From: Pseudomonadota bacterium
GTDB lineage: Bacteria; Desulfobacterota; Desulfobulbia; Desulfobulbales; SURF-16
Length of the DNA: 64,000 nucleotides
Direction: 5' to 3'
Assembly (NCBI GenBank): GCA_018816555.1
Contig: JAHIVT010000048.1
Location: forward strand, 62,001-126,000
Below the pieces are notes generated by a model. It was given only the letters and a program-made list of their open reading frames with translations. It was not told where the DNA came from and made no database searches. Within the stretch, counting starts at the first letter, position 1, and each line of letters starts with the position of its first letter. Shown piece after piece: positions 1-64,000 of this stretch. Made by a program: the position numbers and the translations under genes.

Positions 1-176
1 AGCACGATCACTGTTCCGCCATGTTTCTCCTTGAGGCGCACAGCCTCTTCAAGGGCATGACGGTCATAGGGATTAATGATGGATTGCACCCCTTCCCTGG
101 ACAAGGTATTGGTCTTGGGGTCCAGACGAACATCCTTGGCATCAGGAACCTGTTTGATACAGACAATAATCTTCAT
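1..176 (-). CDS. etfB: Electron transfer flavoprotein beta subunit, N-terminal part (truncated by window edge)
   Basis: The first ~58 codons read MKIIVCIKQVPDAKDVRLDP and then continue with an INPYDRHALEEAVRLKEKHGG stretch typical of the EtfB N-terminus. EtfB and EtfA form the soluble FAD/AMP heterodimer that takes electrons from acyl-CoA dehydrogenases. The ATG at 174-176 lies only five bases after the stop of the acyl-CoA dehydrogenase gene, and a GGAG lies within that gene's last codons, so the two are almost certainly cotranscribed and work as a pair. The rest of the gene, and probably etfA, lie beyond the window start. Family assignment is by N-terminal motif only. Confidence 0.85.
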   Translation of the reverse strand, partial: MKIIVCIKQVPDAKDVRLDPKTNTLSREGVQSIINPYDRHALEEAVRLKEKHGGTVIV

Positions 177-181
177 CAGTC

Positions 182-1330
182 TTATGTGTACTCCTTGTTC
201 AGTTCCTGCCCAATCACATTTCTCTGTATCTGGTTGGTTCCTTCATAAATCTGGAGAATTTTGGCGTCCCGCATCATTTTCTCAACCGGATAATCCCGCA
301 TATAACCATAACCGCCGAGAACCTGCACCGCATCAACTGTGACCTTCATCGCCATATCGGTGGCAAAAACCTTGCACATGGAAGAGGCTTTGGACATGTC
401 TTTCGGATGGGCATCAATATGCTTGGCCGCAGCATAAACAAGGGCGCGGGCAGCTTCAAGCTGGATCGCCATATCGGCAAGCATGTGCTGCACGGCCTGA
501 AAAGAGATAATCGGTTTACCGAATTGCACTCTCTGCTTGGCATAGGTAACTGCCTCATCCAAGGCCGCTTGGCCAAGTCCGACGCCGAGAATGGCGATAC
601 CCGGTCGTGATTTGTCCAATGTTTTCATGACCGTTATGAAACCGGTGCCTTGCCGGCCGATAAGCCGGTCTTTCGGAATGCGGCAGTCTTTGAAGATAAG
701 CTCACGGGTTGAAGATGCCCGGATGCCGAGTTTCTTTTCCTTGACCCCGTAAGAAAAACCCGGATCAGTATCTTCTACGACAAACATGGAAGCACCGCGA
801 GGGCCTTTTGAACGATCGGTGATGGCAATGACTGTATAAATCTTGGCTTCACCGGCGTTGGTTATCCACTGTTTGGTACCGTTCAGTACCCATTCATCAC
901 CATCGAGTACGGCGGTGGTCTGGATACCTGAGGCATCACTGCCGGCATTGGCTTCCGTGAGGGCAAAAGCGGCTTTTTTCACGCCGGTGGCAATATCCGG
1001 CAGATATTTCTGCTTCATTTCTTCACTGCCGGAAATCATAATGGGAAATGCGCCAAGGGCACTGGCGGCAAATGCCGTTGCCACACCGACACAACCACGA
1101 CCAAACTGTTCCAGAGCTAAAACGATTTCAAAGGTGCCTGCCCCGAAACCGCCGTATTCTTCGGGAATATAAATACCAAAAAGATCTGCTTTGGCAACAG
1201 CGTCAAGAATATCTCTTGGAAACTCTTCGGATTCATCGAGAGCTGCACGTTGGGGAATGATTAACTCGTCGGCAATCTGCCGGGAGAGATCAACTATCAT
1301 CTGCTGTTCTTCAGTTAAAAAATAATCCAC
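182..1330 (-). CDS. Acyl-CoA dehydrogenase (short-chain type)
   Basis: A 382-residue FAD-dependent acyl-CoA dehydrogenase, the usual length for the family. It begins with the helical LTEEQQMIVDLSRQIADE segment, has the FALTEANAGSDASG and WITNAGEA flavin/substrate loops in the middle, and ends with the IYEGTNQIQR motif, where Glu363 is the expected catalytic base. The start is a GTG at 1328-1330 behind GAGGAG. It oxidises acyl-CoA to enoyl-CoA and passes electrons to Etf, whose beta subunit follows directly. It lies 36 bp behind fabH, so a fatty-acid degradation or acyl-CoA-handling step appears coupled to the plsX-fabH lipid synthesis genes. Substrate chain length cannot be told from sequence alone; butyryl-CoA-like or glutaryl-CoA-like activity is possible. 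Confidence 0.93.
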   Translation of the reverse strand: MDYFLTEEQQMIVDLSRQIADELIIPQRAALDESEEFPRDILDAVAKADLFGIYIPEEYGGFGAGTFEIVLALEQFGRGCVGVATAFAASALGAFPIMISGSEEMKQKYLPDIATGVKKAAFALTEANAGSDASGIQTTAVLDGDEWVLNGTKQWITNAGEAKIYTVIAITDRSKGPRGASMFVVEDTDPGFSYGVKEKKLGIRASSTRELIFKDCRIPKDRLIGRQGTGFITVMKTLDKSRPGIAILGVGLGQAALDEAVTYAKQRVQFGKPIISFQAVQHMLADMAIQLEAARALVYAAAKHIDAHPKDMSKASSMCKVFATDMAMKVTVDAVQVLGGYGYMRDYPVEKMMRDAKILQIYEGTNQIQRNVIGQELNKEYT

Positions 1331-1366
1331 AGCTTAACTCCTCAACAAAATTATAATCAGAAAATT

Positions 1367-2344
1367 CTACCATCGAAATAAAGTGGCACCCCAGGTAAAA
1401 CCACCACCAAAGGCACAGAGCAGAACAAGATCTCCGGCATTAATGCGGCCTTCCCGATTCGCCTCGTCCAAGGCTATAGGGATACTAGCCGCCGATGTAT
1501 TACCATATTTGTCCAGATTTATGTAGACTTTTTCACTGGCTATCCCCAGCCTTTCTCCCAGGCTTTTTAAGATACGGATATTGGCCTGATGAGGAATAAA
1601 AAGGGCAATATCATCGACCGACACCTGCACCTGGTCAAGCACGTTCATGATAGCCATGTCCATGGAGCGAACGGCATACTTGAAAACATCCCGTCCGGCC
1701 ATCTTGATATAGGAACCGTCATTGTCTTGGGAAGCCAGATTTTTGTTCATACTCGGCACATTGTCCATATAGAGAAGCTTATAAAGACTGCCGTCTGAAA
1801 AGAGTTTGCTGGCCAACATGCCGCGATGCTCTGTTGTCCCTGTAACCAAGCAGGCCCCGGCTCCATCACCAAAGAGAACACAGGTGTTGCGATCTTCCCA
1901 GTTGACCCGGCTCGATAATGTCTCGGCGCCGACAACCAGAATTTTCATGTCCGGATCTGCTTTGATGTATTTATCAGCCACATCGAGACAAAAAACAAAA
2001 CCCGAACAGGCGGCATTGATATCGAGAGCAAATGCGCGTGTAGCCCCAAGTTCTTTTTGCACCAGACAGGCACATGACGGCATGCCCATATCGGGTGTGA
2101 TCGTGCCGACAATAATCATGTCGATTTCGTCTGGTGACAGCTTTGCCATTTCCAGTGCCCTGCCGGCGGCCAGGGTGGCGAGTTTGGAGGTTTCCTCTCC
2201 CTGAACGGCGATACGTCTGTTTTTAATGCCCGTCCGGGTGGTGATCCATTCGTCGGATGTATCCACCATTTTTTCCAGGTCCGCATTAGACAGGACTTTT
2301 GCCGGCAGAGCTGAACCAGTGCCGAGGACAACCATTCTGTTCAT
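1367..2344 (-). CDS. fabH: Beta-ketoacyl-ACP synthase III
   Basis: A 325-residue FabH, which condenses acetyl-CoA or another short acyl-CoA with malonyl-ACP to start fatty acid synthesis. The catalytic triad is visible: Cys in INAACSGFVF, His in FIPHQANIRI and Asn in YGNTSAAS. The N-terminal region (GTGSALPAKVLSN, SDEWITTRTGI) matches the family. Its ATG directly abuts the plsX stop, and a GGGAG ribosome-binding site lies inside the end of plsX, so translation is probably coupled. The gene order DUF177-rpmF-plsX-fabH is widely conserved in bacteria; here fabD/fabG do not follow and the next gene is an acyl-CoA dehydrogenase instead. Confidence 0.97.
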   Translation of the reverse strand: MNRMVVLGTGSALPAKVLSNADLEKMVDTSDEWITTRTGIKNRRIAVQGEETSKLATLAAGRALEMAKLSPDEIDMIIVGTITPDMGMPSCACLVQKELGATRAFALDINAACSGFVFCLDVADKYIKADPDMKILVVGAETLSSRVNWEDRNTCVLFGDGAGACLVTGTTEHRGMLASKLFSDGSLYKLLYMDNVPSMNKNLASQDNDGSYIKMAGRDVFKYAVRSMDMAIMNVLDQVQVSVDDIALFIPHQANIRILKSLGERLGIASEKVYINLDKYGNTSAASIPIALDEANREGRINAGDLVLLCAFGGGFTWGATLFRW

Positions 2345-3382
2345 TTATGCTGCTCCCGCCGGAACATTATTTTCTTCAAATTGAGATAAAGCCGATTTTG
2401 AATTCTCAAGCATGGCGAGAATATGGTCATTCACATTATGCTTGGCCAGACCATCAGCTACCAGCAGGGCATTCTTGATGGCCACCATATTGGACCTGCC
2501 ATGGCAGATAACACCTGTGCCGTTAAAGCCAAGCAAGGGAGCCCCGCCATATTCGGCATAGTCGACCCGTTTTTTGAAATTGCTGAAGGCTTGCTTGGCG
2601 AGAAAATATCCCATTCTCGCTTTGAATGTTTTACCGATTTCTTCCCTGAGCATGGCTAATACAGCTTCAGCCAACCCTTCACTGAGCTTTAGACAAACAT
2701 TGCCGACAAATCCGTCACAGACGATAACATCCACATCGCCGACAAATGTATCACGGCCCTCGACATTGCCTATATAGTTCAGTCCACTGCTCTGAAAAAG
2801 GGAATGGGCGCTTTTCACCAGGGCATTTCCCTTGCCGCCCTCTTCGCCGATACTCAGCAGGCCGACACGAGGGTTTTCAATGCCATACATGATACGGGAA
2901 AAAGCGGAAGCCATAACGCCGAACTGGAACAGGTGTTTCGGACGGCAATCAACATTTGCGCCGACATCCATGACCACAACCGGGCCTTTCAGGGTAGGAA
3001 AAACGCTGGCAATTCCCGGACGTGAAATATCCTTTAACCTGCCGAGAAATTTAATGGCCGCGGCCATGACGGCACCGGAATTTCCAGGGCTGACCACTGC
3101 ATCGACTTCATGCTTTCTGAGAAGTTCAAAAGCAACGACAACAGAAGAGTCTTTCTTTTTGCGAACGGCCTCGATGGGTGAGTCGTGCATGGTAATGACC
3201 TGGGAGGTCGGCACAAAATCAACCAGATGCGAGATGCCTTCTTTTTTCAGGGCTGGCTTAATCTGCTCCTCACCACCAACTATGGTGATATGCACATCCG
3301 CATCACGAACAGCCAGCGCAGCACCTGCAACCATTTCTGCCGGGCCACGGTCACTTCCCATGGCATCAAGAGCTATCCGCAC
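2345..3382 (-). CDS. plsX: Phosphate acyltransferase PlsX
   Basis: A 345-residue PlsX, which converts acyl-ACP to acyl-phosphate, the acyl donor for PlsY in phospholipid synthesis. It opens with the characteristic MRIALDAMGSDRGP segment and contains SPIEAVRKKKDSS, SPGNSGAVMA, VGLLSIGEE and the glycine-rich GAPLLGFNGTGVICHG motif. It acts as a peripheral protein at the inner membrane. The gene sits between rpmF and fabH, with fabH starting immediately after its stop. Length and motifs are normal. Confidence 0.97.
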   Translation of the reverse strand: MRIALDAMGSDRGPAEMVAGAALAVRDADVHITIVGGEEQIKPALKKEGISHLVDFVPTSQVITMHDSPIEAVRKKKDSSVVVAFELLRKHEVDAVVSPGNSGAVMAAAIKFLGRLKDISRPGIASVFPTLKGPVVVMDVGANVDCRPKHLFQFGVMASAFSRIMYGIENPRVGLLSIGEEGGKGNALVKSAHSLFQSSGLNYIGNVEGRDTFVGDVDVIVCDGFVGNVCLKLSEGLAEAVLAMLREEIGKTFKARMGYFLAKQAFSNFKKRVDYAEYGGAPLLGFNGTGVICHGRSNMVAIKNALLVADGLAKHNVNDHILAMLENSKSALSQFEENNVPAGAA

Positions 3383-3516
3383 GCAACATCTCCTCTGGCC
3401 AAATGAGCACGTTTCTTTTTAAACTGAAGCATGCTCTTCAATACATTTCCCAGGTCTTTACATCTTGAGGCAGCTTAACCACAGGTTACTGCCACCCCAA
3501 ATTCAGCCAATGGAGA

Positions 3517-3708
3517 CTAGTCAATATCTTCTTCACCAAGATCGATTACTTTACGCCCCTTGTAGGAACCGCAACTGGAACAGAGGCGATGTGGCAGTTT
3601 TGGTTCACCACAATCTGCGCATGTGGAAATGGTGGGTGCGGTCAATCCGTCATGGGAACGACGGATTCTGGTACGGGAACGAGAGTGTCTTCTTTTCGGT
3701 AAGGCCAT
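3517..3708 (-). CDS. rpmF: 50S ribosomal protein L32
   Basis: A 63-residue basic protein starting [21 protein letters not shown], with two cysteine pairs (CADC and CSSC) that form the zinc-ribbon of the cysteine-containing L32 type. It belongs to the large ribosomal subunit. It lies between the DUF177 gene and plsX, the classic arrangement that couples ribosome and lipid gene expression. A stretch of ~130 bases separates it from plsX. Confidence 0.97.
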
Positions 3709-3773
3709 TATTTTTCCTCCAACCTACGAGTTTATGTGAAAAAAATTAACTTTTTAAAGTTGCTGCATAAATA

Positions 3774-4283
3774 TTAACCCTTCAATTTGGCTAACACACT
3801 AAAGGGCGAAGAAGTATCAGGTTGACATCGACATTGTTCATGATTGAGATTTGCTCCGCATTTACTACACATCCCACGACACTCCGCGGAGCAGAGTTTT
3901 TTCATGGGCACGGCAAGGTATAACTGCTGCTGCAATATATCGGTAATATTGATTTCACCATTTTCAAGGATGTCCATATCCATCTCGCTATCGTGACAGT
4001 AATGGTCTTTTTCCTCCATTTCGCTTATGCCTTCCGTGGGAAGTTCAAGATTTATGCTGAAATCGGAGTCCAACGGCAGATGAAATTTCCCGAGACAACG
4101 GTCACATTCAAAGACAGCAGTAGCTGAAAATCTCCCTGTAACCACAACACGTTGCCCAAGCCTTTTCAGTCTGAGCGAAGACTCCGCTTTCCCCAAGCGT
4201 TCGAGATCTTGTGGGAACCAATGAGCATCGTCTACAGAGAGAGACAGGCCCTCTTCCGGAATTTCATAAAAATCAATCTTCAC
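3774..4283 (-). CDS. DUF177 (YceD-like) large-subunit rRNA accumulation protein
   Basis: A 169-residue protein of the DUF177/YceD family, placed just upstream of rpmF as in most bacteria; in E. coli and plants the family is linked to 23S rRNA accumulation. The chosen start is the GTG at 4281-4283, giving VKIDFYEIPEEGLSL after GGAG at good spacing; an upstream ATG at 4325 would add 14 hydrophobic residues that the family does not have. The middle carries a FECDRCLGKFHLPL segment and the C-terminus has a cysteine cluster (CSAECRGMCSKCGANL, CRC) that probably binds zinc. Confident on family, less on biochemical role. Confidence 0.88.
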   Translation of the reverse strand: MKIDFYEIPEEGLSLSVDDAHWFPQDLERLGKAESSLRLKRLGQRVVVTGRFSATAVFECDRCLGKFHLPLDSDFSINLELPTEGISEMEEKDHYCHDSEMDMDILENGEINITDILQQQLYLAVPMKKLCSAECRGMCSKCGANLNHEQCRCQPDTSSPFSVLAKLKG

Positions 4284-4419
4284 AACACAGGCTCCAAAAG
4301 CAATATATAGCAGGCAAAGGAACAAGAAATTATAAATAAAATTAATTTCTTGTCAAGAGCTTTCATTGAAGATAACAGAAATAGGAAAGGAATGAAGAAA
4401 AAAAAGAAGCCTTATGGAG

Positions 4420-4896
4420 CTAAAGAAGTTCCGCCAGCCTTGATCCGGTATGCTGCAGGCGTAAACCGCAAACTACTACGATTTTCTTGAGAAGTTTGAT
4501 AGACAAAGCAGGTTCTTTCTGAAAAAGCTTCTGGGCATTGTCAAAGGAGAGGACATAGGCCTGTGTTTCTTCAACAGCGGAAATCGTGACCGAATGTTGA
4601 TGGGATGCGGCAACAGCCATCTCCCCAAAGAGTGAACCTTTTTCTAAAATTGCCAGTATGATATTTTTGCCCGGGAATCTGCCTTCACGCTTGACAACCA
4701 GTTTGCCTTCAACCAGTAACCCCATAAACTTCATGGGATCTCCTTGTTTCCATAGTATCGTTCCCGGGGCATAGCGACGGAGTTCAAGATAACAAATGAG
4801 TCTCTCAACCTCGTTTTCCGTGAATTCAGGAAACAAATTGTGGAACTGCCGTTTATCTGCCTGAGATTTTGATGCCTTGTCTTGCGCACCTTGCAT
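4420..4896 (-). CDS. Cyclic nucleotide-binding domain-like protein
   Basis: A 158-residue protein that is essentially one CAP/CRP-type beta-roll domain: it has LRRYAPGTILWKQGD, a GLLVEGKLVV strand and the phosphate-binding-cassette region GSLFGEMAVAA. There is no DNA-binding helix-turn-helix after it. The Arg that normally contacts the cyclic phosphate in the cassette is not evident (SHQHSVTI where an R-S/T-A pattern is usual), so it may bind a different ligand or none. It starts 8 bp after the second mlaC-like gene, so it is probably the last gene of the Mla operon. A regulatory role for phospholipid transport is inference only. Confidence 0.82.
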   Translation of the reverse strand: MQGAQDKASKSQADKRQFHNLFPEFTENEVERLICYLELRRYAPGTILWKQGDPMKFMGLLVEGKLVVKREGRFPGKNIILAILEKGSLFGEMAVAASHQHSVTISAVEETQAYVLSFDNAQKLFQKEPALSIKLLKKIVVVCGLRLQHTGSRLAELL

Positions 4897-4904
4897 AACA
4901 GTGC

Positions 4905-5537
4905 CTATTCCCCTTCCGCCGCATTTTTTTCCAGTTTTTCATCAATCCGCTTCACCAGTCCGGCATATTTTTCTTTCATGATAATACTGTTGAACTGACT
5001 CCGGTAATTCTGCACCAGACTGACACCTTCAATAACCACATCGTAAACACGCCATCTGTCCTGGGTTTTATAAAGCTTATAACTAATCGGGATATCGAGG
5101 TTATTGTGCTTGATAAGGGTTGGAACCAATGATTTGTTTTCCCTTACGGATTCTTTCAGAAAAATAATCTTTTCATCTGAATAGGCTTCGATTTTATCAA
5201 TATAGGAATTTTCAATCAACCGGGAAAAAATTTCAACGAAATGGCCTTTATCAGCATCAGATAAATCTTTCCAATACTTTCCCATCGTCAATTTCGACAT
5301 CTCTTTAAAATCAAAATGATGGCGGACGACGGTAAGAATCAGTTTCCTTTTGTACTGGCTATTTTCAACAAGTTCCAGCTGATCAGTTTTCAATATAGCC
5401 ATTATTTCTTCAACTGCGCTCTGCATATATTCTGCCGGGCTGTTCAGACAGGCGGCCTCATCGGCTTTGAGCAACAGGGCAAAAAGGCAATACATAAATA
5501 TTGCCGTGGTTTGGAAACGAACAGGTAATTTATTCAT
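4905..5537 (-). CDS. mlaC: MlaC-family phospholipid-binding protein, copy 2
   Basis: A 210-residue MlaC/Ttg2D protein, the periplasmic carrier that shuttles phospholipids between MlaA in the outer membrane and the MlaFEDB complex in the inner membrane. I chose the ATG at 5535-5537, which gives a clean signal peptide (MNKLPVRFQTTAIFMYCLFALLL, then KADEA); a TTG at 5630 would extend it by 31 non-conserved residues that overlap mlaA. Family hallmarks are MTGKYW-like LTMGKYWKDLSDADK, FVEIFSRLIENSYIDKIEAYSDEK and IEGVSLVQNYRSQF near the end. It is a clear paralogue of the copy at 6568-7212, on the other side of mlaA. Two carriers in one operon is unusual. Confidence 0.9.
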   Translation of the reverse strand: MNKLPVRFQTTAIFMYCLFALLLKADEAACLNSPAEYMQSAVEEIMAILKTDQLELVENSQYKRKLILTVVRHHFDFKEMSKLTMGKYWKDLSDADKGHFVEIFSRLIENSYIDKIEAYSDEKIIFLKESVRENKSLVPTLIKHNNLDIPISYKLYKTQDRWRVYDVVIEGVSLVQNYRSQFNSIIMKEKYAGLVKRIDEKLEKNAAEGE

Positions 5538-5626
5538 AACGGATCGAATAATAATCAAATCGGTGTAATAATGGCGAATATCCCGGCAGCCCGAGGCAGC
5601 AATACCATGGGCAGCCAAGGGAAATT

Positions 5627-6442
5627 TCAATAAATTTTATTATTCTGTTTTGAATCTTTGACTTTGCTCTGCCGATATTGAATATAGGCGTCGCGAAGAG
5701 AAATATAAGGATCGAATGAAGATTGCAGAAATGCCTCGTAATCTCCGATAACCAAAGAGGTATTATTCACCTGCTTGCCTCCGTACAGGGCCAGGCCATC
5801 TTCAAGATCATTCTGCATGACCCAGCCAAGGGGGCTCAGATAGGAGTCTCCGAACAATCCGAAGCTATCACGCATAGTGGACGGCCCCAGAACAGGCCAA
5901 CAAAAATAGATACCATTGCCGATTCCCCAGTATCCGAAAGTCTGCCCCAGATCCTCTTCCTTTATTTCAAGACCGAAGACATCCTTGGCAGGATCGCCAA
6001 ACCCTGCCACCCCTGCGGTTGTATTAATGACAAAACGGGATGCTTCAATGCCGGCGTTTTTAAATTTCCCCTGTAATACATTATTAACAAAACGAACCGG
6101 AAAAAACAGATTATGAAAGGCATTTCGTATGCAGATGCGAATATCCTGGGGCAAAACCGCACCATAAGCTCGGGCTACAGGCTTTAATGCCCAGAAATAA
6201 AGCTTGTCGTTGAAATGGAAAAAAAAGCGATTGACCGGCTCAAGCGGATCACTGACCTCCACACCTGCCTCCTGCTCATCCAACTCATCATCAAGGAAGG
6301 CTGCGTCGCCCATCTCGTCTGCAGCCCATGCCGATGATTGAAAGTTTACCCTGAACAATCTGTGGTTATCCCAGCCGGAAACCAGCACCAGCAAAAGCAC
6401 GAGAACAGCGATTAATTTCGCATTGACAATATTTTTTATCAC
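5627..6442 (-). CDS. mlaA: MlaA (VacJ) outer-membrane phospholipid transport protein
   Basis: A 271-residue MlaA/VacJ-family protein, which removes misplaced phospholipids from the outer leaflet of the outer membrane. Family motifs are SDPLEPVNRFFFHFNDKL, the helical RICIRNAFHNLFFPVRFVNN stretch, FGDPAKDVFGLE and GQTFGYWGIGNGIYFCWPVLGPS. The start is a GTG at 6440-6442 behind GGGGA. The N-terminus is a signal sequence, but the lipobox cysteine of the usual MlaA lipoprotein is absent: the hydrophobic core ends in VSGWD, with Trp at residue 24. Instead an SAWA-ADE sequence near residue 40 could be cut by signal peptidase I. It lies between two mlaC copies. Confidence 0.93.
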   Translation of the reverse strand: MIKNIVNAKLIAVLVLLLVLVSGWDNHRLFRVNFQSSAWAADEMGDAAFLDDELDEQEAGVEVSDPLEPVNRFFFHFNDKLYFWALKPVARAYGAVLPQDIRICIRNAFHNLFFPVRFVNNVLQGKFKNAGIEASRFVINTTAGVAGFGDPAKDVFGLEIKEEDLGQTFGYWGIGNGIYFCWPVLGPSTMRDSFGLFGDSYLSPLGWVMQNDLEDGLALYGGKQVNNTSLVIGDYEAFLQSSFDPYISLRDAYIQYRQSKVKDSKQNNKIY

Positions 6443-6567
6443 AATAATTCCCCGTCGTTAAATCCTACTAAGCCGTTGTAAAAAAACTTAACATCCCAAT
6501 GCATTGACAGACATATGGGGACCGTAACCAAATTATTTAAAAATGCATGGGTATTTCGTAACGGCCT

Positions 6568-7212
6568 TTACTCATGTGTCTCAATATCATTTTGTTTATT
6601 TTCCTGAATTTTTTCTTCCATGCGGCGGACCAGACCATCATAACCTTCGTTTTTAATTATCTGATCGAATTGTTGCCGATAGTTTTGCACGAGACTGACA
6701 CCTTCTATAATAATATCATAGATCAGCCATTGTCCCTTATCATCTTTTACACGGTAAACAATTGGGATTTCTTGATTATTCTTTACTATCTCACTATAGA
6801 CAATCGCCTTGTCATTGTTAACGATCTGTTTTTTAAATGTTACTTCTTCATCAGAATATGATTTGAGCCTGTTAATATAGGTGGTTTCAAGCACCTGGGA
6901 AAAAAGTGAAATAAACTGTTCTTTTTCCTGTCCGGTCCTGGCTCTCCAGTTAAGCGCCAAAACCCGTTGCGCCAGTTCGTCGGAAGCAAACCTACTTTTA
7001 ACGATTTTAACAATCTCTTCTTTTTTGGTTACCCATTGCTCGCCCGGATCGTTCCTGCGTAAAATATCTATAATCAGGTTCACAGAATCATGTAGCTGAT
7101 CAATCGGTTCATTGGCGGCATGACAGGGAACAGCAGTATTGATAAAAACAAAAAAAGCCAGCGAAAGCGACATCAACAGGGAAGCAATAGAAAGTTTATT
7201 TATTTTTTTCAT
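6568..7212 (-). CDS. mlaC: MlaC-family phospholipid-binding protein, copy 1
   Basis: A 214-residue MlaC/Ttg2D protein with an N-terminal signal peptide (MKKINKLSIASLLMSLSLAF, ending near CHAA). It carries the family's SRFASDELAQRVLALNWRAR region, the FISLFSQVLETTYINRLKSY helix and the terminal IIEGVSLVQNYRQQFDQII motif. It follows mlaD by about 75 bp and precedes mlaA, and acts as the soluble periplasmic lipid carrier. It shares the full-length pattern with the copy at 4905-5537, so the two probably arose by duplication. Confidence 0.92.
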   Translation of the reverse strand: MKKINKLSIASLLMSLSLAFFVFINTAVPCHAANEPIDQLHDSVNLIIDILRRNDPGEQWVTKKEEIVKIVKSRFASDELAQRVLALNWRARTGQEKEQFISLFSQVLETTYINRLKSYSDEEVTFKKQIVNNDKAIVYSEIVKNNQEIPIVYRVKDDKGQWLIYDIIIEGVSLVQNYRQQFDQIIKNEGYDGLVRRMEEKIQENKQNDIETHE

Positions 7213-7287
7213 CCCCGTTCATCTTTTCCCATAGTGAAGTTTACCCAGAGTAATCACGGTTGATCCATAGAAACAGGAGGATAGCGA

Positions 7288-7734
7288 TTATACTTTACCA
7301 AATATATATTTGCTGATCAAATCTTCAATATCAACGGCAGATTCCGTATCCGTGATCGCCCCCCCCTCCTTGAGATAGGTTTCCGATCCGCCCTGACTGA
7401 TACGAATATACTTGTCACCGATAATACCTTGAGTCTTGATGGAGGCAATGGCATCTTCAGTGATCTCGACATCATTGGAAAGATAGAGCGAGACTTCCGC
7501 CCGCTGTTCTTTGGTCAGTCTTATGTTTGAGACTTTTCCCACGCTGACCCCGGCAATGGTGATAACCGCCCCCTTTTTTAATCCTGACACGTTATCGAAG
7601 TCGGCCAACAAGGTATAATTCTGCCCTTTGGAAAAAATTGAAAATTCGCCGAACTGCAATGAGATATAAGCAAAGGCGAGAAAACCGAGGATCAAGAATA
7701 CCCCCACAACAAATTCAATGTTGTTTTTTTTCAT
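7288..7734 (-). CDS. mlaD: MlaD, MCE-domain substrate-binding subunit
   Basis: A 148-residue protein with one N-terminal membrane helix (FVVGVFLILGFLAFAYISL) and one MCE domain with the VSGLKKGAVITIAGVSVGKV signature. MlaD forms a hexameric ring on the periplasmic side of the inner-membrane MlaFEDB ABC complex. Its start overlaps the mlaF stop by four bases, so the genes are translationally coupled. It is the short MlaD type, with a brief tail after the MCE domain. Confidence 0.94.
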   Translation of the reverse strand: MKKNNIEFVVGVFLILGFLAFAYISLQFGEFSIFSKGQNYTLLADFDNVSGLKKGAVITIAGVSVGKVSNIRLTKEQRAEVSLYLSNDVEITEDAIASIKTQGIIGDKYIRISQGGSETYLKEGGAITDTESAVDIEDLISKYIFGKV

Positions 7735-8507
7735 ATATTATGTTCCATCTTTCTGCTTGAGTAGATATGCCCCATGGTCTCGGTGGCAAAGGAAACAATC
7801 TCTGGTTCGCTGCTTAAGGGAATATCTTCAGGGCTTGAAAAAGTCATCATCTTTCCTTTCTTCAACAAAACAACCTGATCTGCCAGATTAAACACCTTTG
7901 GGATATCATGGCTGACAATGATCGACGTATAGCCGAACTGCTTCTGGCTTGTAAAAAAAAGCCTGTAGATATCCATGGTTATCTGTGGATCAAGACCTGT
8001 TGTCGGCTCATCAAAGAGCATGATATCCGGCTGCAGCATCAATGCCCTGGCCAGACCAGCCCTCTTTTTCATCCCGCCGCTGAGCTGAGCGGGAAATTTA
8101 TCTTCGTGGCCCTCAAGATTAAACTGGGCAAGCATCTGCCTCACTCGTTGGGCAATTTCCTGGCTTTTGTATTTTGTCCTCTCCCTCAGAGGCAAAGCAA
8201 CGTTTTCAAAAACGGTCATTGAGTCAAGGAGCGCTGCTCCCTGAAATAACACCCCGAATTTCTCCCGTATTTTGTTTAATTCCCTCAGTTTCATCCGGGT
8301 GATATCTCGCCCGTTCACTAGAATCTCACCGGAATCCGGAGACAACAGGCCAAGGATAAGCTTTAAAGTGACACTTTTACCCTGACCGCTTCCTCCGGCA
8401 ATAACCGTCGTCTTGCCGGACTCAAAAGAAACGGTTACATCGTCAAGAACCCGCTGTTGGCCGAATGATTTCACAACGTTATGGAATTCGATTATCGCGG
8501 GACTCAT
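7731..8507 (-). CDS. mlaF: MlaF, ABC transporter ATP-binding protein
   Basis: A 258-residue ABC ATPase of the Mla/Ttg2A group. Walker A is GGSGQGKSV, the signature is LSGGMKKRAGLARAL and Walker B is IMLFDEPTTGLDP, followed by the IIVSHDIPKVF switch histidine. It powers phospholipid movement at the inner membrane with MlaE and MlaD. It overlaps both neighbours by four bases. No mlaB (STAS-domain) gene is present in the operon, as is common outside gammaproteobacteria. Confidence 0.96.
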   Translation of the reverse strand: MSPAIIEFHNVVKSFGQQRVLDDVTVSFESGKTTVIAGGSGQGKSVTLKLILGLLSPDSGEILVNGRDITRMKLRELNKIREKFGVLFQGAALLDSMTVFENVALPLRERTKYKSQEIAQRVRQMLAQFNLEGHEDKFPAQLSGGMKKRAGLARALMLQPDIMLFDEPTTGLDPQITMDIYRLFFTSQKQFGYTSIIVSHDIPKVFNLADQVVLLKKGKMMTFSSPEDIPLSSEPEIVSFATETMGHIYSSRKMEHNI

Positions 8508-9292
8508 AGCATGATCGCCGTAATCAGATAATCCCAGATCAATACTGCAATTGAGGAAAGCACCACGGCCTGGGTGGTTGCTCGGCTGACACCTTCGGCT
8601 CCGAATCCGGCATTACGTAGAATATGGACAAAATACCCTCTTCCTGTACAGATCCAGACCACCAGAAGGGCAAAAACAAAGGATTTGACAATACCGAGGT
8701 TGATATCCTCAGTGACAACACTCTGTTCGATGCCGTTATAAAAGGCTCCCGGATTTACTCCAAGCAGGATGACTCCTGCCACATAGCCCCCCGCTATGCC
8801 GATAACATTAAAAAACTGGGTCAGAATAGGAAGCGAGATGATTGTTGCAAGAAATTTTGGGGTGATGAGATAGCGGAAAGGATTGACAGCCATGCACTCC
8901 AGGGCATCAATCTGTTCGGAATTGCGCATGATGCCGATCTCGGCACACATTGCCGAACCAGCGCGTCCTGTAACCATAAGGGCGGTGAGAACAGGGCCGA
9001 GTTCGCGAATCAGACTCAAGGCCACGGCAGAACCAAGCATGCCCTCTGATCCGAATTTCCGCAAGGTGTAATAGCCCTGCAGGCCAAGCACCATACCGGT
9101 AAAAATAGAGATAAAAAAAATCACGCCAAATGAATTTGCCCCGATAATTTGAATCTGCCGTACGGTCTCACGGAATCGGAAGGGACGTGAAAATATTCCC
9201 ATCAGGGCAGACAACAGGAAAAGCCCCATCCGTCCCAGGTCCCGGACCATATAGAGAAATGAATCTCCGAGCTTGGTTATGAGAGAAATCAT
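8504..9292 (-). CDS. mlaE: MlaE, ABC transporter permease
   Basis: A 262-residue MlaE/Ttg2B permease with about five to six membrane helices and the family's GPVLTALMVTGRAGSAMCAE and MRNSEQIDALECMAVNP motifs (the coupling-helix region). It is the first gene of the Mla operon, followed directly by mlaF, and forms the inner-membrane core of the phospholipid transporter. A 199-bp divergent region separates it from the radical SAM gene. Confidence 0.96.
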   Translation of the reverse strand: MISLITKLGDSFLYMVRDLGRMGLFLLSALMGIFSRPFRFRETVRQIQIIGANSFGVIFFISIFTGMVLGLQGYYTLRKFGSEGMLGSAVALSLIRELGPVLTALMVTGRAGSAMCAEIGIMRNSEQIDALECMAVNPFRYLITPKFLATIISLPILTQFFNVIGIAGGYVAGVILLGVNPGAFYNGIEQSVVTEDINLGIVKSFVFALLVVWICTGRGYFVHILRNAGFGAEGVSRATTQAVVLSSIAVLIWDYLITAIML

Positions 9293-9372
9293 TATTTTTG
9301 TTTAACAAATATTATTAAATCGCAGGACTTGTTGCGATCGATTGAAAATACCTTTTTAATAAACGTAATCCG

Positions 9373-9410
9373 CTTGACAGTCTTAAAATGTTTTAATAAT
9401 AACTGTCAAG
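9373..9410. promoter_or_regulatory. Perfect inverted repeat holding two opposed TTGACA boxes (candidate divergent promoter/operator)
   Basis: CTTGACAGT at 9373-9381 is repeated exactly in inverse as ACTGTCAAG at 9402-9410. Each arm contains a consensus TTGACA, one facing mlaE and one facing the radical SAM gene, with AT-rich sequence between them. It could be two overlapping -35 elements or a dimeric repressor site. The -10 matches on either side are weak. A second palindrome, GATAAATATTTATC, lies at 9445-9458. Confidence 0.45.
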
Positions 9411-9491
9411 TATTTCTTCGTGCTCAGTACGCTTGATACTACCAGATAAATATTTATCAAATCACAATGTTAGACTATATAAAACCGGCTT

Positions 9492-11183
9492 ATGAAATTC
9501 GCTCTGATCGGCTTTAACTGCAGATTTACCCATTCCTGCCTGAGTCTTTTCTATCTGAGACAAGAGCTATTTAAGAATATAGATGACGTTGCTGTAAACA
9601 TCAATCAATTTACCATTAATGATCCCTATTATCCCACGCTGATGCAAATCAGCTCATTGGCGGCTGACGCATTTTTTTTCTCGGTTTATATCTGGAACGC
9701 CCATATCATTAAAAGAATAATAAATGATCTTGCCAAAACTCAACCATTTTCCCGTATTATTCTCGGCGGTCCGCAGGCAATTGCTTTCAATGCGGATGAA
9801 CTTCCGACAGGATGTACTGTTGTCAGCGGTGAAATCGAAGGGATAGACCGGTCCTTTTATACTGATCTCAAAAGTGGTTCGCTTCGCCCAAGCTACCATG
9901 GAGTCAGATCCAGAGAATTTTATTCCCCCTTTACGCCGGACGACTTCAAAGACCAGCTTGTCAACCGCCATATTTACTACGAATCATCCAGGGGATGCCC
10001 TTACTCATGCAGTTACTGCATATCTTCGCTGGAACCGGGAGTACGGTACAAGGATATTGCAAAAGTACGCGATGAACTCAAAGAGATCCTCGCCCATAAA
10101 CCACAAAGTCTTCGCTTTGTCGACAGAACATTTAACGCATCAGCCAAAAGAGCACTGGAAATCTGGAAATTTCTTCTTGATGAATCCAAGGGGACCACTT
10201 TTCATTTTGAAATTGCTCCGGACCTCTTCTCAGAAGAGATGTTTGCATTTCTGCAGACCATCCCGCCACACCTTTTTCAGTTTGAGATCGGCATTCAATC
10301 AACCCATGTAAAGACCCTTTCCGCCATCAGCCGGAAAAGCAGCATCAGCTCATCCCTTGACAACATTAAACGCCTGGTGCAGATCAATACCGTCCATCTC
10401 CATGTGGATCTTATTCTCGGCCTCCCCTATGAGACATATGCGTCTTTTGGTAAATCATTTAACGATATCTTTTCAGTCTGCCCCCATTATATCCAGATGG
10501 GTTTGTTAAAAGTACTCCCCCAGACCCCGATCAGCAGACAGCTGGGGGAATTCTCCATCCAGCACTGCAACTATCCCCCCTATGAAGTCCTGTCCACCAG
10601 ATGGCTGTCTCATGATCAAATGGCTGAGCTTTTCTGGTTCGGAGAATGTGTCGAGGCTTTCTACAACAACCGTTATTTCAGGGCATTTTTCGGATTCTTA
10701 CAGAGAAATGGCCGGGATGGTTTTCAGTTTTTTCTGGATCTGCTTGAATCATGCAGGAAACATGACTTCTTCAACAGGGCAAAAACTCAGCTGTTATTGA
10801 GCGAAATCCTTGCTGATTTCATCAGGAATGATCCGATGGGGGGGGTACTGCAGGAACTTCTTATTTACGACTGGCTGCGCTGCGGCCATCGTTTTCTTCC
10901 CGATCACCTCGGCCCACACGTATTGAAACAGACTAAAGACCTGCTGTGGCGAGAACTGCCCCAGGAGTTGCCTCCTCTTTACACCAGTGCAAGCAGAAAC
11001 AATTTTTTTAAACAATCACTATTTGTAAAGTTTTCCGGTGAAACTCTGCACGTACTGGAACTGACCGATGGAGAAGAAGGCGTTCTCTGTTTTCTTAACG
11101 AAAAAGAGAACGCTCTATTGGAATTGTACAAGGTGGCACTGCTATGTCGCTCTGTTCAGCCTGTGAAGCCTGTGGACTTATAA
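9492..11183 (+). CDS. B12-binding-type radical SAM protein (DUF4080-like)
   Basis: A 563-residue radical SAM enzyme. The N-terminal ~140 residues resemble a cobalamin-binding Rossmann domain (IILGGPQAIAFNADELP) but lack a clear DxHxxG cobalamin motif. The radical SAM cluster ligands are C169-x3-C173-x2-C176 in SSRGCPYSCSYC. The rest of the core follows (RFVDRTFNAS, FEIGIQSTH, HVDLILGLPYE), and then a ~200-residue C-terminal region like DUF4080. Such proteins are common in deltaproteobacteria and have no proven substrate. It is transcribed alone, divergently from the Mla operon. The family is clear; the reaction is unknown. Confidence 0.85.
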   Translation: MKFALIGFNCRFTHSCLSLFYLRQELFKNIDDVAVNINQFTINDPYYPTLMQISSLAADAFFFSVYIWNAHIIKRIINDLAKTQPFSRIILGGPQAIAFNADELPTGCTVVSGEIEGIDRSFYTDLKSGSLRPSYHGVRSREFYSPFTPDDFKDQLVNRHIYYESSRGCPYSCSYCISSLEPGVRYKDIAKVRDELKEILAHKPQSLRFVDRTFNASAKRALEIWKFLLDESKGTTFHFEIAPDLFSEEMFAFLQTIPPHLFQFEIGIQSTHVKTLSAISRKSSISSSLDNIKRLVQINTVHLHVDLILGLPYETYASFGKSFNDIFSVCPHYIQMGLLKVLPQTPISRQLGEFSIQHCNYPPYEVLSTRWLSHDQMAELFWFGECVEAFYNNRYFRAFFGFLQRNGRDGFQFFLDLLESCRKHDFFNRAKTQLLLSEILADFIRNDPMGGVLQELLIYDWLRCGHRFLPDHLGPHVLKQTKDLLWRELPQELPPLYTSASRNNFFKQSLFVKFSGETLHVLELTDGEEGVLCFLNEKENALLELYKVALLCRSVQPVKPVDL

Positions 11184-11356
11184 AAAAACAGAATTGCCCG
11201 GAATGGAGGCATGATATCCACAGAAGAACTGTCTCATTCTGCCAGCTATTATTTTATGGACAAAAACCTGTAATCACAGGCCCGACAACCTGGGGGAGAT
11301 CACACCGTATCCGTCCCTATCATAAAACAGCTCAACCAGGCCTGGCTGAAATTGAT

Positions 11357-11716
11357 TTAGGCATTTCCGGCTATATGCCGTGAGATGAAATCATCGATCA
11401 AAGCTCTCTGCTGTTTCGTCAAATTTTCAAATTTCACCCCGACAACATTGTCCATGTCGGCAGCCTCTTGCCCGGCAAATGATGCTTGATCATCCCAGGC
11501 AACTGTGACAGGAACTTCCCGCAAAAGAGTGCCCCCCAGCAGGATATCAACAGTTTTCTTCTGCGCGAATATTTCCCTGTCGAGATGCTTGAGATTAAGA
11601 GAAAATCCGCCGGTGCCGATGTCAACTATCTGTCTCATGCTGTCGGCGGTATACATTACCGTCCCGACCGGGGCCTTGAACCGTTTATGCGTCCTTTGTT
11701 CATCAGTCATGTCCAT
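11357..11716 (-). CDS. PilZ-domain protein
   Basis: A 119-residue single-domain protein. It has the c-di-GMP-binding signature of PilZ: basic RTHKRFKAP at the start and the later VDIGTGGFSL, which corresponds to the D/NxSxxG motif with Ser replaced by Gly. The start at 11716 follows AGGTG. Stand-alone PilZ proteins transmit c-di-GMP levels to motility, surface or enzyme targets. It is flanked by non-coding DNA on both sides, so its target is not visible from context. Confidence 0.8.
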   Translation of the reverse strand: MDMTDEQRTHKRFKAPVGTVMYTADSMRQIVDIGTGGFSLNLKHLDREIFAQKKTVDILLGGTLLREVPVTVAWDDQASFAGQEAADMDNVVGVKFENLTKQQRALIDDFISRHIAGNA

Positions 11717-12011
11717 CTTTCACCTCACTAAAATATAGTTCTTGCATCAGTTAATTTTCGGTTGCAGTCAATACAGAAAATTACTTGTATTAAGTCCAAT
11801 ATTTAATCCAATTGCGAGATAGGTGCAAGGAATTTTAATTCGTTTTTATTCCAGATAGTTAGACAACACCTTGCCATATTGGTGTGATAAGCCTGCTGGC
11901 GAAATAGTGTTATGACCTAAACAATCGCATATCAGTCTACATGTCGGGTTATTTCACCCATGGATTTCGGATGCTGCCGGATTATTGCAAAGGAGATGAA
12001 ACCCACAGAAC
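11717..12011. other. Gene-free stretch between the PilZ gene and the P-type ATPase
   Basis: About 295 bases upstream of the PilZ gene and downstream of the ATPase stop. No ORF, tRNA or strong hairpin with a T-run was seen. The PilZ promoter must lie here, but I could not pick a convincing pair of boxes. Confidence 0.5.
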
Positions 12012-14645
12012 TTAGGGAACGAGGATGAATCTTTTCCTGAGGAAGTAGTACAAAATGAACATGGCATAAAAACCAAACCCGGCTATCATCAGAACGGCAA
12101 GTTCCTCGCCATTTAAGGGGGAAACCTTGAAATATCCCCGCAGGGGAGTATACATCAAAACAGCCTGTAACAGGGCACTGAGCATTACGGTGGCCCAGAT
12201 ATAGCGGTTGGAGAAAAAGGAAACCTGATAACCGTGCCTGATGACGAAAACCAGAATCATCTCGTAGAGCACCACAAAATTAAAAACCATGGTACGCGCC
12301 AGCGTAAGTTCCCGTTCTTCACCGGAACTGCCGCCGTAAAGCGAAAAGAGTAAAAGGGCAATGGCGGTGCCGACAATGCCGAGAGAAGTGATCAACATGA
12401 GCTTTGGCCGAGGCAGGATTCCCTCCTCTTTAGGCTTTGGGTTGCGAAGCATGATATCACTGCCGTAATGATCAACACTGAAGGCAAGCGCCGGCGCCCC
12501 ATCAGTGACCATGTTGATCCAGAGAAGCATGATGGCCGTTAGAGGAAGGTTAAGGCCAAGGATCACAGCCAGAAAGATGATCAGCACCTCGCCAAGATTG
12601 CCTGACAATAAGAGCATAATGGATTTCTGAATATTGTCATAGATCCCCCTGCCCTCCTCAATGGCGCTGACAATATTGGAAAAACTGTCATCAAGCAGCA
12701 CAAAATCGGCGGCCTCCTTGGCCACCTCCGTGCCACTGCCCACGGCAATGCCGATGTTGGCCTTTTTTAAGGCAGGCGCATCATTTACCCCGTCTCCGGT
12801 CATGGCCACAATGTGACCTGAATCCTGCAAGGCCTGTACAATGCGCAATTTATGCTCCGGCACTACCCTGGCAAATATATTGGTCCCCTTATCAAGCGCC
12901 CCGCGTAACGCGCTGTCATCCATTCGCTGAAGTTCCTCGCCGGTGAGGATGTTGCCGACAATTCCGATTTCCTGCCCGATGGCCCTGGCTGTTTCAGGAT
13001 AATCACCGGTAATCATGATGACCCTGATGCCTGCCTGATAGGTTTTCTGCACAGCATCGACCACCTCCACCCGGGGCGGATCAATCATTGCCTGCAGGCC
13101 GATGAAAACAAGATTTTCTTCAACAAACTCCACCGCATCGTCAATTGTTCGGTAAGCAAAGGCAAGGACGCGCATGGCCTGTGCGGCATAGCGGTCATTC
13201 TGCGCCATGATACCTTGCCGGAGATTATCATTCAGCGATGCCGGTTCACCTCCCCTGTATATGTGCGTGCATTTTTGCAGGATGACATCAGGAGCACCCT
13301 TGGTGTAAATCACCAGGCGATCATATCGTTTGACGAGCACACTCATGCATTTGCGTTCCGAGTCAAAGGGATACTCGTTAAGCAGCGTGAAATCGGGGTT
13401 GCTGCCGACTTTCATCGCACTGACCAGCAAGGCCGCCTCGGTGGGGTTTCCCTGGATGCGCCACTCATTGTCCTGCAGGCGCAGGGAGGCATTGTTACAG
13501 ATCATGCCTGCCTCAAACAGCAGAGGGTCCCCATGAAAGGCAAGACGGGGCTCCGGCCTGTAGCCGATTCCTGCCAAAGTAGCTTCCGTATCCACAGACC
13601 AGACCTGGCGTACGGTCATTTCATTCTGGGTCAGTGTCCCTGTTTTATCCGTACAGATCACATCGCAACTCCCCAGGGTTTCCACTGACGACAATCTGCG
13701 CACCAGGGCTTTTCTTTTCAGCAATCTTTTGACTCCGATGCTCAAAGCAATGGTGACAACAGCAGGCAGTGCGGTGGGAACGGCGGCAACAGCCAGACTG
13801 ATTGCCACAAAGGCCAGGGAAATAAACATGTTCCGACTGAGGGTGTGATGAGCGATAAACTCCTTGGTACAGGAGGCAAGGAGAATAAACAGGCAGATGG
13901 CGATGATGGCAAAGCCGAGTTTTCGGCCGAACATATCAAGTTTTCGCTGCAGGGGGGTCATCTCCTCCCTGGCCTCTTTTACCAGCAGGGTAATTTTGCC
14001 GATCTCCGTATCCATGCCGGTAGTGCATACGACTGCAGTGGCTTTGCCGGCAACCACGGAGGTGGAAGCAAAAAGCATGTTCACCTGCTCGCCAAGTTGC
14101 ACCTCTCTCTCCAGACGACAGTTTTTTTTCTGAACAGGCAGGCTCTCGCCGGTCAGGGAAGATTCATCAAGCGCCAGGCGCACCTCATTGATCAACCTGG
14201 CATCTGCCGGGACCTTGTCACCTGTGCGCAGGGAAATAATATCACCGGGAACAAGTTCTTTTGAGTCAAGGGTTACCCAGACATTATCCCTGAGAACGGT
14301 TGTTTTGACGGTAGTGAGGTTTTTTAAGGCGGCAAGAGACCTGGCAGCGGAAAGTTCCTGGAAGAAACCGATGAGCGCATTGGCAACCAGGATGGCGAGG
14401 ATAATAAGGCAATCGACATACTCACCGATAGCCAGAGAAAATACAACGGCAAAGAGCAGTATATAGATAATGAAACTTTTGAACTGATCAACAAGGAGCA
14501 AAAGAGGGTGCCGCTTCTCCTCGCTTGCTATTTGATTAAAGCCATATTTGCTTCTTCTGTCTGCAATCTCCTGACTTGACAGACCAAGTTTACTTGCAGC
14601 AAGTTCTGCCAATGTTTCCTCAACAGTGAGCCGGGAGTATTCCAT
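12012..14645 (-). CDS. P2-type cation-transporting ATPase with altered M4 motif
   Basis: An 877-residue P-type ATPase of the P2A/P2B-like architecture: N-terminal cation-ATPase domain, actuator with LTGES near 166, phosphorylation motif with Asp333 in CTDKTGTLT, nucleotide domain, MTGDGVNDAP hinge, and a six-helix C-terminal domain. M5 has GNLGEV and M6 has NMVTDGAPAL, which keep the N/E and N/T/D ligands of the calcium pump. M4, however, reads VPTALPAVVT (residues 289-298) where SERCA-type pumps have PEGLPAVVT, so the glutamate ligand is missing. The transported ion is therefore uncertain: calcium, manganese, proton or another cation. It lies downstream of a UspA gene on the same strand. Confidence 0.9.
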   Translation of the reverse strand: MEYSRLTVEETLAELAASKLGLSSQEIADRRSKYGFNQIASEEKRHPLLLLVDQFKSFIIYILLFAVVFSLAIGEYVDCLIILAILVANALIGFFQELSAARSLAALKNLTTVKTTVLRDNVWVTLDSKELVPGDIISLRTGDKVPADARLINEVRLALDESSLTGESLPVQKKNCRLEREVQLGEQVNMLFASTSVVAGKATAVVCTTGMDTEIGKITLLVKEAREEMTPLQRKLDMFGRKLGFAIIAICLFILLASCTKEFIAHHTLSRNMFISLAFVAISLAVAAVPTALPAVVTIALSIGVKRLLKRKALVRRLSSVETLGSCDVICTDKTGTLTQNEMTVRQVWSVDTEATLAGIGYRPEPRLAFHGDPLLFEAGMICNNASLRLQDNEWRIQGNPTEAALLVSAMKVGSNPDFTLLNEYPFDSERKCMSVLVKRYDRLVIYTKGAPDVILQKCTHIYRGGEPASLNDNLRQGIMAQNDRYAAQAMRVLAFAYRTIDDAVEFVEENLVFIGLQAMIDPPRVEVVDAVQKTYQAGIRVIMITGDYPETARAIGQEIGIVGNILTGEELQRMDDSALRGALDKGTNIFARVVPEHKLRIVQALQDSGHIVAMTGDGVNDAPALKKANIGIAVGSGTEVAKEAADFVLLDDSFSNIVSAIEEGRGIYDNIQKSIMLLLSGNLGEVLIIFLAVILGLNLPLTAIMLLWINMVTDGAPALAFSVDHYGSDIMLRNPKPKEEGILPRPKLMLITSLGIVGTAIALLLFSLYGGSSGEERELTLARTMVFNFVVLYEMILVFVIRHGYQVSFFSNRYIWATVMLSALLQAVLMYTPLRGYFKVSPLNGEELAVLMIAGFGFYAMFILYYFLRKRFILVP

Positions 14646-14727
14646 GTTGGAACAAAGGCCTATTTCATCAATTAATTATCAAACCAGGACAACAGCAAGG
14701 AAAAACGCAAAATGCGCGGCCAATGGC

Positions 14728-15657
14728 TTAATTCACCAACCACACCGCAACGCCATTCACCGTGCGCAACACATGGCCTGACACACCCCCGAAAATTCCC
14801 TTGGGCTCATCCGGCCCGCGTCTGCCCATAACGATTGTCCCATATTTGTTATCGCGCAACTCGAGTATAATATCAAGAGCCGCCACCGGCCCCCTGCTTT
14901 CCTCTATCCTGGTCACCTTTGTCATGTCAAAGCCGTTTTCACGCAACAGCTGTTCAGGGCCGGTGAAAATGGCATCTGGCACGGTGAGATGCTCATCACA
15001 CCATTGTTTCCCCCAGATATCACAGAACGTGTCCAATTCGAGTAATTTCTTAGGTGTCAGCCATGAAAGAGAGTGAAACAGGGCGATCTCGATGTCCGGC
15101 ACATTTTTAAGCATAAAACTTAGATGGTCTACCGCCTTCAGGGTTCTCCATGAACCGTCAACCGGGACCAGGAACCTGCGGGAATCAATTTCTCCGTCAA
15201 TAATCCAGATCGGCACATTGAAACATTTTTCCAGAATTGTGGTAGTGACGCTTCCCAATACGAGTTCCTGCAGTTTGCCGAGCCCTCTTCTGGCAATCAC
15301 CAGGGCATCATAGGTTCCCTTCTGCATTTCAAAAATGAGATCATTGGCAATTCCGGCACGGGAGAGTTGCAAATCAGAGGTCACCTGATCTTCTTTCAGC
15401 CCATGATGGGTAAGAAATGCCGTCTCTTCCCGTAAATGTTTTTTAGTCAGGTTGAATTTTTTTCTCGCCTCTGAAGAGAGCATGTTTATTTTATCCTCTT
15501 CGTCCAGCCATTCTGAACTGGGAGGCAAGGAACCTGAAACAACAGTGACCAGATGAATGGAAATATCGTCATGTTCTCCGAATAGTTTACTTAAGTAATG
15601 GATTTCATTAAGTGAACAATAAGAGCCATCAACAGCTACAAGTATTTTTTTCTTCAT
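14728..15657 (-). CDS. Universal stress protein with two UspA domains
   Basis: A 309-residue tandem UspA protein. Domain 1 (about residues 1-155) starts KKILVAVDGSYCS and ends with the nucleotide-loop pattern GLGKLQELVLGSVT. Domain 2 (about 160-309) starts RRFLVPVDGSWRT and ends with GRRGPDEPKGIFGGVSGHVL. Both loops match the ATP-binding G-x2-G-x9-G-S/T form roughly. The protein should be cytosolic and stress linked. It is 82 bp upstream of the P-type ATPase gene and separated from the actin operon by a terminator. Confidence 0.92.
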   Translation of the reverse strand: MKKKILVAVDGSYCSLNEIHYLSKLFGEHDDISIHLVTVVSGSLPPSSEWLDEEDKINMLSSEARKKFNLTKKHLREETAFLTHHGLKEDQVTSDLQLSRAGIANDLIFEMQKGTYDALVIARRGLGKLQELVLGSVTTTILEKCFNVPIWIIDGEIDSRRFLVPVDGSWRTLKAVDHLSFMLKNVPDIEIALFHSLSWLTPKKLLELDTFCDIWGKQWCDEHLTVPDAIFTGPEQLLRENGFDMTKVTRIEESRGPVAALDIILELRDNKYGTIVMGRRGPDEPKGIFGGVSGHVLRTVNGVAVWLVN

Positions 15658-15725
15658 ATAGCCAACCTGATCAATTATTAACTCGTCATTTACGTAAATA
15701 TCTTCTGCTTACACTTCAGACAAAA

Positions 15726-15754
15726 AAAGTTTCCCAAACTGCAGGGGAAACTTT
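15726..15754 (-). terminator. Rho-independent terminator closing the actin operon
   Basis: On the minus strand, AAAGTTTCCC (15754-15745) pairs perfectly with GGGAAACTTT (15735-15726) around a nine-base loop, and a run of T follows. It lies just after the stop of the second MamK-like gene and before the UspA gene, which marks the three actin-region genes as a separate transcription unit. Confidence 0.8.
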
Positions 15755-15792
15755 ATATGGAAACTATGAAACTTCCCTGGCAGGTATTCTGA

Positions 15793-16860
15793 CTAATCAG
15801 CTCCGAACATAACCCCGATTTCAGGCCATTTCTCTGAGGGAATCTCTGTGGCAAGCTTCAAGGCCCCGGCACTGCCGATAAATTCAGGGTCGTCCACACA
15901 GGTGACAACAACCTCGCCATAATCCTTCATCTGAAGAGCGATCATCCGGTCAAGCCCTCTTATCCGGGACCCGCCTCCGGCGAGAATGATATTTTTCAGC
16001 GCCTCTTCCTGGTCTTCCGGATCAAATTTCATGATCAGGGTCTCAAGCTGCTCAACAATGTCAGGGACAATAATTTCACAAACTGCGCTCACATCTTCTG
16101 TGACATCAAACTCAACCGGCTTGCCTTCCATACGCAGTTTGGCGATTACGGGCGCCTGGGCCGCTCCGACAAAGGCATGGGCTTCCTTGATCGAGCAGGC
16201 AACAGACTCGGTGATCTGCACTCCAGGATAATGCCGGGCAATGGAGCTCTGTAAACGCTCATCGATAAAATCACCGCCTTTGAGAAAGGTCACCTGGTCA
16301 TCCGCAGTGGGCACGGTTCCTTTCATGCCGCAGATGTCCACCGTGCCGGCGCCGATATCAATCACGATACAATTACTCAACTTGCCAAGCTGATAGGCTA
16401 CCATGAAAGGCTCTGAAACAACAAGGGCGACCGACATGACCTCTTTAGCGATATCAAGTAAAAGTTCCTTGTTCATTATCGAGGCGCGGGCCGGCACCCC
16501 GATAATGCCGCTCACCGGAGATTCAGTTCCTTGTTTTGCCATATCGACAATGTACTTTATCAGCTCATAGGCAGCATCATAGTCCCGTTCGCTGGCCTCG
16601 CGGATGACTCCATCAGCCAAAGGAAAGCAGAGATCAAGGAAACTGCGTTTCCTGATGGCGTCCTGGCCGATAATCGGTCCTTTGCCGACCATCCTTTCAC
16701 TGATGACATCCTTGGGATAGCCAACAACGGATCTGACCATAATACGAGCACCACGGTTGGACATGACCGCTGTGCGGCACGTACCCAGGTCAATGCCGAC
16801 AAGAAGCTGATTCTGCATATGATGCACTGTTTCCCGAGTGTTCTGTGGCTGGATTTCCAT
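15793..16860 (-). CDS. MamK-like bacterial actin, second copy
   Basis: A 355-residue actin/Hsp70-fold ATPase very like the magnetosome filament protein MamK. It shows the phosphate-1 motif GIDLGTCRTAVMS, the MamK-typical RSVVGYPKDVI, GVPARASIMNKELLL and VVSEPFMVAY segments, phosphate-2 IDIGAGTVDICGMKG and the adenosine motif AGGGSRIRGLD. It should polymerise into ATP-dependent cytoplasmic filaments. An ~20-residue N-terminal extension precedes the fold. It is paralogous over its whole length to the protein at 17465-18499, and a membrane coiled-coil gene lies between them. No other mam genes are in the window, so a magnetosome role is not supported here. Confidence 0.9.
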   Translation of the reverse strand: MEIQPQNTRETVHHMQNQLLVGIDLGTCRTAVMSNRGARIMVRSVVGYPKDVISERMVGKGPIIGQDAIRKRSFLDLCFPLADGVIREASERDYDAAYELIKYIVDMAKQGTESPVSGIIGVPARASIMNKELLLDIAKEVMSVALVVSEPFMVAYQLGKLSNCIVIDIGAGTVDICGMKGTVPTADDQVTFLKGGDFIDERLQSSIARHYPGVQITESVACSIKEAHAFVGAAQAPVIAKLRMEGKPVEFDVTEDVSAVCEIIVPDIVEQLETLIMKFDPEDQEEALKNIILAGGGSRIRGLDRMIALQMKDYGEVVVTCVDDPEFIGSAGALKLATEIPSEKWPEIGVMFGAD

Positions 16861-16956
16861 ATATGATTACCTTTTTGAAATTAAGTTCTCCGACAGTGAA
16901 GCGGCAAAACAAAAAAACGTAAATTCAGCGTCACCCACCTGCGGCGACAATGAGTC

Positions 16957-17451
16957 TCACTCGGCCGATTTCTCAAAATTTCCCTGCTGGCGCATCATGT
17001 TCCGCACGACGCCGGCCGGCAGATAATGGCTGCCCTGCACATAGATAAGGCTGTCATGAAAAGACCGGCGTTCATCATCGAGTTCCTTTTCAACATCGGC
17101 CAGTGATTTTTTTAATCCCGTATTCTCTTCAATCAGCTCTGCAACCTGATGCTTTTTCTCCTGCAGCATGGATTCAAGCCCGGGAATTACTTTTATTTTT
17201 TCCTCAACTTCCTGGCGTTGTTTCTTTTCGAACTGCAACTCATCCCAGTAGCGTTTGCTTTCGTCACGCACACTTTCCATTTTCGCCTTAACATCACGAA
17301 GCTGGCTGTTCAAAGAATTGACCTGTTCTTCGTAGCCGTTTTTCGTTTGTTCGCTTTCCTGTTTGCCTCTATTGCGCAGAAGATAGGCTGCGGTTCCGCT
17401 GCCGATGGCTGCACCTAAAGCAAGGAATAAAAACCAGATAAAAAAATCCAT
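16957..17451 (-). CDS. Membrane-anchored coiled-coil protein between the two actins
   Basis: A 164-residue protein with one N-terminal membrane helix (FFIWFLFLALGAAIGSGTAAYLL) and then a long, charged helical region (about residues 35-135) rich in E, K and Q with heptad-like spacing, for example EEQVNSLNSQLRDVKAKMES and KHQVAELIEENTGLKKSL. The C-terminal ~30 residues (SLIYVQGSHYLPAGVVRNMM) look folded. It starts 13 bp after the first actin gene behind AAAGAG. The topology recalls YhcB-like proteins, but I do not recognise the family. By context it may anchor, separate or organise the actin filaments at the inner membrane; that is inference. Confidence 0.8.
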   Translation of the reverse strand: MDFFIWFLFLALGAAIGSGTAAYLLRNRGKQESEQTKNGYEEQVNSLNSQLRDVKAKMESVRDESKRYWDELQFEKKQRQEVEEKIKVIPGLESMLQEKKHQVAELIEENTGLKKSLADVEKELDDERRSFHDSLIYVQGSHYLPAGVVRNMMRQQGNFEKSAE

Positions 17452-17464
17452 ATGATACTCTTTG

Positions 17465-18499
17465 TCAACTTAAGAAACCAACCTGACTCCACAGTTCCGG
17501 CGGCACTTCCGTTGCCATTTTCAAGGCGCCGGAACTGCCGATGTAGTCAGAATCGGCCACACAGGTTACCCGCACGTCTCCATACTCATGAAGCTGTGCA
17601 GTTATAAAGGAGTCAATGCCGCGGATTTTTGAGCCTCCACCGGCAAGATAGATGTTCAACAGAGCCTGCTGCTGGTCCTCAGGATCAAATCCCCTGATAA
17701 TGGTTTCCAGATGTTCAACAATATCAGGCACAATACTTTCGCAGACCAGTTGCAGATCTTCGGTAATGTCAAGTTCAACGGGTTTGCCGTTTATACGCAT
17801 GCTCACCTTCACCGTTTCGTCCGGTTCACCTACAAATCCGTATTGCTCTTTAATGAGTCGCACAAAATTCTGGGTGACCTGCACGTCCGGATAATGCTGC
17901 TGGATCAGGTCTTCAAGCCTTTCATCTATATAATCACCGGCTTTCAGCAGAGTAATCTGGTCCTTGGGAGAAGGGATGGTTCCCTTCATACCGCAGATAT
18001 CGACGGTACCGGCGCCGATATCAATAATAATTGAGTTATTGAGTTTGTCCAGTGAATAGGCAACCATGAATGGTTCTGAAACCACGACGGAAATAGACAT
18101 CAGATCCTGGGAAATTTTCAGTAGAAGCTCTTTATTGATGATGGATGCCCGGGCAGGAACGCCGATCACTCCGCAGACATCGTCTGTGCTTCCCTGACGT
18201 GCCTGTTCGATAACGTGCTTCATCAGTTCATAAGCAGCATTATAATCATTTTTGCTTGCCTCACGGATGACCCCATCTTCCAAAGGGCAATAAAGTGTGA
18301 GGGCTGAATGGTGTTTCAGGGCCTCGTCTCCAAAAACCTGGCTTTTACCGACAAGCTTCAGGCCGATTACATCCTTGGGATAGCCGACGACTGAACGGAT
18401 GATATCTTTATAACCTCTGTTTGTCATCACAGCCGTTCGTGATGTGCCAAGATCGATACCGACGAGTATACTATTGCTATTCTTTCCTGTATGCTCCAC
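17465..18499 (-). CDS. MamK-like bacterial actin, first copy
   Basis: A 344-residue actin-fold ATPase close to MamK: phosphate-1 GIDLGTSRTAVMTNRG, then RSVVGYPKDVIGLKLVGK, GVPARASIINKELLL, VVSEPFMVAYSLDKL, phosphate-2 IDIGAGTVDICGMKG, KAGDYIDERL and adenosine motif AGGGSKIRGID. I set the start at the GTG at 18497-18499, behind AAGGA at eight bases; an ATG at 18601 would add 34 residues of non-conserved sequence. It is the first gene of the unit actin - coiled coil - actin. Cytoplasmic filament formation is known for the family; what the filament positions here is not known. Confidence 0.9.
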   Translation of the reverse strand: MEHTGKNSNSILVGIDLGTSRTAVMTNRGYKDIIRSVVGYPKDVIGLKLVGKSQVFGDEALKHHSALTLYCPLEDGVIREASKNDYNAAYELMKHVIEQARQGSTDDVCGVIGVPARASIINKELLLKISQDLMSISVVVSEPFMVAYSLDKLNNSIIIDIGAGTVDICGMKGTIPSPKDQITLLKAGDYIDERLEDLIQQHYPDVQVTQNFVRLIKEQYGFVGEPDETVKVSMRINGKPVELDITEDLQLVCESIVPDIVEHLETIIRGFDPEDQQQALLNIYLAGGGSKIRGIDSFITAQLHEYGDVRVTCVADSDYIGSSGALKMATEVPPELWSQVGFLS

Positions 18500-18592
18500 G
18501 CTGATTATCCTTAATCTAAGGGAGATAAATCTCTTTATAGAAGAGAACGGAATACTGGGGAAGTAGAAAGAAATCCGCCCGAACCATAAAGT

Positions 18593-18622
18593 TAAATACA
18601 ATGGCAGATAAAGCTATGTCAA
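18593..18622 (-). promoter_or_regulatory. Candidate promoter of the MamK-like operon
   Basis: On the minus strand a perfect TTGACA (18622-18617) is followed after 17-18 bases by GTATTT/TATTTA, a weak -10. It lies about 95 bp upstream of the actin GTG start and downstream of ygiQ. Offered only as a candidate. Confidence 0.35.
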
Positions 18623-18702
18623 GACAATTAAAGGCAATATTCATATAGAACCCGAACAAGCAATAGAGCACCTTTTTTAAAAAAAATCCATATATGCAAA
18701 AA

Positions 18703-20433
18703 TCATTTCATTTCTGCAAGAACCTGCCGCTGCTGCATGCGATCTTTTGCATTATAGGCAACATATATAGGTTTGCGATTGTATCGATCAAGTCCACAGA
18801 CATACATTGCTGTTGAGATGGTCCCGGGAGTCGGAGTAAAATCCTGGAATTGCCGCACCGTAAGCCCCATTTTACGCACGTCCCTGGCAAGTGCCTTCAT
18901 ATCATCGAGGCTGCATCCCGGATGGGCCGAAATAAAATAAGGAGTAAAAATACATTCTTTACCGGTTTCAGCTGCAATTTTCCGGCACAATGCCAAAAAA
19001 GCGGGTAAAATATCCGGGCCATGCTTATGCATCAACCGAAGCACATGGGCAACCGTATGTTCCGGAGCTATTTTCATGGCGCCGGGTGTATGGTCAGTCA
19101 ACAATTTTCTCAGCAAACGCGGGGTTTTCAGCAGGAGCTCCATCCGCAGTCCTGAGGAGACAAAGACGTTCTTGACCTTAGCGATACGGCTCACCCTGTC
19201 GAGCAGGCTGATTAATGGTCTTTCATCAATGGCAAGATGCCGGCACACCCCCTCATGCAGGCAATCATGGCGACTGCAGGCCTTGCTCCCGCAGCCTGTT
19301 CCATACAAATTAGCGGTGGGCCCACCAAGATCACTTATCGTACCGCGGAAATCATCCATGCGGGTAACCTGCTCCACTTCAGCCACAACGGACTCCTCAC
19401 TTCTGGAGGTAATCACAGGTCCCTGATGTCTGGAGATTGCACAGAACGAACAATTGCCGAAACATCCTCTGACAATGGTTACCGAGTGACTGATCATGCG
19501 GTACGCCGGCACGTCACCGGCTGCAGGATGGGCTTTACGGGTAAAGGGCAGGCTGTAGAGGCTATCCATTTCCGCAGTGTCAAGGGGATCTGCCGGGGGA
19601 TGCTGCACCACCCACATCGCCTGTTGTTTCTGCAGAAGTATAGCCCGGTTAAGAGACCTGGCATGTTTGTCGATCAAAAGCTCGGCGCTTAAATAAGCCT
19701 CTCTGTCCTGTTCAATTTCGGCAAGCGACGGCAGAAAAACATGTCCCTCACCGGCAATGCTCTGCTGCTGCGCATCGGTTAACCGCTGGCAGGTGCCGGC
19801 TATGCCCGCCAGATCTCGGCCGGCTGCCAGTCGTTGGGCCACCTCCACAACCGCCCTTTCCCCCATGCCGTAAACAAGCAGATCAGCTTTGGCATCCGTG
19901 AGTACCGAGGCACGCAATTTCCCCTGCTGGTAATCATAGTGGACAAAGCGCCGCAGCGAGGCCTCCAGACCGCCGAGAATGATCGGAATTGGTCCATAGG
20001 CACTTCTGGCCAGATTGGCATACCTGACGGTGGCACGATCCGGCCTGCGCCGCTCACTTTTTTCCCGGGACTCCCCGAAGTAGGGATTGCCCCCCGGGGA
20101 ATATTGATCAACATCGCGCACCTTGGCATTGCCGGAATAATTGGCCACTATGGAATCAAGATTGCCAGCTGTTATTCCCCAGAACAGGCGAGGCGGACCG
20201 AACTGTTTGAAAGCCTTGGAGGAGTCGTAGCGGGGCTGGGCCAGAACCGCCACCCGGAAGCCGCTAGTCTCAAGAAGTCTGCCGATCAGGGCAACACCAA
20301 AGGCGGGATGATCCACATAGGCATCCCCTGTGACCAGAATAATATCCACCTCATCCCAGCCGCGCAAACGCATCTCGGCAGCGCTTGTCGGCAAAAAAGA
20401 GGTGCTTTCGTCTTTGCTCTTTTTACTTCCCAT
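18703..20433 (-). CDS. YgiQ-family radical SAM protein (UPF0313)
   Basis: A 576-residue YgiQ-type radical SAM protein. The N-terminal domain has the family's [33 protein letters not shown] and FQFGPP-like segments, and the cluster motif is [12 protein letters not shown] second cysteine-rich stretch ([17 protein letters not shown]) is typical of the family, as is [13 protein letters not shown] near the end. The C-terminal extension seen in longer homologues is short here. The biochemical reaction is unknown. It starts 3 bp after the corrinoid-activator-like gene, so the two are cotranscribed. Confidence 0.93.
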
Positions 20434-20436
20434 GGA

Positions 20437-22392
20437 TCAACTCTTGTCGGCGGATGCGGCATTATTAAGCCGCATACCGCACTTGGGGAAAAGGCTTATA
20501 TCCGTATGGGGCAGAAAAAGTGATGCCACATATTGCTCTTTGAAATTTGCCACCTCGGAAAGTTCAAAGCTTGTCATCCTCTGGACAACTTCAACCACAT
20601 CCTGCCGGATATGATTACTCAACTCACTCATACGGGCTCCCATGAGCGACCCGTTACCCACATAAAGAACCCTGCCCGGATCAAATTCGGGCAATAGTCC
20701 CACGGTCATGGCGCTGTCAAGATCTATATAGGAACCAAAGGCCCCGGCCAGAATGATCTGTTCCAGATCGGTAACGGAGAGACCGACCTCTTCGATAAGT
20801 GTTTTCACCCCGGCATAAATTGCGGCCTTGGCCCGGATAAAGTTGCTGATATCAACTTCATTGATGCCGATATCCGAGTCAATACCGGCTTCATCCTGCC
20901 AGACCAGGACATATTCAAAACCGCTCTTTCCTTCACGGATGCGAGGTGTAGCAAGATCCCGTCTAAACCTGCCCCGCTGGTCGATTATTCCTTTTTCAAA
21001 AAGGGTGGCAACAATAATGAGCAGACCTGAACCACAAATACCCACAGGCGGCTTTCTACCGATGGTGATATTCATCGGTTCAAAAGTGCCTGGATCAATA
21101 CCGAAATCCGTAATCGCCCCATCGGACGCGCGCATGCCGAAGGTAATCCCCCCACCTTCAAAGGCCGGCCCGGCGGAACACGCCGCACATACCAGCCATT
21201 CCCTGCTGCCGATGACTATCTCGGCGTTGGTGCCGATATCGATATACAGGGTCAACTTGTTTGTGCGGTACATGCCCGAACCCATAACGCCGGCCACAAT
21301 ATCTCCGCCCACATAACTTGAGATGGCAGGATAGAGGAGAGCAATGGCATGACTGCTCAGTTGCAGGCCCAGGTCGGTGGCCCTGATGGGCGGGAAGAAG
21401 GTGCTTACCGGCACATAGGGGGCGCGTCGTATATTATGCGGTTCCAGGGAAAGGAAAAGATGGGTCATGGTGGTGTTCGCGGCAATGGTAATCGAATCGA
21501 TTTCATCCCGATCAATATCCGCCTCGACAAGCAGCCTGGCAACTATTTTGTTGATGGTGGATACGACAAGCTCCTGCATCAGTTCAGCACCTTTGGGTTT
21601 TTCAGCATAGATGATGCGGGAAATAACATCCTCCCCATAGCTGATCTGGCCGTTATAATCTCCGGCATTGGCGAGAATCTTGCCGGTATGGAGATCGATG
21701 AGTTGTCCCCAGACCGTGGTTGTGCCGATATCCACCGCGAGTCCGAAATTACGGTTGACCCAGTTCCCAGATTGTATATTGACTACATGGGTCTTGCCGC
21801 TTGGGTGGACGGGACGGGCCAAGGTGACGGTGACGTTAAAATCCTTCTCCCGCAGGGACTTTCTGATTTTACGCAGTACTGCAAGGCTGATGATCAGTCC
21901 ATGTTCGTCATACTGATTTTTCAGACCCTGGACAATACGACCGGCATCTGCCATATTGTCCGTGAGGGAGGTCGGGGGAAGCTCAAGGGCAACCTTTTCC
22001 ACGGGCGGAGAAAAAATACCCTCCCTGCGCAACTCCTCAATATCAAAATGATGCTCAAGTGCCCGGTGGCGGTCGATCACTCCATCAGACAAGCCTCCTT
22101 TCTGCATGGAGGAGGAAAGGGGAATACGCACACTAACATTCTCCGTGACGATGGCGGAACAGGCAAGCCGCACTCCCTTGTCAAAATCACCGGCGCTTAT
22201 CTTCTCACTCTTTTCCCCTTCGACCCTGCCGTGTTCGATCCGGATCCGGCATTTTCCACACACCCCGCTGCCGCCGCAGGACGCGTTGATATGTATCCCG
22301 GCCCGACGTGCAACATCAATGAGAATCTCACCCTTCTCGGAGTCAACCGTCCTGACCACCGGCTCAAATGTTACGCGAACTTTTTCCCCCAT
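20437..22392 (-). CDS. Fe-S/ASKHA protein of the corrinoid-activating (RACo/RamA-like) group
   Basis: A 651-residue protein. Residues 1-~95 are a ferredoxin-like domain with a [2Fe-2S] set C39-x5-C45-x2-C48 and C78. A linker is followed by an ASKHA-type ATPase domain (DUF4445), with FGLAVDIGTTTVWGQLID, YIDIGTNAEIVIG, ICGSGLL and LAGAFGSYIDLDSA. Family members use ATP to reduce Co(II) corrinoid proteins back to the active Co(I) state in the Wood-Ljungdahl pathway or methyltransferase systems. No corrinoid protein is in the window, so its partner is unknown. It heads a two-gene unit with ygiQ. Confidence 0.88.
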   Translation of the reverse strand: MGEKVRVTFEPVVRTVDSEKGEILIDVARRAGIHINASCGGSGVCGKCRIRIEHGRVEGEKSEKISAGDFDKGVRLACSAIVTENVSVRIPLSSSMQKGGLSDGVIDRHRALEHHFDIEELRREGIFSPPVEKVALELPPTSLTDNMADAGRIVQGLKNQYDEHGLIISLAVLRKIRKSLREKDFNVTVTLARPVHPSGKTHVVNIQSGNWVNRNFGLAVDIGTTTVWGQLIDLHTGKILANAGDYNGQISYGEDVISRIIYAEKPKGAELMQELVVSTINKIVARLLVEADIDRDEIDSITIAANTTMTHLFLSLEPHNIRRAPYVPVSTFFPPIRATDLGLQLSSHAIALLYPAISSYVGGDIVAGVMGSGMYRTNKLTLYIDIGTNAEIVIGSREWLVCAACSAGPAFEGGGITFGMRASDGAITDFGIDPGTFEPMNITIGRKPPVGICGSGLLIIVATLFEKGIIDQRGRFRRDLATPRIREGKSGFEYVLVWQDEAGIDSDIGINEVDISNFIRAKAAIYAGVKTLIEEVGLSVTDLEQIILAGAFGSYIDLDSAMTVGLLPEFDPGRVLYVGNGSLMGARMSELSNHIRQDVVEVVQRMTSFELSEVANFKEQYVASLFLPHTDISLFPKCGMRLNNAASADKS

Positions 22393-22655
22393 ATGTGTGT
22401 ACCTTTAACAACTTTAAAATATTTATGTATTGTATCGGTTCTAACAGGTGATTTGTCAGGACATGCCTTCAAGCTCGGAAAACATGCAACTTTTTGCGAG
22501 GCCTAACCTCCTGATTTTTCGCACAACTCTGGTTTCCAACGTCATTTCTTCCTGCCTGATAACCATTTCATCTGTTGTGTTTTACCTATTATATGTTTAA
22601 ATTCGCCAAACGGTCTCATTTTCCCCTTGACCATTATTGCAGCATATTCTTTTAC

Positions 22656-22916
22656 ATGAAACATATCGACCAAAAACTTGAAATTGCATACCCCTGCGTA
22701 TGGCTTTACAAAATCATAGGCACGGAAAAAGATGCGTTGATCTCTGCGGTAAAGGAAATCTTTGCGGATTCCGAGCACACCCTCACCTTTTCCAAATCGA
22801 GCGGCAAGGGGAAATATATATCATTTAATCTTGAAGTAACGGTGCATTCTGAAGAGGCACGGAACTTTTTTTTCACCGTCCTGCGGCAACACTCCTCCAT
22901 CAAGATGGTGCTTTGA
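22656..22916 (+). CDS. DUF493 (YbeD-like) protein
   Basis: An 86-residue protein with the DUF493 pattern: YPCVWLYKIIGTEKDALISAV, then FSKSSGKGKYISFNLEVTVH and a final FTVLRQHSSIKMVL. The family folds like an ACT domain and has an unclear regulatory role. I set the start at the ATG at 22656; the longer reading from 22575 adds 27 residues unlike the family. It is the first gene of a plus-strand unit, 4 bp before the DUF3786 gene. Confidence 0.85.
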   Translation: MKHIDQKLEIAYPCVWLYKIIGTEKDALISAVKEIFADSEHTLTFSKSSGKGKYISFNLEVTVHSEEARNFFFTVLRQHSSIKMVL

Positions 22917-22920
22917 AATT

Positions 22921-23730
22921 ATGAATCCGCTTGAAGTTCTGAAACGAACTCCGAAATCAAACTGCGGAGAATGCGGCTATCCGGCATGCCTTGCCTTTGC
23001 AGCCAATGTTGCCAGAAGTGGTGAAGATCCGCAGAAATGTCCATACATTAATCTCGATGGGCTGACCTTGGCAAAAAAAGAAAGCACCTCTCTCGACAAA
23101 ATGGCAGAAAAGCATGATCTGGAGCTGATCCGGCACCTGCAGGACAAAATCCGCGATCTCGATTTCAGCGCTATCGCCACTCCACTCGGGCTGGCATTAT
23201 CTCCGGACGCAAAAGACGCTCTCACCTTTTCCTATCTCGGCCAGCATGTTTTACTCAGTAAATCACAGATCCTGATCAACGGCAAGGAACCCGAAGATCC
23301 CCGGGATCAGATTCTCCTCTATAATTATGTCTATTCAGGTGGAGCCGATCCACCGTGCGGGATCTGGACAGGCCTTGAAAGTCTGCCCAATTCGATCTCC
23401 AAAATAAAAACCCTGGCCACCTACTGTGAGAATCGACTGGCGCAACTTTTTGCAGGTCAACCAAGTAACACGATACTTTCTCTGTGCGCCCAACTGGGAG
23501 GCAAACCAGACACCGAAACCTCAGCCACTGCCTCAGCAATCATCCCGGTTCTGCCACACCTGCCGCAGCAACTCCTCTTCTGGGACGAAGAACCTGAAGA
23601 TGGTTTTGATGCCAGGATAAAAATCCTTTTCGATAAAAACGTTCTTGATTATCTTGATCTGGAATCCCTTGTTTTTTCATCTGAACGCATGGCGGACCGG
23701 CTTATGTTACTTTTTTCCCAGGCAAAATGA
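22921..23730 (+). CDS. Fe-S cluster and DUF3786 protein
   Basis: A 269-residue protein. The N-terminus holds a four-cysteine motif (C15, C18, C23, C40 in NCGECGYPACLAFAANVA and KCPYI), the [4Fe-4S] module also found in corrinoid Fe-S proteins and RnfB. The rest fits DUF3786 (for example ILLYNYVYSGGADPPCGIWTGLESLPNS in two parts), common in anaerobic Desulfobacterota and methanogens. It is often seen near corrinoid metabolism, and here the corrinoid-activator-like gene is divergent and 0.5 kb away. The function is unknown. Its stop overlaps the rarA start by four bases. Confidence 0.85.
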   Translation: MNPLEVLKRTPKSNCGECGYPACLAFAANVARSGEDPQKCPYINLDGLTLAKKESTSLDKMAEKHDLELIRHLQDKIRDLDFSAIATPLGLALSPDAKDALTFSYLGQHVLLSKSQILINGKEPEDPRDQILLYNYVYSGGADPPCGIWTGLESLPNSISKIKTLATYCENRLAQLFAGQPSNTILSLCAQLGGKPDTETSATASAIIPVLPHLPQQLLFWDEEPEDGFDARIKILFDKNVLDYLDLESLVFSSERMADRLMLLFSQAK

Positions 23731-25046
23731 AAGGGACGACAACCGACAGAAAACCCCTGGCTGAAAGAATGCGGCCGCAGCAGTTAGACGACTTTGTCGG
23801 GCAGGCTCATCTGCTCGGTGAAGGAAAAATTCTCTGGCGTCTGCTTGATGAAAATCATCTTCCCTCCCTGCTTCTCTGGGGACCGCCCGGCACCGGCAAA
23901 ACCACCCTGGCAAGAATTCTCGCCAGATCCACCGGATCCCATTTCATCTTTTTTTCCGCAGTACTGGCCGGGGTAAAGGAAATCAGACAGATTATCGATG
24001 AAGCGCGCCAGATGCAGCAAATCGGAGCTTCAACGATTCTCTTTGTCGACGAAATACACCGCTTTAACAAAAGTCAGCAGGACGCTTTTCTTCCCCATGT
24101 GGAGAGCGGACTGCTCACCTTGATCGGGGCAACAACGGAAAACCCCTCATTTCAGATCGTGGCCCCTCTTCTGTCACGGTGCAGGGTACTCACCTTATTT
24201 CCTCTGACGCCGCAGGATCTTGAGCAGATTTTTCATCGGGCTCTGCAGGACAAAAAAAATGGACTGGGCGAGCTGTCTCTTCATTTTGAGGAACAGGCAA
24301 TTGAGCACCTCATAGCCATGGCGGACGGCGACGCGCGAAGACTGCTCAACAGCATGGAAATCGCTGCTTCTCTTGCAGTTCCGGACAAAAACGACTCAAG
24401 AATCGTTTCTCTTGAGATGATGAAAGACGCATTCCAGAGAAACAGCCTGCGCTATGATGCAGCTGGGGAAGAACATTACAACCTTATTTCCGCACTACAT
24501 AAAAGCCTGCGTGACAGCGACCCCGATGGTTCGCTGTACTGGCTTGTTCGCATGCTCCGCTCCGGCGAGGATCCCCTTTACATTGCCAGGCGCATGATTC
24601 GCTTTGCTTCGGAAGACATCGGCAACGCCGATCCCCAGGCATTAACGGTTTCCTTGAATGCCAGAGAATCATACCATATGCTCGGCTCTCCGGAAGGAGA
24701 ACTGGCCATCGCCCAGGCGGTAATCTATCTTGCCACCGCACCAAAAAGCAATGCCACTTATTCCGCTTACAACAAGGTTATGCAGGATATCGAACGGACC
24801 GGCAGCCTGCCTGTGCCGCTGCAGATCCGCAATGCCCCGACCAGGCTTATGAAAGAGCTTGGTTACGGCAAAGGTTACCAGTATGCCCATGACTCGCCCT
24901 CTGCTCTTGTCGATCAGGATCATCTCCCGGAGGAACTCTGCGGTGCACGCTATTACGAACCGTCAAACAGGGGGCATGAAGCAATTATTAAAGACCGACT
25001 GACCAAGTGGAGACAAATCCTTGCACAGCGTAAGACCAACACTTAA
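23727..25046 (+). CDS. rarA: Replication-associated recombination ATPase RarA (MgsA)
   Basis: A 439-residue AAA+ ATPase related to clamp loaders. It begins PLAERMRPQQLDDFVGQAHL, has Walker A GPPGTGKTTLA, Walker B FVDEIHRFNKSQQD, sensor-1 GATTENPSF and the C-terminal tetramerisation region with SLYWLVRMLRSGEDP and RRMIRFASEDIGNADPQAL. RarA acts at stalled replication forks. The ATG overlaps the upstream stop, so translation is probably coupled. The selenoprotein gene follows after 11 bases. Confidence 0.96.
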   Translation: MKGTTTDRKPLAERMRPQQLDDFVGQAHLLGEGKILWRLLDENHLPSLLLWGPPGTGKTTLARILARSTGSHFIFFSAVLAGVKEIRQIIDEARQMQQIGASTILFVDEIHRFNKSQQDAFLPHVESGLLTLIGATTENPSFQIVAPLLSRCRVLTLFPLTPQDLEQIFHRALQDKKNGLGELSLHFEEQAIEHLIAMADGDARRLLNSMEIAASLAVPDKNDSRIVSLEMMKDAFQRNSLRYDAAGEEHYNLISALHKSLRDSDPDGSLYWLVRMLRSGEDPLYIARRMIRFASEDIGNADPQALTVSLNARESYHMLGSPEGELAIAQAVIYLATAPKSNATYSAYNKVMQDIERTGSLPVPLQIRNAPTRLMKELGYGKGYQYAHDSPSALVDQDHLPEELCGARYYEPSNRGHEAIIKDRLTKWRQILAQRKTNT

Positions 25047-25057
25047 AGGAGAAACCC

Positions 25058-26608
25058 ATGACTATTTGCCTGCGCCTCATCTGTATCATTTTCCTCCTTT
25101 TCTTACCCTCAGCGATTATTGCTGCACCGATAACAGGGGATATTACACTTTTTTACTCAAATGATGTGCATGGCGCAACCGAACCTTGTGGTTGAAAGGC
25201 CAAACAACTGGGCGGTCTGTCCAAAAGAAAAACATTATTTCAGCAACTCGACGTAAAAGAGGACCATGCTCTGTTTCTTGACGGGGGAGCACTGCTGTTT
25301 GATAAAAGCAAATTTCCCCCCGGGCGTCATCTTGACCTGGCAAGAATTAATGCCGCAGGTATCGTTGAGGCCTATAATATCCTTGGTTATGATGCTGTCG
25401 GGGTCTCCAGAATCGATCTTGCCGGAGGGGTGGAGTTTTTAAAGGAATTACAGAAAAAATCAAATTTCACCTGGCTCAGTGCCAATCTCGTGGACAGGAA
25501 AAACAGGCGTCCCCTTTTCTCACCCTTTATCATTAAGAAGAAAACAGGACTGCGCATAGCCATTCTCGGCCTCACAGGAAGCGGTGCGGCAAATGAACCG
25601 GAGGAACGTGAGAACTACCTCATCCTTCCCTGGCAGGATCTGTTACCAAAAATCATGAAAGAAATCAACAAACAGGCCGATCTTGTCATCATGTTATCCA
25701 GTTTATCTCCTTTGGAAAACGAACTGATCAGCAAAGAATTTCCCCATATTCATATTATTATTCAGGCAGGCATGTACTCCCATAATCAGAATACTGTTCT
25801 GACTAACAACACCTTGATCTGTCAGGCGGAAAAACAGGGCAAATACATCGGTCAGTTGCATATCAATTGGAAAAGTAACGGCAAGTGGACAGACGAAACA
25901 ACAGATGCGGCCCTCATGAAGAAACAAGAGCTTGATCGGTTAACATGGCAGATAAAAAAGCTGGAAAGTCAGGGTGATCCGCAAATTGTCTATAAGGATA
26001 CTCCTGCGACGTTACAGGCTTATTACAAACTTGTTGAACGAATGAAAACCGTTGAAATGGAACTCAGCGATCCACAGCAGAAGATGCATCAGTCACCAGA
26101 AAGATCCACCTTTAATACTACCTTTTTAGCGATAGCGCCAAGTCTTGAGGATGATCCTGCCATGGATAAAATCATTACCAAAACGAGGGAAAAAATTAAT
26201 TCCCTTGGCAGAAGCGGGAGCAGTGATGGCACCCTGAGCGACTATGTGGGCAGTCAGGCCTGCATGAAATGCCATAATGAAATAGGCGAGCGCTGGCAAC
26301 GGACACACCATGCCCATGCGTATGAAACCCTGGTCCAGAAAAAACAGCAATTCAACGTCCAATGTCTTCCCTGCCACGTGACAGGTGTTTCCATACTTGA
26401 CAAAAAACAATCAACAGCCCTGTCGCTCCCTGATTCCTTGCTCAACGTCGGCTGTGAAACCTGTCATGGCCCGGGCATGGCGCATTCGATTAATCCCGAA
26501 GAAGCAAAACTTAACGACGCCCCTGATGCCTACCTCTGTCTTCAGTGCCATAGCACTGAGCATGATGGAGCATTCCATTTTGAGCAGGACAAAAAGCTTG
26601 TTCATTAG
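25058..26608 (+). CDS. Selenocysteine-containing UshA-like protein with C-terminal tetrahaem cytochrome c region
   Basis: Read with TGA at 25193-25195 as selenocysteine, this is a 516-residue exported protein. The ATG at 25058 follows AAGGAG and begins a signal peptide (cut near residue 22). Then comes a 5'-nucleotidase-like domain: LFYSNDVHGATEPCGU, with Sec46 next to Cys44 in a C-G-U motif where homologues have EPCGC, then LGGLSKR. The NDVHG metal-ligand motif is kept, but the usual GNHE-type motif is replaced by GVSRIDLAGG, so phosphoesterase activity is doubtful. The C-terminus has four CxxCH haem sites at C402, C436, C466 and C494, as in cytochrome c554-like domains. The frame is open on both sides of the TGA, and a SECIS-like hairpin follows it. 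Probably a periplasmic redox protein; substrate unknown. Confidence 0.88.
25193..25223 (+). promoter_or_regulatory. Bacterial SECIS element with UGA selenocysteine codon
   Basis: After the UGA (25193-25195), TGGGC (25209-25213) and GTCCA (25219-25223) form a five-pair stem with one G-U, closing the loop GGTCT (25214-25218). The loop starts 18 bases after the UGA. From memory, E. coli fdhF has the same GGUCU apical loop at the same distance, and SelB recognises it. The element lies inside the coding sequence, as bacterial SECIS elements do. Confidence 0.8.
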
Positions 26609-26846
26609 CAGGAGAACAACAAATTAAGAACTTGCCCGTAAACAAACTTTTCAAAAATCAGGAGCACTTTGAGACTGATTTGGTTGTGACGATTGAGCGC
26701 CCCAAGGACATTTGCTTCCCGACATAAATCCGCAAGGTTGCGTGAGAATTTTGCAGCCTCGCAGGGCTGTGATTGAGAAGCGCCCTAGGCGAAAAAGATG
26801 GATGTGAGAACAAAAAAAATTTCACGGGGCAAGCTCTCAATAAAAA
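26609..26846. other. Unexplained intergenic region after the selenoprotein gene
   Basis: About 240 bases with moderate GC and no convincing gene. Small hairpins are visible (CGCAA/TTGCG near 26732; CAGCC/GGCTG near 26755) and an imperfect direct repeat of GATTGAGCGCCC and GATTGAGAAGCGCCC at about 26692 and 26773. A minus-strand ORF of 67 codons covers it but has no recognisable family. It could be a degraded gene, a dispersed repeat or a small RNA. Confidence 0.35.
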
Positions 26847-26847
26847 A

Positions 26848-26876
26848 AGCCGCGCATCCATAAAGGATGCGCGGCT
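26848..26876. terminator. Bidirectional Rho-independent terminator
   Basis: AGCCGCGCATCC (26848-26859) pairs perfectly with GGATGCGCGGCT (26865-26876) around a five-base loop. A-tracts lie before and T-tracts after, so it can end transcription of both the selenoprotein operon (plus) and the converging pyrophosphatase gene (minus). Confidence 0.92.
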
Positions 26877-26900
26877 TTTTTTATAAAATAACAGCAGTAC

Positions 26901-27830
26901 TTAGCAGCCGAAAGCTTTCTGCAGGTTCGGGATGGTCTGTTTTTTGCGGCTCATCATACCATCGATCCACATAGAGTTGCCTGCAAGCTTGCCGTTGAAT
27001 GCTTTCTCAATGATAGCAGGATCATCGGAAACAACCACCAGATCGGTTCCTTCCTTGACAACGTCGGTGAGCATCAGCAGAACGGAATGACGGCCTTCTG
27101 CTTTAACTTTCTGCATTTCGCTGTAAAGAGCATCACGGATAGCAGCAACCTGATCAAGGGTGGCGAGTTCGAGCTGACCAACACCAACTTTGCTGCCCTT
27201 CATGTCAAAATCTTTGTAATCGCGGAAAAGAAGATCTTTTACCGGCACGCCATCAACGGCAGATTTGGCCTTGAGCATCTCCATGAAGAGTTCGTCCATA
27301 TCGCTGACGCCGGCAACTTTGGCGAGATCAGCACAAGCTGCCTTGTCAGCAGGAGTGCAGGTGGGTGACTTGAAGTTTACCGTGTCGCTCAAAATTGCGG
27401 CAAGCATAATGCCGGCAATATCTTTGGGGATTTCAATGCCGCTGTTTTTGTACATCTCATTTAAAACGGTACAGGTGCAGCCAACAGGCTGGGCATTGAA
27501 GTAAATGGGACCGTTGGTGGTGATGTCGCCGATTTTGTGATGGTCAACAACGGCAACCAGATTAGCTTTCATGACGTTTGCAGGAGCCTGAGCGATATCA
27601 CTGTGATCAACCAGAGCAATATCCTTGCCTTCAGCATCACTGATCTGCTCAGGGGCAGTCAGTCCAAAACGGGCAAGAACTGTTTTGCTTTCAGGATTTA
27701 AGTTAGCGGCATCGATCTGCATGCAGGCAACGGCATCCTGTCCTGTGGCTTTCAGATAATTTGCAAATGATAGTGCCGCAGCAACGGAATCAGTATCTGG
27801 ATTAGAGTGGCCAACTACACAAATAGACAT
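26901..27830 (-). CDS. ppaC: Manganese-dependent inorganic pyrophosphatase (family II)
   Basis: A 309-residue DHH-family pyrophosphatase, which hydrolyses pyrophosphate to phosphate in the cytosol. It has the metal motifs VGHSNPDTDSVAAAL near the start, ALVDHSD and VVDHHKIGD, then the DHHA2 domain with SRKKQTIPNLQKAF at the end. Length is normal for the short form without CBS domains. It is monocistronic, with a strong terminator 25 bp behind it and a long upstream region. Confidence 0.96.
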   Translation of the reverse strand: MSICVVGHSNPDTDSVAAALSFANYLKATGQDAVACMQIDAANLNPESKTVLARFGLTAPEQISDAEGKDIALVDHSDIAQAPANVMKANLVAVVDHHKIGDITTNGPIYFNAQPVGCTCTVLNEMYKNSGIEIPKDIAGIMLAAILSDTVNFKSPTCTPADKAACADLAKVAGVSDMDELFMEMLKAKSAVDGVPVKDLLFRDYKDFDMKGSKVGVGQLELATLDQVAAIRDALYSEMQKVKAEGRHSVLLMLTDVVKEGTDLVVVSDDPAIIEKAFNGKLAGNSMWIDGMMSRKKQTIPNLQKAFGC

Positions 27831-28189
27831 GATAAAAACCTCCTTAGAAACAATTTTGAATTTCTCCTATACAACTTGCCAACGCTGGGGTAAAATAATT
27901 GCTAAACCCTGCTGTGCAGGGCATGTCAAACAAGTACCCCATGCGAAAATTTACATTTTTTTGCGGGGAACTTACTTAACTTAAGTAGAGCAAAAAGATA
28001 GTTCGTTAACTGTCCTGAGTCAAGAGCAAAATGAATCGAGCTTCATTTTCCTGTCTCTAAAAACGCTGTTTTTAGAGATTTCACTCTTGCAATTTCTCTA
28101 ATTGACCAAAAGAAACTCAAAAAAATTTCTCAAAAGAGAAATGCAAATTCAGTAAACCGAATCAGTGCCCTATTTTAAGATGGCTGATA
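27831..28189. other. Structured intergenic region with three consecutive hairpins
   Basis: This 359-bp region separates the divergent ppaC and receiver-domain genes. Three perfect inverted repeats follow each other: AAAATGAA/TTCATTTT (28028-28035, 28042-28049), TCTCTAAAAAC/GTTTTTAGAGA (28054-28064, 28068-28078) and ATTTCTC/GAGAAAT (28125-28131, 28136-28142). None is followed by a classic T-run. They lie 50-160 bases upstream of the receiver-domain gene, so a structured 5' leader or a small RNA is possible. Confidence 0.5.
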
Positions 28190-28603
28190 TTGTATCTCAA
28201 TAAAGTACTCGTTGCCGAAGATAATGCAGTCGTCCGCAAAGGACTGACCAATTTTCTGACCAAATGGGGCTATATTCCGGTTGAGGTAGCTAACGGTGAT
28301 GTGGCGATTAATATTCTTGAGAATGATCCAGCTGTGCGACTTGCCATACTTGACTGGAATCTTCCCGGGCTGAACGGGTTACAAATATGTCAGCGTCTGA
28401 GAATGCGGCCGCAGATGCCGTATGTTTACATAATTATGTTCAGCGCCAGGAAATCAAATGAAGAAAAGGTGCTTGCCCTGGAAGGTGGTGCTGATGATTA
28501 TCTCATTAAACCATGCAAACCGTCCGAATTGAGAGCCAGACTCGGTGTGGGAAGACGGATCATCGAAACGGCTTTATCCTGCTCGTTTTCTGTTGTTGAG
28601 TGA
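28190..28603 (+). CDS. Stand-alone response-regulator receiver domain
   Basis: A 137-residue CheY-like receiver with no output domain. The acid pocket is in VLVAEDNAVVRKG, the phosphoacceptor Asp is in LAILDWNLPGLNGL, and the conserved Lys is in DYLIKPCKPSEL. The most likely start is TTG at 28190, since no in-frame ATG or GTG fits; an ATG at 28180 is out of frame. No kinase gene is adjacent. It is 62 bp upstream of the phosphoglycolate phosphatase gene. Confidence 0.85.
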   Translation: MYLNKVLVAEDNAVVRKGLTNFLTKWGYIPVEVANGDVAINILENDPAVRLAILDWNLPGLNGLQICQRLRMRPQMPYVYIIMFSARKSNEEKVLALEGGADDYLIKPCKPSELRARLGVGRRIIETALSCSFSVVE

Positions 28604-28665
28604 CAGAAAATCCAGAAATACCACAGAAAAAATAAGACAAAATAAAATTTAAACTAAAAAATCAG

Positions 28666-29316
28666 ATGACTGTAAAGGCAATTATTTTTGATTTGGACGG
28701 CACTCTGCTGAATACCCTTGAGGACCTGGCAGACTCAATGAACCGGGTACTCGGGCGGATGGGTTTCCCCACCCACCCGGTAGATGCTTATAAATATTTC
28801 GTTGGCAATGGTATCGAAATACTGGCCAGCCGTGTTTTACCTGAAACTCATCAAAACGAGCAAACAGTAAAAAGCTGCGTTGAAGAAATGAAACGAGAAT
28901 ATGGGGCGCACTGGCAGGACAAAACTTGTCCATACAAAGGGGTAAATGACATGTTGCATGCTTTGACGGAGCGCAAGATCAGCCTCAACATTCTCTCCAA
29001 CAAGCCTGACGCCTTGACCCAATTAACTGTTTCCGCTTTTTTCCCCTCATACACATTCGATATCGTGGCAGGAGCAAAAAAAGAAATCCCCAAAAAACCC
29101 GACCCAACCAGTGCCTTACATATAGTCAAGGCACTGAATCTCTCAAGCAGTCAGTTTCTCTACTTGGGAGACACCAATACCGACATGGAGACAGCCAAGA
29201 ACGCAGGCATCTTTGCCATGGGGGCTCTTTGGGGTTTTCGTACCGCGTCAGAACTGAGAGTAAGTGGAGCTCAAGCCCTTCTTGAGCAACCACTAGACAT
29301 TTTACAGCACATCTGA
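28666..29316 (+). CDS. gph: HAD-family phosphoglycolate phosphatase
   Basis: A 216-residue HAD hydrolase. Motif I is FDLDGTLLNT, motif II is in NILSNKP, the motif III Lys is in KKEIPKKPDP and motif IV is YLGDTNTDMETAKNAG. A helical cap domain lies between motifs I and II. The best fit is phosphoglycolate phosphatase, although HAD substrate calls are often uncertain (pyrophosphatase PpaX is a close alternative). Confidence 0.85.
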   Translation: MTVKAIIFDLDGTLLNTLEDLADSMNRVLGRMGFPTHPVDAYKYFVGNGIEILASRVLPETHQNEQTVKSCVEEMKREYGAHWQDKTCPYKGVNDMLHALTERKISLNILSNKPDALTQLTVSAFFPSYTFDIVAGAKKEIPKKPDPTSALHIVKALNLSSSQFLYLGDTNTDMETAKNAGIFAMGALWGFRTASELRVSGAQALLEQPLDILQHI

Positions 29317-29449
29317 AAATTAAAGGCTTCGTAAAAGTCCCGGCACCTAGCGCCTAATTTCCGTGACGATAAATCAGCAAATTATCATGCACGGTAAGCT
29401 GTCGAGATGATTTTCACCCTCAAGGGGCACAAATACGAAACAATCAAAA

Positions 29450-29890
29450 TTACAAGGAAAGTCTCTCAGCTTCTTTTTGCTTGCGGATCTCACAGGCCCT
29501 TTTAAAAGCCTTATCTTTGCCGTGTTTTTTGATAGAAACCGACGTTTTCCCCTGCTTGCCGTTACCATTTACCCAACTGACTTCATAACGGTGCAATTTA
29601 TCATTCAGCCGAACACCAACAACACCAGTTGTTGTATTGCTTACAGTAACAATATGTTTGTTGGTCCGGAGCTTACCGATGCGAGACTCAATCTCATCTC
29701 TCCAGGCCAGGGCAGCAAGAAGACTTGAATATCTTCCACCGCATTTGCCATCTGAAAAAAACTTGGAATGGGTTTTACCATAATACCGGACACGGACATA
29801 CCAACCATGAGTCCGCTTTGACTCCTGATCGATACGGGCTATATCCTTGTGTTTTTCATAGACAATTTTTTTTTCTTTTTTGAGCTCCAT
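29450..29890 (-). CDS. AP2-like DNA-binding domain protein
   Basis: A 146-residue basic protein. The C-terminal half fits an AP2/ERF-type three-strand sheet and helix: TTGVVGVRL, YEVSWVNGNGKQGKTSVSI and KAFKRACEIRKQKE. The N-terminal half (GWYVRVRYYGKTHSKFFSD, then SLLAALAWRDEIE) looks like a second, diverged copy of the same fold. Bacterial AP2 domains usually occur with HNH homing endonucleases or integrases; here there is no nuclease. The flanks are AT-rich and gene-poor, which hints at acquired DNA. It may be a small DNA-binding regulator. Confidence 0.7.
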   Translation of the reverse strand: MELKKEKKIVYEKHKDIARIDQESKRTHGWYVRVRYYGKTHSKFFSDGKCGGRYSSLLAALAWRDEIESRIGKLRTNKHIVTVSNTTTGVVGVRLNDKLHRYEVSWVNGNGKQGKTSVSIKKHGKDKAFKRACEIRKQKEAERLSL

Positions 29891-30159
29891 TTTTTACCTC
29901 TTTGCCAGATGATGGAATAAAACTTGTGATATTCACAAGCACATAATACGTATATATACCTATCGAATTTATTTTTCAAGAAAATTGTCAGGCAATTTTA
30001 AAAAAAATGTAATAAGAAAAAATTAATTTGAGCTTATCAAATCAAGAACTACAATTTGCTCAATATTTCAAATGGATTTAATACATTATGTGGCTGAAAT
30101 TAACAGTAAAAAAAAATAAGTGACATTACCGTTGGTTAAGGAGCAACACAGATAACGAC
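29891..30159. other. AT-rich divergent spacer between the AP2-like gene and mazG
   Basis: A 269-bp spacer, markedly AT-rich (for example 29940-30120), with no ORF. It must hold the promoters of both flanking genes. I see no repeat or hairpin with clear meaning. Confidence 0.5.
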
Positions 30160-30954
30160 ATGATCAACCCAGATGAAACCGGCAAGAAATTTTGTGAACT
30201 ACTTGAAATTATCGCTCTCCTTCGCAGTCCGGAAGGTTGTCCGTGGGACCAGAAACAGACTGTGCAAACGTTCAAACCTTATCTTATTGAGGAAACCCAT
30301 GAACTCAGCGAAGCACTGGATAATGATGATCCGAACCAGATACGCGAAGAACTGGGAGATCTTTTTTTTCAACTGGGATTCATCAATCAATTGTATGAAG
30401 AAAGGGACATTTTTTCAATTGATGATGTTCTGCAGTCAATAATAGACAAAATGATTCGCCGTCATCCTCATGTTTTTGCAGGGAAGACCTTTGCATCGTA
30501 TGATGAAATGAGTAAAAATTGGGCACGGGTAAAGGAAAAGGAAAACAGCAAAAAGGAAAATAAAACTTATGAGCTTGATGTACCAAAATCACTACCGGCC
30601 CTGACAAGAGGTCAGAAGGTGGCGAGCCGTGCTGCCCGAACCGGGTTTGACTGGCCTGATATGCAGTCATTAGTTGAAAAGTTGTCCGATGACTTCAAAA
30701 TACTGACTGACAATACCTTGGAAGGAAACAAGAAAGAGATTGAAAAGAATATGGGAGATCTACTTTTTTCACTCGTCAATTTAGGCAGGAAATGTGAAGT
30801 CAATAGCGAAGAGTGCCTCAAAAGAGCTACCAACAGGTTTATAAAACGCTTCAAACTGATGGAAGAATTAATTTCTGCCAAAAATCTTACCATCGGTGAA
30901 CTGGACAGCGAATCGCAACTCAAGTTCTGGGCAAAAACAAAACCACATCCCTGA
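30160..30954 (+). CDS. mazG: Nucleoside triphosphate pyrophosphohydrolase MazG
   Basis: A 264-residue MazG, which hydrolyses NTPs and dNTPs to monophosphates and may clear damaged nucleotides. It is the tandem-domain type: the first domain has CPWDQKQTVQTFKPYLIEE, then EELGDLFFQLGF (the EExxD metal motif), and RHPHVFAGK; the second domain has FDWPDMQSLVEKLSDD and EKNMGDLLFSLVNL. Length is normal. It stands upstream of the rpsF operon, with ~230 bp between them. Confidence 0.95.
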   Translation: MINPDETGKKFCELLEIIALLRSPEGCPWDQKQTVQTFKPYLIEETHELSEALDNDDPNQIREELGDLFFQLGFINQLYEERDIFSIDDVLQSIIDKMIRRHPHVFAGKTFASYDEMSKNWARVKEKENSKKENKTYELDVPKSLPALTRGQKVASRAARTGFDWPDMQSLVEKLSDDFKILTDNTLEGNKKEIEKNMGDLLFSLVNLGRKCEVNSEECLKRATNRFIKRFKLMEELISAKNLTIGELDSESQLKFWAKTKPHP

Positions 30955-31043
30955 CGCTTGAAAATTTCACCGCCGTGAGTTGAAAACTGCTGAATTTTTC
31001 ATCAATGTTTTTTGTCCGGGATCCCGTCATTGCCAGTTTTCAT

Positions 31044-31073
31044 TTGACATTATCATGCGGAGCATGTTAAAAA
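31044..31073 (+). promoter_or_regulatory. Candidate promoter of the rpsF-rpsR operon
   Basis: A perfect TTGACA at 31044-31049 is followed after 17-18 bases by TTAAAA/TAAAAA. The rpsF start is about 115 bp downstream, leaving a leader long enough for the S6:S18-type feedback RNA known in many bacteria; I could not identify that motif with certainty. Confidence 0.4.
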
Positions 31074-31185
31074 AATCGACTTATTTATGCTCGTTTCATT
31101 GGGAAACAGGCATTTTTTATTGTCCTTTCTTGCTCTCTTGCTGAGGCATCGGAAGAGGGCCATTAATGTCCACAAGGAGGACCAA

Positions 31186-31557
31186 ATGCGCAGATATGAA
31201 ACCATATCAATCATCAGCCCCAATCTTGGGGAGGATGAAATCAAGGCAATCTGTCAAAAGACTACCGGCATCATTGAAGGCGATGGCGGAACCATTATTA
31301 ATGTTGACAACTGGGGTCTGAAAAAACTCGCCTATCCGATCAAAAAACAGCAGCAGGGCTATTACATCTATACTGAATTCGCTGCTGTACCTGCCTCTGT
31401 CAGCGAAATGGAACGTATTTTCAAAATTGACGACCATGTATTAAAATTCATGACAGTCAAACTGCAGGAAATTTATGATCCGAATACGCCGGTAAAAAGC
31501 TCCATTTCAGCGAAATCACAAGATACTGAAAACGATCTTGACGAAGAACAAGAATAA
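31186..31557 (+). CDS. rpsF: 30S ribosomal protein S6
   Basis: A 123-residue S6. The start is the ATG at 31186, behind a strong AAGGAGG; a longer reading from 31087 is not supported. It begins MRRYETISIISPNLGEDEI and contains DNWGLKKLAYPIKKQQQGYY, both typical, and has an acidic tail. It binds the 30S platform together with S18, whose gene follows after 21 bases. Confidence 0.97.
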   Translation: MRRYETISIISPNLGEDEIKAICQKTTGIIEGDGGTIINVDNWGLKKLAYPIKKQQQGYYIYTEFAAVPASVSEMERIFKIDDHVLKFMTVKLQEIYDPNTPVKSSISAKSQDTENDLDEEQE

Positions 31558-31578
31558 ACCTACACAGGAGAGGCAATT

Positions 31579-31812
31579 ATGAGAAAAAAAAGAATATTTC
31601 ATCGTCGTAAAGTCTGCCGCTTTTGTGCGGATAAAGAGCTTGTCATTGATTATAAAGATATTAAGGCACTGAGAAGCTTCCTGACCGAAAGAGGGAAAAT
31701 AATTCCTCGCCGCATCTATGGCAATTGCGCTAAACATCAGCGGGAACTCACTGAAGCGATAAAACGTGCCCGGCATATAGCTCTGTTGCCGTACACAGGT
31801 TCGCAAATATAA
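31579..31812 (+). CDS. rpsR: 30S ribosomal protein S18
   Basis: A 77-residue S18 with the expected basic [11 protein letters not shown] start and [20 protein letters not shown] core, ending [15 protein letters not shown]. The Cys pair at the N-terminus is typical of the zinc-containing form. It is preceded by AGGAGAGG and followed directly by the DUF2232 gene. Confidence 0.97.
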
Positions 31813-31817
31813 TTTTT

Positions 31818-32762
31818 ATGGCGGGAAGAGCTCTCCCTGAAGAACTGCTGAAAGGAATACTGTTAGCCACTTTTCTGTTAGTTCCAGCAATTACCGGGGA
31901 GTTGAGCTGGATGAGAATATTTGTCCCTCTCCCTGCTTTTTATATACTCGTAATATACGGAGAAATTCGTGGAAGTTCATTACTGATAAAATCGATTCTT
32001 GCAGCCGGGCTGGGAGCTTTGCCTCTCGGCATCCTGCCGGACTTCTTTTATTCGGTATTATTTCTGCCTTTAGCGTATATTCTGGCTAGGGCTGTCCGGA
32101 ACAAACACTCGGTTCTCCGAGCCGGAACGACCGGCGCTGTTATTTTAACATCAATCTGGGTCATAGGAGCGATTTTTTACGGGATGGTTGAGCAGACTCA
32201 TCCCTACAAGCAGATTCTTGCGACGTTAGATTCATCGCTGGATGCAACATTTGCCGTGTATCAACAGTCAACAGACATCGCACCGGACACGTTGGCGCAG
32301 ATTGAGCTTGCTTTTAAACGGATACGAACTATTATTCCGGAAATATTCCCGGCAATTTTATTGATTACAGTGCTCATAACTGTATGGATCAATCTCTTGT
32401 TTGGGGACCTGCTCTTAAAAAGAAAGGATGCCCGGCTCAGTCCATGGCAACCCTATGGTCAATGGCGACTGCCCGATCACCTTGTCTGGCTTGTCGTTGC
32501 ATCAGGTTTTTTTCTGATGCTGCCATTGCCCTTGTTGAACAAAATCAGTTTAAACTGCATGCTTGTCATGGGTGTTGTCTATTTTTTCCAGGGACTCGCG
32601 GTTCTGACTAGTTTGTTCAATAAATGGAATGTCCCCTGGGCATTCAGATTTTTTGTTTATTCTTTAATACTTATACAGGCCTATGGCATTATTTTTATAT
32701 CTATTGCCGGCTTGATTGACGTTTGGTTTGATTTACGAAAATCGCAGAACGAAACAACCTGA
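31818..32762 (+). CDS. DUF2232 (YybS-like) membrane protein
   Basis: A 314-residue inner-membrane protein with about eight hydrophobic segments, for example LLATFLLVPAITGEL, ILVIYGEIRG, YSVLFLPLAYILA and ILLITVLITVWINLLF. It sits between rpsR and rplI, the conserved place of the DUF2232/YybS family in many Firmicutes and Desulfobacterota. The role is unknown; a link to membrane energisation or S-component-like transport has been suggested for relatives. Confidence 0.85.
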   Translation: MAGRALPEELLKGILLATFLLVPAITGELSWMRIFVPLPAFYILVIYGEIRGSSLLIKSILAAGLGALPLGILPDFFYSVLFLPLAYILARAVRNKHSVLRAGTTGAVILTSIWVIGAIFYGMVEQTHPYKQILATLDSSLDATFAVYQQSTDIAPDTLAQIELAFKRIRTIIPEIFPAILLITVLITVWINLLFGDLLLKRKDARLSPWQPYGQWRLPDHLVWLVVASGFFLMLPLPLLNKISLNCMLVMGVVYFFQGLAVLTSLFNKWNVPWAFRFFVYSLILIQAYGIIFISIAGLIDVWFDLRKSQNETT

Positions 32763-32809
32763 ATGGTTTTTTTGACTGATGCGTTTCATCTAAAATAAAA
32801 GGTAGAGAA

Positions 32810-33265
32810 ATGGAATTAATACTGAAGAAAACTATTGATACCTTAGGCGAGGAAGGAGATATTGTTAAGGTTAAGCCTGGTTACGGACGTAACTATCTTA
32901 TACCTCGCGGCAAAGCGGTTCTTGCCACCAAAGCAAATCTGGCAATTCTTGAACAGGAAATGAATACCATAGCCAGTCGCAAGGAAAAGGAACGCCAGGC
33001 AGCTGAAGAACTTTCCAAAAAAATTGCAGGTGTCACGGTTGTTATTGAGCAGCGTGTCGGCGAAGAAGATAAACTGTACGGCTCCGTCACCTCCACTGAT
33101 ATTGCGGATAAGCTTGCTGCCTTGGGAGTTGTCATCGACAAACGGAAAATCGTGCTCGACGAACCGATCAAGACTCTGGGTGTTACCATGGTTCCATGCA
33201 AGACAGGGTATCAGATGATTACTGAAATCAAGGTTGAGATTGTACCTTTAGTCAGCGCGGAATAA
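32810..33265 (+). CDS. rplI: 50S ribosomal protein L9
   Basis: A 151-residue L9 with the classic N-terminal LGEEGDIVKVKPGYGRNYLI motif, a connecting helix (KEKERQAAEELSKKIAG) and the C-terminal domain (KLYGSVTSTDIADKL). It binds 23S rRNA. It comes before dnaB, the usual gene order, with a perfect hairpin in the spacer. Confidence 0.98.
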   Translation: MELILKKTIDTLGEEGDIVKVKPGYGRNYLIPRGKAVLATKANLAILEQEMNTIASRKEKERQAAEELSKKIAGVTVVIEQRVGEEDKLYGSVTSTDIADKLAALGVVIDKRKIVLDEPIKTLGVTMVPCKTGYQMITEIKVEIVPLVSAE

Positions 33266-33278
33266 TCTCATAGTTCTC

Positions 33279-33309
33279 CGAAGAACCAGGCCACAGGCCT
33301 GGTTCTTCG
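33279..33309. terminator. Perfect 14-bp hairpin between rplI and dnaB (terminator or attenuator)
   Basis: CGAAGAACCAGGCC (33279-33292) pairs exactly with its inverse at 33296-33309 around the three-base loop ACA. A long T-run is missing (ATTATC follows), so it may be a partial terminator or an RNA-processing/stability element that lowers dnaB expression relative to the ribosomal genes. Confidence 0.6.
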
Positions 33310-33404
33310 ATTATCAGATTGTTCTTGTACGCAAAGATCTCCTGCCATTTTATCTTTTAATCTCATTCTTTTTTCCTGTAGCAAACGGACCAAACTGCGA
33401 CAAG

Positions 33405-34766
33405 ATGATACCGCAAGAATCTTTCACTCCAGTTCACCGTATCCCACCCCACAACAAGGACGCTGAACAATGTGTATTAGGAGCAATCCTTCAGCAGCAG
33501 GGAATTCTGCCGAAAACCATTGATATTCTTCAGCCCGATGATTTCTATTTTCAGGCCAATAAATTAATTTATACCGCCATGCTGGCTCTCTTTGAAAAAA
33601 ATGAGCCTCAGGATCTCATAACTGTCAGCAATTATCTGAAAAGCGCCAACACCCTTGCCGATACAGGTGGACCCGCCTACCTCGCCTCCTTGACAGATCT
33701 TGTCCCGCTTGCCTCAAATATTGTTTATTATTCAAAAATTGTCCGTGAAAAATCGATTCTGCGAAAACTTATCGCAACGACCACGGATATCGCCTCACGC
33801 TGCTATGAAGAACAGGACGATATTGAAAAACTTCTTGACGAGGTTGAGCAGACTGTTTTTGAAATTGCCCGGGATAAAAGCGGACAAAGTTTTGAGCCGT
33901 TAAACAAAATCATCACCAGGGCCTTTGAGCGGGTGACCGCCCTTGCTGAACGCAAGGAGTTGATCACCGGCGTGCCGTCCGGGTTTGATCAGTTTGATAA
34001 AATGACGGCCGGATTGCAGGCCGGAGACCTCATTATCCTGGCCGGACGTCCGAGTATGGGAAAAACGGCACTGGCCATGAATATTGTCCAGAATACCGCC
34101 CTGCAGCACGGAACATCCGTCGGAGTCTTCAGCCTGGAAATGTCCAAGGCTCAACTTGGCCTCAGACTTCTCTGTTCGCTCAGCAAGGTTGATTCCAACG
34201 ATCTACGTACCGGTTTTATCAAAGATAATGACTGGCCTAAATTGACCAGGGCAGCCGGCGAACTGTCCCAGTCTAAAATTTTCATTGATGACACCCCTGC
34301 CCTTTCCGTGCTCGAAATGAGGGCCAAGACACGACGTTTAAAAGCGGAAAATGACATAGGCCTTGTGGTCGTTGACTACCTGCAGCTCATGACTGGCCGC
34401 TCTGACAGCAGGGAACAGGAAATAAGTACGATTTCCAGATCCCTGAAAGCCATGGCCAAGGAACTTGATATCCCTGTTATTGCCCTTTCCCAATTGAACA
34501 GAAGTCTTGAAAGCCGACCCAACAAGCGCCCTCAGTTGTCCGATCTGCGAGAGTCAGGTGCTATAGAACAGGATGCGGATGTGATTTGCTTCATATACAG
34601 GGATGAGGTATACAACAAGGCTGAAGACAACCCTAAGCGAGGCATTGCCGAGCTGATCATAGGCAAACAGAGAAATGGGCCCACAGGAACCGTTGAACTA
34701 GCTTTTCTCGGCAAATATACAAGTTTTGAGAATCTGGCGCCCATGATGCCGGGATATGAAAACTGA
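33405..34766 (+). CDS. dnaB: Replicative DNA helicase DnaB
   Basis: A 453-residue DnaB, the ring helicase of the replisome. The N-terminal collar domain begins near PPHNKDAEQCVLGAIL. The RecA-like domain has Walker A GRPSMGKTALAM, VFSLEMSKAQL, Walker B LVVVDYLQLM and the ALSQLNRSLE and DLRESGAIEQDADV motifs. No intein is present. It lies between rplI and leuS. Confidence 0.98.
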   Translation: MIPQESFTPVHRIPPHNKDAEQCVLGAILQQQGILPKTIDILQPDDFYFQANKLIYTAMLALFEKNEPQDLITVSNYLKSANTLADTGGPAYLASLTDLVPLASNIVYYSKIVREKSILRKLIATTTDIASRCYEEQDDIEKLLDEVEQTVFEIARDKSGQSFEPLNKIITRAFERVTALAERKELITGVPSGFDQFDKMTAGLQAGDLIILAGRPSMGKTALAMNIVQNTALQHGTSVGVFSLEMSKAQLGLRLLCSLSKVDSNDLRTGFIKDNDWPKLTRAAGELSQSKIFIDDTPALSVLEMRAKTRRLKAENDIGLVVVDYLQLMTGRSDSREQEISTISRSLKAMAKELDIPVIALSQLNRSLESRPNKRPQLSDLRESGAIEQDADVICFIYRDEVYNKAEDNPKRGIAELIIGKQRNGPTGTVELAFLGKYTSFENLAPMMPGYEN

Positions 34767-34800
34767 TTTATGACGATCAACAACAGCAACCAGACAAAAT

Positions 34801-37287
34801 ATGAATACAGACATCTATGATTTTGCTGCCATAGAAAAAAAGTGGCAGGACAAATGGCGCCAGGAAAAGACCTTCAAGGTCGCTCCGGATTCCCAAGCAA
34901 AAAAATACTACCTGCTGGAGATGTTCCCCTACCCCTCCGGCCGTATCCACATGGGTCATGTGCGCAATTACTCAATAGGTGATGTTGTTGCCCGCTTTAA
35001 AAGGATGCAGGGCTATAATGTTCTGCACCCCATGGGCTGGGACGCCTTTGGTCTGCCGGCGGAAAATGCAGCCATCAAGCACAATACCCATCCGTCAAAA
35101 TGGACCTATGAAAATATCGATTACATGAAAAAACAGCTGCAGGGTATGGGCCTCAGTTATGATTGGGACCGTGAGATCGCCACCTGTAAACCGGAATATT
35201 ACCGGTGGGAACAGCTGTTTTTTATCAAACTCTATGAAAAGGGCCTTATCTACCCGAAAGTTACCATTGTCAACTGGTGTGAAACGTGCCAAACCGTACT
35301 GGCCAACGAACAAGTCATCGATGGTTGCTGCTGGAGGTGTGATGAAAATGTCATGCCCCGAGAGATGAATGGCTGGTTTTTCAAAATCACCGCCTATACC
35401 GAGGAACTGCTTGCCGGATGTGATGAACTGCAAGGCTGGCCGGAGAAGGTGCTGACCATGCAGCGTAACTGGATAGGCAAAAGCACGGGCGCCGAGATCG
35501 ATTTCCCCATGGAGGGTTCAGATAAAAAGATAACTGTTTTCACCACCAGACCTGATACGATCTTCGGGGCCACCTTCATGTCCATCGCCCCTGATCATAA
35601 GTATATCCAGGAACTCTGCGCGGGATCTGGCCGTGAGGCGGAACTGGTTGCCTTTGCCGAAAAAACACGCATTGCCAGACAGCGTCAGAACCCCGAGGAT
35701 GAACTGGCCAAGGAAGGTCTCTTTACCGGTCTTTATGCCGTCAATCCTTTTACCGGGGTAAAGCTGCCGGTCTATGCCGCTAATTTTGTCCTGGCGGAAT
35801 ACGGCACAGGAGCGGTCATGGCCGTTCCTGCCCATGATCAGCGGGATTTCGAGTTTGCCCGGCAATATGATCTGCCGATCAAGGTGGTTATCCAGCCTGC
35901 CGGAGAAACGCTGGACGGCTCTACCATGACCGCGGCCCATGAAGGGCCTGGCATCCTGGTTGACTCCGGACGGTTCAATGGCCTGCAATCCGATGAGGCA
36001 AAAAAAAGCATCACTCAATTTGCCGCGGACAACGGGTTCGGCAAACAGCAGACCACCTACCGGTTACGAGACTGGGGAATTTCCAGGCAGAGATATTGGG
36101 GAGCACCTATTCCGATCATCTACTGTGAACAATGCGGGGTGCAGCCTGTTGCTGAAAAAGATCTTCCCGTCACCCTTCCCTCGGATGTGACCATTGAAAA
36201 AACAGGCAAATCGCCACTGCACGATCTGGAAAGTTTTTACCGGACAACCTGCCCCAAGTGCGGCGGAGCCGGACGTCGTGAAACCGACACCATGGATACA
36301 TTTGTTGAGTCGTCATGGTACTTTGCCCGCTATACCTGCCCGGATTTCACCAATGGTCCTCTGGATAAAGAGGCAGTGGATCACTGGCTGCCGGTGGACC
36401 AGTATATCGGCGGCGTTGAACATGCCATTCTGCATCTCCTTTATGCCCGTTTCTTTACTAAAATCATGCGTGATCTCGGCTACCTGTCCATTAATGAGCC
36501 TTTTACCAACCTGCTGACCCAGGGCATGGTAATCAAAGACGGCACCAAGATGTCCAAGTCCAAAGGAAATGTTGTTGATCCGGACGTGCTTATAAAAAAA
36601 TATGGAGCGGATACGGTAAGACTCTTCAGTCTGTTTGCCGCTCCTCCGGAAAGGGATCTGGAATGGAGTGACCAGGGAGTTGAAGGGGCTTACCGTTTCT
36701 TGAACAGGGTTTACAGATTTGTGCACGAGAACACGGCAATGTTGAAAACGGCCAAGAGCGTTATCCCTGCTGATCTGAGCAATGCCAGTCGCGAACTGCA
36801 CCGCAAGACCCACCAGACCATCAGCAAGGTGGGCAATGACATCAACGGCAAATTCCATTTCAATACCGCTATCAGCGCGGTCATGGAACTGACCAATACC
36901 CTGTATAATCTCTACGGAGAGAATTCCGCGGAAAAACCGCAGAACCAGGTGGTCAAAGAGTCGGTTGAAGCAATTATCCTGCTCTTATCCCCCATGGTAC
37001 CGCATTTTTGTGAAGAACTCTGGCAGCGTCTGGGACATGACACCAACCTGTCCCATACTCCATGGCCCGCATTTGACACCGAGGCAGCCAGGGAAGACAG
37101 CATTACCCTGGTAGTCCAGGTCAATGGTAAAGTTCGCAGCAAATTACAGGTTGAAGCTGATAGCGATGAGGAAACCCTGAAAAAATTAACCCTGGCCGAT
37201 GACAAGGTGCAAAAATTTATTGACGGGAAAACCATCAGAAAAATCATTGTGGTCAAAAACAAACTGGTAAATATTGTCGTATCATGA
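34801..37287 (+). CDS. leuS: Leucyl-tRNA synthetase
   Basis: An 828-residue class I synthetase that charges tRNA-Leu. The HIGH-type motif is [11 protein letters not shown], the KMSKS motif is [14 protein letters not shown], and the CP1 editing domain lies between them ([19 protein letters not shown] in two parts; [19 protein letters not shown]). Zinc-finger cysteines are visible in CETCQTV and CEQCG/CPKCGG. It starts 34 bp after dnaB. Confidence 0.98.
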
Positions 37288-37303
37288 CGAGTATCACGGA
37301 AAA

Positions 37304-37918
37304 ATGAAAAAAACTAAACCGCCTCCATCACAAAATCCGTCCATTCTCCTCGCCCTCATGCTGGCGCTGATGCTGAGCCTTTCCGCCTGTGGCTATTCAA
37401 ACCCTTATGTTCAGTCAGACGATTCCGAAGGGGTTAAGCAAGGAACTGCCTCAATCTTTGTGGATATGTGGCAAAATAAAACCAGCGAACTGGGTTTCCA
37501 GAGTGAAGTCAAACAGTCGCTGGTCAGATGGCTGAAAAAATCCCCGCATTTTTCCATGGCCAGAACTCCTGAACAGGCCGACTATATCTTAAGCGGCGTG
37601 ATCGAATCCGTCCATATTCCGGGTCTTTCCTATGGGACATTTGACCGGGCGGTTGAGCTCAGGGCTGAAATCACCTACAGCGTAGAGGTAAAGAATACAA
37701 AAACAGGGGAGATTCTCCTGAAAAGGAAAGATGGCGACTGGTATGAATCCTTCAGAGTCGGAAAAGATGCGGCTGCTCTGGAGATGAACAAACGGGAGGC
37801 TTTACGGGAAGTTGCCGATAACATCGCGGAAAACATCTATGTAAATCTTTTCAACAAATTCTCGGCAAAAAAAGGCGCGAAGACAGATATCCCCGAGGAA
37901 ATAAATGTTGACCATTAA
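37304..37918 (+). CDS. lptE: LPS-assembly lipoprotein LptE
   Basis: A 204-residue lipoprotein. The start is the ATG at 37304 (a TTG at 37274 inside leuS is less likely). The signal peptide ends in the lipobox LSAC-G. The mature part has ASIFVDMWQNKTSELGFQSEV and ALREVADNIAENIY, the LptE/YacD-like pattern. LptE plugs the LptD barrel and helps insert LPS into the outer membrane. Its position behind leuS is the conserved one. The holA gene that often follows is absent. Confidence 0.88.
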   Translation: MKKTKPPPSQNPSILLALMLALMLSLSACGYSNPYVQSDDSEGVKQGTASIFVDMWQNKTSELGFQSEVKQSLVRWLKKSPHFSMARTPEQADYILSGVIESVHIPGLSYGTFDRAVELRAEITYSVEVKNTKTGEILLKRKDGDWYESFRVGKDAAALEMNKREALREVADNIAENIYVNLFNKFSAKKGAKTDIPEEINVDH

Positions 37919-37925
37919 ATGATAC

Positions 37926-37957
37926 GGGCCAGATTCATTTCACCATGAATCTGGCCC
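37926..37957. terminator. Perfect 13-bp hairpin between converging lptE and tkt
   Basis: GGGCCAGATTCAT (37926-37938) pairs exactly with ATGAATCTGGCCC (37945-37957) around a six-base loop. It lies just after the lptE stop and between convergent genes. There is no strong T-run on either side, so intrinsic termination is plausible but not proven. Confidence 0.6.
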
Positions 37958-37994
37958 ACACCTAACGGAACGTTTTCCGAACCCTGTATTTTTT

Positions 37995-39941
37995 TTACAA
38001 AAGCCCCTTAAAGGCAGCAACAATTCCTTTGGCATCAAGTCCCTGCTCGGCATAGAGATCAGCAGGTTTCCCCGATGATCCATAATGGGTCACCCCAAGC
38101 CTTTTAAACCGGCAGCTTAATCCCGCATCAGCAAGAACGGTGGCAACGATGGCACCGACACCTGTGTCAACATGGTGGTCTTCAACAGTCAAAATGGGGC
38201 CACCGTTGTCAACTGCATCGATGACACTCTGTTTATCAAAGGGCACAATGGATGCCACCAGCAGAACGGACACGTCTATGACTTCTTCCTTCAGCAGCTT
38301 CCATGCCTCCATCACACTGGGACTGACAGCTCCGTAAGAAATGATGGTGCCGGCAGCACCCCGTCGGACCCAGTCACCCTTGCCGGGGGTAAAGGTGTAG
38401 CCGCTGCCGAAAAACGGCGTCCCATCTTCTGCCAGCACCATACCCATTTTTGACCGCCCCATACCGACAAAATGATTGCCGCTCGTGGTGGCAACGTGAC
38501 GGATAACTCTGTCGGTCTGGTTCGGATCCGCAGGGATAACTACCTGGAAATTGAAATAATTACGCATAAGGCCGATATAGTCTATCCCCTGATGGGTCGG
38601 ACCGTCTTCACCAACATCAAGGCCGAGATGGGTGGCCACAACCTTGACATTGGTATGGTTGATATCGCTGAGCCTGTTCTGGTTATAGACCTCTGACACG
38701 GCAAATACGCCAAAGGTGCTGAAAAAGGCGGTCATCCCCTCCCGACTGATGGCCCCGGCCATGGTGGCGGCATGATGTTCCTGAATACCGCATTCAAGAA
38801 AGGCCTCCGGCATATGCTTGCGGAAATCGCCCATTTTAACCGACCCTTCCAGATCACAGGATATGCCGACAATTTTCGGGGCCTTGCCAGGGATATTATT
38901 GGCCTTAGCCAGTTCATGGAGTGCCGTACCATAGGCAGACCGGCAATCGGTCTTTTTGTCAGCATTGTAGATAACGGCTGCTCCGTCTTCAAGCTTTGGA
39001 TAACAGATCTTGTTTTCGATCCGGGTTGCCGTGGAAACGGGCTGGGTACGAAGTTTGGCCCATTTGTCAAAATCATTTTCCACGCCAAGCTCGGAAAAGG
39101 CCTGGTCTAGTTGATCGACTTTCAGGGGAGATCCGTGATATTTGGCCAAATTCTCCATAAAAGAGATGCCCTTGCCCATGATGGTATTGGCAATGATCAC
39201 CGTGGGAAAATCCGGGTTAGCGGCTATGCCGTTATAGACAGCTGACAATTTTTTGAAGACTTTATTGTAATCATGGCCGTCGTCAAGAATGTCCACATTC
39301 CAGCCGCAGGAGGCAAAAAGTCCGCGGATGTTGCTCGGCATGATCTCTTCCGTACTGCCGCATATCTGCAGATGGTTGCGGTCAACGATCACCATCAGGT
39401 TATTCAGTTTGTATTTATGGGCAAAGCGCATCGCCTCGGCCGCCTGCCCTTTCTGCAGATCGCCGTCACCCATATAAACAATTACCTTCTGGTTTGACCC
39501 TTTGAGCTTTAATGCCATGGCCATGCCTACCCCGGTGGACAGGCCCTGGCCGAGGTTGCCGGTATCCCATTCAACCCCGGGCACAATCTTTTCAACATGA
39601 CCGGGAAAGCCGGAACCCGCCCGCCTGAAACCGGTCAGGAAGTCCTCTTCCGTAAAATAACCATATTCGGAAAGAACGCTGTAAACCCCGGGTGAAATAT
39701 GGCCGATACTCATAACCACCCGGTCTCGGTCCTGCCACAAGGGCTCGGTGGGTTTATGGCTCATGATACCGTAGGTGATGAGCAGCAGATCAAGGCTGGA
39801 AAGCGATCCGCCAGGATGGCCTGATGCGGCAAGGGAAGTTGACAGCAGGATGCGCCGGGCGCAACGTTTCCGCATATCGGCAAGCTTTGCTAACTCTTCC
39901 GTGGACAGTTGATCATTATTCGGGTTTAATTTGAATGTCAT
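37995..39941 (-). CDS. tkt: Transketolase
   Basis: A 648-residue thiamine diphosphate enzyme of the pentose phosphate pathway. The N-terminal half has SGHPGGSLSSLDLL and the ThDP/Mg motif GDGDLQKGQAAEAMRFA; the C-terminal half has the pyrimidine domain (FRKHMPEAFLECGIQEHH, FFSTFGVF, DVGEDGPTHQGIDY). The start follows GGAG at five bases. The order of motifs shows a one-piece enzyme rather than the split type. The ECGIQEHH motif also occurs in DXP synthase, but the overall layout and length fit transketolase better. Confidence 0.92.
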   Translation of the reverse strand: MTFKLNPNNDQLSTEELAKLADMRKRCARRILLSTSLAASGHPGGSLSSLDLLLITYGIMSHKPTEPLWQDRDRVVMSIGHISPGVYSVLSEYGYFTEEDFLTGFRRAGSGFPGHVEKIVPGVEWDTGNLGQGLSTGVGMAMALKLKGSNQKVIVYMGDGDLQKGQAAEAMRFAHKYKLNNLMVIVDRNHLQICGSTEEIMPSNIRGLFASCGWNVDILDDGHDYNKVFKKLSAVYNGIAANPDFPTVIIANTIMGKGISFMENLAKYHGSPLKVDQLDQAFSELGVENDFDKWAKLRTQPVSTATRIENKICYPKLEDGAAVIYNADKKTDCRSAYGTALHELAKANNIPGKAPKIVGISCDLEGSVKMGDFRKHMPEAFLECGIQEHHAATMAGAISREGMTAFFSTFGVFAVSEVYNQNRLSDINHTNVKVVATHLGLDVGEDGPTHQGIDYIGLMRNYFNFQVVIPADPNQTDRVIRHVATTSGNHFVGMGRSKMGMVLAEDGTPFFGSGYTFTPGKGDWVRRGAAGTIISYGAVSPSVMEAWKLLKEEVIDVSVLLVASIVPFDKQSVIDAVDNGGPILTVEDHHVDTGVGAIVATVLADAGLSCRFKRLGVTHYGSSGKPADLYAEQGLDAKGIVAAFKGLL

Positions 39942-40051
39942 GACATCTCCAGTTGATCAGTTGACTGGTTTATTAAAAGTTGCAGATTAACTATTATTAA
40001 TTAGGCTGGCCATATTACTACGTTCCAGCCGAACTCTCCAGTAGAAAATCC

Positions 40052-41050
40052 ATGAAAATAATGCCCCTGCAAATAGCAGGTTTGACCATTGAAAATCCCT
40101 TTATTTTAGCGCCACTTGCCGGATATACCGATCTGCCCTTTCGTTTGCTTTGCCGGGAATATGGCGCGGGAGTAGTCTTTTCGGAAATGATCAGCTGCCA
40201 TGGGCTGCTGTATGAACAGCAGAAAACATGGGATATGACCCAGTCAACCCCGCAGGAAAGACCGATTGCCATGCAGCTCTTCGGCAGCGAACCGGATATG
40301 ATGGGCAAGGCGGCGGCAAGGCTATCCCAGTTGCCGATTGACTGCATCGACATCAACATGGGCTGCCCGGTCAAAAAAGTCACCAAAAAAGGCGCCGGAG
40401 CCGCCCTGATGAAATCCCCGCTCCTGGCGGCAAAAATTATCCGTCAGGTCTGCGCCAACACCACGAAACCGGTAACCGTTAAATTCAGGTCAGGCTGGAC
40501 CCACCAGAGCATCAATGCCCCGGAATTTGCACAGATGGCCGAAGAGGAGGGAGCCTCGGCCGTAACCATCCATGCGAGAACCTGGAGCGATGGATTTTCC
40601 GGTACGGTTGACTGGCAGGTCATTGCGCAAAGCAAGGCGAGGGTCAGCATTCCTGTGATCGGCAACGGTGACATCAACTCTTACGACCAAGGGCTTGCCA
40701 TGATGAAACAAACTGGCTGCGACGGAGTGATGATCGGCCGGGGCTGTCTTGGCAGGCCATGGGTGTTTGACCGGGATAATCCTGCGGATACTGCACAGCT
40801 TCGTTTAAATGCCTTAAAGCGCCACCTGGAACTCATTGATCAATTCTGTCCGCCGCAGTGGGCCTTGGGCAAGATACGCAACCATGCGGGCAAATATTTC
40901 AAGTCAATGCGCCATGGTGCGGAGATTCGCAACAGAATTTACCAGGCCGAAACATTTGCCGATCTCCGGCAACTGGTCGACAATCTGCTGGATGGATTAC
41001 TTGCGGAAAAACCAGAAGAACAAGGAGAGCAGCAGGCTGATAAGTATTGA
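40052..41050 (+). CDS. dusB: tRNA-dihydrouridine synthase (DusB-like)
   Basis: A 332-residue FMN enzyme that reduces uridines in tRNA. Motifs are FILAPLAGYTDLPFR, the substrate-site DINMGCPVKKVTKKGAGAAL with the catalytic Cys, VTIHARTWSDGFSG, VIGNGDINS and MIGRGCLGRPW. These fit DusB most closely. Its last 54 bases overlap the 3' end of the converging DUF2905 gene. Confidence 0.93.
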   Translation: MKIMPLQIAGLTIENPFILAPLAGYTDLPFRLLCREYGAGVVFSEMISCHGLLYEQQKTWDMTQSTPQERPIAMQLFGSEPDMMGKAAARLSQLPIDCIDINMGCPVKKVTKKGAGAALMKSPLLAAKIIRQVCANTTKPVTVKFRSGWTHQSINAPEFAQMAEEEGASAVTIHARTWSDGFSGTVDWQVIAQSKARVSIPVIGNGDINSYDQGLAMMKQTGCDGVMIGRGCLGRPWVFDRDNPADTAQLRLNALKRHLELIDQFCPPQWALGKIRNHAGKYFKSMRHGAEIRNRIYQAETFADLRQLVDNLLDGLLAEKPEEQGEQQADKY

Positions 41051-41197
41051 GGTGGTCAGGGGGAAATAAAAACTGAAATTCTCCCGGCGAATCACAATAT
41101 CACCGGGCAGACGTCCCAGGGGAAGCTTGCTTAACACAGGCCACAACAGGCCGATGACAACAAGCAGTATGCCGATAATGATAAAATTTTTCGCCAT
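40997..41197 (-). CDS. DUF2905 small membrane protein
   Basis: A 66-residue protein with two membrane helices (FIIIGILLVVIGLLWPVL and TSILISLLLSLFFWFF) around the family loop KLPLGRLPGDIVIRREN. DUF2905 proteins are widespread and have no known role. The 3' end overlaps dusB by 54 bases on the opposite strand; both reading frames are well supported. Confidence 0.88.
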   Translation of the reverse strand: MAKNFIIIGILLVVIGLLWPVLSKLPLGRLPGDIVIRRENFSFYFPLTTSILISLLLSLFFWFFRK

Positions 41198-41312
41198 AAT
41201 GGATTAGCCGCTTTGACCGCCTTGTAAGACACTGCAAAAACTGCTACCTTTTAATTGAATCTCTCTTATTAATAGAATCTTTTCTTAACGTAAAATTTAA
41301 CTTTTGTAAAAT

Positions 41313-42692
41313 ATGTCCACTATACTTGTCGTAGATGATGAACTCAGCATGCGGGAGTTCCTGAAAATACTTCTTGAAAAAGAAGGTTACCAGGCTGTTA
41401 CGGCTTCGGATGGTGAAAAGGCCCTAAAAGCCATTCAAACCCAAGATTTTGATCTGGTTATTTCAGACATCAGAATGCCCGGCATGGGCGGCCTTGAACT
41501 GCTTGATTCCGCCAAAAAGGTGTCGCCTGATCTGCCTTTTATCATGATTACCGCCTTTGCCTCGCCAGAAGATGCGGTTCAGGCCATGAAACACGGTGCA
41601 TATGATTATATCACCAAGCCCTTCAAGCTCAGTGAAATAAAGGCCATTATCACTTCCGCCATTGCCGGCCAAACCGTTGATCCGAAACACGCCAATACCG
41701 CGTCACGCCAAGATTATTCCAATATCATCGGTGACAGTCCGGAGATGCGCAATATCTTTGACCAGATTGAACGCATTGCCCCGACCCATGCCAATGTGCT
41801 GATTATCGGGGAGTCCGGCACAGGAAAAGAGCTGGTTGCCCAGGCAATCCACCAGAAAAGCAGGGGAGCCCATAACAATTTTGTGCCCATCACCTGCAAT
41901 GCCATTCCTGAATCCCTGTTTGAAAGCGAACTCTTCGGTCACATGAAAGGATCATTTACCGGAGCCAGCTCAAACAAGATCGGTCTCTTTGAGCTGGCCA
42001 ATAACGGCAGCGCCTTTTTAGATGAAATCGGCGAACTCACCCCCCTTATCCAGACCAAACTGCTGCGGGTACTGCAGGAAAGAGAGTTTAAAAGGGTCGG
42101 CGACACCAAGACCATCAAGGTCAATGTGCGCATCATTTCAGCCACCAATCGCGACCTGGAGCAGGAAATTCTGGAAAAACGTTTCAGGGAGGATCTCTTT
42201 TACCGACTCGCCGTTGTGCCTATCCGCATGCCGCCCCTGCGGGAGAGGAAGGGGGATGTCCCTCTGCTGGTTAATCATTTCCTGAAAAAATATTCAAAAA
42301 CCTTTGAAAAGGATGCCCCTCAGCTTTCATCATATGCCATGGAGGTGCTCATGAACTATGATTTTCCAGGCAATGTCAGAGAGTTGGAAAATATCATTGA
42401 AAGAGGAGTCGCCCTTTCTACCTCAAATATCATTCTGCCTGAAAGTCTCACCTTATCAACCCAGCGTAGAAGTGCCCCGGAGCAAGACAGCTCCGGAAAT
42501 GCCATTTTTACCATGACGAGCGAAGAGGAACTCTATGATCTTGGCCTTGAGAAGGTGACGAGCAGATTCGAGAAAAAGATGATCGAGCTTGCCCTGAAAA
42601 AGGCGGACAATTCAAAAATGAAAGCTGCCGAACTGCTGAAAATCAGTTTTCGTTCCATGCGCTATAAAGTAAAAAAATACGATATTCTCTGA
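41313..42692 (+). CDS. Sigma-54-dependent response regulator (PilR/NtrC type)
   Basis: A 459-residue NtrC-family regulator. The receiver domain is at the N-terminus (VVDDELSMREF, phosphoacceptor Asp in LVISDIRMPGMGG, Lys in YDYITKPFKL). The AAA+ domain has GESGTGKELVAQAIH, the sigma-54-contact loop GSFTGAS and FLDEIGEL. A Fis-type HTH ends the protein (KMKAAELLKISFRSMRYKVKKY in two parts). The GAFTGA loop reads GSFTGA, as in several active members. It is followed by a PilS-like kinase, in the reverse of the common pilS-pilR order. No pilin gene is nearby, so the target is open. Confidence 0.9.
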   Translation: MSTILVVDDELSMREFLKILLEKEGYQAVTASDGEKALKAIQTQDFDLVISDIRMPGMGGLELLDSAKKVSPDLPFIMITAFASPEDAVQAMKHGAYDYITKPFKLSEIKAIITSAIAGQTVDPKHANTASRQDYSNIIGDSPEMRNIFDQIERIAPTHANVLIIGESGTGKELVAQAIHQKSRGAHNNFVPITCNAIPESLFESELFGHMKGSFTGASSNKIGLFELANNGSAFLDEIGELTPLIQTKLLRVLQEREFKRVGDTKTIKVNVRIISATNRDLEQEILEKRFREDLFYRLAVVPIRMPPLRERKGDVPLLVNHFLKKYSKTFEKDAPQLSSYAMEVLMNYDFPGNVRELENIIERGVALSTSNIILPESLTLSTQRRSAPEQDSSGNAIFTMTSEEELYDLGLEKVTSRFEKKMIELALKKADNSKMKAAELLKISFRSMRYKVKKYDIL

Positions 42693-42693
42693 T

Positions 42694-42719
42694 GGGTGCC
42701 ATGAAAAATTAGAAGTCTG
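42694..42719 (+). repeat. Short dispersed repeat, copy A
   Basis: GGGTGCCATGAAAAATTAGA and the following AGTCTG, just after the stop of the PilR-like gene. A second copy at 52984-53009 matches at 23 of 26 positions. Confidence 0.45.
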
Positions 42720-42830
42720 GTTTTTCCTTTATCTCTTCCCTTAATTTTTTCTGCACAATAAAAGGAGAAGCCTGCTTCATTTTCATTTCTACCTTGAGGG
42801 ACAATCTACTGATAACCGGAAATATCCATT

Positions 42831-44495
42831 ATGATATTTGACAAGCTGTGTCGAGCTTCCAGATCTGCGAACTCTGTTGATTATTTTTTAAAAAACCAGA
42901 TCCAGTGGATTTTTTTTCTACGAATAGTTGTCCTGACCATTCTCCTGGGAATCAGCATTCTGCTGCAAACCAAAGAACATGAAATTATCATTCCGCCGAT
43001 AAGCTACATTGCTTACTTCATTATCGGCACCTACCTCTTTACCATTCTCTCGGCCTTACTGTTAAAGGTTATCACCTGCTACCGGTATTTCGCCTATCTG
43101 CAGATTATCATTGACTGCCTGCTCACCACCTGTCTGGTTTTTTTCACCGGCGGGAGCCAGTCCATATTCACCATCATTTATTTCTTTCCCATTATCAGCA
43201 GCGCCATTCTGCTTTTCCGCAGAGGCGCCCTGCTGCTGGCCGCCTTAACCACCTTTTCCTATGCGGCAATTCTGGCCGCGGAATTTCTGACACCGATACC
43301 CACACTGTTACATATCGGTATTATTCCGCTGACCAGTATCCATGTTGCCATGCATTATTTCTCCGTCCGAGGTATCACCTTTTTTCTGGTGGCTGTATTT
43401 AGCTCCATTCTCTCCGAACGTCTGCACAGGGCAGAAGCGGAACTTTCCAAAACTTCCCGGGATCTCGACCGGCTGGCCCTGCTCTACAAACAGATTTTCG
43501 ATGATATTGCCACGGGCATCATCACTGTTGATTCCCAGGGTCGCATTTCCTCCTTTAACCGATCCGCAGGTATTATTACCGGCTATGAAGCCATTGATGT
43601 GCTGGGACGAAAAATCGACAAGGTCTTCCCTGAACTCAGCACCACGACAACCGACTCGATTCGCCCCATGACCTATCTCAAAAAAAAGCGGGGCGAAAAA
43701 ATTCCGGTAGGGTACTCATGGACAAGGCTTAACATGCCGGGCGACTCGGAAAATGCCCGTGTTTACACCATGCAGGACCTCAGCACTATCAAAAAAATGG
43801 AGGAAAAGGTGCGACAGGCGGAAAAAATGGCGGCAATCGGTGAGATGGCGGCCGGTATCGCCCATGAATTCCGCAACCCGCTGGCAGCAATCTCCGGTGC
43901 TGCCCAAGTCCTGGAAAATGACTTCGAACCGGAGACCTCCACAAGAAGTCTCATGACCATCATTGTCAGGGAATGTGATCGCCTGGAAGAAACCATCAGT
44001 CAATTTCTGCAGTTTTCTAAACCAGCTACTCCGGAGAAATCCTGGCTTTCTATTTTCGGAATTGTGCAGGAAAGCTGCGATCTTCTCGCCCAGGGCCGCA
44101 ATTGGGACGAACGTTTCACCGTTAAAACCAGGATTCCGGAAAACCTTGATTGCTGGGCTGATGCGCGGCAGGTGAAACAGATGATTCTCAACCTGATGGA
44201 AAACGCCAGAAATGCCATGGATCAGAGTGGCGGAACCATCACCGTATCAGCCTCTGAGATATCCGAGGATGGCCAGGAAAAAACACTGCTGCAAGTGGCG
44301 GACAACGGCCCCGGCATCGCCGAAAAGTTTATGGACCAGATATTTGAACCCTTTTTTACCACCCGGGAAAACGGTACAGGCCTGGGACTGGCTATTGTCA
44401 GGCAGCTGGTTGAAAGCCACGGCGGACAGGTATGGATGGAAAACAATAAAAAAGAGGGGGGCGCGGTCTTCTCTTTTACTCTGCCTCTCCCCTAA
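42831..44495 (+). CDS. PilS-like membrane sensor histidine kinase
   Basis: A 554-residue kinase. Residues ~20-195 hold about six membrane helices without a large periplasmic domain, as in PilS. A PAS domain follows (residues ~215-320, DIATGIITVDSQGRISSFNRS), then HisKA with His345 in AHEFRNPLAAISGAAQ and the ATPase domain with N-box LMENARNAM, DNGPGIAEKF and GTGLGLAIVRQLVE. It most likely phosphorylates the regulator encoded just upstream. The stimulus is unknown. Confidence 0.9.
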   Translation: MIFDKLCRASRSANSVDYFLKNQIQWIFFLRIVVLTILLGISILLQTKEHEIIIPPISYIAYFIIGTYLFTILSALLLKVITCYRYFAYLQIIIDCLLTTCLVFFTGGSQSIFTIIYFFPIISSAILLFRRGALLLAALTTFSYAAILAAEFLTPIPTLLHIGIIPLTSIHVAMHYFSVRGITFFLVAVFSSILSERLHRAEAELSKTSRDLDRLALLYKQIFDDIATGIITVDSQGRISSFNRSAGIITGYEAIDVLGRKIDKVFPELSTTTTDSIRPMTYLKKKRGEKIPVGYSWTRLNMPGDSENARVYTMQDLSTIKKMEEKVRQAEKMAAIGEMAAGIAHEFRNPLAAISGAAQVLENDFEPETSTRSLMTIIVRECDRLEETISQFLQFSKPATPEKSWLSIFGIVQESCDLLAQGRNWDERFTVKTRIPENLDCWADARQVKQMILNLMENARNAMDQSGGTITVSASEISEDGQEKTLLQVADNGPGIAEKFMDQIFEPFFTTRENGTGLGLAIVRQLVESHGGQVWMENNKKEGGAVFSFTLPLP

Positions 44496-44586
44496 CACCT
44501 TATTTTCCCTTGACAAAAACCCATCCTTCCGCTGTAATTGTTACAATCTCTTTTCGCTTAACCTCTTTTGACTTTGGAAATCCCTT

Positions 44587-45237
44587 TTGAAAACAAGAAA
44601 AACGGTACTGAAATATCTTTTCCTGCTCGCATTTCTTTTTTCACCTCAACTGTCATCAGCATCCACTGATTTCAGCAACCTGTTCGGCTATACCGCCCAA
44701 CCGCAACAAAGTCTGAATTATCTGCCCCAGTGGCTTTCCGTACTGGAACGGCATATCACCCAGGACGTGCCTGAAGGAAACTGTTCCGACACTTTTTTCA
44801 ACCGCTGCCATCTAAAAAACTGGATCCATTTTCTTGAAACAATCAAAACAAAACCGCTTTTTGAGCAGATTAATGCAGTTAACCTTTACGCCAATAAAAA
44901 AAGCTACATTATGGATATGGCAAATTACGGCCAGGAGGATTACTGGGCCATTGCCAAGGAATTTTTTTATAACGGCGGTGATTGTGAGGATTATGCCATC
45001 ACAAAATTCTTCTCACTGCGCTGGCTCGGCATTGATAAGGACACCTTGCGTATCGTCATTCTGCAGGATACCAACCTGCGTATTGCCCATGCGGTGCTTG
45101 CTGTTTCCTACAATAACGACATCCTTATTCTTGATAATCAAACCCAGAAGGTTGTCTCCCACAGGACGATAGCCCATTATCTTCCCCTCTACTCTGTCAA
45201 TGAAAAAAAGTGGTGGTTGCATCTTCCCAGATTGTAA
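44587..45237 (+). CDS. LapG-like periplasmic transglutaminase-like cysteine protease
   Basis: A 216-residue protein of the bacterial transglutaminase-like cysteine proteinase (BTLCP) family. It has a signal peptide (cut near SASA, residue ~26), and the catalytic triad is visible as Cys133 in GGDCEDYAI, His168 in RIAHAVLAV and Asp183 in LDNQTQ. In Pseudomonas, LapG cuts the large adhesin LapA and releases cells from biofilms unless LapD sequesters it. The start is TTG at 44587 behind GGAAA. It is 12 bp before a membrane HD-GYP-like gene. No LapD or RTX adhesin lies in the window. Confidence 0.88.
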   Translation: MKTRKTVLKYLFLLAFLFSPQLSSASTDFSNLFGYTAQPQQSLNYLPQWLSVLERHITQDVPEGNCSDTFFNRCHLKNWIHFLETIKTKPLFEQINAVNLYANKKSYIMDMANYGQEDYWAIAKEFFYNGGDCEDYAITKFFSLRWLGIDKDTLRIVILQDTNLRIAHAVLAVSYNNDILILDNQTQKVVSHRTIAHYLPLYSVNEKKWWLHLPRL

Positions 45238-45249
45238 ATATTAAGAGAG

Positions 45250-47313
45250 ATGACAGACAATAAAATGAAAACGAAACCTTTTCTGATCAGTGCCGCCATC
45301 CTGATTTGTGTTATAATCTCCGGAAGTTTTGCGGCCTTCTCCTTGACCCGCTATGAAAAGCAGCGAGACCTTAATAACTGGCAGATCACGCTCTCTGTGG
45401 TGGCGGACAGCCGTGCCGCAGATATCATGAAATGGATTGACGGCAGATTTGCAGTTTTACAGGAGCTTGCAGCAAACGGTTCTCTGCAGCTCTATGTGGA
45501 ACAGCTTCTCATCAACTTCGAAGCCAGCAGGGAAACTGAAGCGGTACAGCTTTCCTATCTGCGTAACCTCATACAGACAACAGGCCAGCGGTCAGGCTTT
45601 TATGATGACCCGAAAACTACCATGGCTGCGCCGGCCAATGTTGCCTTCATTGCCAATAACGGCTTAGCCATTCTTACTCCTGATTGCAGGCTCATTACAT
45701 CAACGCCTGGTTTTGCCTTTCCGGATGCCAGGCTCCAAGAGGCGGTGCAAAAGGTCATTGTTTCCGGAAAACATCATTTTTTCGATATTCAAGTCAATGA
45801 AAATTCACAGCCGGTCGCAGGGTTTCTGGTCCCTGTTTTTTCCTTGCAGAAACAAAGCGACACCCAGCGACCCATCGCCGTTCTCTACGGATATAATAAT
45901 GCAGCGACTTCCCTGTTTTCTATACTTGCTACAAAAAGCCTGGCAACCAAAACTGCCGAAACCTATCTGGTGCGCCAGGATGGCAATCTGATCACCTATA
46001 TCTCTCCTCTGGCTGACGGCACGCAACCTTTGACGCTGAGCCTTGCTGCCAATGCAGAGAATCTGGCAGCTGCATTTACCCTGCGCAATCCCGGTCAATT
46101 CAGTGAAGGTACCGACTATAGCGGGGCAAAAAGTCTTTTTACCAGTAGAATTTTGCCTGCCGTGCGTATGACTCTTATCCAGAAAATATCCTATGCGGAG
46201 GCCTTGGCAGAATCACAAAATCATCAGCGATTCCTGCTCATTTCACTGCTGCTGGCCTTGCTGCTCAGTTCAGCCCTGATGGTTGCAGCCTGGTGGTACG
46301 GGAGTTCCGTCAAAGAACGTCAGGCTGCCCATGATCTGCTGATAAAGTCCCGTCAGCTTGAAGCACAGACCAATCTGCTTAATGCCATCAACGATAATAT
46401 GACTGAAATGATATTACTTCTCGACCGTGAGTCATATCTCATCTTTGGCAACAAAACCCTGGCCGATTATCTGCGCACCCCTATTGCTGATCTGCAGGGG
46501 AAAAGTCTGTCAAACATCTTCGGACCGGATGCAGCCGGAAAATTGCAGGAAATCGTCACCAGCACAACCTCGCTACGCAAAATCATCACCCGAGAAATTT
46601 CTTTTGATATAAAAGGGAAACAACACATCTTCTTTTCAACCTGCTTGTCGGTTGCCTATGAATTCAAAGGAAAAGACTCGCTCCTTATTACCTTAAATGA
46701 TGTCACCCTGCTGCAGGAGGCGCAAACCAGAAGAGACCGACTCATGAAGCAGATCGTTTACTCCCTCATGAGAGCAATTGATCTCCATGATCCCTACTCA
46801 GCCAACCACTCTGCCAAAACAGCAAAGGTGGCAACTGCTGTCGGCCGCGCCATGGAGTTGCCCACGGAACAGTTAACCACCATTGAAATAGCTGCGAACC
46901 TCTGCAACCTGGGCAAGTTATCTCTACCCAAGGAACTTCTGCTGAAAACCGGAGAATTGACCCAGGATGAGCAGACTATTTTAAAAAGCGAAACTGCGTC
47001 TGCGGCTGAAATTCTTACCGGCATAGACTTTGAGGGTCCTGTCCTGGAAACAATCAGCCAGAAGCATGAATACCTTGACGGCAGCGGCTATCCAAAAGGG
47101 CTGGCAGGTGAAGAAATCATACTTACTTCCCGCATTCTTGCGGCGGCCAACGCCTTTATCGCCATGACAAGCCCCAGGGCCTACCGCGATCGTCTCACCG
47201 ACAAAGAAGCCATGACACAATTACTTAATGCTGTAGACAGCAAATATGACCGACATGTGATTGCCGCACTTTTTCATGTAGTGGAAAATGAGATTGATTA
47301 TTCACAGACATAA
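45250..47313 (+). CDS. Membrane sensor with PAS and degenerate HD-GYP domain
   Basis: A 687-residue protein. It has a membrane helix near residues 10-30, a ~300-residue periplasmic sensor domain (Cache-like by layout), a second helix near 326-350, a PAS domain (~380-490) and a C-terminal HD-GYP domain. The GYP motif is kept (DGSGYPKGLAGEEI), but metal ligands are lost: the HD pair is Cys552-Asn553 (ANLCNLGKLSLP), the later HHE is Lys605-His606-Glu607, and the AD near the end is AAANAF. So it probably does not hydrolyse c-di-GMP and may instead bind it. Adjacent LapG suggests a LapD-like receptor role; that is inference. Confidence 0.88.
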   Translation: MTDNKMKTKPFLISAAILICVIISGSFAAFSLTRYEKQRDLNNWQITLSVVADSRAADIMKWIDGRFAVLQELAANGSLQLYVEQLLINFEASRETEAVQLSYLRNLIQTTGQRSGFYDDPKTTMAAPANVAFIANNGLAILTPDCRLITSTPGFAFPDARLQEAVQKVIVSGKHHFFDIQVNENSQPVAGFLVPVFSLQKQSDTQRPIAVLYGYNNAATSLFSILATKSLATKTAETYLVRQDGNLITYISPLADGTQPLTLSLAANAENLAAAFTLRNPGQFSEGTDYSGAKSLFTSRILPAVRMTLIQKISYAEALAESQNHQRFLLISLLLALLLSSALMVAAWWYGSSVKERQAAHDLLIKSRQLEAQTNLLNAINDNMTEMILLLDRESYLIFGNKTLADYLRTPIADLQGKSLSNIFGPDAAGKLQEIVTSTTSLRKIITREISFDIKGKQHIFFSTCLSVAYEFKGKDSLLITLNDVTLLQEAQTRRDRLMKQIVYSLMRAIDLHDPYSANHSAKTAKVATAVGRAMELPTEQLTTIEIAANLCNLGKLSLPKELLLKTGELTQDEQTILKSETASAAEILTGIDFEGPVLETISQKHEYLDGSGYPKGLAGEEIILTSRILAAANAFIAMTSPRAYRDRLTDKEAMTQLLNAVDSKYDRHVIAALFHVVENEIDYSQT

Positions 47314-47441
47314 TTTTTATTGATGAGAGGATATTCTTGCTTTTTAATCGTGGCTGATTTAAAGAATATTTAATTTATATAACATAAAATTGAATGAACA
47401 ATCATATAGCAAATGAAAATTTTATAAAGGTGGAGACTCGG

Positions 47442-48773
47442 ATGACGGCAAAAAATAACAAACGAAAAAGATTAAAGGCCTTTTCGACAATTTTATCATT
47501 AACCACTCTCTTAACTCTTTCTGCACCGGTTGTACTCCATGCGCAGGAGGCTTCAGCCACCTTAACTGATGAACAGTATCGCCAACAGATGGAAGACCTG
47601 TTCCGCCAGGCCATGGAAAAACGAGATACTGGCAATATCTACTCGTCAATTGAGGATTTTCAATCCATTCTCAGCGCCCAGCCTAAACTGCACAGAGCCC
47701 GCCTGGAAATGGCTGTTTCCTATTATCAGATATATAAATTTGATGAAGCGGTCAAAGAGGCAGAGATTGTATTAAATGATCCGGAGACACCGCCGAACGT
47801 CAGGGTTTCCATTCTCGCATTTATGGCCCAGGTGAAACAGGATGCTGACCGCCTAAACCAGGGGCAGAGCACCTGGAAATTCCCTGTTGAGTTCGGTTAT
47901 GTTTATGACACCAACATCAATATTGGCCCTGACAACACGGTTGTTACTCCTGGCGATGAAAAGAAAAGAGACTCAGGCACGATGTTTTCAGTCGGCATAG
48001 ACCACACTTACCAGACAGGGAAACGCTATAACTTGGGGAAAAATCCTGCTAATCTTCTCTGGCAGAGCGGGGTCAATATTTACAATAAAAGTTATCTAAA
48101 TGAGGACGAATACGATCTGTCCGTCGTGAGCCTGCGAACCGGACCGACTCTGGTCACCACCGGCAGCTGGCGGTCCAATCTCACCCTGCAGGAGGATATT
48201 ATCAGCTGGGGCGGTGAAAAGTATGCAATTTTCAGCTACCTGCTGCCGAGCTATACCTGGCATTTTGGTGATACCGGTTTTGAGTCCACCGCTGACGCGG
48301 TGATCTCCAGGCGTGATTACTCCAGACCAGGATACAGGGGGAGGGACAGTGTTTATCTTGCGCCCCGCCTATCAGTAGGATACACTTTTTACAATGGCAA
48401 ACTTGCGGCCCTAACAGGCATTCAATATATTAACGAAAACGCCAAGGATGATGCCTATAGTCAGGATGCAGTCTGCTTTTTCCTCACCGGCAGCTGGAAA
48501 TTCCTGGAACATAACACCCTGTTCGCCGGCTATATCCAGACGGAAAGCAGATATGATACAGCACCGGTTCCAGGTTTGGCTGATTGGGACAGCCCAAGGG
48601 ATGAAGTCAACAGACAATATAAACTGGGCTACATCCACACCTTCAAGGATTTTGGCTGGTTGACTGATTGGGATTTTAATGCCGAGGTGATCCATACCAG
48701 TGCGGATTCAAACCTGCCGGCCTATGACTACAGCCGCTCGGAAACGACGATAACCCTCTCACGAAGGTTTTAA
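47442..48773 (+). CDS. Slam-like outer-membrane protein with TPR and beta-barrel
   Basis: A 443-residue exported protein. The start is ATG at 47442, behind GGAG at six bases; an ATG at 47394 lacks a ribosome-binding site. A signal peptide (to ~VLHA) is followed by a TPR-like helical region (LFRQAMEKRDTGNIYSSIEDF, HRARLEMAVSYYQIYKFDEA), then from ~residue 150 a beta-strand-rich domain with alternating aromatic residues, ending in Phe (TTITLSRRF), the outer-membrane barrel signature. This layout matches DUF560/surface lipoprotein assembly modifier proteins. It may export or display a surface protein; a substrate is not identified. Confidence 0.75.
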   Translation: MTAKNNKRKRLKAFSTILSLTTLLTLSAPVVLHAQEASATLTDEQYRQQMEDLFRQAMEKRDTGNIYSSIEDFQSILSAQPKLHRARLEMAVSYYQIYKFDEAVKEAEIVLNDPETPPNVRVSILAFMAQVKQDADRLNQGQSTWKFPVEFGYVYDTNINIGPDNTVVTPGDEKKRDSGTMFSVGIDHTYQTGKRYNLGKNPANLLWQSGVNIYNKSYLNEDEYDLSVVSLRTGPTLVTTGSWRSNLTLQEDIISWGGEKYAIFSYLLPSYTWHFGDTGFESTADAVISRRDYSRPGYRGRDSVYLAPRLSVGYTFYNGKLAALTGIQYINENAKDDAYSQDAVCFFLTGSWKFLEHNTLFAGYIQTESRYDTAPVPGLADWDSPRDEVNRQYKLGYIHTFKDFGWLTDWDFNAEVIHTSADSNLPAYDYSRSETTITLSRRF

Positions 48774-48895
48774 TGGATACGCTGACGAGTAATCCGAATT
48801 ACCGGAAATACAATTCCGGAAAAATGAACTAAATGCCGGTTGTCAATAATTAAAATACGGCAGCAAACACATGCAACTCCATGAAATAATTATAG

Positions 48896-48942
48896 TTCTA
48901 AAGTACTGCAAAATGCGGCATCACTTTTGCAGTACTTTAGAA
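48896..48942. repeat. Perfect 18-bp inverted repeat (large hairpin)
   Basis: TTCTAAAGTACTGCAAAA at 48896-48913 is exactly mirrored at 48925-48942 around an 11-base loop. No T-run follows on either strand. It lies 123 bp after the Slam-like gene and 52 bp before the proline-rich gene. It may be a terminator variant, an RNA-stability element or a small mobile-element relic. Confidence 0.7.
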
Positions 48943-48994
48943 TAAAAAAGCAAAATATACAATCCTAACGATCTACTTTGTTCAGGTGAAAAAA

Positions 48995-49345
48995 ATGAAA
49001 ATAAAAAAACAGTACTTGATCCCGGCTGTTCTGGCATGTGCCTTTATGCTGATGCAAAATTCTTTTTCTATTGCAGGTACCAAAAGTGATGTTGACGAAG
49101 AATTATCCCCTTACAAATGGGGACACTGGGACAGAATGGTACCACCCGCTGCAGGACCGGTTGCCCTTGCACCTGCAGCAGTAACTGCGGCGCTGCCATC
49201 TCCCGATCCGATTGATCCACCGGATCCGCCTCCTTCGAGATTTCCTTCGAAAGATATACGACATCCAGAGTATGGCAAAGATCAACCCGTTAAACCTGTG
49301 GAAAAACCACAACCTGAGGTTGATCAACCATCATTGGCGCGCTAA
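48995..49345 (+). CDS. Small exported proline-rich protein
   Basis: A 116-residue protein from ATG 48995 behind AGGTGA (a GTG at 48986 is the alternative). It has a signal peptide (MKIKKQYLIPAVLACAFML, ending near IAGT), then DEELSPYKWGHWDRMVPPAA and a proline-rich tail (PDPIDPPDPPPSRFP, VEKPQPEVD) that is probably unstructured. I do not recognise a family. Its place after a Slam-like barrel gene makes a surface or periplasmic role likely, perhaps as its partner or substrate; this is inference. Confidence 0.65.
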   Translation: MKIKKQYLIPAVLACAFMLMQNSFSIAGTKSDVDEELSPYKWGHWDRMVPPAAGPVALAPAAVTAALPSPDPIDPPDPPPSRFPSKDIRHPEYGKDQPVKPVEKPQPEVDQPSLAR

Positions 49346-49453
49346 TCGACTTTAAACTGTTATATTTCTGGATTTAGTTACAGATTCTTTTTTTCGCATT
49401 ACCGAGATGGATTAATAGTAGATATATAATTCAATCAAAATAGAGATAACCAA

Positions 49454-50293
49454 ATGAAAATGAAATATTGGCAAAGATCAAGCGCTATAACCCTTTCTGT
49501 TTTTGTGATTCTAGGAATAACAGAAGGAAATTCACTTGCATCATCAGTATCGGCCAGCGCAGAAATGTCTTGGGCCAGCTTGCAAATAACTGGTTCTGGT
49601 GAAGTCACAGCCTATAATCCTACGACCTGGGCAAGTAGTGTGTCACGAGCCGGCACCTATGAAGATTGGACCATTCCAACTAATCCTTATGTGTTTGATG
49701 ACATTGACGACCGAGCAGGAATTGTTTCCACATTTGCTGATTCAAGTAAAGCAAATACATATGGCTCGGCCTATGGGTTTGGGAGAACTGATACTATTCC
49801 TGGACAAAGAAACATTATTGCCTCTGCAAGTGCATTTGCAACAAATTATGAAGATTTTTCAGCGATAGCAACAGCCGAGAGAGATAAGTATTACCAAGTT
49901 ACTACAACCGGCGATCTAATTTTTTCTATCAATTATACACTTGACAGTATAGATATTGATGCCTCGGATGGATATGGCTGGGCAGATATTCTTGCATACA
50001 CTTACCTGTACCGCTATAATTCGACTAAAGATAAATGGGTTAAAATTTCCATCGGTACCTTAACCAGGGAAAAAGCCTCAGATCTTATTGATTTTGATGA
50101 TTACATATATGGTCCGAAAACAGGCACAATAAAATTCACATATGCGGCAACGGCAGGACAGCTTCTACATTTTGGTGCCGGAGTTACAGCAAAGGCTTCA
50201 GCTGCAAGCGCAGTGCCTCTCCCAGGTGCTGTATGGCTCCTTGGCTCAGGCCTTCTGGGCATGATTGCCATCAGGAGAAAATCAGCTCAATAA
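49454..50293 (+). CDS. Exported protein with PEP-CTERM-like sorting signal
   Basis: A 279-residue secreted protein with an N-terminal signal peptide (SVFVILGITEGNSLA) and a C-terminal tripartite tail: VPLPGA, a hydrophobic helix WLLGSGLLGMIAI and basic RRKSAQ. This matches the VPLPxA-type PEP-CTERM signal that exosortases cut. The body is rich in Ala, Ser, Thr, Tyr and Asp with predicted beta structure and has only one motif worth noting, the alternating GYGWADILAYTYLYRYN. It is probably a surface or matrix protein. No exosortase gene is in the window. Confidence 0.75.
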   Translation: MKMKYWQRSSAITLSVFVILGITEGNSLASSVSASAEMSWASLQITGSGEVTAYNPTTWASSVSRAGTYEDWTIPTNPYVFDDIDDRAGIVSTFADSSKANTYGSAYGFGRTDTIPGQRNIIASASAFATNYEDFSAIATAERDKYYQVTTTGDLIFSINYTLDSIDIDASDGYGWADILAYTYLYRYNSTKDKWVKISIGTLTREKASDLIDFDDYIYGPKTGTIKFTYAATAGQLLHFGAGVTAKASAASAVPLPGAVWLLGSGLLGMIAIRRKSAQ

Positions 50294-50330
50294 ACTGCTT
50301 ATTAAGCGTAGCGTTTTTATACAAAAAAAA

Positions 50331-50356
50331 GGTGAGTCGAAGAAATTCGACTCACC
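50331..50356. terminator. Bidirectional Rho-independent terminator
   Basis: GGTGAGTCGAA (50331-50341) pairs exactly with TTCGACTCACC (50346-50356) around a GAAA loop, with eight A before and eight T after. It ends the PEP-CTERM-like gene (plus) and purM (minus). Confidence 0.92.
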
Positions 50357-50407
50357 TTTTTTTTAAATCTTTTCACAGAACTTAAACAGGCTACGGCTCA
50401 AAATCTT

Positions 50408-51460
50408 TCAATCAACATATTCAACCAGATCCTCATCCTCTTTGCGTGCGGCAACCTCACCGATAACATAAGGCGATTCGCCAAGGGCGACCAATTGCTG
50501 GGTTACGTCTTCAACCATCCTTGAGTCAATGATGAGAACCATGCCGATTCCGCAGTTAAAGGTACGATACATTTCCTCGTGAGAAATCTTCCCATTTTTC
50601 TGTAGGAAGTCAAAAATCGGCAGCACCGGCCAACTTCCCTGATGAATAAGAACTTTCGTTCCTTTGGGGAGTATCCTGGGGATGTTATCCGTAAAACCTC
50701 CGCCAGTTATGTGACTCAGGCCCCGGACCTTGAAATTCTTAAACAAATTGAGCAGTGTCTCCACATAGATCCTGGTAGGTCTGAGCAGTTCTTCCCCCAG
50801 GGTGCAATCCAGTTCAGCTACATGATCATTAACAGAAAGGCCCATTTCCTCAAAACAGATTTTACGGACCAGAGAGTAACCGTTACTGTGGACTCCGCTG
50901 GAGGAGAGACCGATAAGTTTATCACCTACCTTAATTTCTGAACCGTCAATAATTTTGTCCCGCTCAGCAATGCCGACGACGAAACCTGCCAAATCATAAT
51001 CTTTTCCATGGTATAGGCCCGGCATTTCGGCAGTCTCACCGCCAATCAGTGAACATTTAGCAATTTCACACCCCTTGGCAATTCCCTTGATAACGTCTGT
51101 AGCAATTTCGAGATCAAGCTTGCCGATAGCAAAATAATCAAGGAAAAAAAGAGGCTGAGCACCGGACACAACGATATCGTTTACACACATGGCAACGAGG
51201 TCAATACCAATGGTATCATGCTTATTGCACAGGCTAGCGATTTTCAGCTTCGTGCCGACACCATCAGTAGATGATACGAGAACAGGATCGGTGAAACGGT
51301 CTCCACCTATCGCAAATAAACCACCAAATCCCCCGATATCAGTTAAAACCCCGCGCCGGAATGTTGCGGCCACCAAAGGTTTGATATTCGATATAAATTG
51401 ATTTCCTTTATCTATATCAACGCCAGACTCAGCATATCTGGAAGTTTGAATATGATCCAT
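50408..51460 (-). CDS. purM: Phosphoribosylformylglycinamidine cyclo-ligase (AIR synthetase)
   Basis: A 350-residue PurM, which closes the imidazole ring in purine synthesis using ATP. Motifs are GGFGGLFAIG, VSSTDGVGTKLKIA, DLVAMCVNDIVVSGAQPLFF, GGETAEMPGLY and GLSSSGVHSNGYSL. It is monocistronic here; purN or purD are not adjacent. Confidence 0.97.
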   Translation of the reverse strand: MDHIQTSRYAESGVDIDKGNQFISNIKPLVAATFRRGVLTDIGGFGGLFAIGGDRFTDPVLVSSTDGVGTKLKIASLCNKHDTIGIDLVAMCVNDIVVSGAQPLFFLDYFAIGKLDLEIATDVIKGIAKGCEIAKCSLIGGETAEMPGLYHGKDYDLAGFVVGIAERDKIIDGSEIKVGDKLIGLSSSGVHSNGYSLVRKICFEEMGLSVNDHVAELDCTLGEELLRPTRIYVETLLNLFKNFKVRGLSHITGGGFTDNIPRILPKGTKVLIHQGSWPVLPIFDFLQKNGKISHEEMYRTFNCGIGMVLIIDSRMVEDVTQQLVALGESPYVIGEVAARKEDEDLVEYVD

Positions 51461-51820
51461 TTTCGCTTTGACCGCCTAAATTTCAATTGAAAACCACATT
51501 CTGTCATTGGGACAAGAGGGGCTTTCATTAAGAATTTGCAACCCATAGAGGGCCATGTGAGATATTGAAAAAAATAATTTATAACATCTTGTTATATAAT
51601 AAAAACGTAATTATTAATATAGCAACATTTACTTTCCAACGGGTAAAAAGTCAATCTGTTTTCTTTGGCTGCTGAATTTCAGCAAATTCAGCTTGTAAAA
51701 AAAATTCTTTTAATATCAGCAAGTTAATAATAAAAATAATTTCGCTGCATTAAAATTACGCACATGAATGGCCATTCATTGCCGGTTGCTTTGCGCCCCT
51801 AAATGGGTTATCTATATTTT
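51461..51820. other. AT-rich intergenic region upstream of purM
   Basis: About 360 bases without a recognisable gene. It is very AT-rich around 51570-51760. Inverted repeats are visible: TATAAC/GTTATA near 51580 and GCTGAATTT/AAATTCAGC (51671-51679, 51684-51692, loop CAGC). It must hold the purM promoter; I see no purine riboswitch. Confidence 0.5.
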
Positions 51821-51919
51821 ATGAAAAAAAATCATTTTAACAAAGTTTTAGTCTTCATAATTCTTATGGCCTGGATGGCTATAACCTATACATTCAACGA
51901 AAAACGCCAAACTTCATGA
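51821..51919 (+). CDS. Possible 32-residue membrane peptide
   Basis: A short ORF MKKNHFNKVLVFIILMAWMA and 12 more residues, with a basic start, one hydrophobic helix and a short polar tail, the layout of small bacterial membrane proteins. The ribosome-binding site is weak (AT-rich leader). It may be chance in AT-rich DNA. Confidence 0.3.
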   Translation: MKKNHFNKVLVFIILMAWMAITYTFNEKRQTS

Positions 51920-52012
51920 GCATCAGCGATACCAGTGTCCCGGTCCGGGATAAGTTGCTTACCGCCTGCAATTCAAAAATAATTTATCATCCGTTCTAAA
52001 AGGAGCTGCCAC

Positions 52013-52672
52013 ATGCTGTCATATGATACATGCCTTAAATATGCACAAGAAGAACACTTTTGTCCCCATTGTAATACGCGCCTGTCCTGTTGCGAAACGC
52101 CACCCTTCCATATTGGCGATGGATTGGGCTGGGGATGTGAAGTCATGTTTGTCTGCCTCAACGATGAATGCCCTATATTCTCAACTGGTTGGCAGCATAT
52201 TGAGGAACAGTACGGCCATGTGGGTTCTTATCGGTATATGCTCATTCCCGGTGAAATAAAAGGCGGCGTTATGATGGTTGGCAGCAGTGAGGCTTTTACC
52301 GGTTGCATAATTGATCCTGAAGCCGTCAAAAAACAAGATATTCGCTATAAGGAAGAACAAGAGGCATTAAAAGAACTGCCCACCTGTGTGGAAACACATA
52401 ACCTGCAGCCTGTTCTCAAACTTGTACTTGATGAATGTGCCGGCCTGGATGGCAGATTGAAAGCCTGCACACTTCTACTTGAGCTTAACGATCTCTCATG
52501 TATTGATCCGATAAGAAATCATCGCTTCGCCCACAAGGATATCGAACAGAACACCAATTTAGCCGTCAACCAGATTCTCCAGGCCAACTTCAAAAAAGAA
52601 TGCCCTTATTGCTCTGAAATCATAAAGAATCAGGCAAAACTCTGCATGCATTGCGGCAAAGAAGTCATCTGA
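52013..52672 (+). CDS. Zinc-ribbon protein of unknown function
   Basis: A 219-residue protein started by ATG 52013 behind AAGGAG. The N-terminal part has CPHCNTRLSCCE and a GWGCEVMFVCLNDECPIF segment; the C-terminus ends with a double CxxC zinc ribbon (CPYCSEIIKNQAKLCMHCGK). Between them is a helical stretch with LDECAGLDGRLKACTLLLEL. I do not recognise the whole protein; the terminal ribbon resembles those of many regulatory or membrane-associated bacterial proteins. It precedes tRNA-His and has no operon partner. Confidence 0.75.
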   Translation: MLSYDTCLKYAQEEHFCPHCNTRLSCCETPPFHIGDGLGWGCEVMFVCLNDECPIFSTGWQHIEEQYGHVGSYRYMLIPGEIKGGVMMVGSSEAFTGCIIDPEAVKKQDIRYKEEQEALKELPTCVETHNLQPVLKLVLDECAGLDGRLKACTLLLELNDLSCIDPIRNHRFAHKDIEQNTNLAVNQILQANFKKECPYCSEIIKNQAKLCMHCGKEVI

Positions 52673-52733
52673 TTATTTTCCTGCAATTCAATATCATTTG
52701 AGATGAAAACTCTTAACCAACGTCACTTTCACC

Positions 52734-52762
52734 TTGCTATTGAGTGGGGAATCTATTATAAG
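52734..52762 (+). promoter_or_regulatory. Promoter of tRNA-His
   Basis: TTGCTA (52734-52739) and TATAAG (52757-52762) are separated by 17 bases and lie about 40 bases before the tRNA, a good sigma-70 fit. Confidence 0.6.
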
Positions 52763-52802
52763 AATTTTTCTTTGAGTACAATCGATATTTCATGTTTTGG
52801 AT

Positions 52803-52880
52803 GGTGGGCGTAGCTCAGCTGGTGGTAGCTCCGGATTGTGGCTCCGGTGGTCGTGGGTTCAAGTCCCATCGCTCACCCCA
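52803..52880 (+). tRNA. tRNA-His (anticodon GTG)
   Basis: A full cloverleaf: acceptor GTGGGCG/CGCTCAC, anticodon arm CCGGA-TTGTGGC-TCCGG with GTG anticodon, and T-arm with GGTTCAAGTCC. The extra G at position -1 (52803) facing discriminator C is the hallmark of tRNA-His. CCA is encoded. A promoter and a terminator flank it, so it is a single-gene unit. Confidence 0.97.
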
Positions 52881-52891
52881 TTGTTTTCATA

Positions 52892-52926
52892 AAGGATTCA
52901 GGCAGATTGCTTGAATCCTTTTTTTA
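52892..52926 (+). terminator. Terminator of tRNA-His
   Basis: AAGGATTCA (52892-52900) pairs with TGAATCCTT (52912-52920), followed by a run of T. It begins 12 bases after the tRNA CCA. Confidence 0.85.
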
Positions 52927-53264
52927 TTGTCTGCCAAATCCCCCAACATTCCTCCCGTATGTTGAACATCATCCCCAATATAAGGGTGCCTTGAAAAATT
53001 AGACATCTGTTTCGAGGACAAGGAGCGGTGAAAATAAAAAGCACCCAAAGGGTATAAACTCCGAATATTAGGTATATGTGAGCATTTTTCTTTTTGCCGC
53101 GACACAGTCCACCAGTGAGTGAAGCCGACGCCATTACTCAGTGACGAAGGAAAACGCTTGTAAAAAGAACGAAAATCCGGCAAGAAACTGTTAACCTGAA
53201 TTTGAAGGGACAAACGCCTCTGAAAAAACGCTAACTGTCAGATCCAGTCTGAATTTGCTACAAA
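52927..53264. other. Gene-free region between tRNA-His and the Mut7-C gene
   Basis: About 340 bases without a supported gene. Overlapping minus-strand ORFs exist but show no family pattern. It holds copy B of a 26-base repeat (52984-53009). The sequence could be a decayed gene or repeat DNA. Confidence 0.5.
52984..53009 (+). repeat. Short dispersed repeat, copy B
   Basis: GGGTGCCTTGAAAAATTAGA then CATCTG; it matches copy A at 42694-42719 at 23 of 26 positions. Both copies are intergenic and in the same orientation. Confidence 0.45.
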
Positions 53265-54005
53265 TCAGCATGATGCGAGAATTCCCAGCAGTATCTCATC
53301 CATCTTTTCCCGGTGTGAACCGGACCAGTATATTTTCTTGCAATCAAGGCAACGGTGGAAGGCCTGGTAATATTTCTTCGTAAGAGGTTCGAGAAATGGC
53401 AGGATATCTTCCTTTGCCACCGCTTCCAGCAAACCATTACACTTAAAACAACGGCTATAAGGCTTTATCTTGTCTTTCAGATCAAAAAGTTTGATGATTT
53501 CCACAAGCTGATAATTGGGAGATTCCGCCCGGACCAGATGACCGAATTCGACGATTTTCCTTTTTAGCAGATTGCAGTCCCTCGTGAGTAAAATCCTCCT
53601 CTGGCAGCCTGCGATTGCCGCAAGTCCGGCATCATCGCAGTTACGTGGCAAAAGAGTATCAAATCCAAGTTGCCGTAATTTAGAGGCGAGTTTCGCAACA
53701 TTGATATCAACGACAAAACGATGAAATTCAAGAGGATCCGGTCGGAGAAGAGAAGGTTTGAAAAAATTGCTTTGAGCCGAAATCGGGAAAACCTCTATCT
53801 TAATACCGTCTTCCACAATATAATCAAAATCAACCATTTTCCCATCAACAACAATTTCTTCAATCTCAGGATGAGGGATACCAAAGGATTCGATTAAATC
53901 CTTAATAGAAGTTCTACGATCAAGATGAAAGGATACCAAGGGGCCATTCTTTGACTTCCGGGATAACAAATCCGCTATGTTGCCGTGGAAATTGACAGTT
54001 ATCAT
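53265..54005 (-). CDS. Mut7-C RNase domain protein with ubiquitin-like N-terminus
   Basis: A 246-residue protein. Residues ~1-85 form a ubiquitin/ThiS-like domain (MITVNFHGNIADLLS, IEEIVVDGKMVDFDYIVEDG). The rest is the Mut7-C PIN-like RNase domain: RFVVDINVAKLASKLRQLGF with the acidic Asp, DDAGLAAIA, RILLTRDCNLL and a terminal zinc ribbon (CFKCNG, CLDCKKIYW). The family is presumed to cleave RNA, unproven in bacteria. It follows rluD by 20 bp, so the two may be cotranscribed. Confidence 0.9.
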   Translation of the reverse strand: MITVNFHGNIADLLSRKSKNGPLVSFHLDRRTSIKDLIESFGIPHPEIEEIVVDGKMVDFDYIVEDGIKIEVFPISAQSNFFKPSLLRPDPLEFHRFVVDINVAKLASKLRQLGFDTLLPRNCDDAGLAAIAGCQRRILLTRDCNLLKRKIVEFGHLVRAESPNYQLVEIIKLFDLKDKIKPYSRCFKCNGLLEAVAKEDILPFLEPLTKKYYQAFHRCLDCKKIYWSGSHREKMDEILLGILASC

Positions 54006-54025
54006 GCTGAAGCCTAAACGAACCC

Positions 54026-54988
54026 TTATCTGCCTGAGTCGACGGCATCCTTATCACGCAACAAATGAACAACATTTTCCATATCAGGCCAAAGAGGGGC
54101 TGTAAATGACAACCTTTCGCCGGAACGGGGATGGTCAAAGGCAAGAGAGTGAGAATGAAGGAATTGGCGGCCAAACAAAAGATCGAAAGTTTTACTCTTT
54201 TTCCCATAAACCGGGTCACCGGCGACCGGGCATCCGATTGAAGCCATATGAACACGTATCTGGTGTGTTCTTCCTGTTTCAAGTCGAAGTTTGACAAAAC
54301 TGAAATGAGAGAAATATTCCAGGATCTCCCAGTTAGTTACGGACTCGCGCCCTCCTTGCTGCAAAACAGCCATCTTTTTTCTGTGAACAGGATGGCGACC
54401 GATAGCTGCAGCAATTCGTCCGGTTCTGGTACGGGGGATTCCTACCAGGAGGGCAAGATAGAATTTTTCAACAGTTCTGCCCTTAAACTGTTTAACCAGG
54501 CTCTGATGGGCCATATCATTTTTGGCAACAATCATGGCGCCTGAGGTGTCTTTGTCCAGCCTGTGAACAATCCCGGGGCGCAATTCACCACCTATGCCGG
54601 ACAAATTACGACAATGGTGCAGAAGACCATGAACCAGGGTTCCCTCAATATGCCCATGGGAAGGATGCACCACAACTCCTGGAGGTTTCGACAGAACAAT
54701 GACGTCTTGATCCTCGTAGAGAACCTCAAATACAAGTTCTTGAGGAATTAAAGCTGAAGGTTGTGGAGGAGGCAGAATGATACGGATTGAATCGCCGGCT
54801 CTGACCCGATACCCGGTTTTCTTTATCTCATCATTAACAAGTATATTACCTGTACGGATAAGATCCTGAACGCGGGAACGGGTCAGTTGAGCGTAACTTT
54901 CGAGATCGGCTACGAGTAAATCAAGCCGTTTCCCGGATAAGTCAGTTGAAACAACAAAATAAAATTCTTTTTGTTGTGCGTGAAGCAA
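54026..54988 (-). CDS. rluD: RluD-type ribosomal large subunit pseudouridine synthase
   Basis: A 320-residue RluA-family enzyme with an S4 domain at the N-terminus (SGKRLDLLVADLESYAQLTRS) and the catalytic motif GIVHRLDKDTSGAMIVAKN, where the Asp after RL is catalytic. It probably makes pseudouridine in 23S rRNA helix 69. The start is TTG at 54986-54988; no ATG or GTG lies in a better place. It lies upstream of the Mut7-C gene. Confidence 0.92.
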   Translation of the reverse strand: MLHAQQKEFYFVVSTDLSGKRLDLLVADLESYAQLTRSRVQDLIRTGNILVNDEIKKTGYRVRAGDSIRIILPPPQPSALIPQELVFEVLYEDQDVIVLSKPPGVVVHPSHGHIEGTLVHGLLHHCRNLSGIGGELRPGIVHRLDKDTSGAMIVAKNDMAHQSLVKQFKGRTVEKFYLALLVGIPRTRTGRIAAAIGRHPVHRKKMAVLQQGGRESVTNWEILEYFSHFSFVKLRLETGRTHQIRVHMASIGCPVAGDPVYGKKSKTFDLLFGRQFLHSHSLAFDHPRSGERLSFTAPLWPDMENVVHLLRDKDAVDSGR

Positions 54989-55065
54989 ATTTTGCTTTCT
55001 CAGTGAAAAAGGAAAAATCTAACGAATTTTTCCTTTACAGGAAGAAACCCCAAAGGGATTTCTCA

Positions 55066-55557
55066 TTAATTTTGAAAGATTCGTTCAATATCCTTTGCAA
55101 CCTGATCTTCCTGAACCTTGTTAGCCAGCGCAATTTCTTTCATAAGAAGATTTTTCGCCGTATCGAGCATCTTTCTCTCACCAAAGGAGAGATCTTTATC
55201 TTCCTTCAGCAGATAGAGATCACGCAAAACCCCGGCAATTTTGAAAACCGAACCGGTTTTGATTTTCTCCATATACTGTCGATAACGTTGATTCCAAGGT
55301 TGAGCCGCAATTTTCACATCCCGATCTTTCAGAATATCAAAAACCCGGTCAGCGTCGGATGAGGATATAATACCTCGCAGACCAACATTTTCACTGTTTT
55401 TTGTAGGAATCATAACAACCATGCTTGTGTCGATTATTTTCATAATGTAGAAAGCCTGCTCTAAATCACCGACAATTCTCTTTTCAATTGATTGTATCTC
55501 TCCTACCCCATGAGCCGGATAAACTGCCATATCGCCTTTGTTAAACACACCAACCAC
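55066..55557 (-). CDS. CarD-family transcription regulator
   Basis: A 163-residue CarD/CdnL-type protein. It starts FNKGDMAVYPAHGVGEIQSIE, the RNA-polymerase-interacting Tudor-like domain, and continues with the helical domain (WNQRYRQYMEKIKTGSVFKIAGVLRDLYLL, written in two parts, and SFGERKMLDTAKNLLMKEIA). Family members stabilise the promoter open complex, notably at rRNA promoters. It comes after pth in the conserved ispE-prs-rplY-pth-carD order. Confidence 0.95.
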   Translation of the reverse strand: MVGVFNKGDMAVYPAHGVGEIQSIEKRIVGDLEQAFYIMKIIDTSMVVMIPTKNSENVGLRGIISSSDADRVFDILKDRDVKIAAQPWNQRYRQYMEKIKTGSVFKIAGVLRDLYLLKEDKDLSFGERKMLDTAKNLLMKEIALANKVQEDQVAKDIERIFQN

Positions 55558-55712
55558 CCTTGTTAGCCTTTCATGATCTTAGATTTGCAATCAACCAGGA
55601 ATCTGGCACTTAAAAAAAAGATCTTGAAACTACATTTTGTAACTATAGCATTATTTAACAAATTACGCAATTAATGGTTCAATTAACAGCTAAGCAACAA
55701 AAACTTAAAGGG

Positions 55713-56300
55713 TTAACAGTCTGATTTGTTATCAATTTTACCGGAATTTATTCTGTTCATCGCCATACCCGCCCCTTCCCTTATGATGATGCGCACTGAT
55801 TCGAAAACACTATCCATCATCCCCTTCACACATTGGATTTCAGAGTCGGTCATCTTTGTTAAAACATACCGTTCAACGGGAATTGCCTCGACCGGTCTGC
55901 CGATCCCAGCTTTTATCCTGATAAAATCCTGACTACCGAGAAGAGACACGATAGAGCGTATGCCATTATGACCACCAGTACCCCGATTGACAACCACTTT
56001 AACCCGGCCAAAAGGCATATCAATATCATCGTGAATGACAATAATCTTTTCAGGAGAAATTTTATAAAATGAAGCTGCACCAACCACGGCATTCCCACTC
56101 AGATTCATAAATGTCTGGGGTTTGAGCAGAAGAACCTGCTCGTTGCCGAACATGGCCTTAGCCGTATCGGCCTGCCATTTTGATGCTGAAAAATTCACGC
56201 GCAGCTTTTCAGCTAGATAATCAAGGAAAAGAAAACCTATGTTGTGTCGGGTTAAGTGATATTTTTCACCTGGATTGCCAAGTCCTGCCACAAGAAACAT
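55713..56300 (-). CDS. pth: Peptidyl-tRNA hydrolase
   Basis: A 195-residue Pth, which frees tRNA from prematurely released peptidyl-tRNAs. Motifs are VAGLGNPGEKYHLTRHNIGF with the catalytic His, KPQTFMNLSGNAV, VIHDDIDMPFGRV with the Asp, and GTGGHNGIRSI. Length is normal. It follows rplY, with a terminator-like hairpin between. Confidence 0.97.
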   Translation of the reverse strand: MFLVAGLGNPGEKYHLTRHNIGFLFLDYLAEKLRVNFSASKWQADTAKAMFGNEQVLLLKPQTFMNLSGNAVVGAASFYKISPEKIIVIHDDIDMPFGRVKVVVNRGTGGHNGIRSIVSLLGSQDFIRIKAGIGRPVEAIPVERYVLTKMTDSEIQCVKGMMDSVFESVRIIIREGAGMAMNRINSGKIDNKSDC

Positions 56301-56325
56301 AATTCACCTGCGCAAAAAAGACAAA

Positions 56326-56355
56326 AAGCCGGAGAAGGATTACCCTTCCCGGCTT
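56326..56355 (-). terminator. Terminator after rplY
   Basis: On the minus strand AAGCCGG plus GAAGG pairs with CCTTC plus CCGGCTT with one bulged base, followed by a T-rich run (TTTTTGTCTTTTTT). It lies between rplY and pth and may cut or reduce read-through into pth. Confidence 0.8.
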
Positions 56356-56380
56356 AATAGAATGTCTGTTACAAAAAAAA

Positions 56381-56962
56381 TTATTCTGCTACTACCGCTC
56401 GTGCGGTTACGATGCCAACACAGACCTTATTTTTGTTACCAAGCAGGGTCACATTGGCGGGAAGGCTCAAATCCTGGCAGGTAAAATGCTCATTCGTACC
56501 AAGGGGGGTCACATCCACTTCTATCAAATCCGGGATATCAAGGGGATTACCTTTCACTTTGATTTCGTTAACCGAAATGAGCATATCACCACCCATCTCA
56601 ACTCCCCTGGCTTTTCCGGAATATTTTACCGGAACTGTAAATGTGCGGGGGAAATCAAGAGTGATCTCAAAAAAATCAGCATGTTTAAGTGTATCATGAA
56701 TTGGATCTACCTGGATTTCCTTTATAAGCACATGACGCTTTTCAATCCCTGCATCTGTTTCAATGTCAAGATTGACAACAGCATTTCGTCTCTGCAGATG
56801 CAAAAGAGTCTTGGTAAAAGAATGTGTGTCAAGGGTTAAAGACACTGGATCATTGTGGGAACCATAAATTATGGCAGGAGTTTTTCCGCCTCTCCGCAAG
56901 GTTCTTGCTGCGCCTTTACCAGTATTTTTTCTGACCTGGGCAGATACATCTACCTGTAACAT
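56381..56962 (-). CDS. rplY: 50S ribosomal protein L25 (general stress protein Ctc type)
   Basis: A 193-residue long-form L25/Ctc. The N-terminal 5S rRNA-binding domain has RKNTGKGAARTLRRGGKTPAIIYG, and the C-terminal TL5-like domain has FTVPVKYSGKARGVEMGG. Its place between prs and pth is the conserved one. Confidence 0.95.
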   Translation of the reverse strand: MLQVDVSAQVRKNTGKGAARTLRRGGKTPAIIYGSHNDPVSLTLDTHSFTKTLLHLQRRNAVVNLDIETDAGIEKRHVLIKEIQVDPIHDTLKHADFFEITLDFPRTFTVPVKYSGKARGVEMGGDMLISVNEIKVKGNPLDIPDLIEVDVTPLGTNEHFTCQDLSLPANVTLLGNKNKVCVGIVTARAVVAE

Positions 56963-57127
56963 TTTATAAACCTCCTAAACGAGTAACTGGAGCAGATGTG
57001 AATAAACACTGCAATCAGTGTTCTCCATCCAGCATCCAAATTTTTTTCTACACTCTATGAAAATCAAATCTGCAATATATACATCGCGAGATTTTCATGC
57101 TTCTAATCAACTCAATAACTTTTGGTT

Positions 57128-58078
57128 CTATATGAAAAGCGAACTGACTGAATCCTCATTGTGGATACAGCGTATGGAATCTCCAAGCAATTCGGATACG
57201 GAAAGAACCTTTATCTTACTGCAATCTTTGGCACTATTGCGAAGGGGTATGCTATTTGTCACCACAAGCTTTGTGATCTTCGAGGCATTGATCCGATCAA
57301 TGGCCGGGCCGGAAAGTACGGCATGGGAACAATATGCATATACATCTTTCGCCCCCTCATTCATTAAAATTTCGGCTCCCGCGCAGAGAGTGCCAGCCGT
57401 GTCCACCATATCATCAAGCAATATAGCATGTTTTCCGGTTACATTGCCAATAACATTCATTGCCTCGGATTCATTTGCCCGCTCTCTTCTTTTATCGATG
57501 ATTGCTAGACCCGCCTTGAGTCGTTTGGCAAATGCCCTGGTTCGTTCAACTCCTCCGGCATCCGGAGATACCATAATGACATCTTTACCGGCAAAAGCTT
57601 GTGAAATATCTTTTAAAAGCACTGGAGCCGCATACATATTATCAACCGGGATATTAAAAAAACCTTGAATCTGTCCGGAATGAAGATCCATGGTTAATAC
57701 ACGCCTGACGCCGACAGCCATGAGCATTTCTGCGACAACCTTGGCGGAAATCGGCACCCTGGGGGCAACTTTTCGATCCTGCCGGGAATAGCCATAATAG
57801 GGTATGACAGCCGTGATACGACGGGCGGATGCACGGCGCAGAGCATCTGCCATCAGTATCAACTCCATGAGATGATCATTTACCGGAGTACATGTCGGCT
57901 GCACCACAAAAATATCTTTACCGCGCACATTCTCACCTATTTCAACATAGGTTTCTCCGTCACTGAATTTCCGAACATCGGCATGGCTCAATTCAACCTG
58001 AAGATGTCTGCAAATATCCTCGGCAAGGGCTTTATTGGCATTTCCGCTGAAAATCATCATTTCTTTTAATTTGGTCAT
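57128..58078 (-). CDS. prs: Ribose-phosphate pyrophosphokinase
   Basis: A 316-residue PRPP synthetase, which makes phosphoribosyl pyrophosphate from ribose-5-phosphate and ATP. Motifs are [30 protein letters not shown], the PRPP-loop [18 protein letters not shown] and [14 protein letters not shown]. Length is normal. It lies downstream of ispE and tRNA-Gln. Confidence 0.97.
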
Positions 58079-58173
58079 GTCGTAATCCGTTAGGCTCGCT
58101 TACAAGTCAATCCATATTGCAGGTTGATCGATGTGCAATACATTTTTAAGTAATTTTTTTGATCAACAAAAAA

Positions 58174-58248
58174 TGGCTGGGGTGGTAGGATTCGAACCTA
58201 CGAATGCAGGCGTCAAAGGCCTGTGTCTTACCGCTTGACGACACCCCA
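58174..58248 (-). tRNA. tRNA-Gln (anticodon TTG)
   Basis: The minus strand starts TGGGGTGTCGTCAAGCGGTA; the anticodon loop is CTTTGAC with TTG, and the T-arm has GGTTCGAATCC. The acceptor TGGGGTG pairs with CACCCCA, then G and the encoded CCA. It lies 14 bp after ispE and before prs, so it is likely processed from their transcript. Confidence 0.97.
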
Positions 58249-58262
58249 GCTAAAAAAAATAT

Positions 58263-59141
58263 TCAAGAAGATGAGAGCGGTTCCGTGAGAAAAACCATGC
58301 CTGTATAAGCATGTTGCAAGTATATAGCGCATTGTGTTGCAAGACCGAAATCCATAAAAATGCCAAATACAGTAGGACCACTGCCGGACATCAACACTGA
58401 AGACGCACCTAAATCAGTCAATTCTTTTTTTATTTTTGAAACTTCCGGATAGCGGGCGGCTGTTACACTTTCAAGATCATTGAAAAGTTTTTCAGGTATT
58501 GAGTCATTAATTTCGCGGCCTAAAATATATGGATTATCCCCTGATGTCAACGTAAAATTAACGGTTTGCGCGCGATCGAAATTTTCAAATACCCATTTAG
58601 TAGAAACAGGAAAACCGGGATTCACCAAAACGAACCAGCATTCATTTAAAGAATCTATTTTCGCGAGCTTTTCTCCTACACCGGTGGCAATGGCCGCACT
58701 GCATCCGGACACAAAAAATGGGACATCCGCCCCCAGGGATAGACCCAACTCCATCAACTCTTTATCGCTTAACCCGGCGGAAAACAATGTATTTAAGCCG
58801 GTTAACACTGCAGCGGCATCACTGCTGCCGCCGCCTAAGCCTGCAGCAATAGGGATATTTTTTACCAGCTCAATTTCTACGCCGATTTTTAGTCCTGTTT
58901 TTTTAAAAAATAGAACCGCAGCCTTATGGACAAGGTTGCTTTCATCTGCAGCCAGGTCTGACCCGGGACACTGTAGTTTTATTCCCATACTGACTGATGA
59001 CAGTGTGATTTCATCAGCAAGTGTAAGCTTCTGCATCCAGGTTGAGAGCTCATGATAACCATCATGACGCCGACCCAACACCTTCAGATACAGATTGATT
59101 TTTGCCGGAGCCTGCAGGTGAAGCTTACGGCCAGAAAGCAT
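58263..59141 (-). CDS. ispE: 4-diphosphocytidyl-2-C-methyl-D-erythritol kinase
   Basis: A 292-residue GHMP kinase of the non-mevalonate isoprenoid pathway. It begins LQAPAKINLYLKVLGRRHDGYHEL, has the ATP loop PIAAGLGGGSSDAAAVL and the third motif VLMSGSGPTVFG. It starts immediately at the DUF1844 stop, and tRNA-Gln-prs follow. Confidence 0.96.
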   Translation of the reverse strand: MLSGRKLHLQAPAKINLYLKVLGRRHDGYHELSTWMQKLTLADEITLSSVSMGIKLQCPGSDLAADESNLVHKAAVLFFKKTGLKIGVEIELVKNIPIAAGLGGGSSDAAAVLTGLNTLFSAGLSDKELMELGLSLGADVPFFVSGCSAAIATGVGEKLAKIDSLNECWFVLVNPGFPVSTKWVFENFDRAQTVNFTLTSGDNPYILGREINDSIPEKLFNDLESVTAARYPEVSKIKKELTDLGASSVLMSGSGPTVFGIFMDFGLATQCAIYLQHAYTGMVFLTEPLSSS

Positions 59142-59450
59142 TTAAGATTTTGCCTTTACATACCGCATATGCAGGTCATAGAGGAAATTGCCAAGCATAT
59201 TTTCCTCTTCTTCCGTCAAATTCCCCTTTGTTTTCACTTTCAAGACATTCAGGGTATCAATAGTATGCTTTGCCAGAACAAGGTCCTGTTTTCGTGCCCC
59301 GGTTGCCGGGTCAGAGATCTCGCCGAGCAGAAAGAGGGCAGATGTATTCAGTGACATAATAAATGCCGAGAACGTCACTTCCGGCATAACACATTTGCCG
59401 TTAACGATCTTACCACCGGAACACTTACATTTTTTCTCCGCCTCGCTCAT
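59142..59450 (-). CDS. DUF1844 protein
   Basis: A 102-residue protein of the DUF1844 family, common in Desulfobacterota. The core is VTFSAFIMSLNTSALFLLGE, followed by LVLAKHTIDTLNVLKVKTKGN and LTEEEENMLGNFLYDLHMRYV. The N-terminus carries a short cysteine motif (CKCSGGKIVNGKC). No function is known. It lies between serA and ispE in an apparent operon. Confidence 0.88.
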   Translation of the reverse strand: MSEAEKKCKCSGGKIVNGKCVMPEVTFSAFIMSLNTSALFLLGEISDPATGARKQDLVLAKHTIDTLNVLKVKTKGNLTEEEENMLGNFLYDLHMRYVKAKS

Positions 59451-59474
59451 ATTATTTCTTTCCCGGCCAGATTG

Positions 59475-61070
59475 TTAAGAAAGATCAAGAACCATTGCGC
59501 TGTTGATATCATCAAGTTTTTTCACTTTCTCCAGCTGTTCTTTACTGATCAGAGTGTCTGTGTTTAACAGGATGATATTCCGGGTATGATCCCCATTCCC
59601 TTCTTCCCTGCCCACCGTCATCCGTGAAATATTGACTCCTTCCTCGCCCAGAGTAACACCCAGGTCCCCGATAACGCCTGGCACATCACGATTCTGAACA
59701 AAAAGCATGGGGCCATCAGGTAAGGCCTCAAGCCTGAAGGTGTTTAACCGCACAAGCCGAGGCTCTTTTTTGCCGAACACAGTCCCGGCAAGAACATTTT
59801 CTTCTTCAGATGTCTTCACCTTGATTGAAAGAAGGTTGGTGAAATCATCCGATTCGGCGGTCTTTGACTCAGTAACCCTGATCCCTCTCTCTTTAGCTAT
59901 CATCGGGGCATTAACGAAATTGACGGCATCTTTCAGGATAGGGGTAAACAGACCTTTCAAAAAGGCAACGGTAATGGGACTTGTCACCATTGAGGCAAGA
60001 TCACCGATAAACTCGATATTGACCTCCTCCACCCCGCCCTTGGCAATCTGCATGTGAAAAGAGCCAAGCATTTCGGCAAGAGTAACATAGGGACGGATTT
60101 TGGAAAGGACCTCGGCTGATACGGATGGGACGTTGACGGCATTGACAACGGTATTATTTAATAGATAATCAGCCATCTGCTCGGCAATGGTCACTGCGAC
60201 ATTTTCCTGGGCTTCAGCAGTTGATGCGCCAAGATGGGGGGTACAAATAAAATTATCAAGCCCCAGCAACGGAGTCGTTTCAAGGGAAGTAGGCTCTTTC
60301 GCAAAAACATCAAGTGCAGCACCGGCAATCTCTTTATTCTTCAATGCCTCATAAAGGGCCTCTTCATCAACGACCCCACCACGAGCGCAATCGATAAACA
60401 TTGCCTCCTTTTTCATCATCTTAAAGGCTTCGGTAGACACCAGTTTGCTTGTTTCTTTGGTCAAGGGTACATGAACGGAAAAATAATCAGCACGTTTGCA
60501 AAGATCCTCAAAACTGACCAACTCAACCCCCAATTTATCAACGAGATCCTTAGGCATATGCGGATCGAAGGCGATGACTTTCATATGCAGGCCTTGAGCC
60601 CTGTTGGCCACAATGGCACCGATCCTGCCGATACCGATAATTCCTAATGTCTTGCCGGTTACTTCCCTGCCCTGGAATTTTTTCTTGTCCCAACCGCCGG
60701 CTTTAAGTTTGGCCGTGGCCTGGGGAATATTACGAGTCAAGGACATCATCATGGCCAGGGCATGTTCTGCAGCAGTGGTAGCATTGCCATCAGGGGCATT
60801 CATGACAACGATACCGCGCTTGCTTGCAGCTGCGACATCAACATTATCAAGCCCTATGCCTGCACGTCCAACTACTTTTAATTTGTCTGCCGCTTCGATA
60901 ATTTCCGCAGTCACCTTCGTGGCACTTCGAATAACCAAACCGTCATACTGGGCAATTTCTTTTTTCAGCTCTTCAGGGCTCATTCCTGTTTTTATAACGA
61001 CCTCAAGCCCTGCATCCCTTAGAATTTGTGCTCCCACAGGGGCAAGGTTGTCACTGATAAGTACCTTCAT
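59475..61070 (-). CDS. serA: D-3-phosphoglycerate dehydrogenase
   Basis: A 531-residue long-form SerA, the first step of serine synthesis. It has the NAD-binding motif TLGIIGIGRIGAIVANRA, catalytic residues in the CARGGVVDEEAL and CTPHLGAST segments, an intervening ASB domain and a C-terminal ACT domain (FVQNRDVPGVIGDLGVTLGE), which usually mediates serine feedback. It heads the minus-strand run toward ispE. Confidence 0.97.
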   Translation of the reverse strand: MKVLISDNLAPVGAQILRDAGLEVVIKTGMSPEELKKEIAQYDGLVIRSATKVTAEIIEAADKLKVVGRAGIGLDNVDVAAASKRGIVVMNAPDGNATTAAEHALAMMMSLTRNIPQATAKLKAGGWDKKKFQGREVTGKTLGIIGIGRIGAIVANRAQGLHMKVIAFDPHMPKDLVDKLGVELVSFEDLCKRADYFSVHVPLTKETSKLVSTEAFKMMKKEAMFIDCARGGVVDEEALYEALKNKEIAGAALDVFAKEPTSLETTPLLGLDNFICTPHLGASTAEAQENVAVTIAEQMADYLLNNTVVNAVNVPSVSAEVLSKIRPYVTLAEMLGSFHMQIAKGGVEEVNIEFIGDLASMVTSPITVAFLKGLFTPILKDAVNFVNAPMIAKERGIRVTESKTAESDDFTNLLSIKVKTSEEENVLAGTVFGKKEPRLVRLNTFRLEALPDGPMLFVQNRDVPGVIGDLGVTLGEEGVNISRMTVGREEGNGDHTRNIILLNTDTLISKEQLEKVKKLDDINSAMVLDLS

Positions 61071-61191
61071 GACCGCTCCTTATATCTAAATATCGAATAA
61101 ATGTTAAAAATGATCGCAATATATGATAAGCAAATAAAACGAAGTAATATGCTGCGAATGCCTCAATTTGTCAAGGGCAAACAGCGCAAAT

Positions 61192-61665
61192 TTAACCCCT
61201 GAAGCAGGCGGAAAAATCAGCGGGTCCATCATCTTCGTCATCAGTTGTTGCCGACCGCTCCATCTCTTTTTGCATCTGATATTTCAGCCTGAACTCTTCA
61301 ACTTTCTTTTCAAAAAGCTTACGGGGAAATAATTCTCTCCCCATGTAGGTCCGGACGTTTTCATCTAGCTGATTGAAGAGTTCCTGCAAGACTCCGTCCT
61401 TGTCTTTTTCATCAATAAAATTGCGTTCTCTGAAAAGATTATGTATCACCGTGTTAGCACAATCCTGCTTCATTGCTGATGCCAGTTCAGCATCATCAAT
61501 AGCGTCAAACTGTTCATCCTGAACAGGAAGAGCAACCTCACATTTGACTTTGATCAGCCATCGATCGGCTGCAATTTTTTTTGATAAATCATAAAATGTT
61601 ACCTTTATGCTGTTTGCCAGCATAATTGATTCCGGAATTTTGCCTGATTCGTTGTTTTTATTCAT
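61192..61665 (-). CDS. Conserved-looking protein of unknown function
   Basis: A 157-residue soluble, highly charged protein: SIKVTFYDLSKKIAADRWLI, VKCEVALPVQDEQFDAIDD, FIDEKDKDGVLQELFNQLDE and LFPRKLFEKKVEEFRLKYQM, with an acidic tail (TTDDEDDGPADFS). I do not recognise a family; it has the feel of a hypothetical shared among Desulfobulbales. There is no signal peptide or membrane helix. It sits between serA and the divergent cysS. Confidence 0.7.
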   Translation of the reverse strand: MNKNNESGKIPESIMLANSIKVTFYDLSKKIAADRWLIKVKCEVALPVQDEQFDAIDDAELASAMKQDCANTVIHNLFRERNFIDEKDKDGVLQELFNQLDENVRTYMGRELFPRKLFEKKVEEFRLKYQMQKEMERSATTDDEDDGPADFSACFRG

Positions 61666-61776
61666 ATTGCATAAGGATGGTTGATTAGGTTACGGGAAAA
61701 GGGTATAAAGTTTGATTCAAGCCAAGCTACACCGTTTTAAACATATGCACATGAGCATGCCTTTTGCGGAGTCAAC

Positions 61777-63246
61777 ATGACCGTTTCGATCTATAACACC
61801 AAAAGCGGCAAAAAAGAACCTTTTTCCCCACTGGAAAAAGACCATATCAAACTCTATGTCTGCGGCATAACCGCTTACGATTATTGCCATATCGGCCATG
61901 CCAGATCCACTCTGGTCTTTGATATGATTGTTCGCTACCTGCGCTACAGGGGCTTCAAAGTCACCTATATTCGCAACTTTACCGACATTGATGACAAGAT
62001 TATCAAGCGGGCGCAGGAGCAACATACCACAACAGAAGAACTTGCCAACCGTTTTATCAAGGCATTCCGTGAAGACATGGAGAGCCTCGGCAATGAACCT
62101 CCCACCCTTGAACCCAAGGCCACGGAAAATATCCCTGAAATTATTGCCATAATTCAGGAACTTATCACCAAAGGCTTTGCCTACGAAGTGGAGGGTGATG
62201 TCTATTTCAAAGTGAACCGCTTTGCCAATTATGGCTCTTTGTCCGGTAGAAACCTTGAAGACATGCTGGCTGGCGCCAGAATTTCCATCAACGAACAGAA
62301 GCAGAATCCCATGGATTTTGCCTTGTGGAAAGCCAGTAAACCAGGTGAACCGGTCTGGGGCAGTCCATGGGGAGCCGGCCGACCGGGATGGCACATTGAA
62401 TGTTCCGCCATGAGTCGCAAGTTCCTAGGGGATACCTTTGATATTCATGGTGGTGGAAAAGATCTGATTTTCCCTCACCATGAAAACGAAATCGCCCAGA
62501 GTGAGGCATCATCAGGCAAACCTTTTGTCGCGACGTGGATCCATCACGGCTTTGTGACGATCAAAGATGAAAAGATGTCAAAATCCCTGGGAAATTTCCT
62601 GACCATCAGGGAAATTCTGGAAAAATATCCGGCTGAAGTGTTGCGTTTCTTTGTTTTTTCCACCCATTACCGCACCCCGCTGGATTTTTCCGAAACCGCC
62701 ATGAAAGATGCGGAAACCGGTCTTGACAGACTGTACACCTGTCTTGCGGAAATCGCCAAACTGCCGGTCCATGGAGACCCGAACCAGTCACCTGCGGCAG
62801 GCAAAAAAAATGTGAGCAAAATCAACTCACTGGTTGACCGGTTCGTCAAGGCGATGGATAATGATTTTAACAGCGCACAGGCACTGGGTCATATTTTTGA
62901 GGTGGTTAAAGTCCTTAACACGATCAGGCAGTCTCTGCCCGCATCTCCTGCAGAATCCGACCTGGCACTTCTCCATGCATCGGCAAAGTCCATAAGGGAA
63001 CTTGCCGGTATCATGGGCCTCCTGCAGCAGGAACCCGTTGCCTATATTAAAGATAAACAGGAAAAGACGATGGGCCTGCTTGACATTGACCAGGCTGCCA
63101 TTGAATCATTGATCAGTGATCGGAAAATCGCCCGCGAGCAGAAAAACTGGACTCGGGCGGACGAAATTCGTGATATACTTCTTAATCATCAAATTGAAAT
63201 TAAGGACGAGGCAGACGGAAGCACCAGCTGGCAGGTAAAAATTTAA
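61777..63246 (+). CDS. cysS: Cysteinyl-tRNA synthetase
   Basis: A 489-residue class I synthetase. The HIGH motif is in CGITAYDYCHIGHARS, KMSKS is in DEKMSKSLGNFLT, and the zinc site includes the Cys in IECSAMS and the His-Glu of FPHHENEIAQ. It charges tRNA-Cys. The C-terminal DALR-type region follows (VDRFVKAMDNDFNSAQALGH). Length is normal. Confidence 0.98.
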   Translation: MTVSIYNTKSGKKEPFSPLEKDHIKLYVCGITAYDYCHIGHARSTLVFDMIVRYLRYRGFKVTYIRNFTDIDDKIIKRAQEQHTTTEELANRFIKAFREDMESLGNEPPTLEPKATENIPEIIAIIQELITKGFAYEVEGDVYFKVNRFANYGSLSGRNLEDMLAGARISINEQKQNPMDFALWKASKPGEPVWGSPWGAGRPGWHIECSAMSRKFLGDTFDIHGGGKDLIFPHHENEIAQSEASSGKPFVATWIHHGFVTIKDEKMSKSLGNFLTIREILEKYPAEVLRFFVFSTHYRTPLDFSETAMKDAETGLDRLYTCLAEIAKLPVHGDPNQSPAAGKKNVSKINSLVDRFVKAMDNDFNSAQALGHIFEVVKVLNTIRQSLPASPAESDLALLHASAKSIRELAGIMGLLQQEPVAYIKDKQEKTMGLLDIDQAAIESLISDRKIAREQKNWTRADEIRDILLNHQIEIKDEADGSTSWQVKI

Positions 63247-63272
63247 TACCACATGAACTGTGAGGGATCACC

Positions 63273-64000
63273 ATGAGACGATCTCCTGTAGTTGCCAACC
63301 AATTTTATCCGGGCGATGCACGTATCCTGAGAAACACCCTTGCCGACCTCATTCCGGAAGGTTCAACAGCTAAAAAAAACGCTCTGGCGGTGATTTCGCC
63401 CCATGCCGGCTATATTTACTCAGGCGGTATTGCCGGGGAAACCTTCGCAGCAGTCAATGTCCCTGAAGATGTCATTATTTTAGGGCCCAACCATCACGGG
63501 CATGGGGCATCCATAGCCATGATGGCCGAAGGTGAATGGGAAATGCCGCTGGGCACGGTACCGATCAACAGTGAGTTGGCCCAACTGATCAGTGATCCAG
63601 TCATTGAAAAAGATGAACTTGCCCACCGTTTCGAGCATTCACTTGAGGTGCAGGTCCCTTTCCTGCAGATGCTGCAGAAAAATCTCTCCATCGTTCCCCT
63701 GGTGATCTCGCATATCCCCTATTCCCACTGCCTGGCAACAGGGAGAGCCATTGCCGACGCCATCAAAAAATATCATAAACCGGTACTGCTTGTTGCCAGC
63801 ACGGACATGACCCACTATGAGCCCCGCGTTTCAGCCGGCAAAAAAGATCATCTAGCGCTGGAGCACGTCAAAAAACTCGACCCCGAGGGCCTATACAACA
63901 CTGTCCTTGGCCAGAGAATATCCATGTGCGGCATTATGCCGACCACTATCGTGCTTATTGCAGCACTTAAACTGGGCGCCAAACACGTGCAATTGATTCG
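63273..64000 (+). CDS. MEMO-family protein (AmmeMemoRadiSam system protein B), truncated by window edge
   Basis: The first 242 residues of a MEMO1-like protein: RSPVVANQFYPGDARIL, ISPHAGYIYSGGIAGE, ILGPNHHGHG, FEHSLEVQVPFLQML and ASTDMTHYEP, with the extradiol-dioxygenase-like His and Asp residues. In prokaryotes it is usually linked with AMMECR1 and radical SAM partners (AmmeMemoRadiSam); these would lie beyond the window end. The start is ATG 63273 behind GAGGG. The protein is probably near complete, missing only ~20-40 residues. Confidence 0.92.
   Translation, partial: MRRSPVVANQFYPGDARILRNTLADLIPEGSTAKKNALAVISPHAGYIYSGGIAGETFAAVNVPEDVIILGPNHHGHGASIAMMAEGEWEMPLGTVPINSELAQLISDPVIEKDELAHRFEHSLEVQVPFLQMLQKNLSIVPLVISHIPYSHCLATGRAIADAIKKYHKPVLLVASTDMTHYEPRVSAGKKDHLALEHVKKLDPEGLYNTVLGQRISMCGIMPTTIVLIAALKLGAKHVQLI

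Follow-up and report, generated by a model that had tools for sequence, protein, structure and literature searches.

The window analyzed here, a 64,000-nucleotide (nt) stretch of a 4.9-Mb draft genome (97 % complete) of the order Desulfobulbales whose close kin are Desulfobulbaceae and Desulfurivibrionaceae assemblies, carries on its minus strand a unit of three genes closed by a terminator. Its features are as follows:

17465-18499, minus strand: ActA, MamK-family actin-like ATPase, gene 1 of the unit, 344 amino acids (aa)
16957-17451, minus strand: coil protein (N-terminal membrane helix, long coiled coil, C-terminal hairpin-helix), 164 aa
17374-17445, minus strand: predicted membrane helix of the coil protein, approximately residues 3-26, from the hydropathy peak and charge pattern
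16996-17049, minus strand: C-terminal signature of the coil protein, IYVQGSHYLPAGVVRNMM, from an 18-member family alignment
15793-16860, minus strand: ActB, MamK-family actin-like ATPase, gene 3 of the unit, 355 aa
15721-15759, minus strand: intrinsic terminator of the unit, from folding (−12.2 kcal/mol, z of −2.9, T7 tail) and an inverted repeat

The intergenic gaps measure 13 nt between ActA and the coil gene and 96 nt between the coil gene and ActB. ActA starts with GTG downstream of an AAGGA-like site, and its length was set at 344 aa because the alternative longer open reading frame (ORF), reaching to 18601, begins with TTG and close relatives are 344 aa long. The coordinates of the three genes at 15793-18499, this GTG start included, were thereby borne out as given in the first-pass annotation, and the terminator that it had placed at 15726-15754 was confirmed on the transcribed strand as a 10-bp stem with a 9-nt loop and the T7 tail. 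The minus-strand form of this terminator was missed by a generic terminator scan and recovered by folding and the inverted-repeat search.

No cargo gene was linked to the triplet, the flanks being housekeeping genes that differ between families: at the window they encode a YgiQ-type radical SAM protein, an ASKHA activator protein, a stress protein and others, and the flanks of the related unit in family f5 (ATP synthase and others) likewise point to no cargo. The upstream neighbors at 18703-20433 (YgiQ-type radical SAM protein) and 20437-22392 (ASKHA-domain, corrinoid-activator-like protein) are found again next to the triplet in most of the close relatives, and the closed Desulfurivibrio genome likewise has an ASKHA homologue close to its triplet (L128 12434).

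ActA and ActB had been described as two full-length paralogous actins of the MamK type. They are 59 % identical, and both contain VVGYPKDVI, PARAS, and VVSEPFMVAY. Against the curated MamK model (NCBIfam NF040964, cut-off of 400 bits), ActA scored 494 bits and ActB 481 bits, while the MreB model gave 64-70 bits against its cut-off of 293. The next nearest actin family in the libraries is BeeR (NF053558, 8R2N), to which the triplet actins do not belong, as they reached 212 bits and the cut-off of that model is 530. BeeR identity was ruled out on these scores, and MreB identity on the scores and the tree described below; the source genome has two ordinary MreB genes elsewhere. The best structure match of ActA was MamK of 5JYG/5LJW (1.3e-119), and the solved structures nearest to the window actins were 5LJV, 5LJW, and 5JYG, the MamK entries.

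In a maximum-likelihood tree of 86 proteins with MreB as the outgroup, ActB sequences formed a clade with support of 100/99. A second, A-type clade (98/92) united ActA with the single actins of family f5, one actin of family f6, and the magnetosomal MamK of a magnetotactic-type Desulfobulbales genome (G029). The two clades joined at 99/99 within MamK, and MreB stood on a very long separate branch. Neither an ActA-only clade (AU P of 0.24) nor the exclusion of the G029 magnetosomal MamK from the group (AU P of 0.28) was rejected. The phylogeny called for in the first-pass annotation thus placed both actins, which also exceed the MamK cut-off, inside MamK and not with MreB. By sequence, the window actins are members of the MamK subfamily and not magnetosome MamK: they share approximately 50-60 % identity, signatures, and catalytic motifs with MamK but lie outside any magnetosome cluster, in genomes without MamM, MamO, and MamQ, as two paralogues with a coil gene, and one of the paralogues decays in some lineages. 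Their nucleotide-binding and catalytic motifs are complete, making both window actins candidate ATP-dependent filament formers.

An operon of an actin and a small partner gene is also the usual layout of ParM/AlfA-type systems that segregate plasmid or chromosomal DNA. For the triplet, we regard such a function as highly improbable, since the partner is a membrane coiled-coil protein and not a DNA-binding adaptor, a repeat search of the unit and its flanks revealed no iteron-like elements, the unit is chromosomal in a closed genome (G024), and the actin sequence is that of MamK, not ParM. Identity of the actins with ParM itself was ruled out by the curated scores, the tree, and the missing iterons.

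The absence of magnetosome genes from the surroundings of the unit had been noted from the window, and this held for the source genome as a whole, where a search for MamM, MamO, and MamQ revealed no magnetosome island. The genome-wide profile search gave 106 bits for MamM, 93 for MamO, and 92 for MamQ, i.e., only the level of general paralogues; the MamQ, MamM, and MamO matches were at levels that are presumably those expected of LemA-, FieF-, and DegP-type proteins. The models responded clearly to the positive controls (G058 and G029), a Magnetospirillum genome and the magnetotactic-type genome of Desulfobulbales. In the triplet genomes tested, including the closed one, none of the three proteins was found above the housekeeping level, and on these searches the unit was rejected as a magnetosome satellite. 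More broadly, the triplet could be a relic of a lost magnetosome system kept in a minor role, or such a satellite, given that the characterized members of MamK are magnetosome proteins, that magnetotactic-type genomes exist in the order (G029; PMC7449369), and that the A-type clade includes the G029 magnetosomal MamK, a placement whose reversal the AU test also permits. We consider this distinctly improbable in view of the missing MamM, MamO, and MamQ, the purifying selection on all three genes, their retention across several families, and the lack of a counterpart of the coil gene in the magnetosome loci compared. Furthermore, one genome with a two-gene form of the unit (G025) separately carries magnetosome-like genes: a magnetosome-type cluster with its own MamK lies on contig 2 and the actin-coil unit on contig 17.

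Magnetosome-type clusters were seen in several genomes of the same order, at L163 7235-9415 (G606), L132/L179/L180 (G025), L164 (G616), and L135 (G029), and three of them have a deep-branching MamK. G606 has a pair of adjacent MamK genes with no coil gene between them. The G029 magnetosomal MamK (L135 4973-6094), which groups with non-magnetosomal A-type actins, provides a sequence-based hint that mamK may have moved between magnetosomal and other settings.

The protein between the two actins had been annotated as having one membrane helix and a coiled coil, in agreement with our analysis: it contains a single hydrophobic stretch, which peaks at residues 3-21 and precedes positively charged residues, and AlphaFold2 modeled one helix over residues 2-133 with a mean pLDDT of 87. 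In nearly all members of the family, two to five Lys/Arg residues follow the membrane helix and none precede it; since the positive residues lie almost only C-terminal of the helix, the rest of the protein, including the coiled coil, is predicted to be cytoplasmic. At the tip, the model contains two strands (135-137 and 143-145) and a helix (146-163) with pLDDT values of 72-75, and this hairpin and short helix span the conserved IYVQGSHYLPAGVVRNMM segment. The C-terminal signature, FV.GSHYLPG.VVRNL, shows the strongest conservation within the family and is kept to its distant members, with His142 and Pro145 invariant in 18/18 members of the alignment. The modeled hairpin-helix tip is a good candidate for a functional contact.

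Beyond generic coiled coil, searches of Pfam, NCBIfam, and the structure databank gave nothing that resembles the tip; structure-database matches of the protein were of the keratin and GCN4 type, and MamJ, whose role the first-pass annotation had proposed for the protein, was not among the best 25 of the 34 families listed for it. The signature was also absent from the ORFs of the magnetosome loci compared. Remote matches of the coil profile outside the order, mostly ORFs of approximately 500 aa that are probably RNase Y, covered the coiled coil only, and chance coiled-coil similarity was dismissed as the basis of the family, which is defined by its C-terminal signature. In the source genome, the search for a second motif-bearing protein yielded one more DNA match (C101), which equaled the control count and whose surroundings showed no trace of a relative.

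A neighborhood search for actin/coiled-coil/actin triplets, suggested in the first-pass annotation, showed that the arrangement recurs. An over-cut-off MamK is present in 53 of 258 Desulfobulbales genomes, and 16 of the 258, namely the source genome and 15 further ones (among them Desulfurivibrio sp. AMeS2, G046), have both triplet actins and the coil gene; in G631 they are split across two contigs. The conservation of the actin pair and the coil gene in 15 further genomes is well beyond chance. The closed chromosome (G024; 3,097,763 bases) belongs to the same genus as AMeS2. The triplet is limited to sulfur-cycling bacteria of the order Desulfobulbales, where it is present in several families, and full-length matches of the coil profile were found only in those of the 258 genomes that have this actin; in a sample of 395 genomes of the phylum, end-to-end matches were likewise confined to Desulfobulbales. 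The coil gene may be described, from its sequence conservation, as a predicted membrane-anchored partner of the actins. Family f5 has a two-gene form, in which one A-type actin is directly followed by a related coil gene whose product ends in a C terminus of the same kind (HLLPGSxAR). The simplest history would be an ancestral unit of one actin and a coil gene in which the actin was later duplicated, and ActA and ActB have been distinct in the tree since before the families split.

The two actins have evolved unequally. In ActB, the catalytic Glu of SEPF is retained in 16/16 sequences and the phosphate-1 Cys signature GTCRT in 15/16. In ActA, Lys replaces the catalytic Glu in four genomes, all of one genus (G008, G016, G020, and G021), and both Desulfurivibrio genomes have Lys in place of the phosphate-1 Asp and a changed phosphate-2 motif; we counted these losses as two independent events. 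In MamK, as in other actins, ATPase activity and filament dynamics are lost when E143 or D161 is mutated (PMC5059902). All nucleotide-binding motifs of the source-genome ActA are intact. ActA identity was lower than ActB identity in 105/105 genome pairs (means of 58 % and 70 %), pairs that share ancestry and are not independent. All three genes of the unit are under purifying selection, and the dN/dS of 0.12-0.19 for the decayed ActA genes argues that they are not pseudogenes.

The first-pass annotation had left open whether the pair forms a heteropolymer or a two-track cytoskeleton. The decay of ActA under purifying selection beside an invariant ActB suggests that ActA works together with ActB, either as co-subunit or as cap, and the sequences speak more for a filament that is heteromeric or regulated than for two tracks of equal standing. 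Two separate MamK-type filaments that share one membrane anchor and differ in place or time would fit the complete nucleotide-binding motifs of both actins in the source and most triplet genomes and their distinctness since before the family split, and the intact ActA makes two independent filaments possible in the source genome. We nevertheless regard this arrangement as unlikely: a stand-alone dynamic filament would poorly tolerate the decay of its active site, which in two lineages affects an ActA still kept in the unit under purifying selection, and there is a single coil gene between the two actins.

A filament that organizes peptidoglycan remodeling at the septum or pole was weighed as well. 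In families f11 and f12 of the order, a related single MamK-family actin gene directly follows a second, membrane-anchored Amidase_3 gene, and stabilized MamK D161A filaments leave connected cells (PMC5059902). However, the actins linked to amidases branch as a clade of their own, the surroundings of the triplet contain no amidase or division gene, and genomes of the window type have no second amidase, so that we find a role in division or the envelope improbable for the triplet. The amidase-linked single actins occur at L157 7020-9213 and at L158, L159, L160, L161, L162, L165, L167, L168, and L175; their second amidase is AmiC-like, and the genomes tested (G513, G452, and G535) have an ordinary AmiC at another locus as well. 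A link between a MamK-type actin and peptidoglycan hydrolysis would be a separate finding in its own right.

Several known systems resemble the triplet in part. Magnetospirillum magneticum AMB-1 likewise has two paralogues per cell, MamK and MamK-like, one of them outside the main island (PMC2818848), but these belong to a magnetotactic cell and are not neighbors, whereas the triplet actins share an operon with a membrane protein in genomes where no magnetosome genes were found. The desulfobacterial relative Desulfovibrio magneticus RS-1 also combines two actin-like proteins, MamK and Mad28, with coiled-coil proteins (Mad20, Mad23, Mad25, and Mad26), which interact with both actins by two-hybrid (PMC12748827). 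Mad28 is a remote actin, only 15-17 % identical to MamK, with which it cross-interacts (PMC10653835), and the RS-1 coiled-coil proteins lack membrane helices and serve magnetosome chains, in contrast to the membrane-anchored coil protein of the triplet. Bbp (big bacteria protein), described in giant bacteria, is a MamK-like actin from a three-gene cluster of non-magnetotactic bacteria that include the cable bacterium Ca. Electrothrix gigas of the same order (PMC10580974). It falls between MamK and MreB and is clustered with a hypothetical and a Kelch protein, whereas the triplet actins lie inside MamK (in a tree without named Bbp sequences) and the neighborhood comparison revealed no Kelch gene adjacent to them. 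G503 has a MamK-like actin on a long branch (L166 7145-8152), encoded downstream of a gene for an FG-GAP beta-propeller, and this actin is possibly the Bbp of a cable-bacterium-type genome. No description of an actin-coil-actin unit was found in the literature searched. Non-magnetosomal MamK-like actins are thus a known kind, as are paralogue pairs and coiled-coil partners in magnetotactic cells; new within the searches made are the way the genes are arranged, the family of coil proteins that carry the signature tip, and a partner actin in decay.

Collectively, the explanation that we consider best, and favor with slight confidence, is a non-magnetosomal, membrane-tethered MamK-type cytoskeleton of ActB and ActA that positions a structure other than the magnetosome. 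The N-terminal helix would place the coil protein in the inner membrane, its coiled coil would lie in the cytoplasm, and the hairpin-helix at its tip would offer a binding surface for the filament or a client. ActB would be the ATP-driven, filament-forming, and hydrolyzing subunit. ActA, which would have arisen by duplication of an ancestral single MamK probably already located beside the coil gene, may co-polymerize as a second subunit or regulate the end or side of the ActB filament and would not form a separate track. The tethered filament may then position or segregate a non-magnetosome cell structure. A bolder version, possible but in our judgment probably too strong, posits an obligate two-component actin: one MamK paralogue would hydrolyze ATP, and in certain lineages the other would have turned into a pseudo-actin that is built into the same membrane-tethered filament. 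In non-magnetic bacteria, this filament would organize a compartment or complex that is yet to be described.

In metagenomes, MamK has served as the best single marker of magnetosome clusters (PMC7449369), and the triplet proteins, which pass the curated MamK cut-off in genomes in which no magnetosome genes were found, bear on that use. Lineages of the order pair MamK with differing partners, i.e., the coil protein, an amidase, or magnetosome genes, and it therefore becomes testable whether magnetosomes recruited a pre-existing positioning actin. The cultured genus Desulfurivibrio offers a natural experiment on the role of a catalytically dead subunit in a bacterial actin filament. If the two-component version is true, the MamK of magnetosomes would be one branch of a broader family of organelle-positioning actins.
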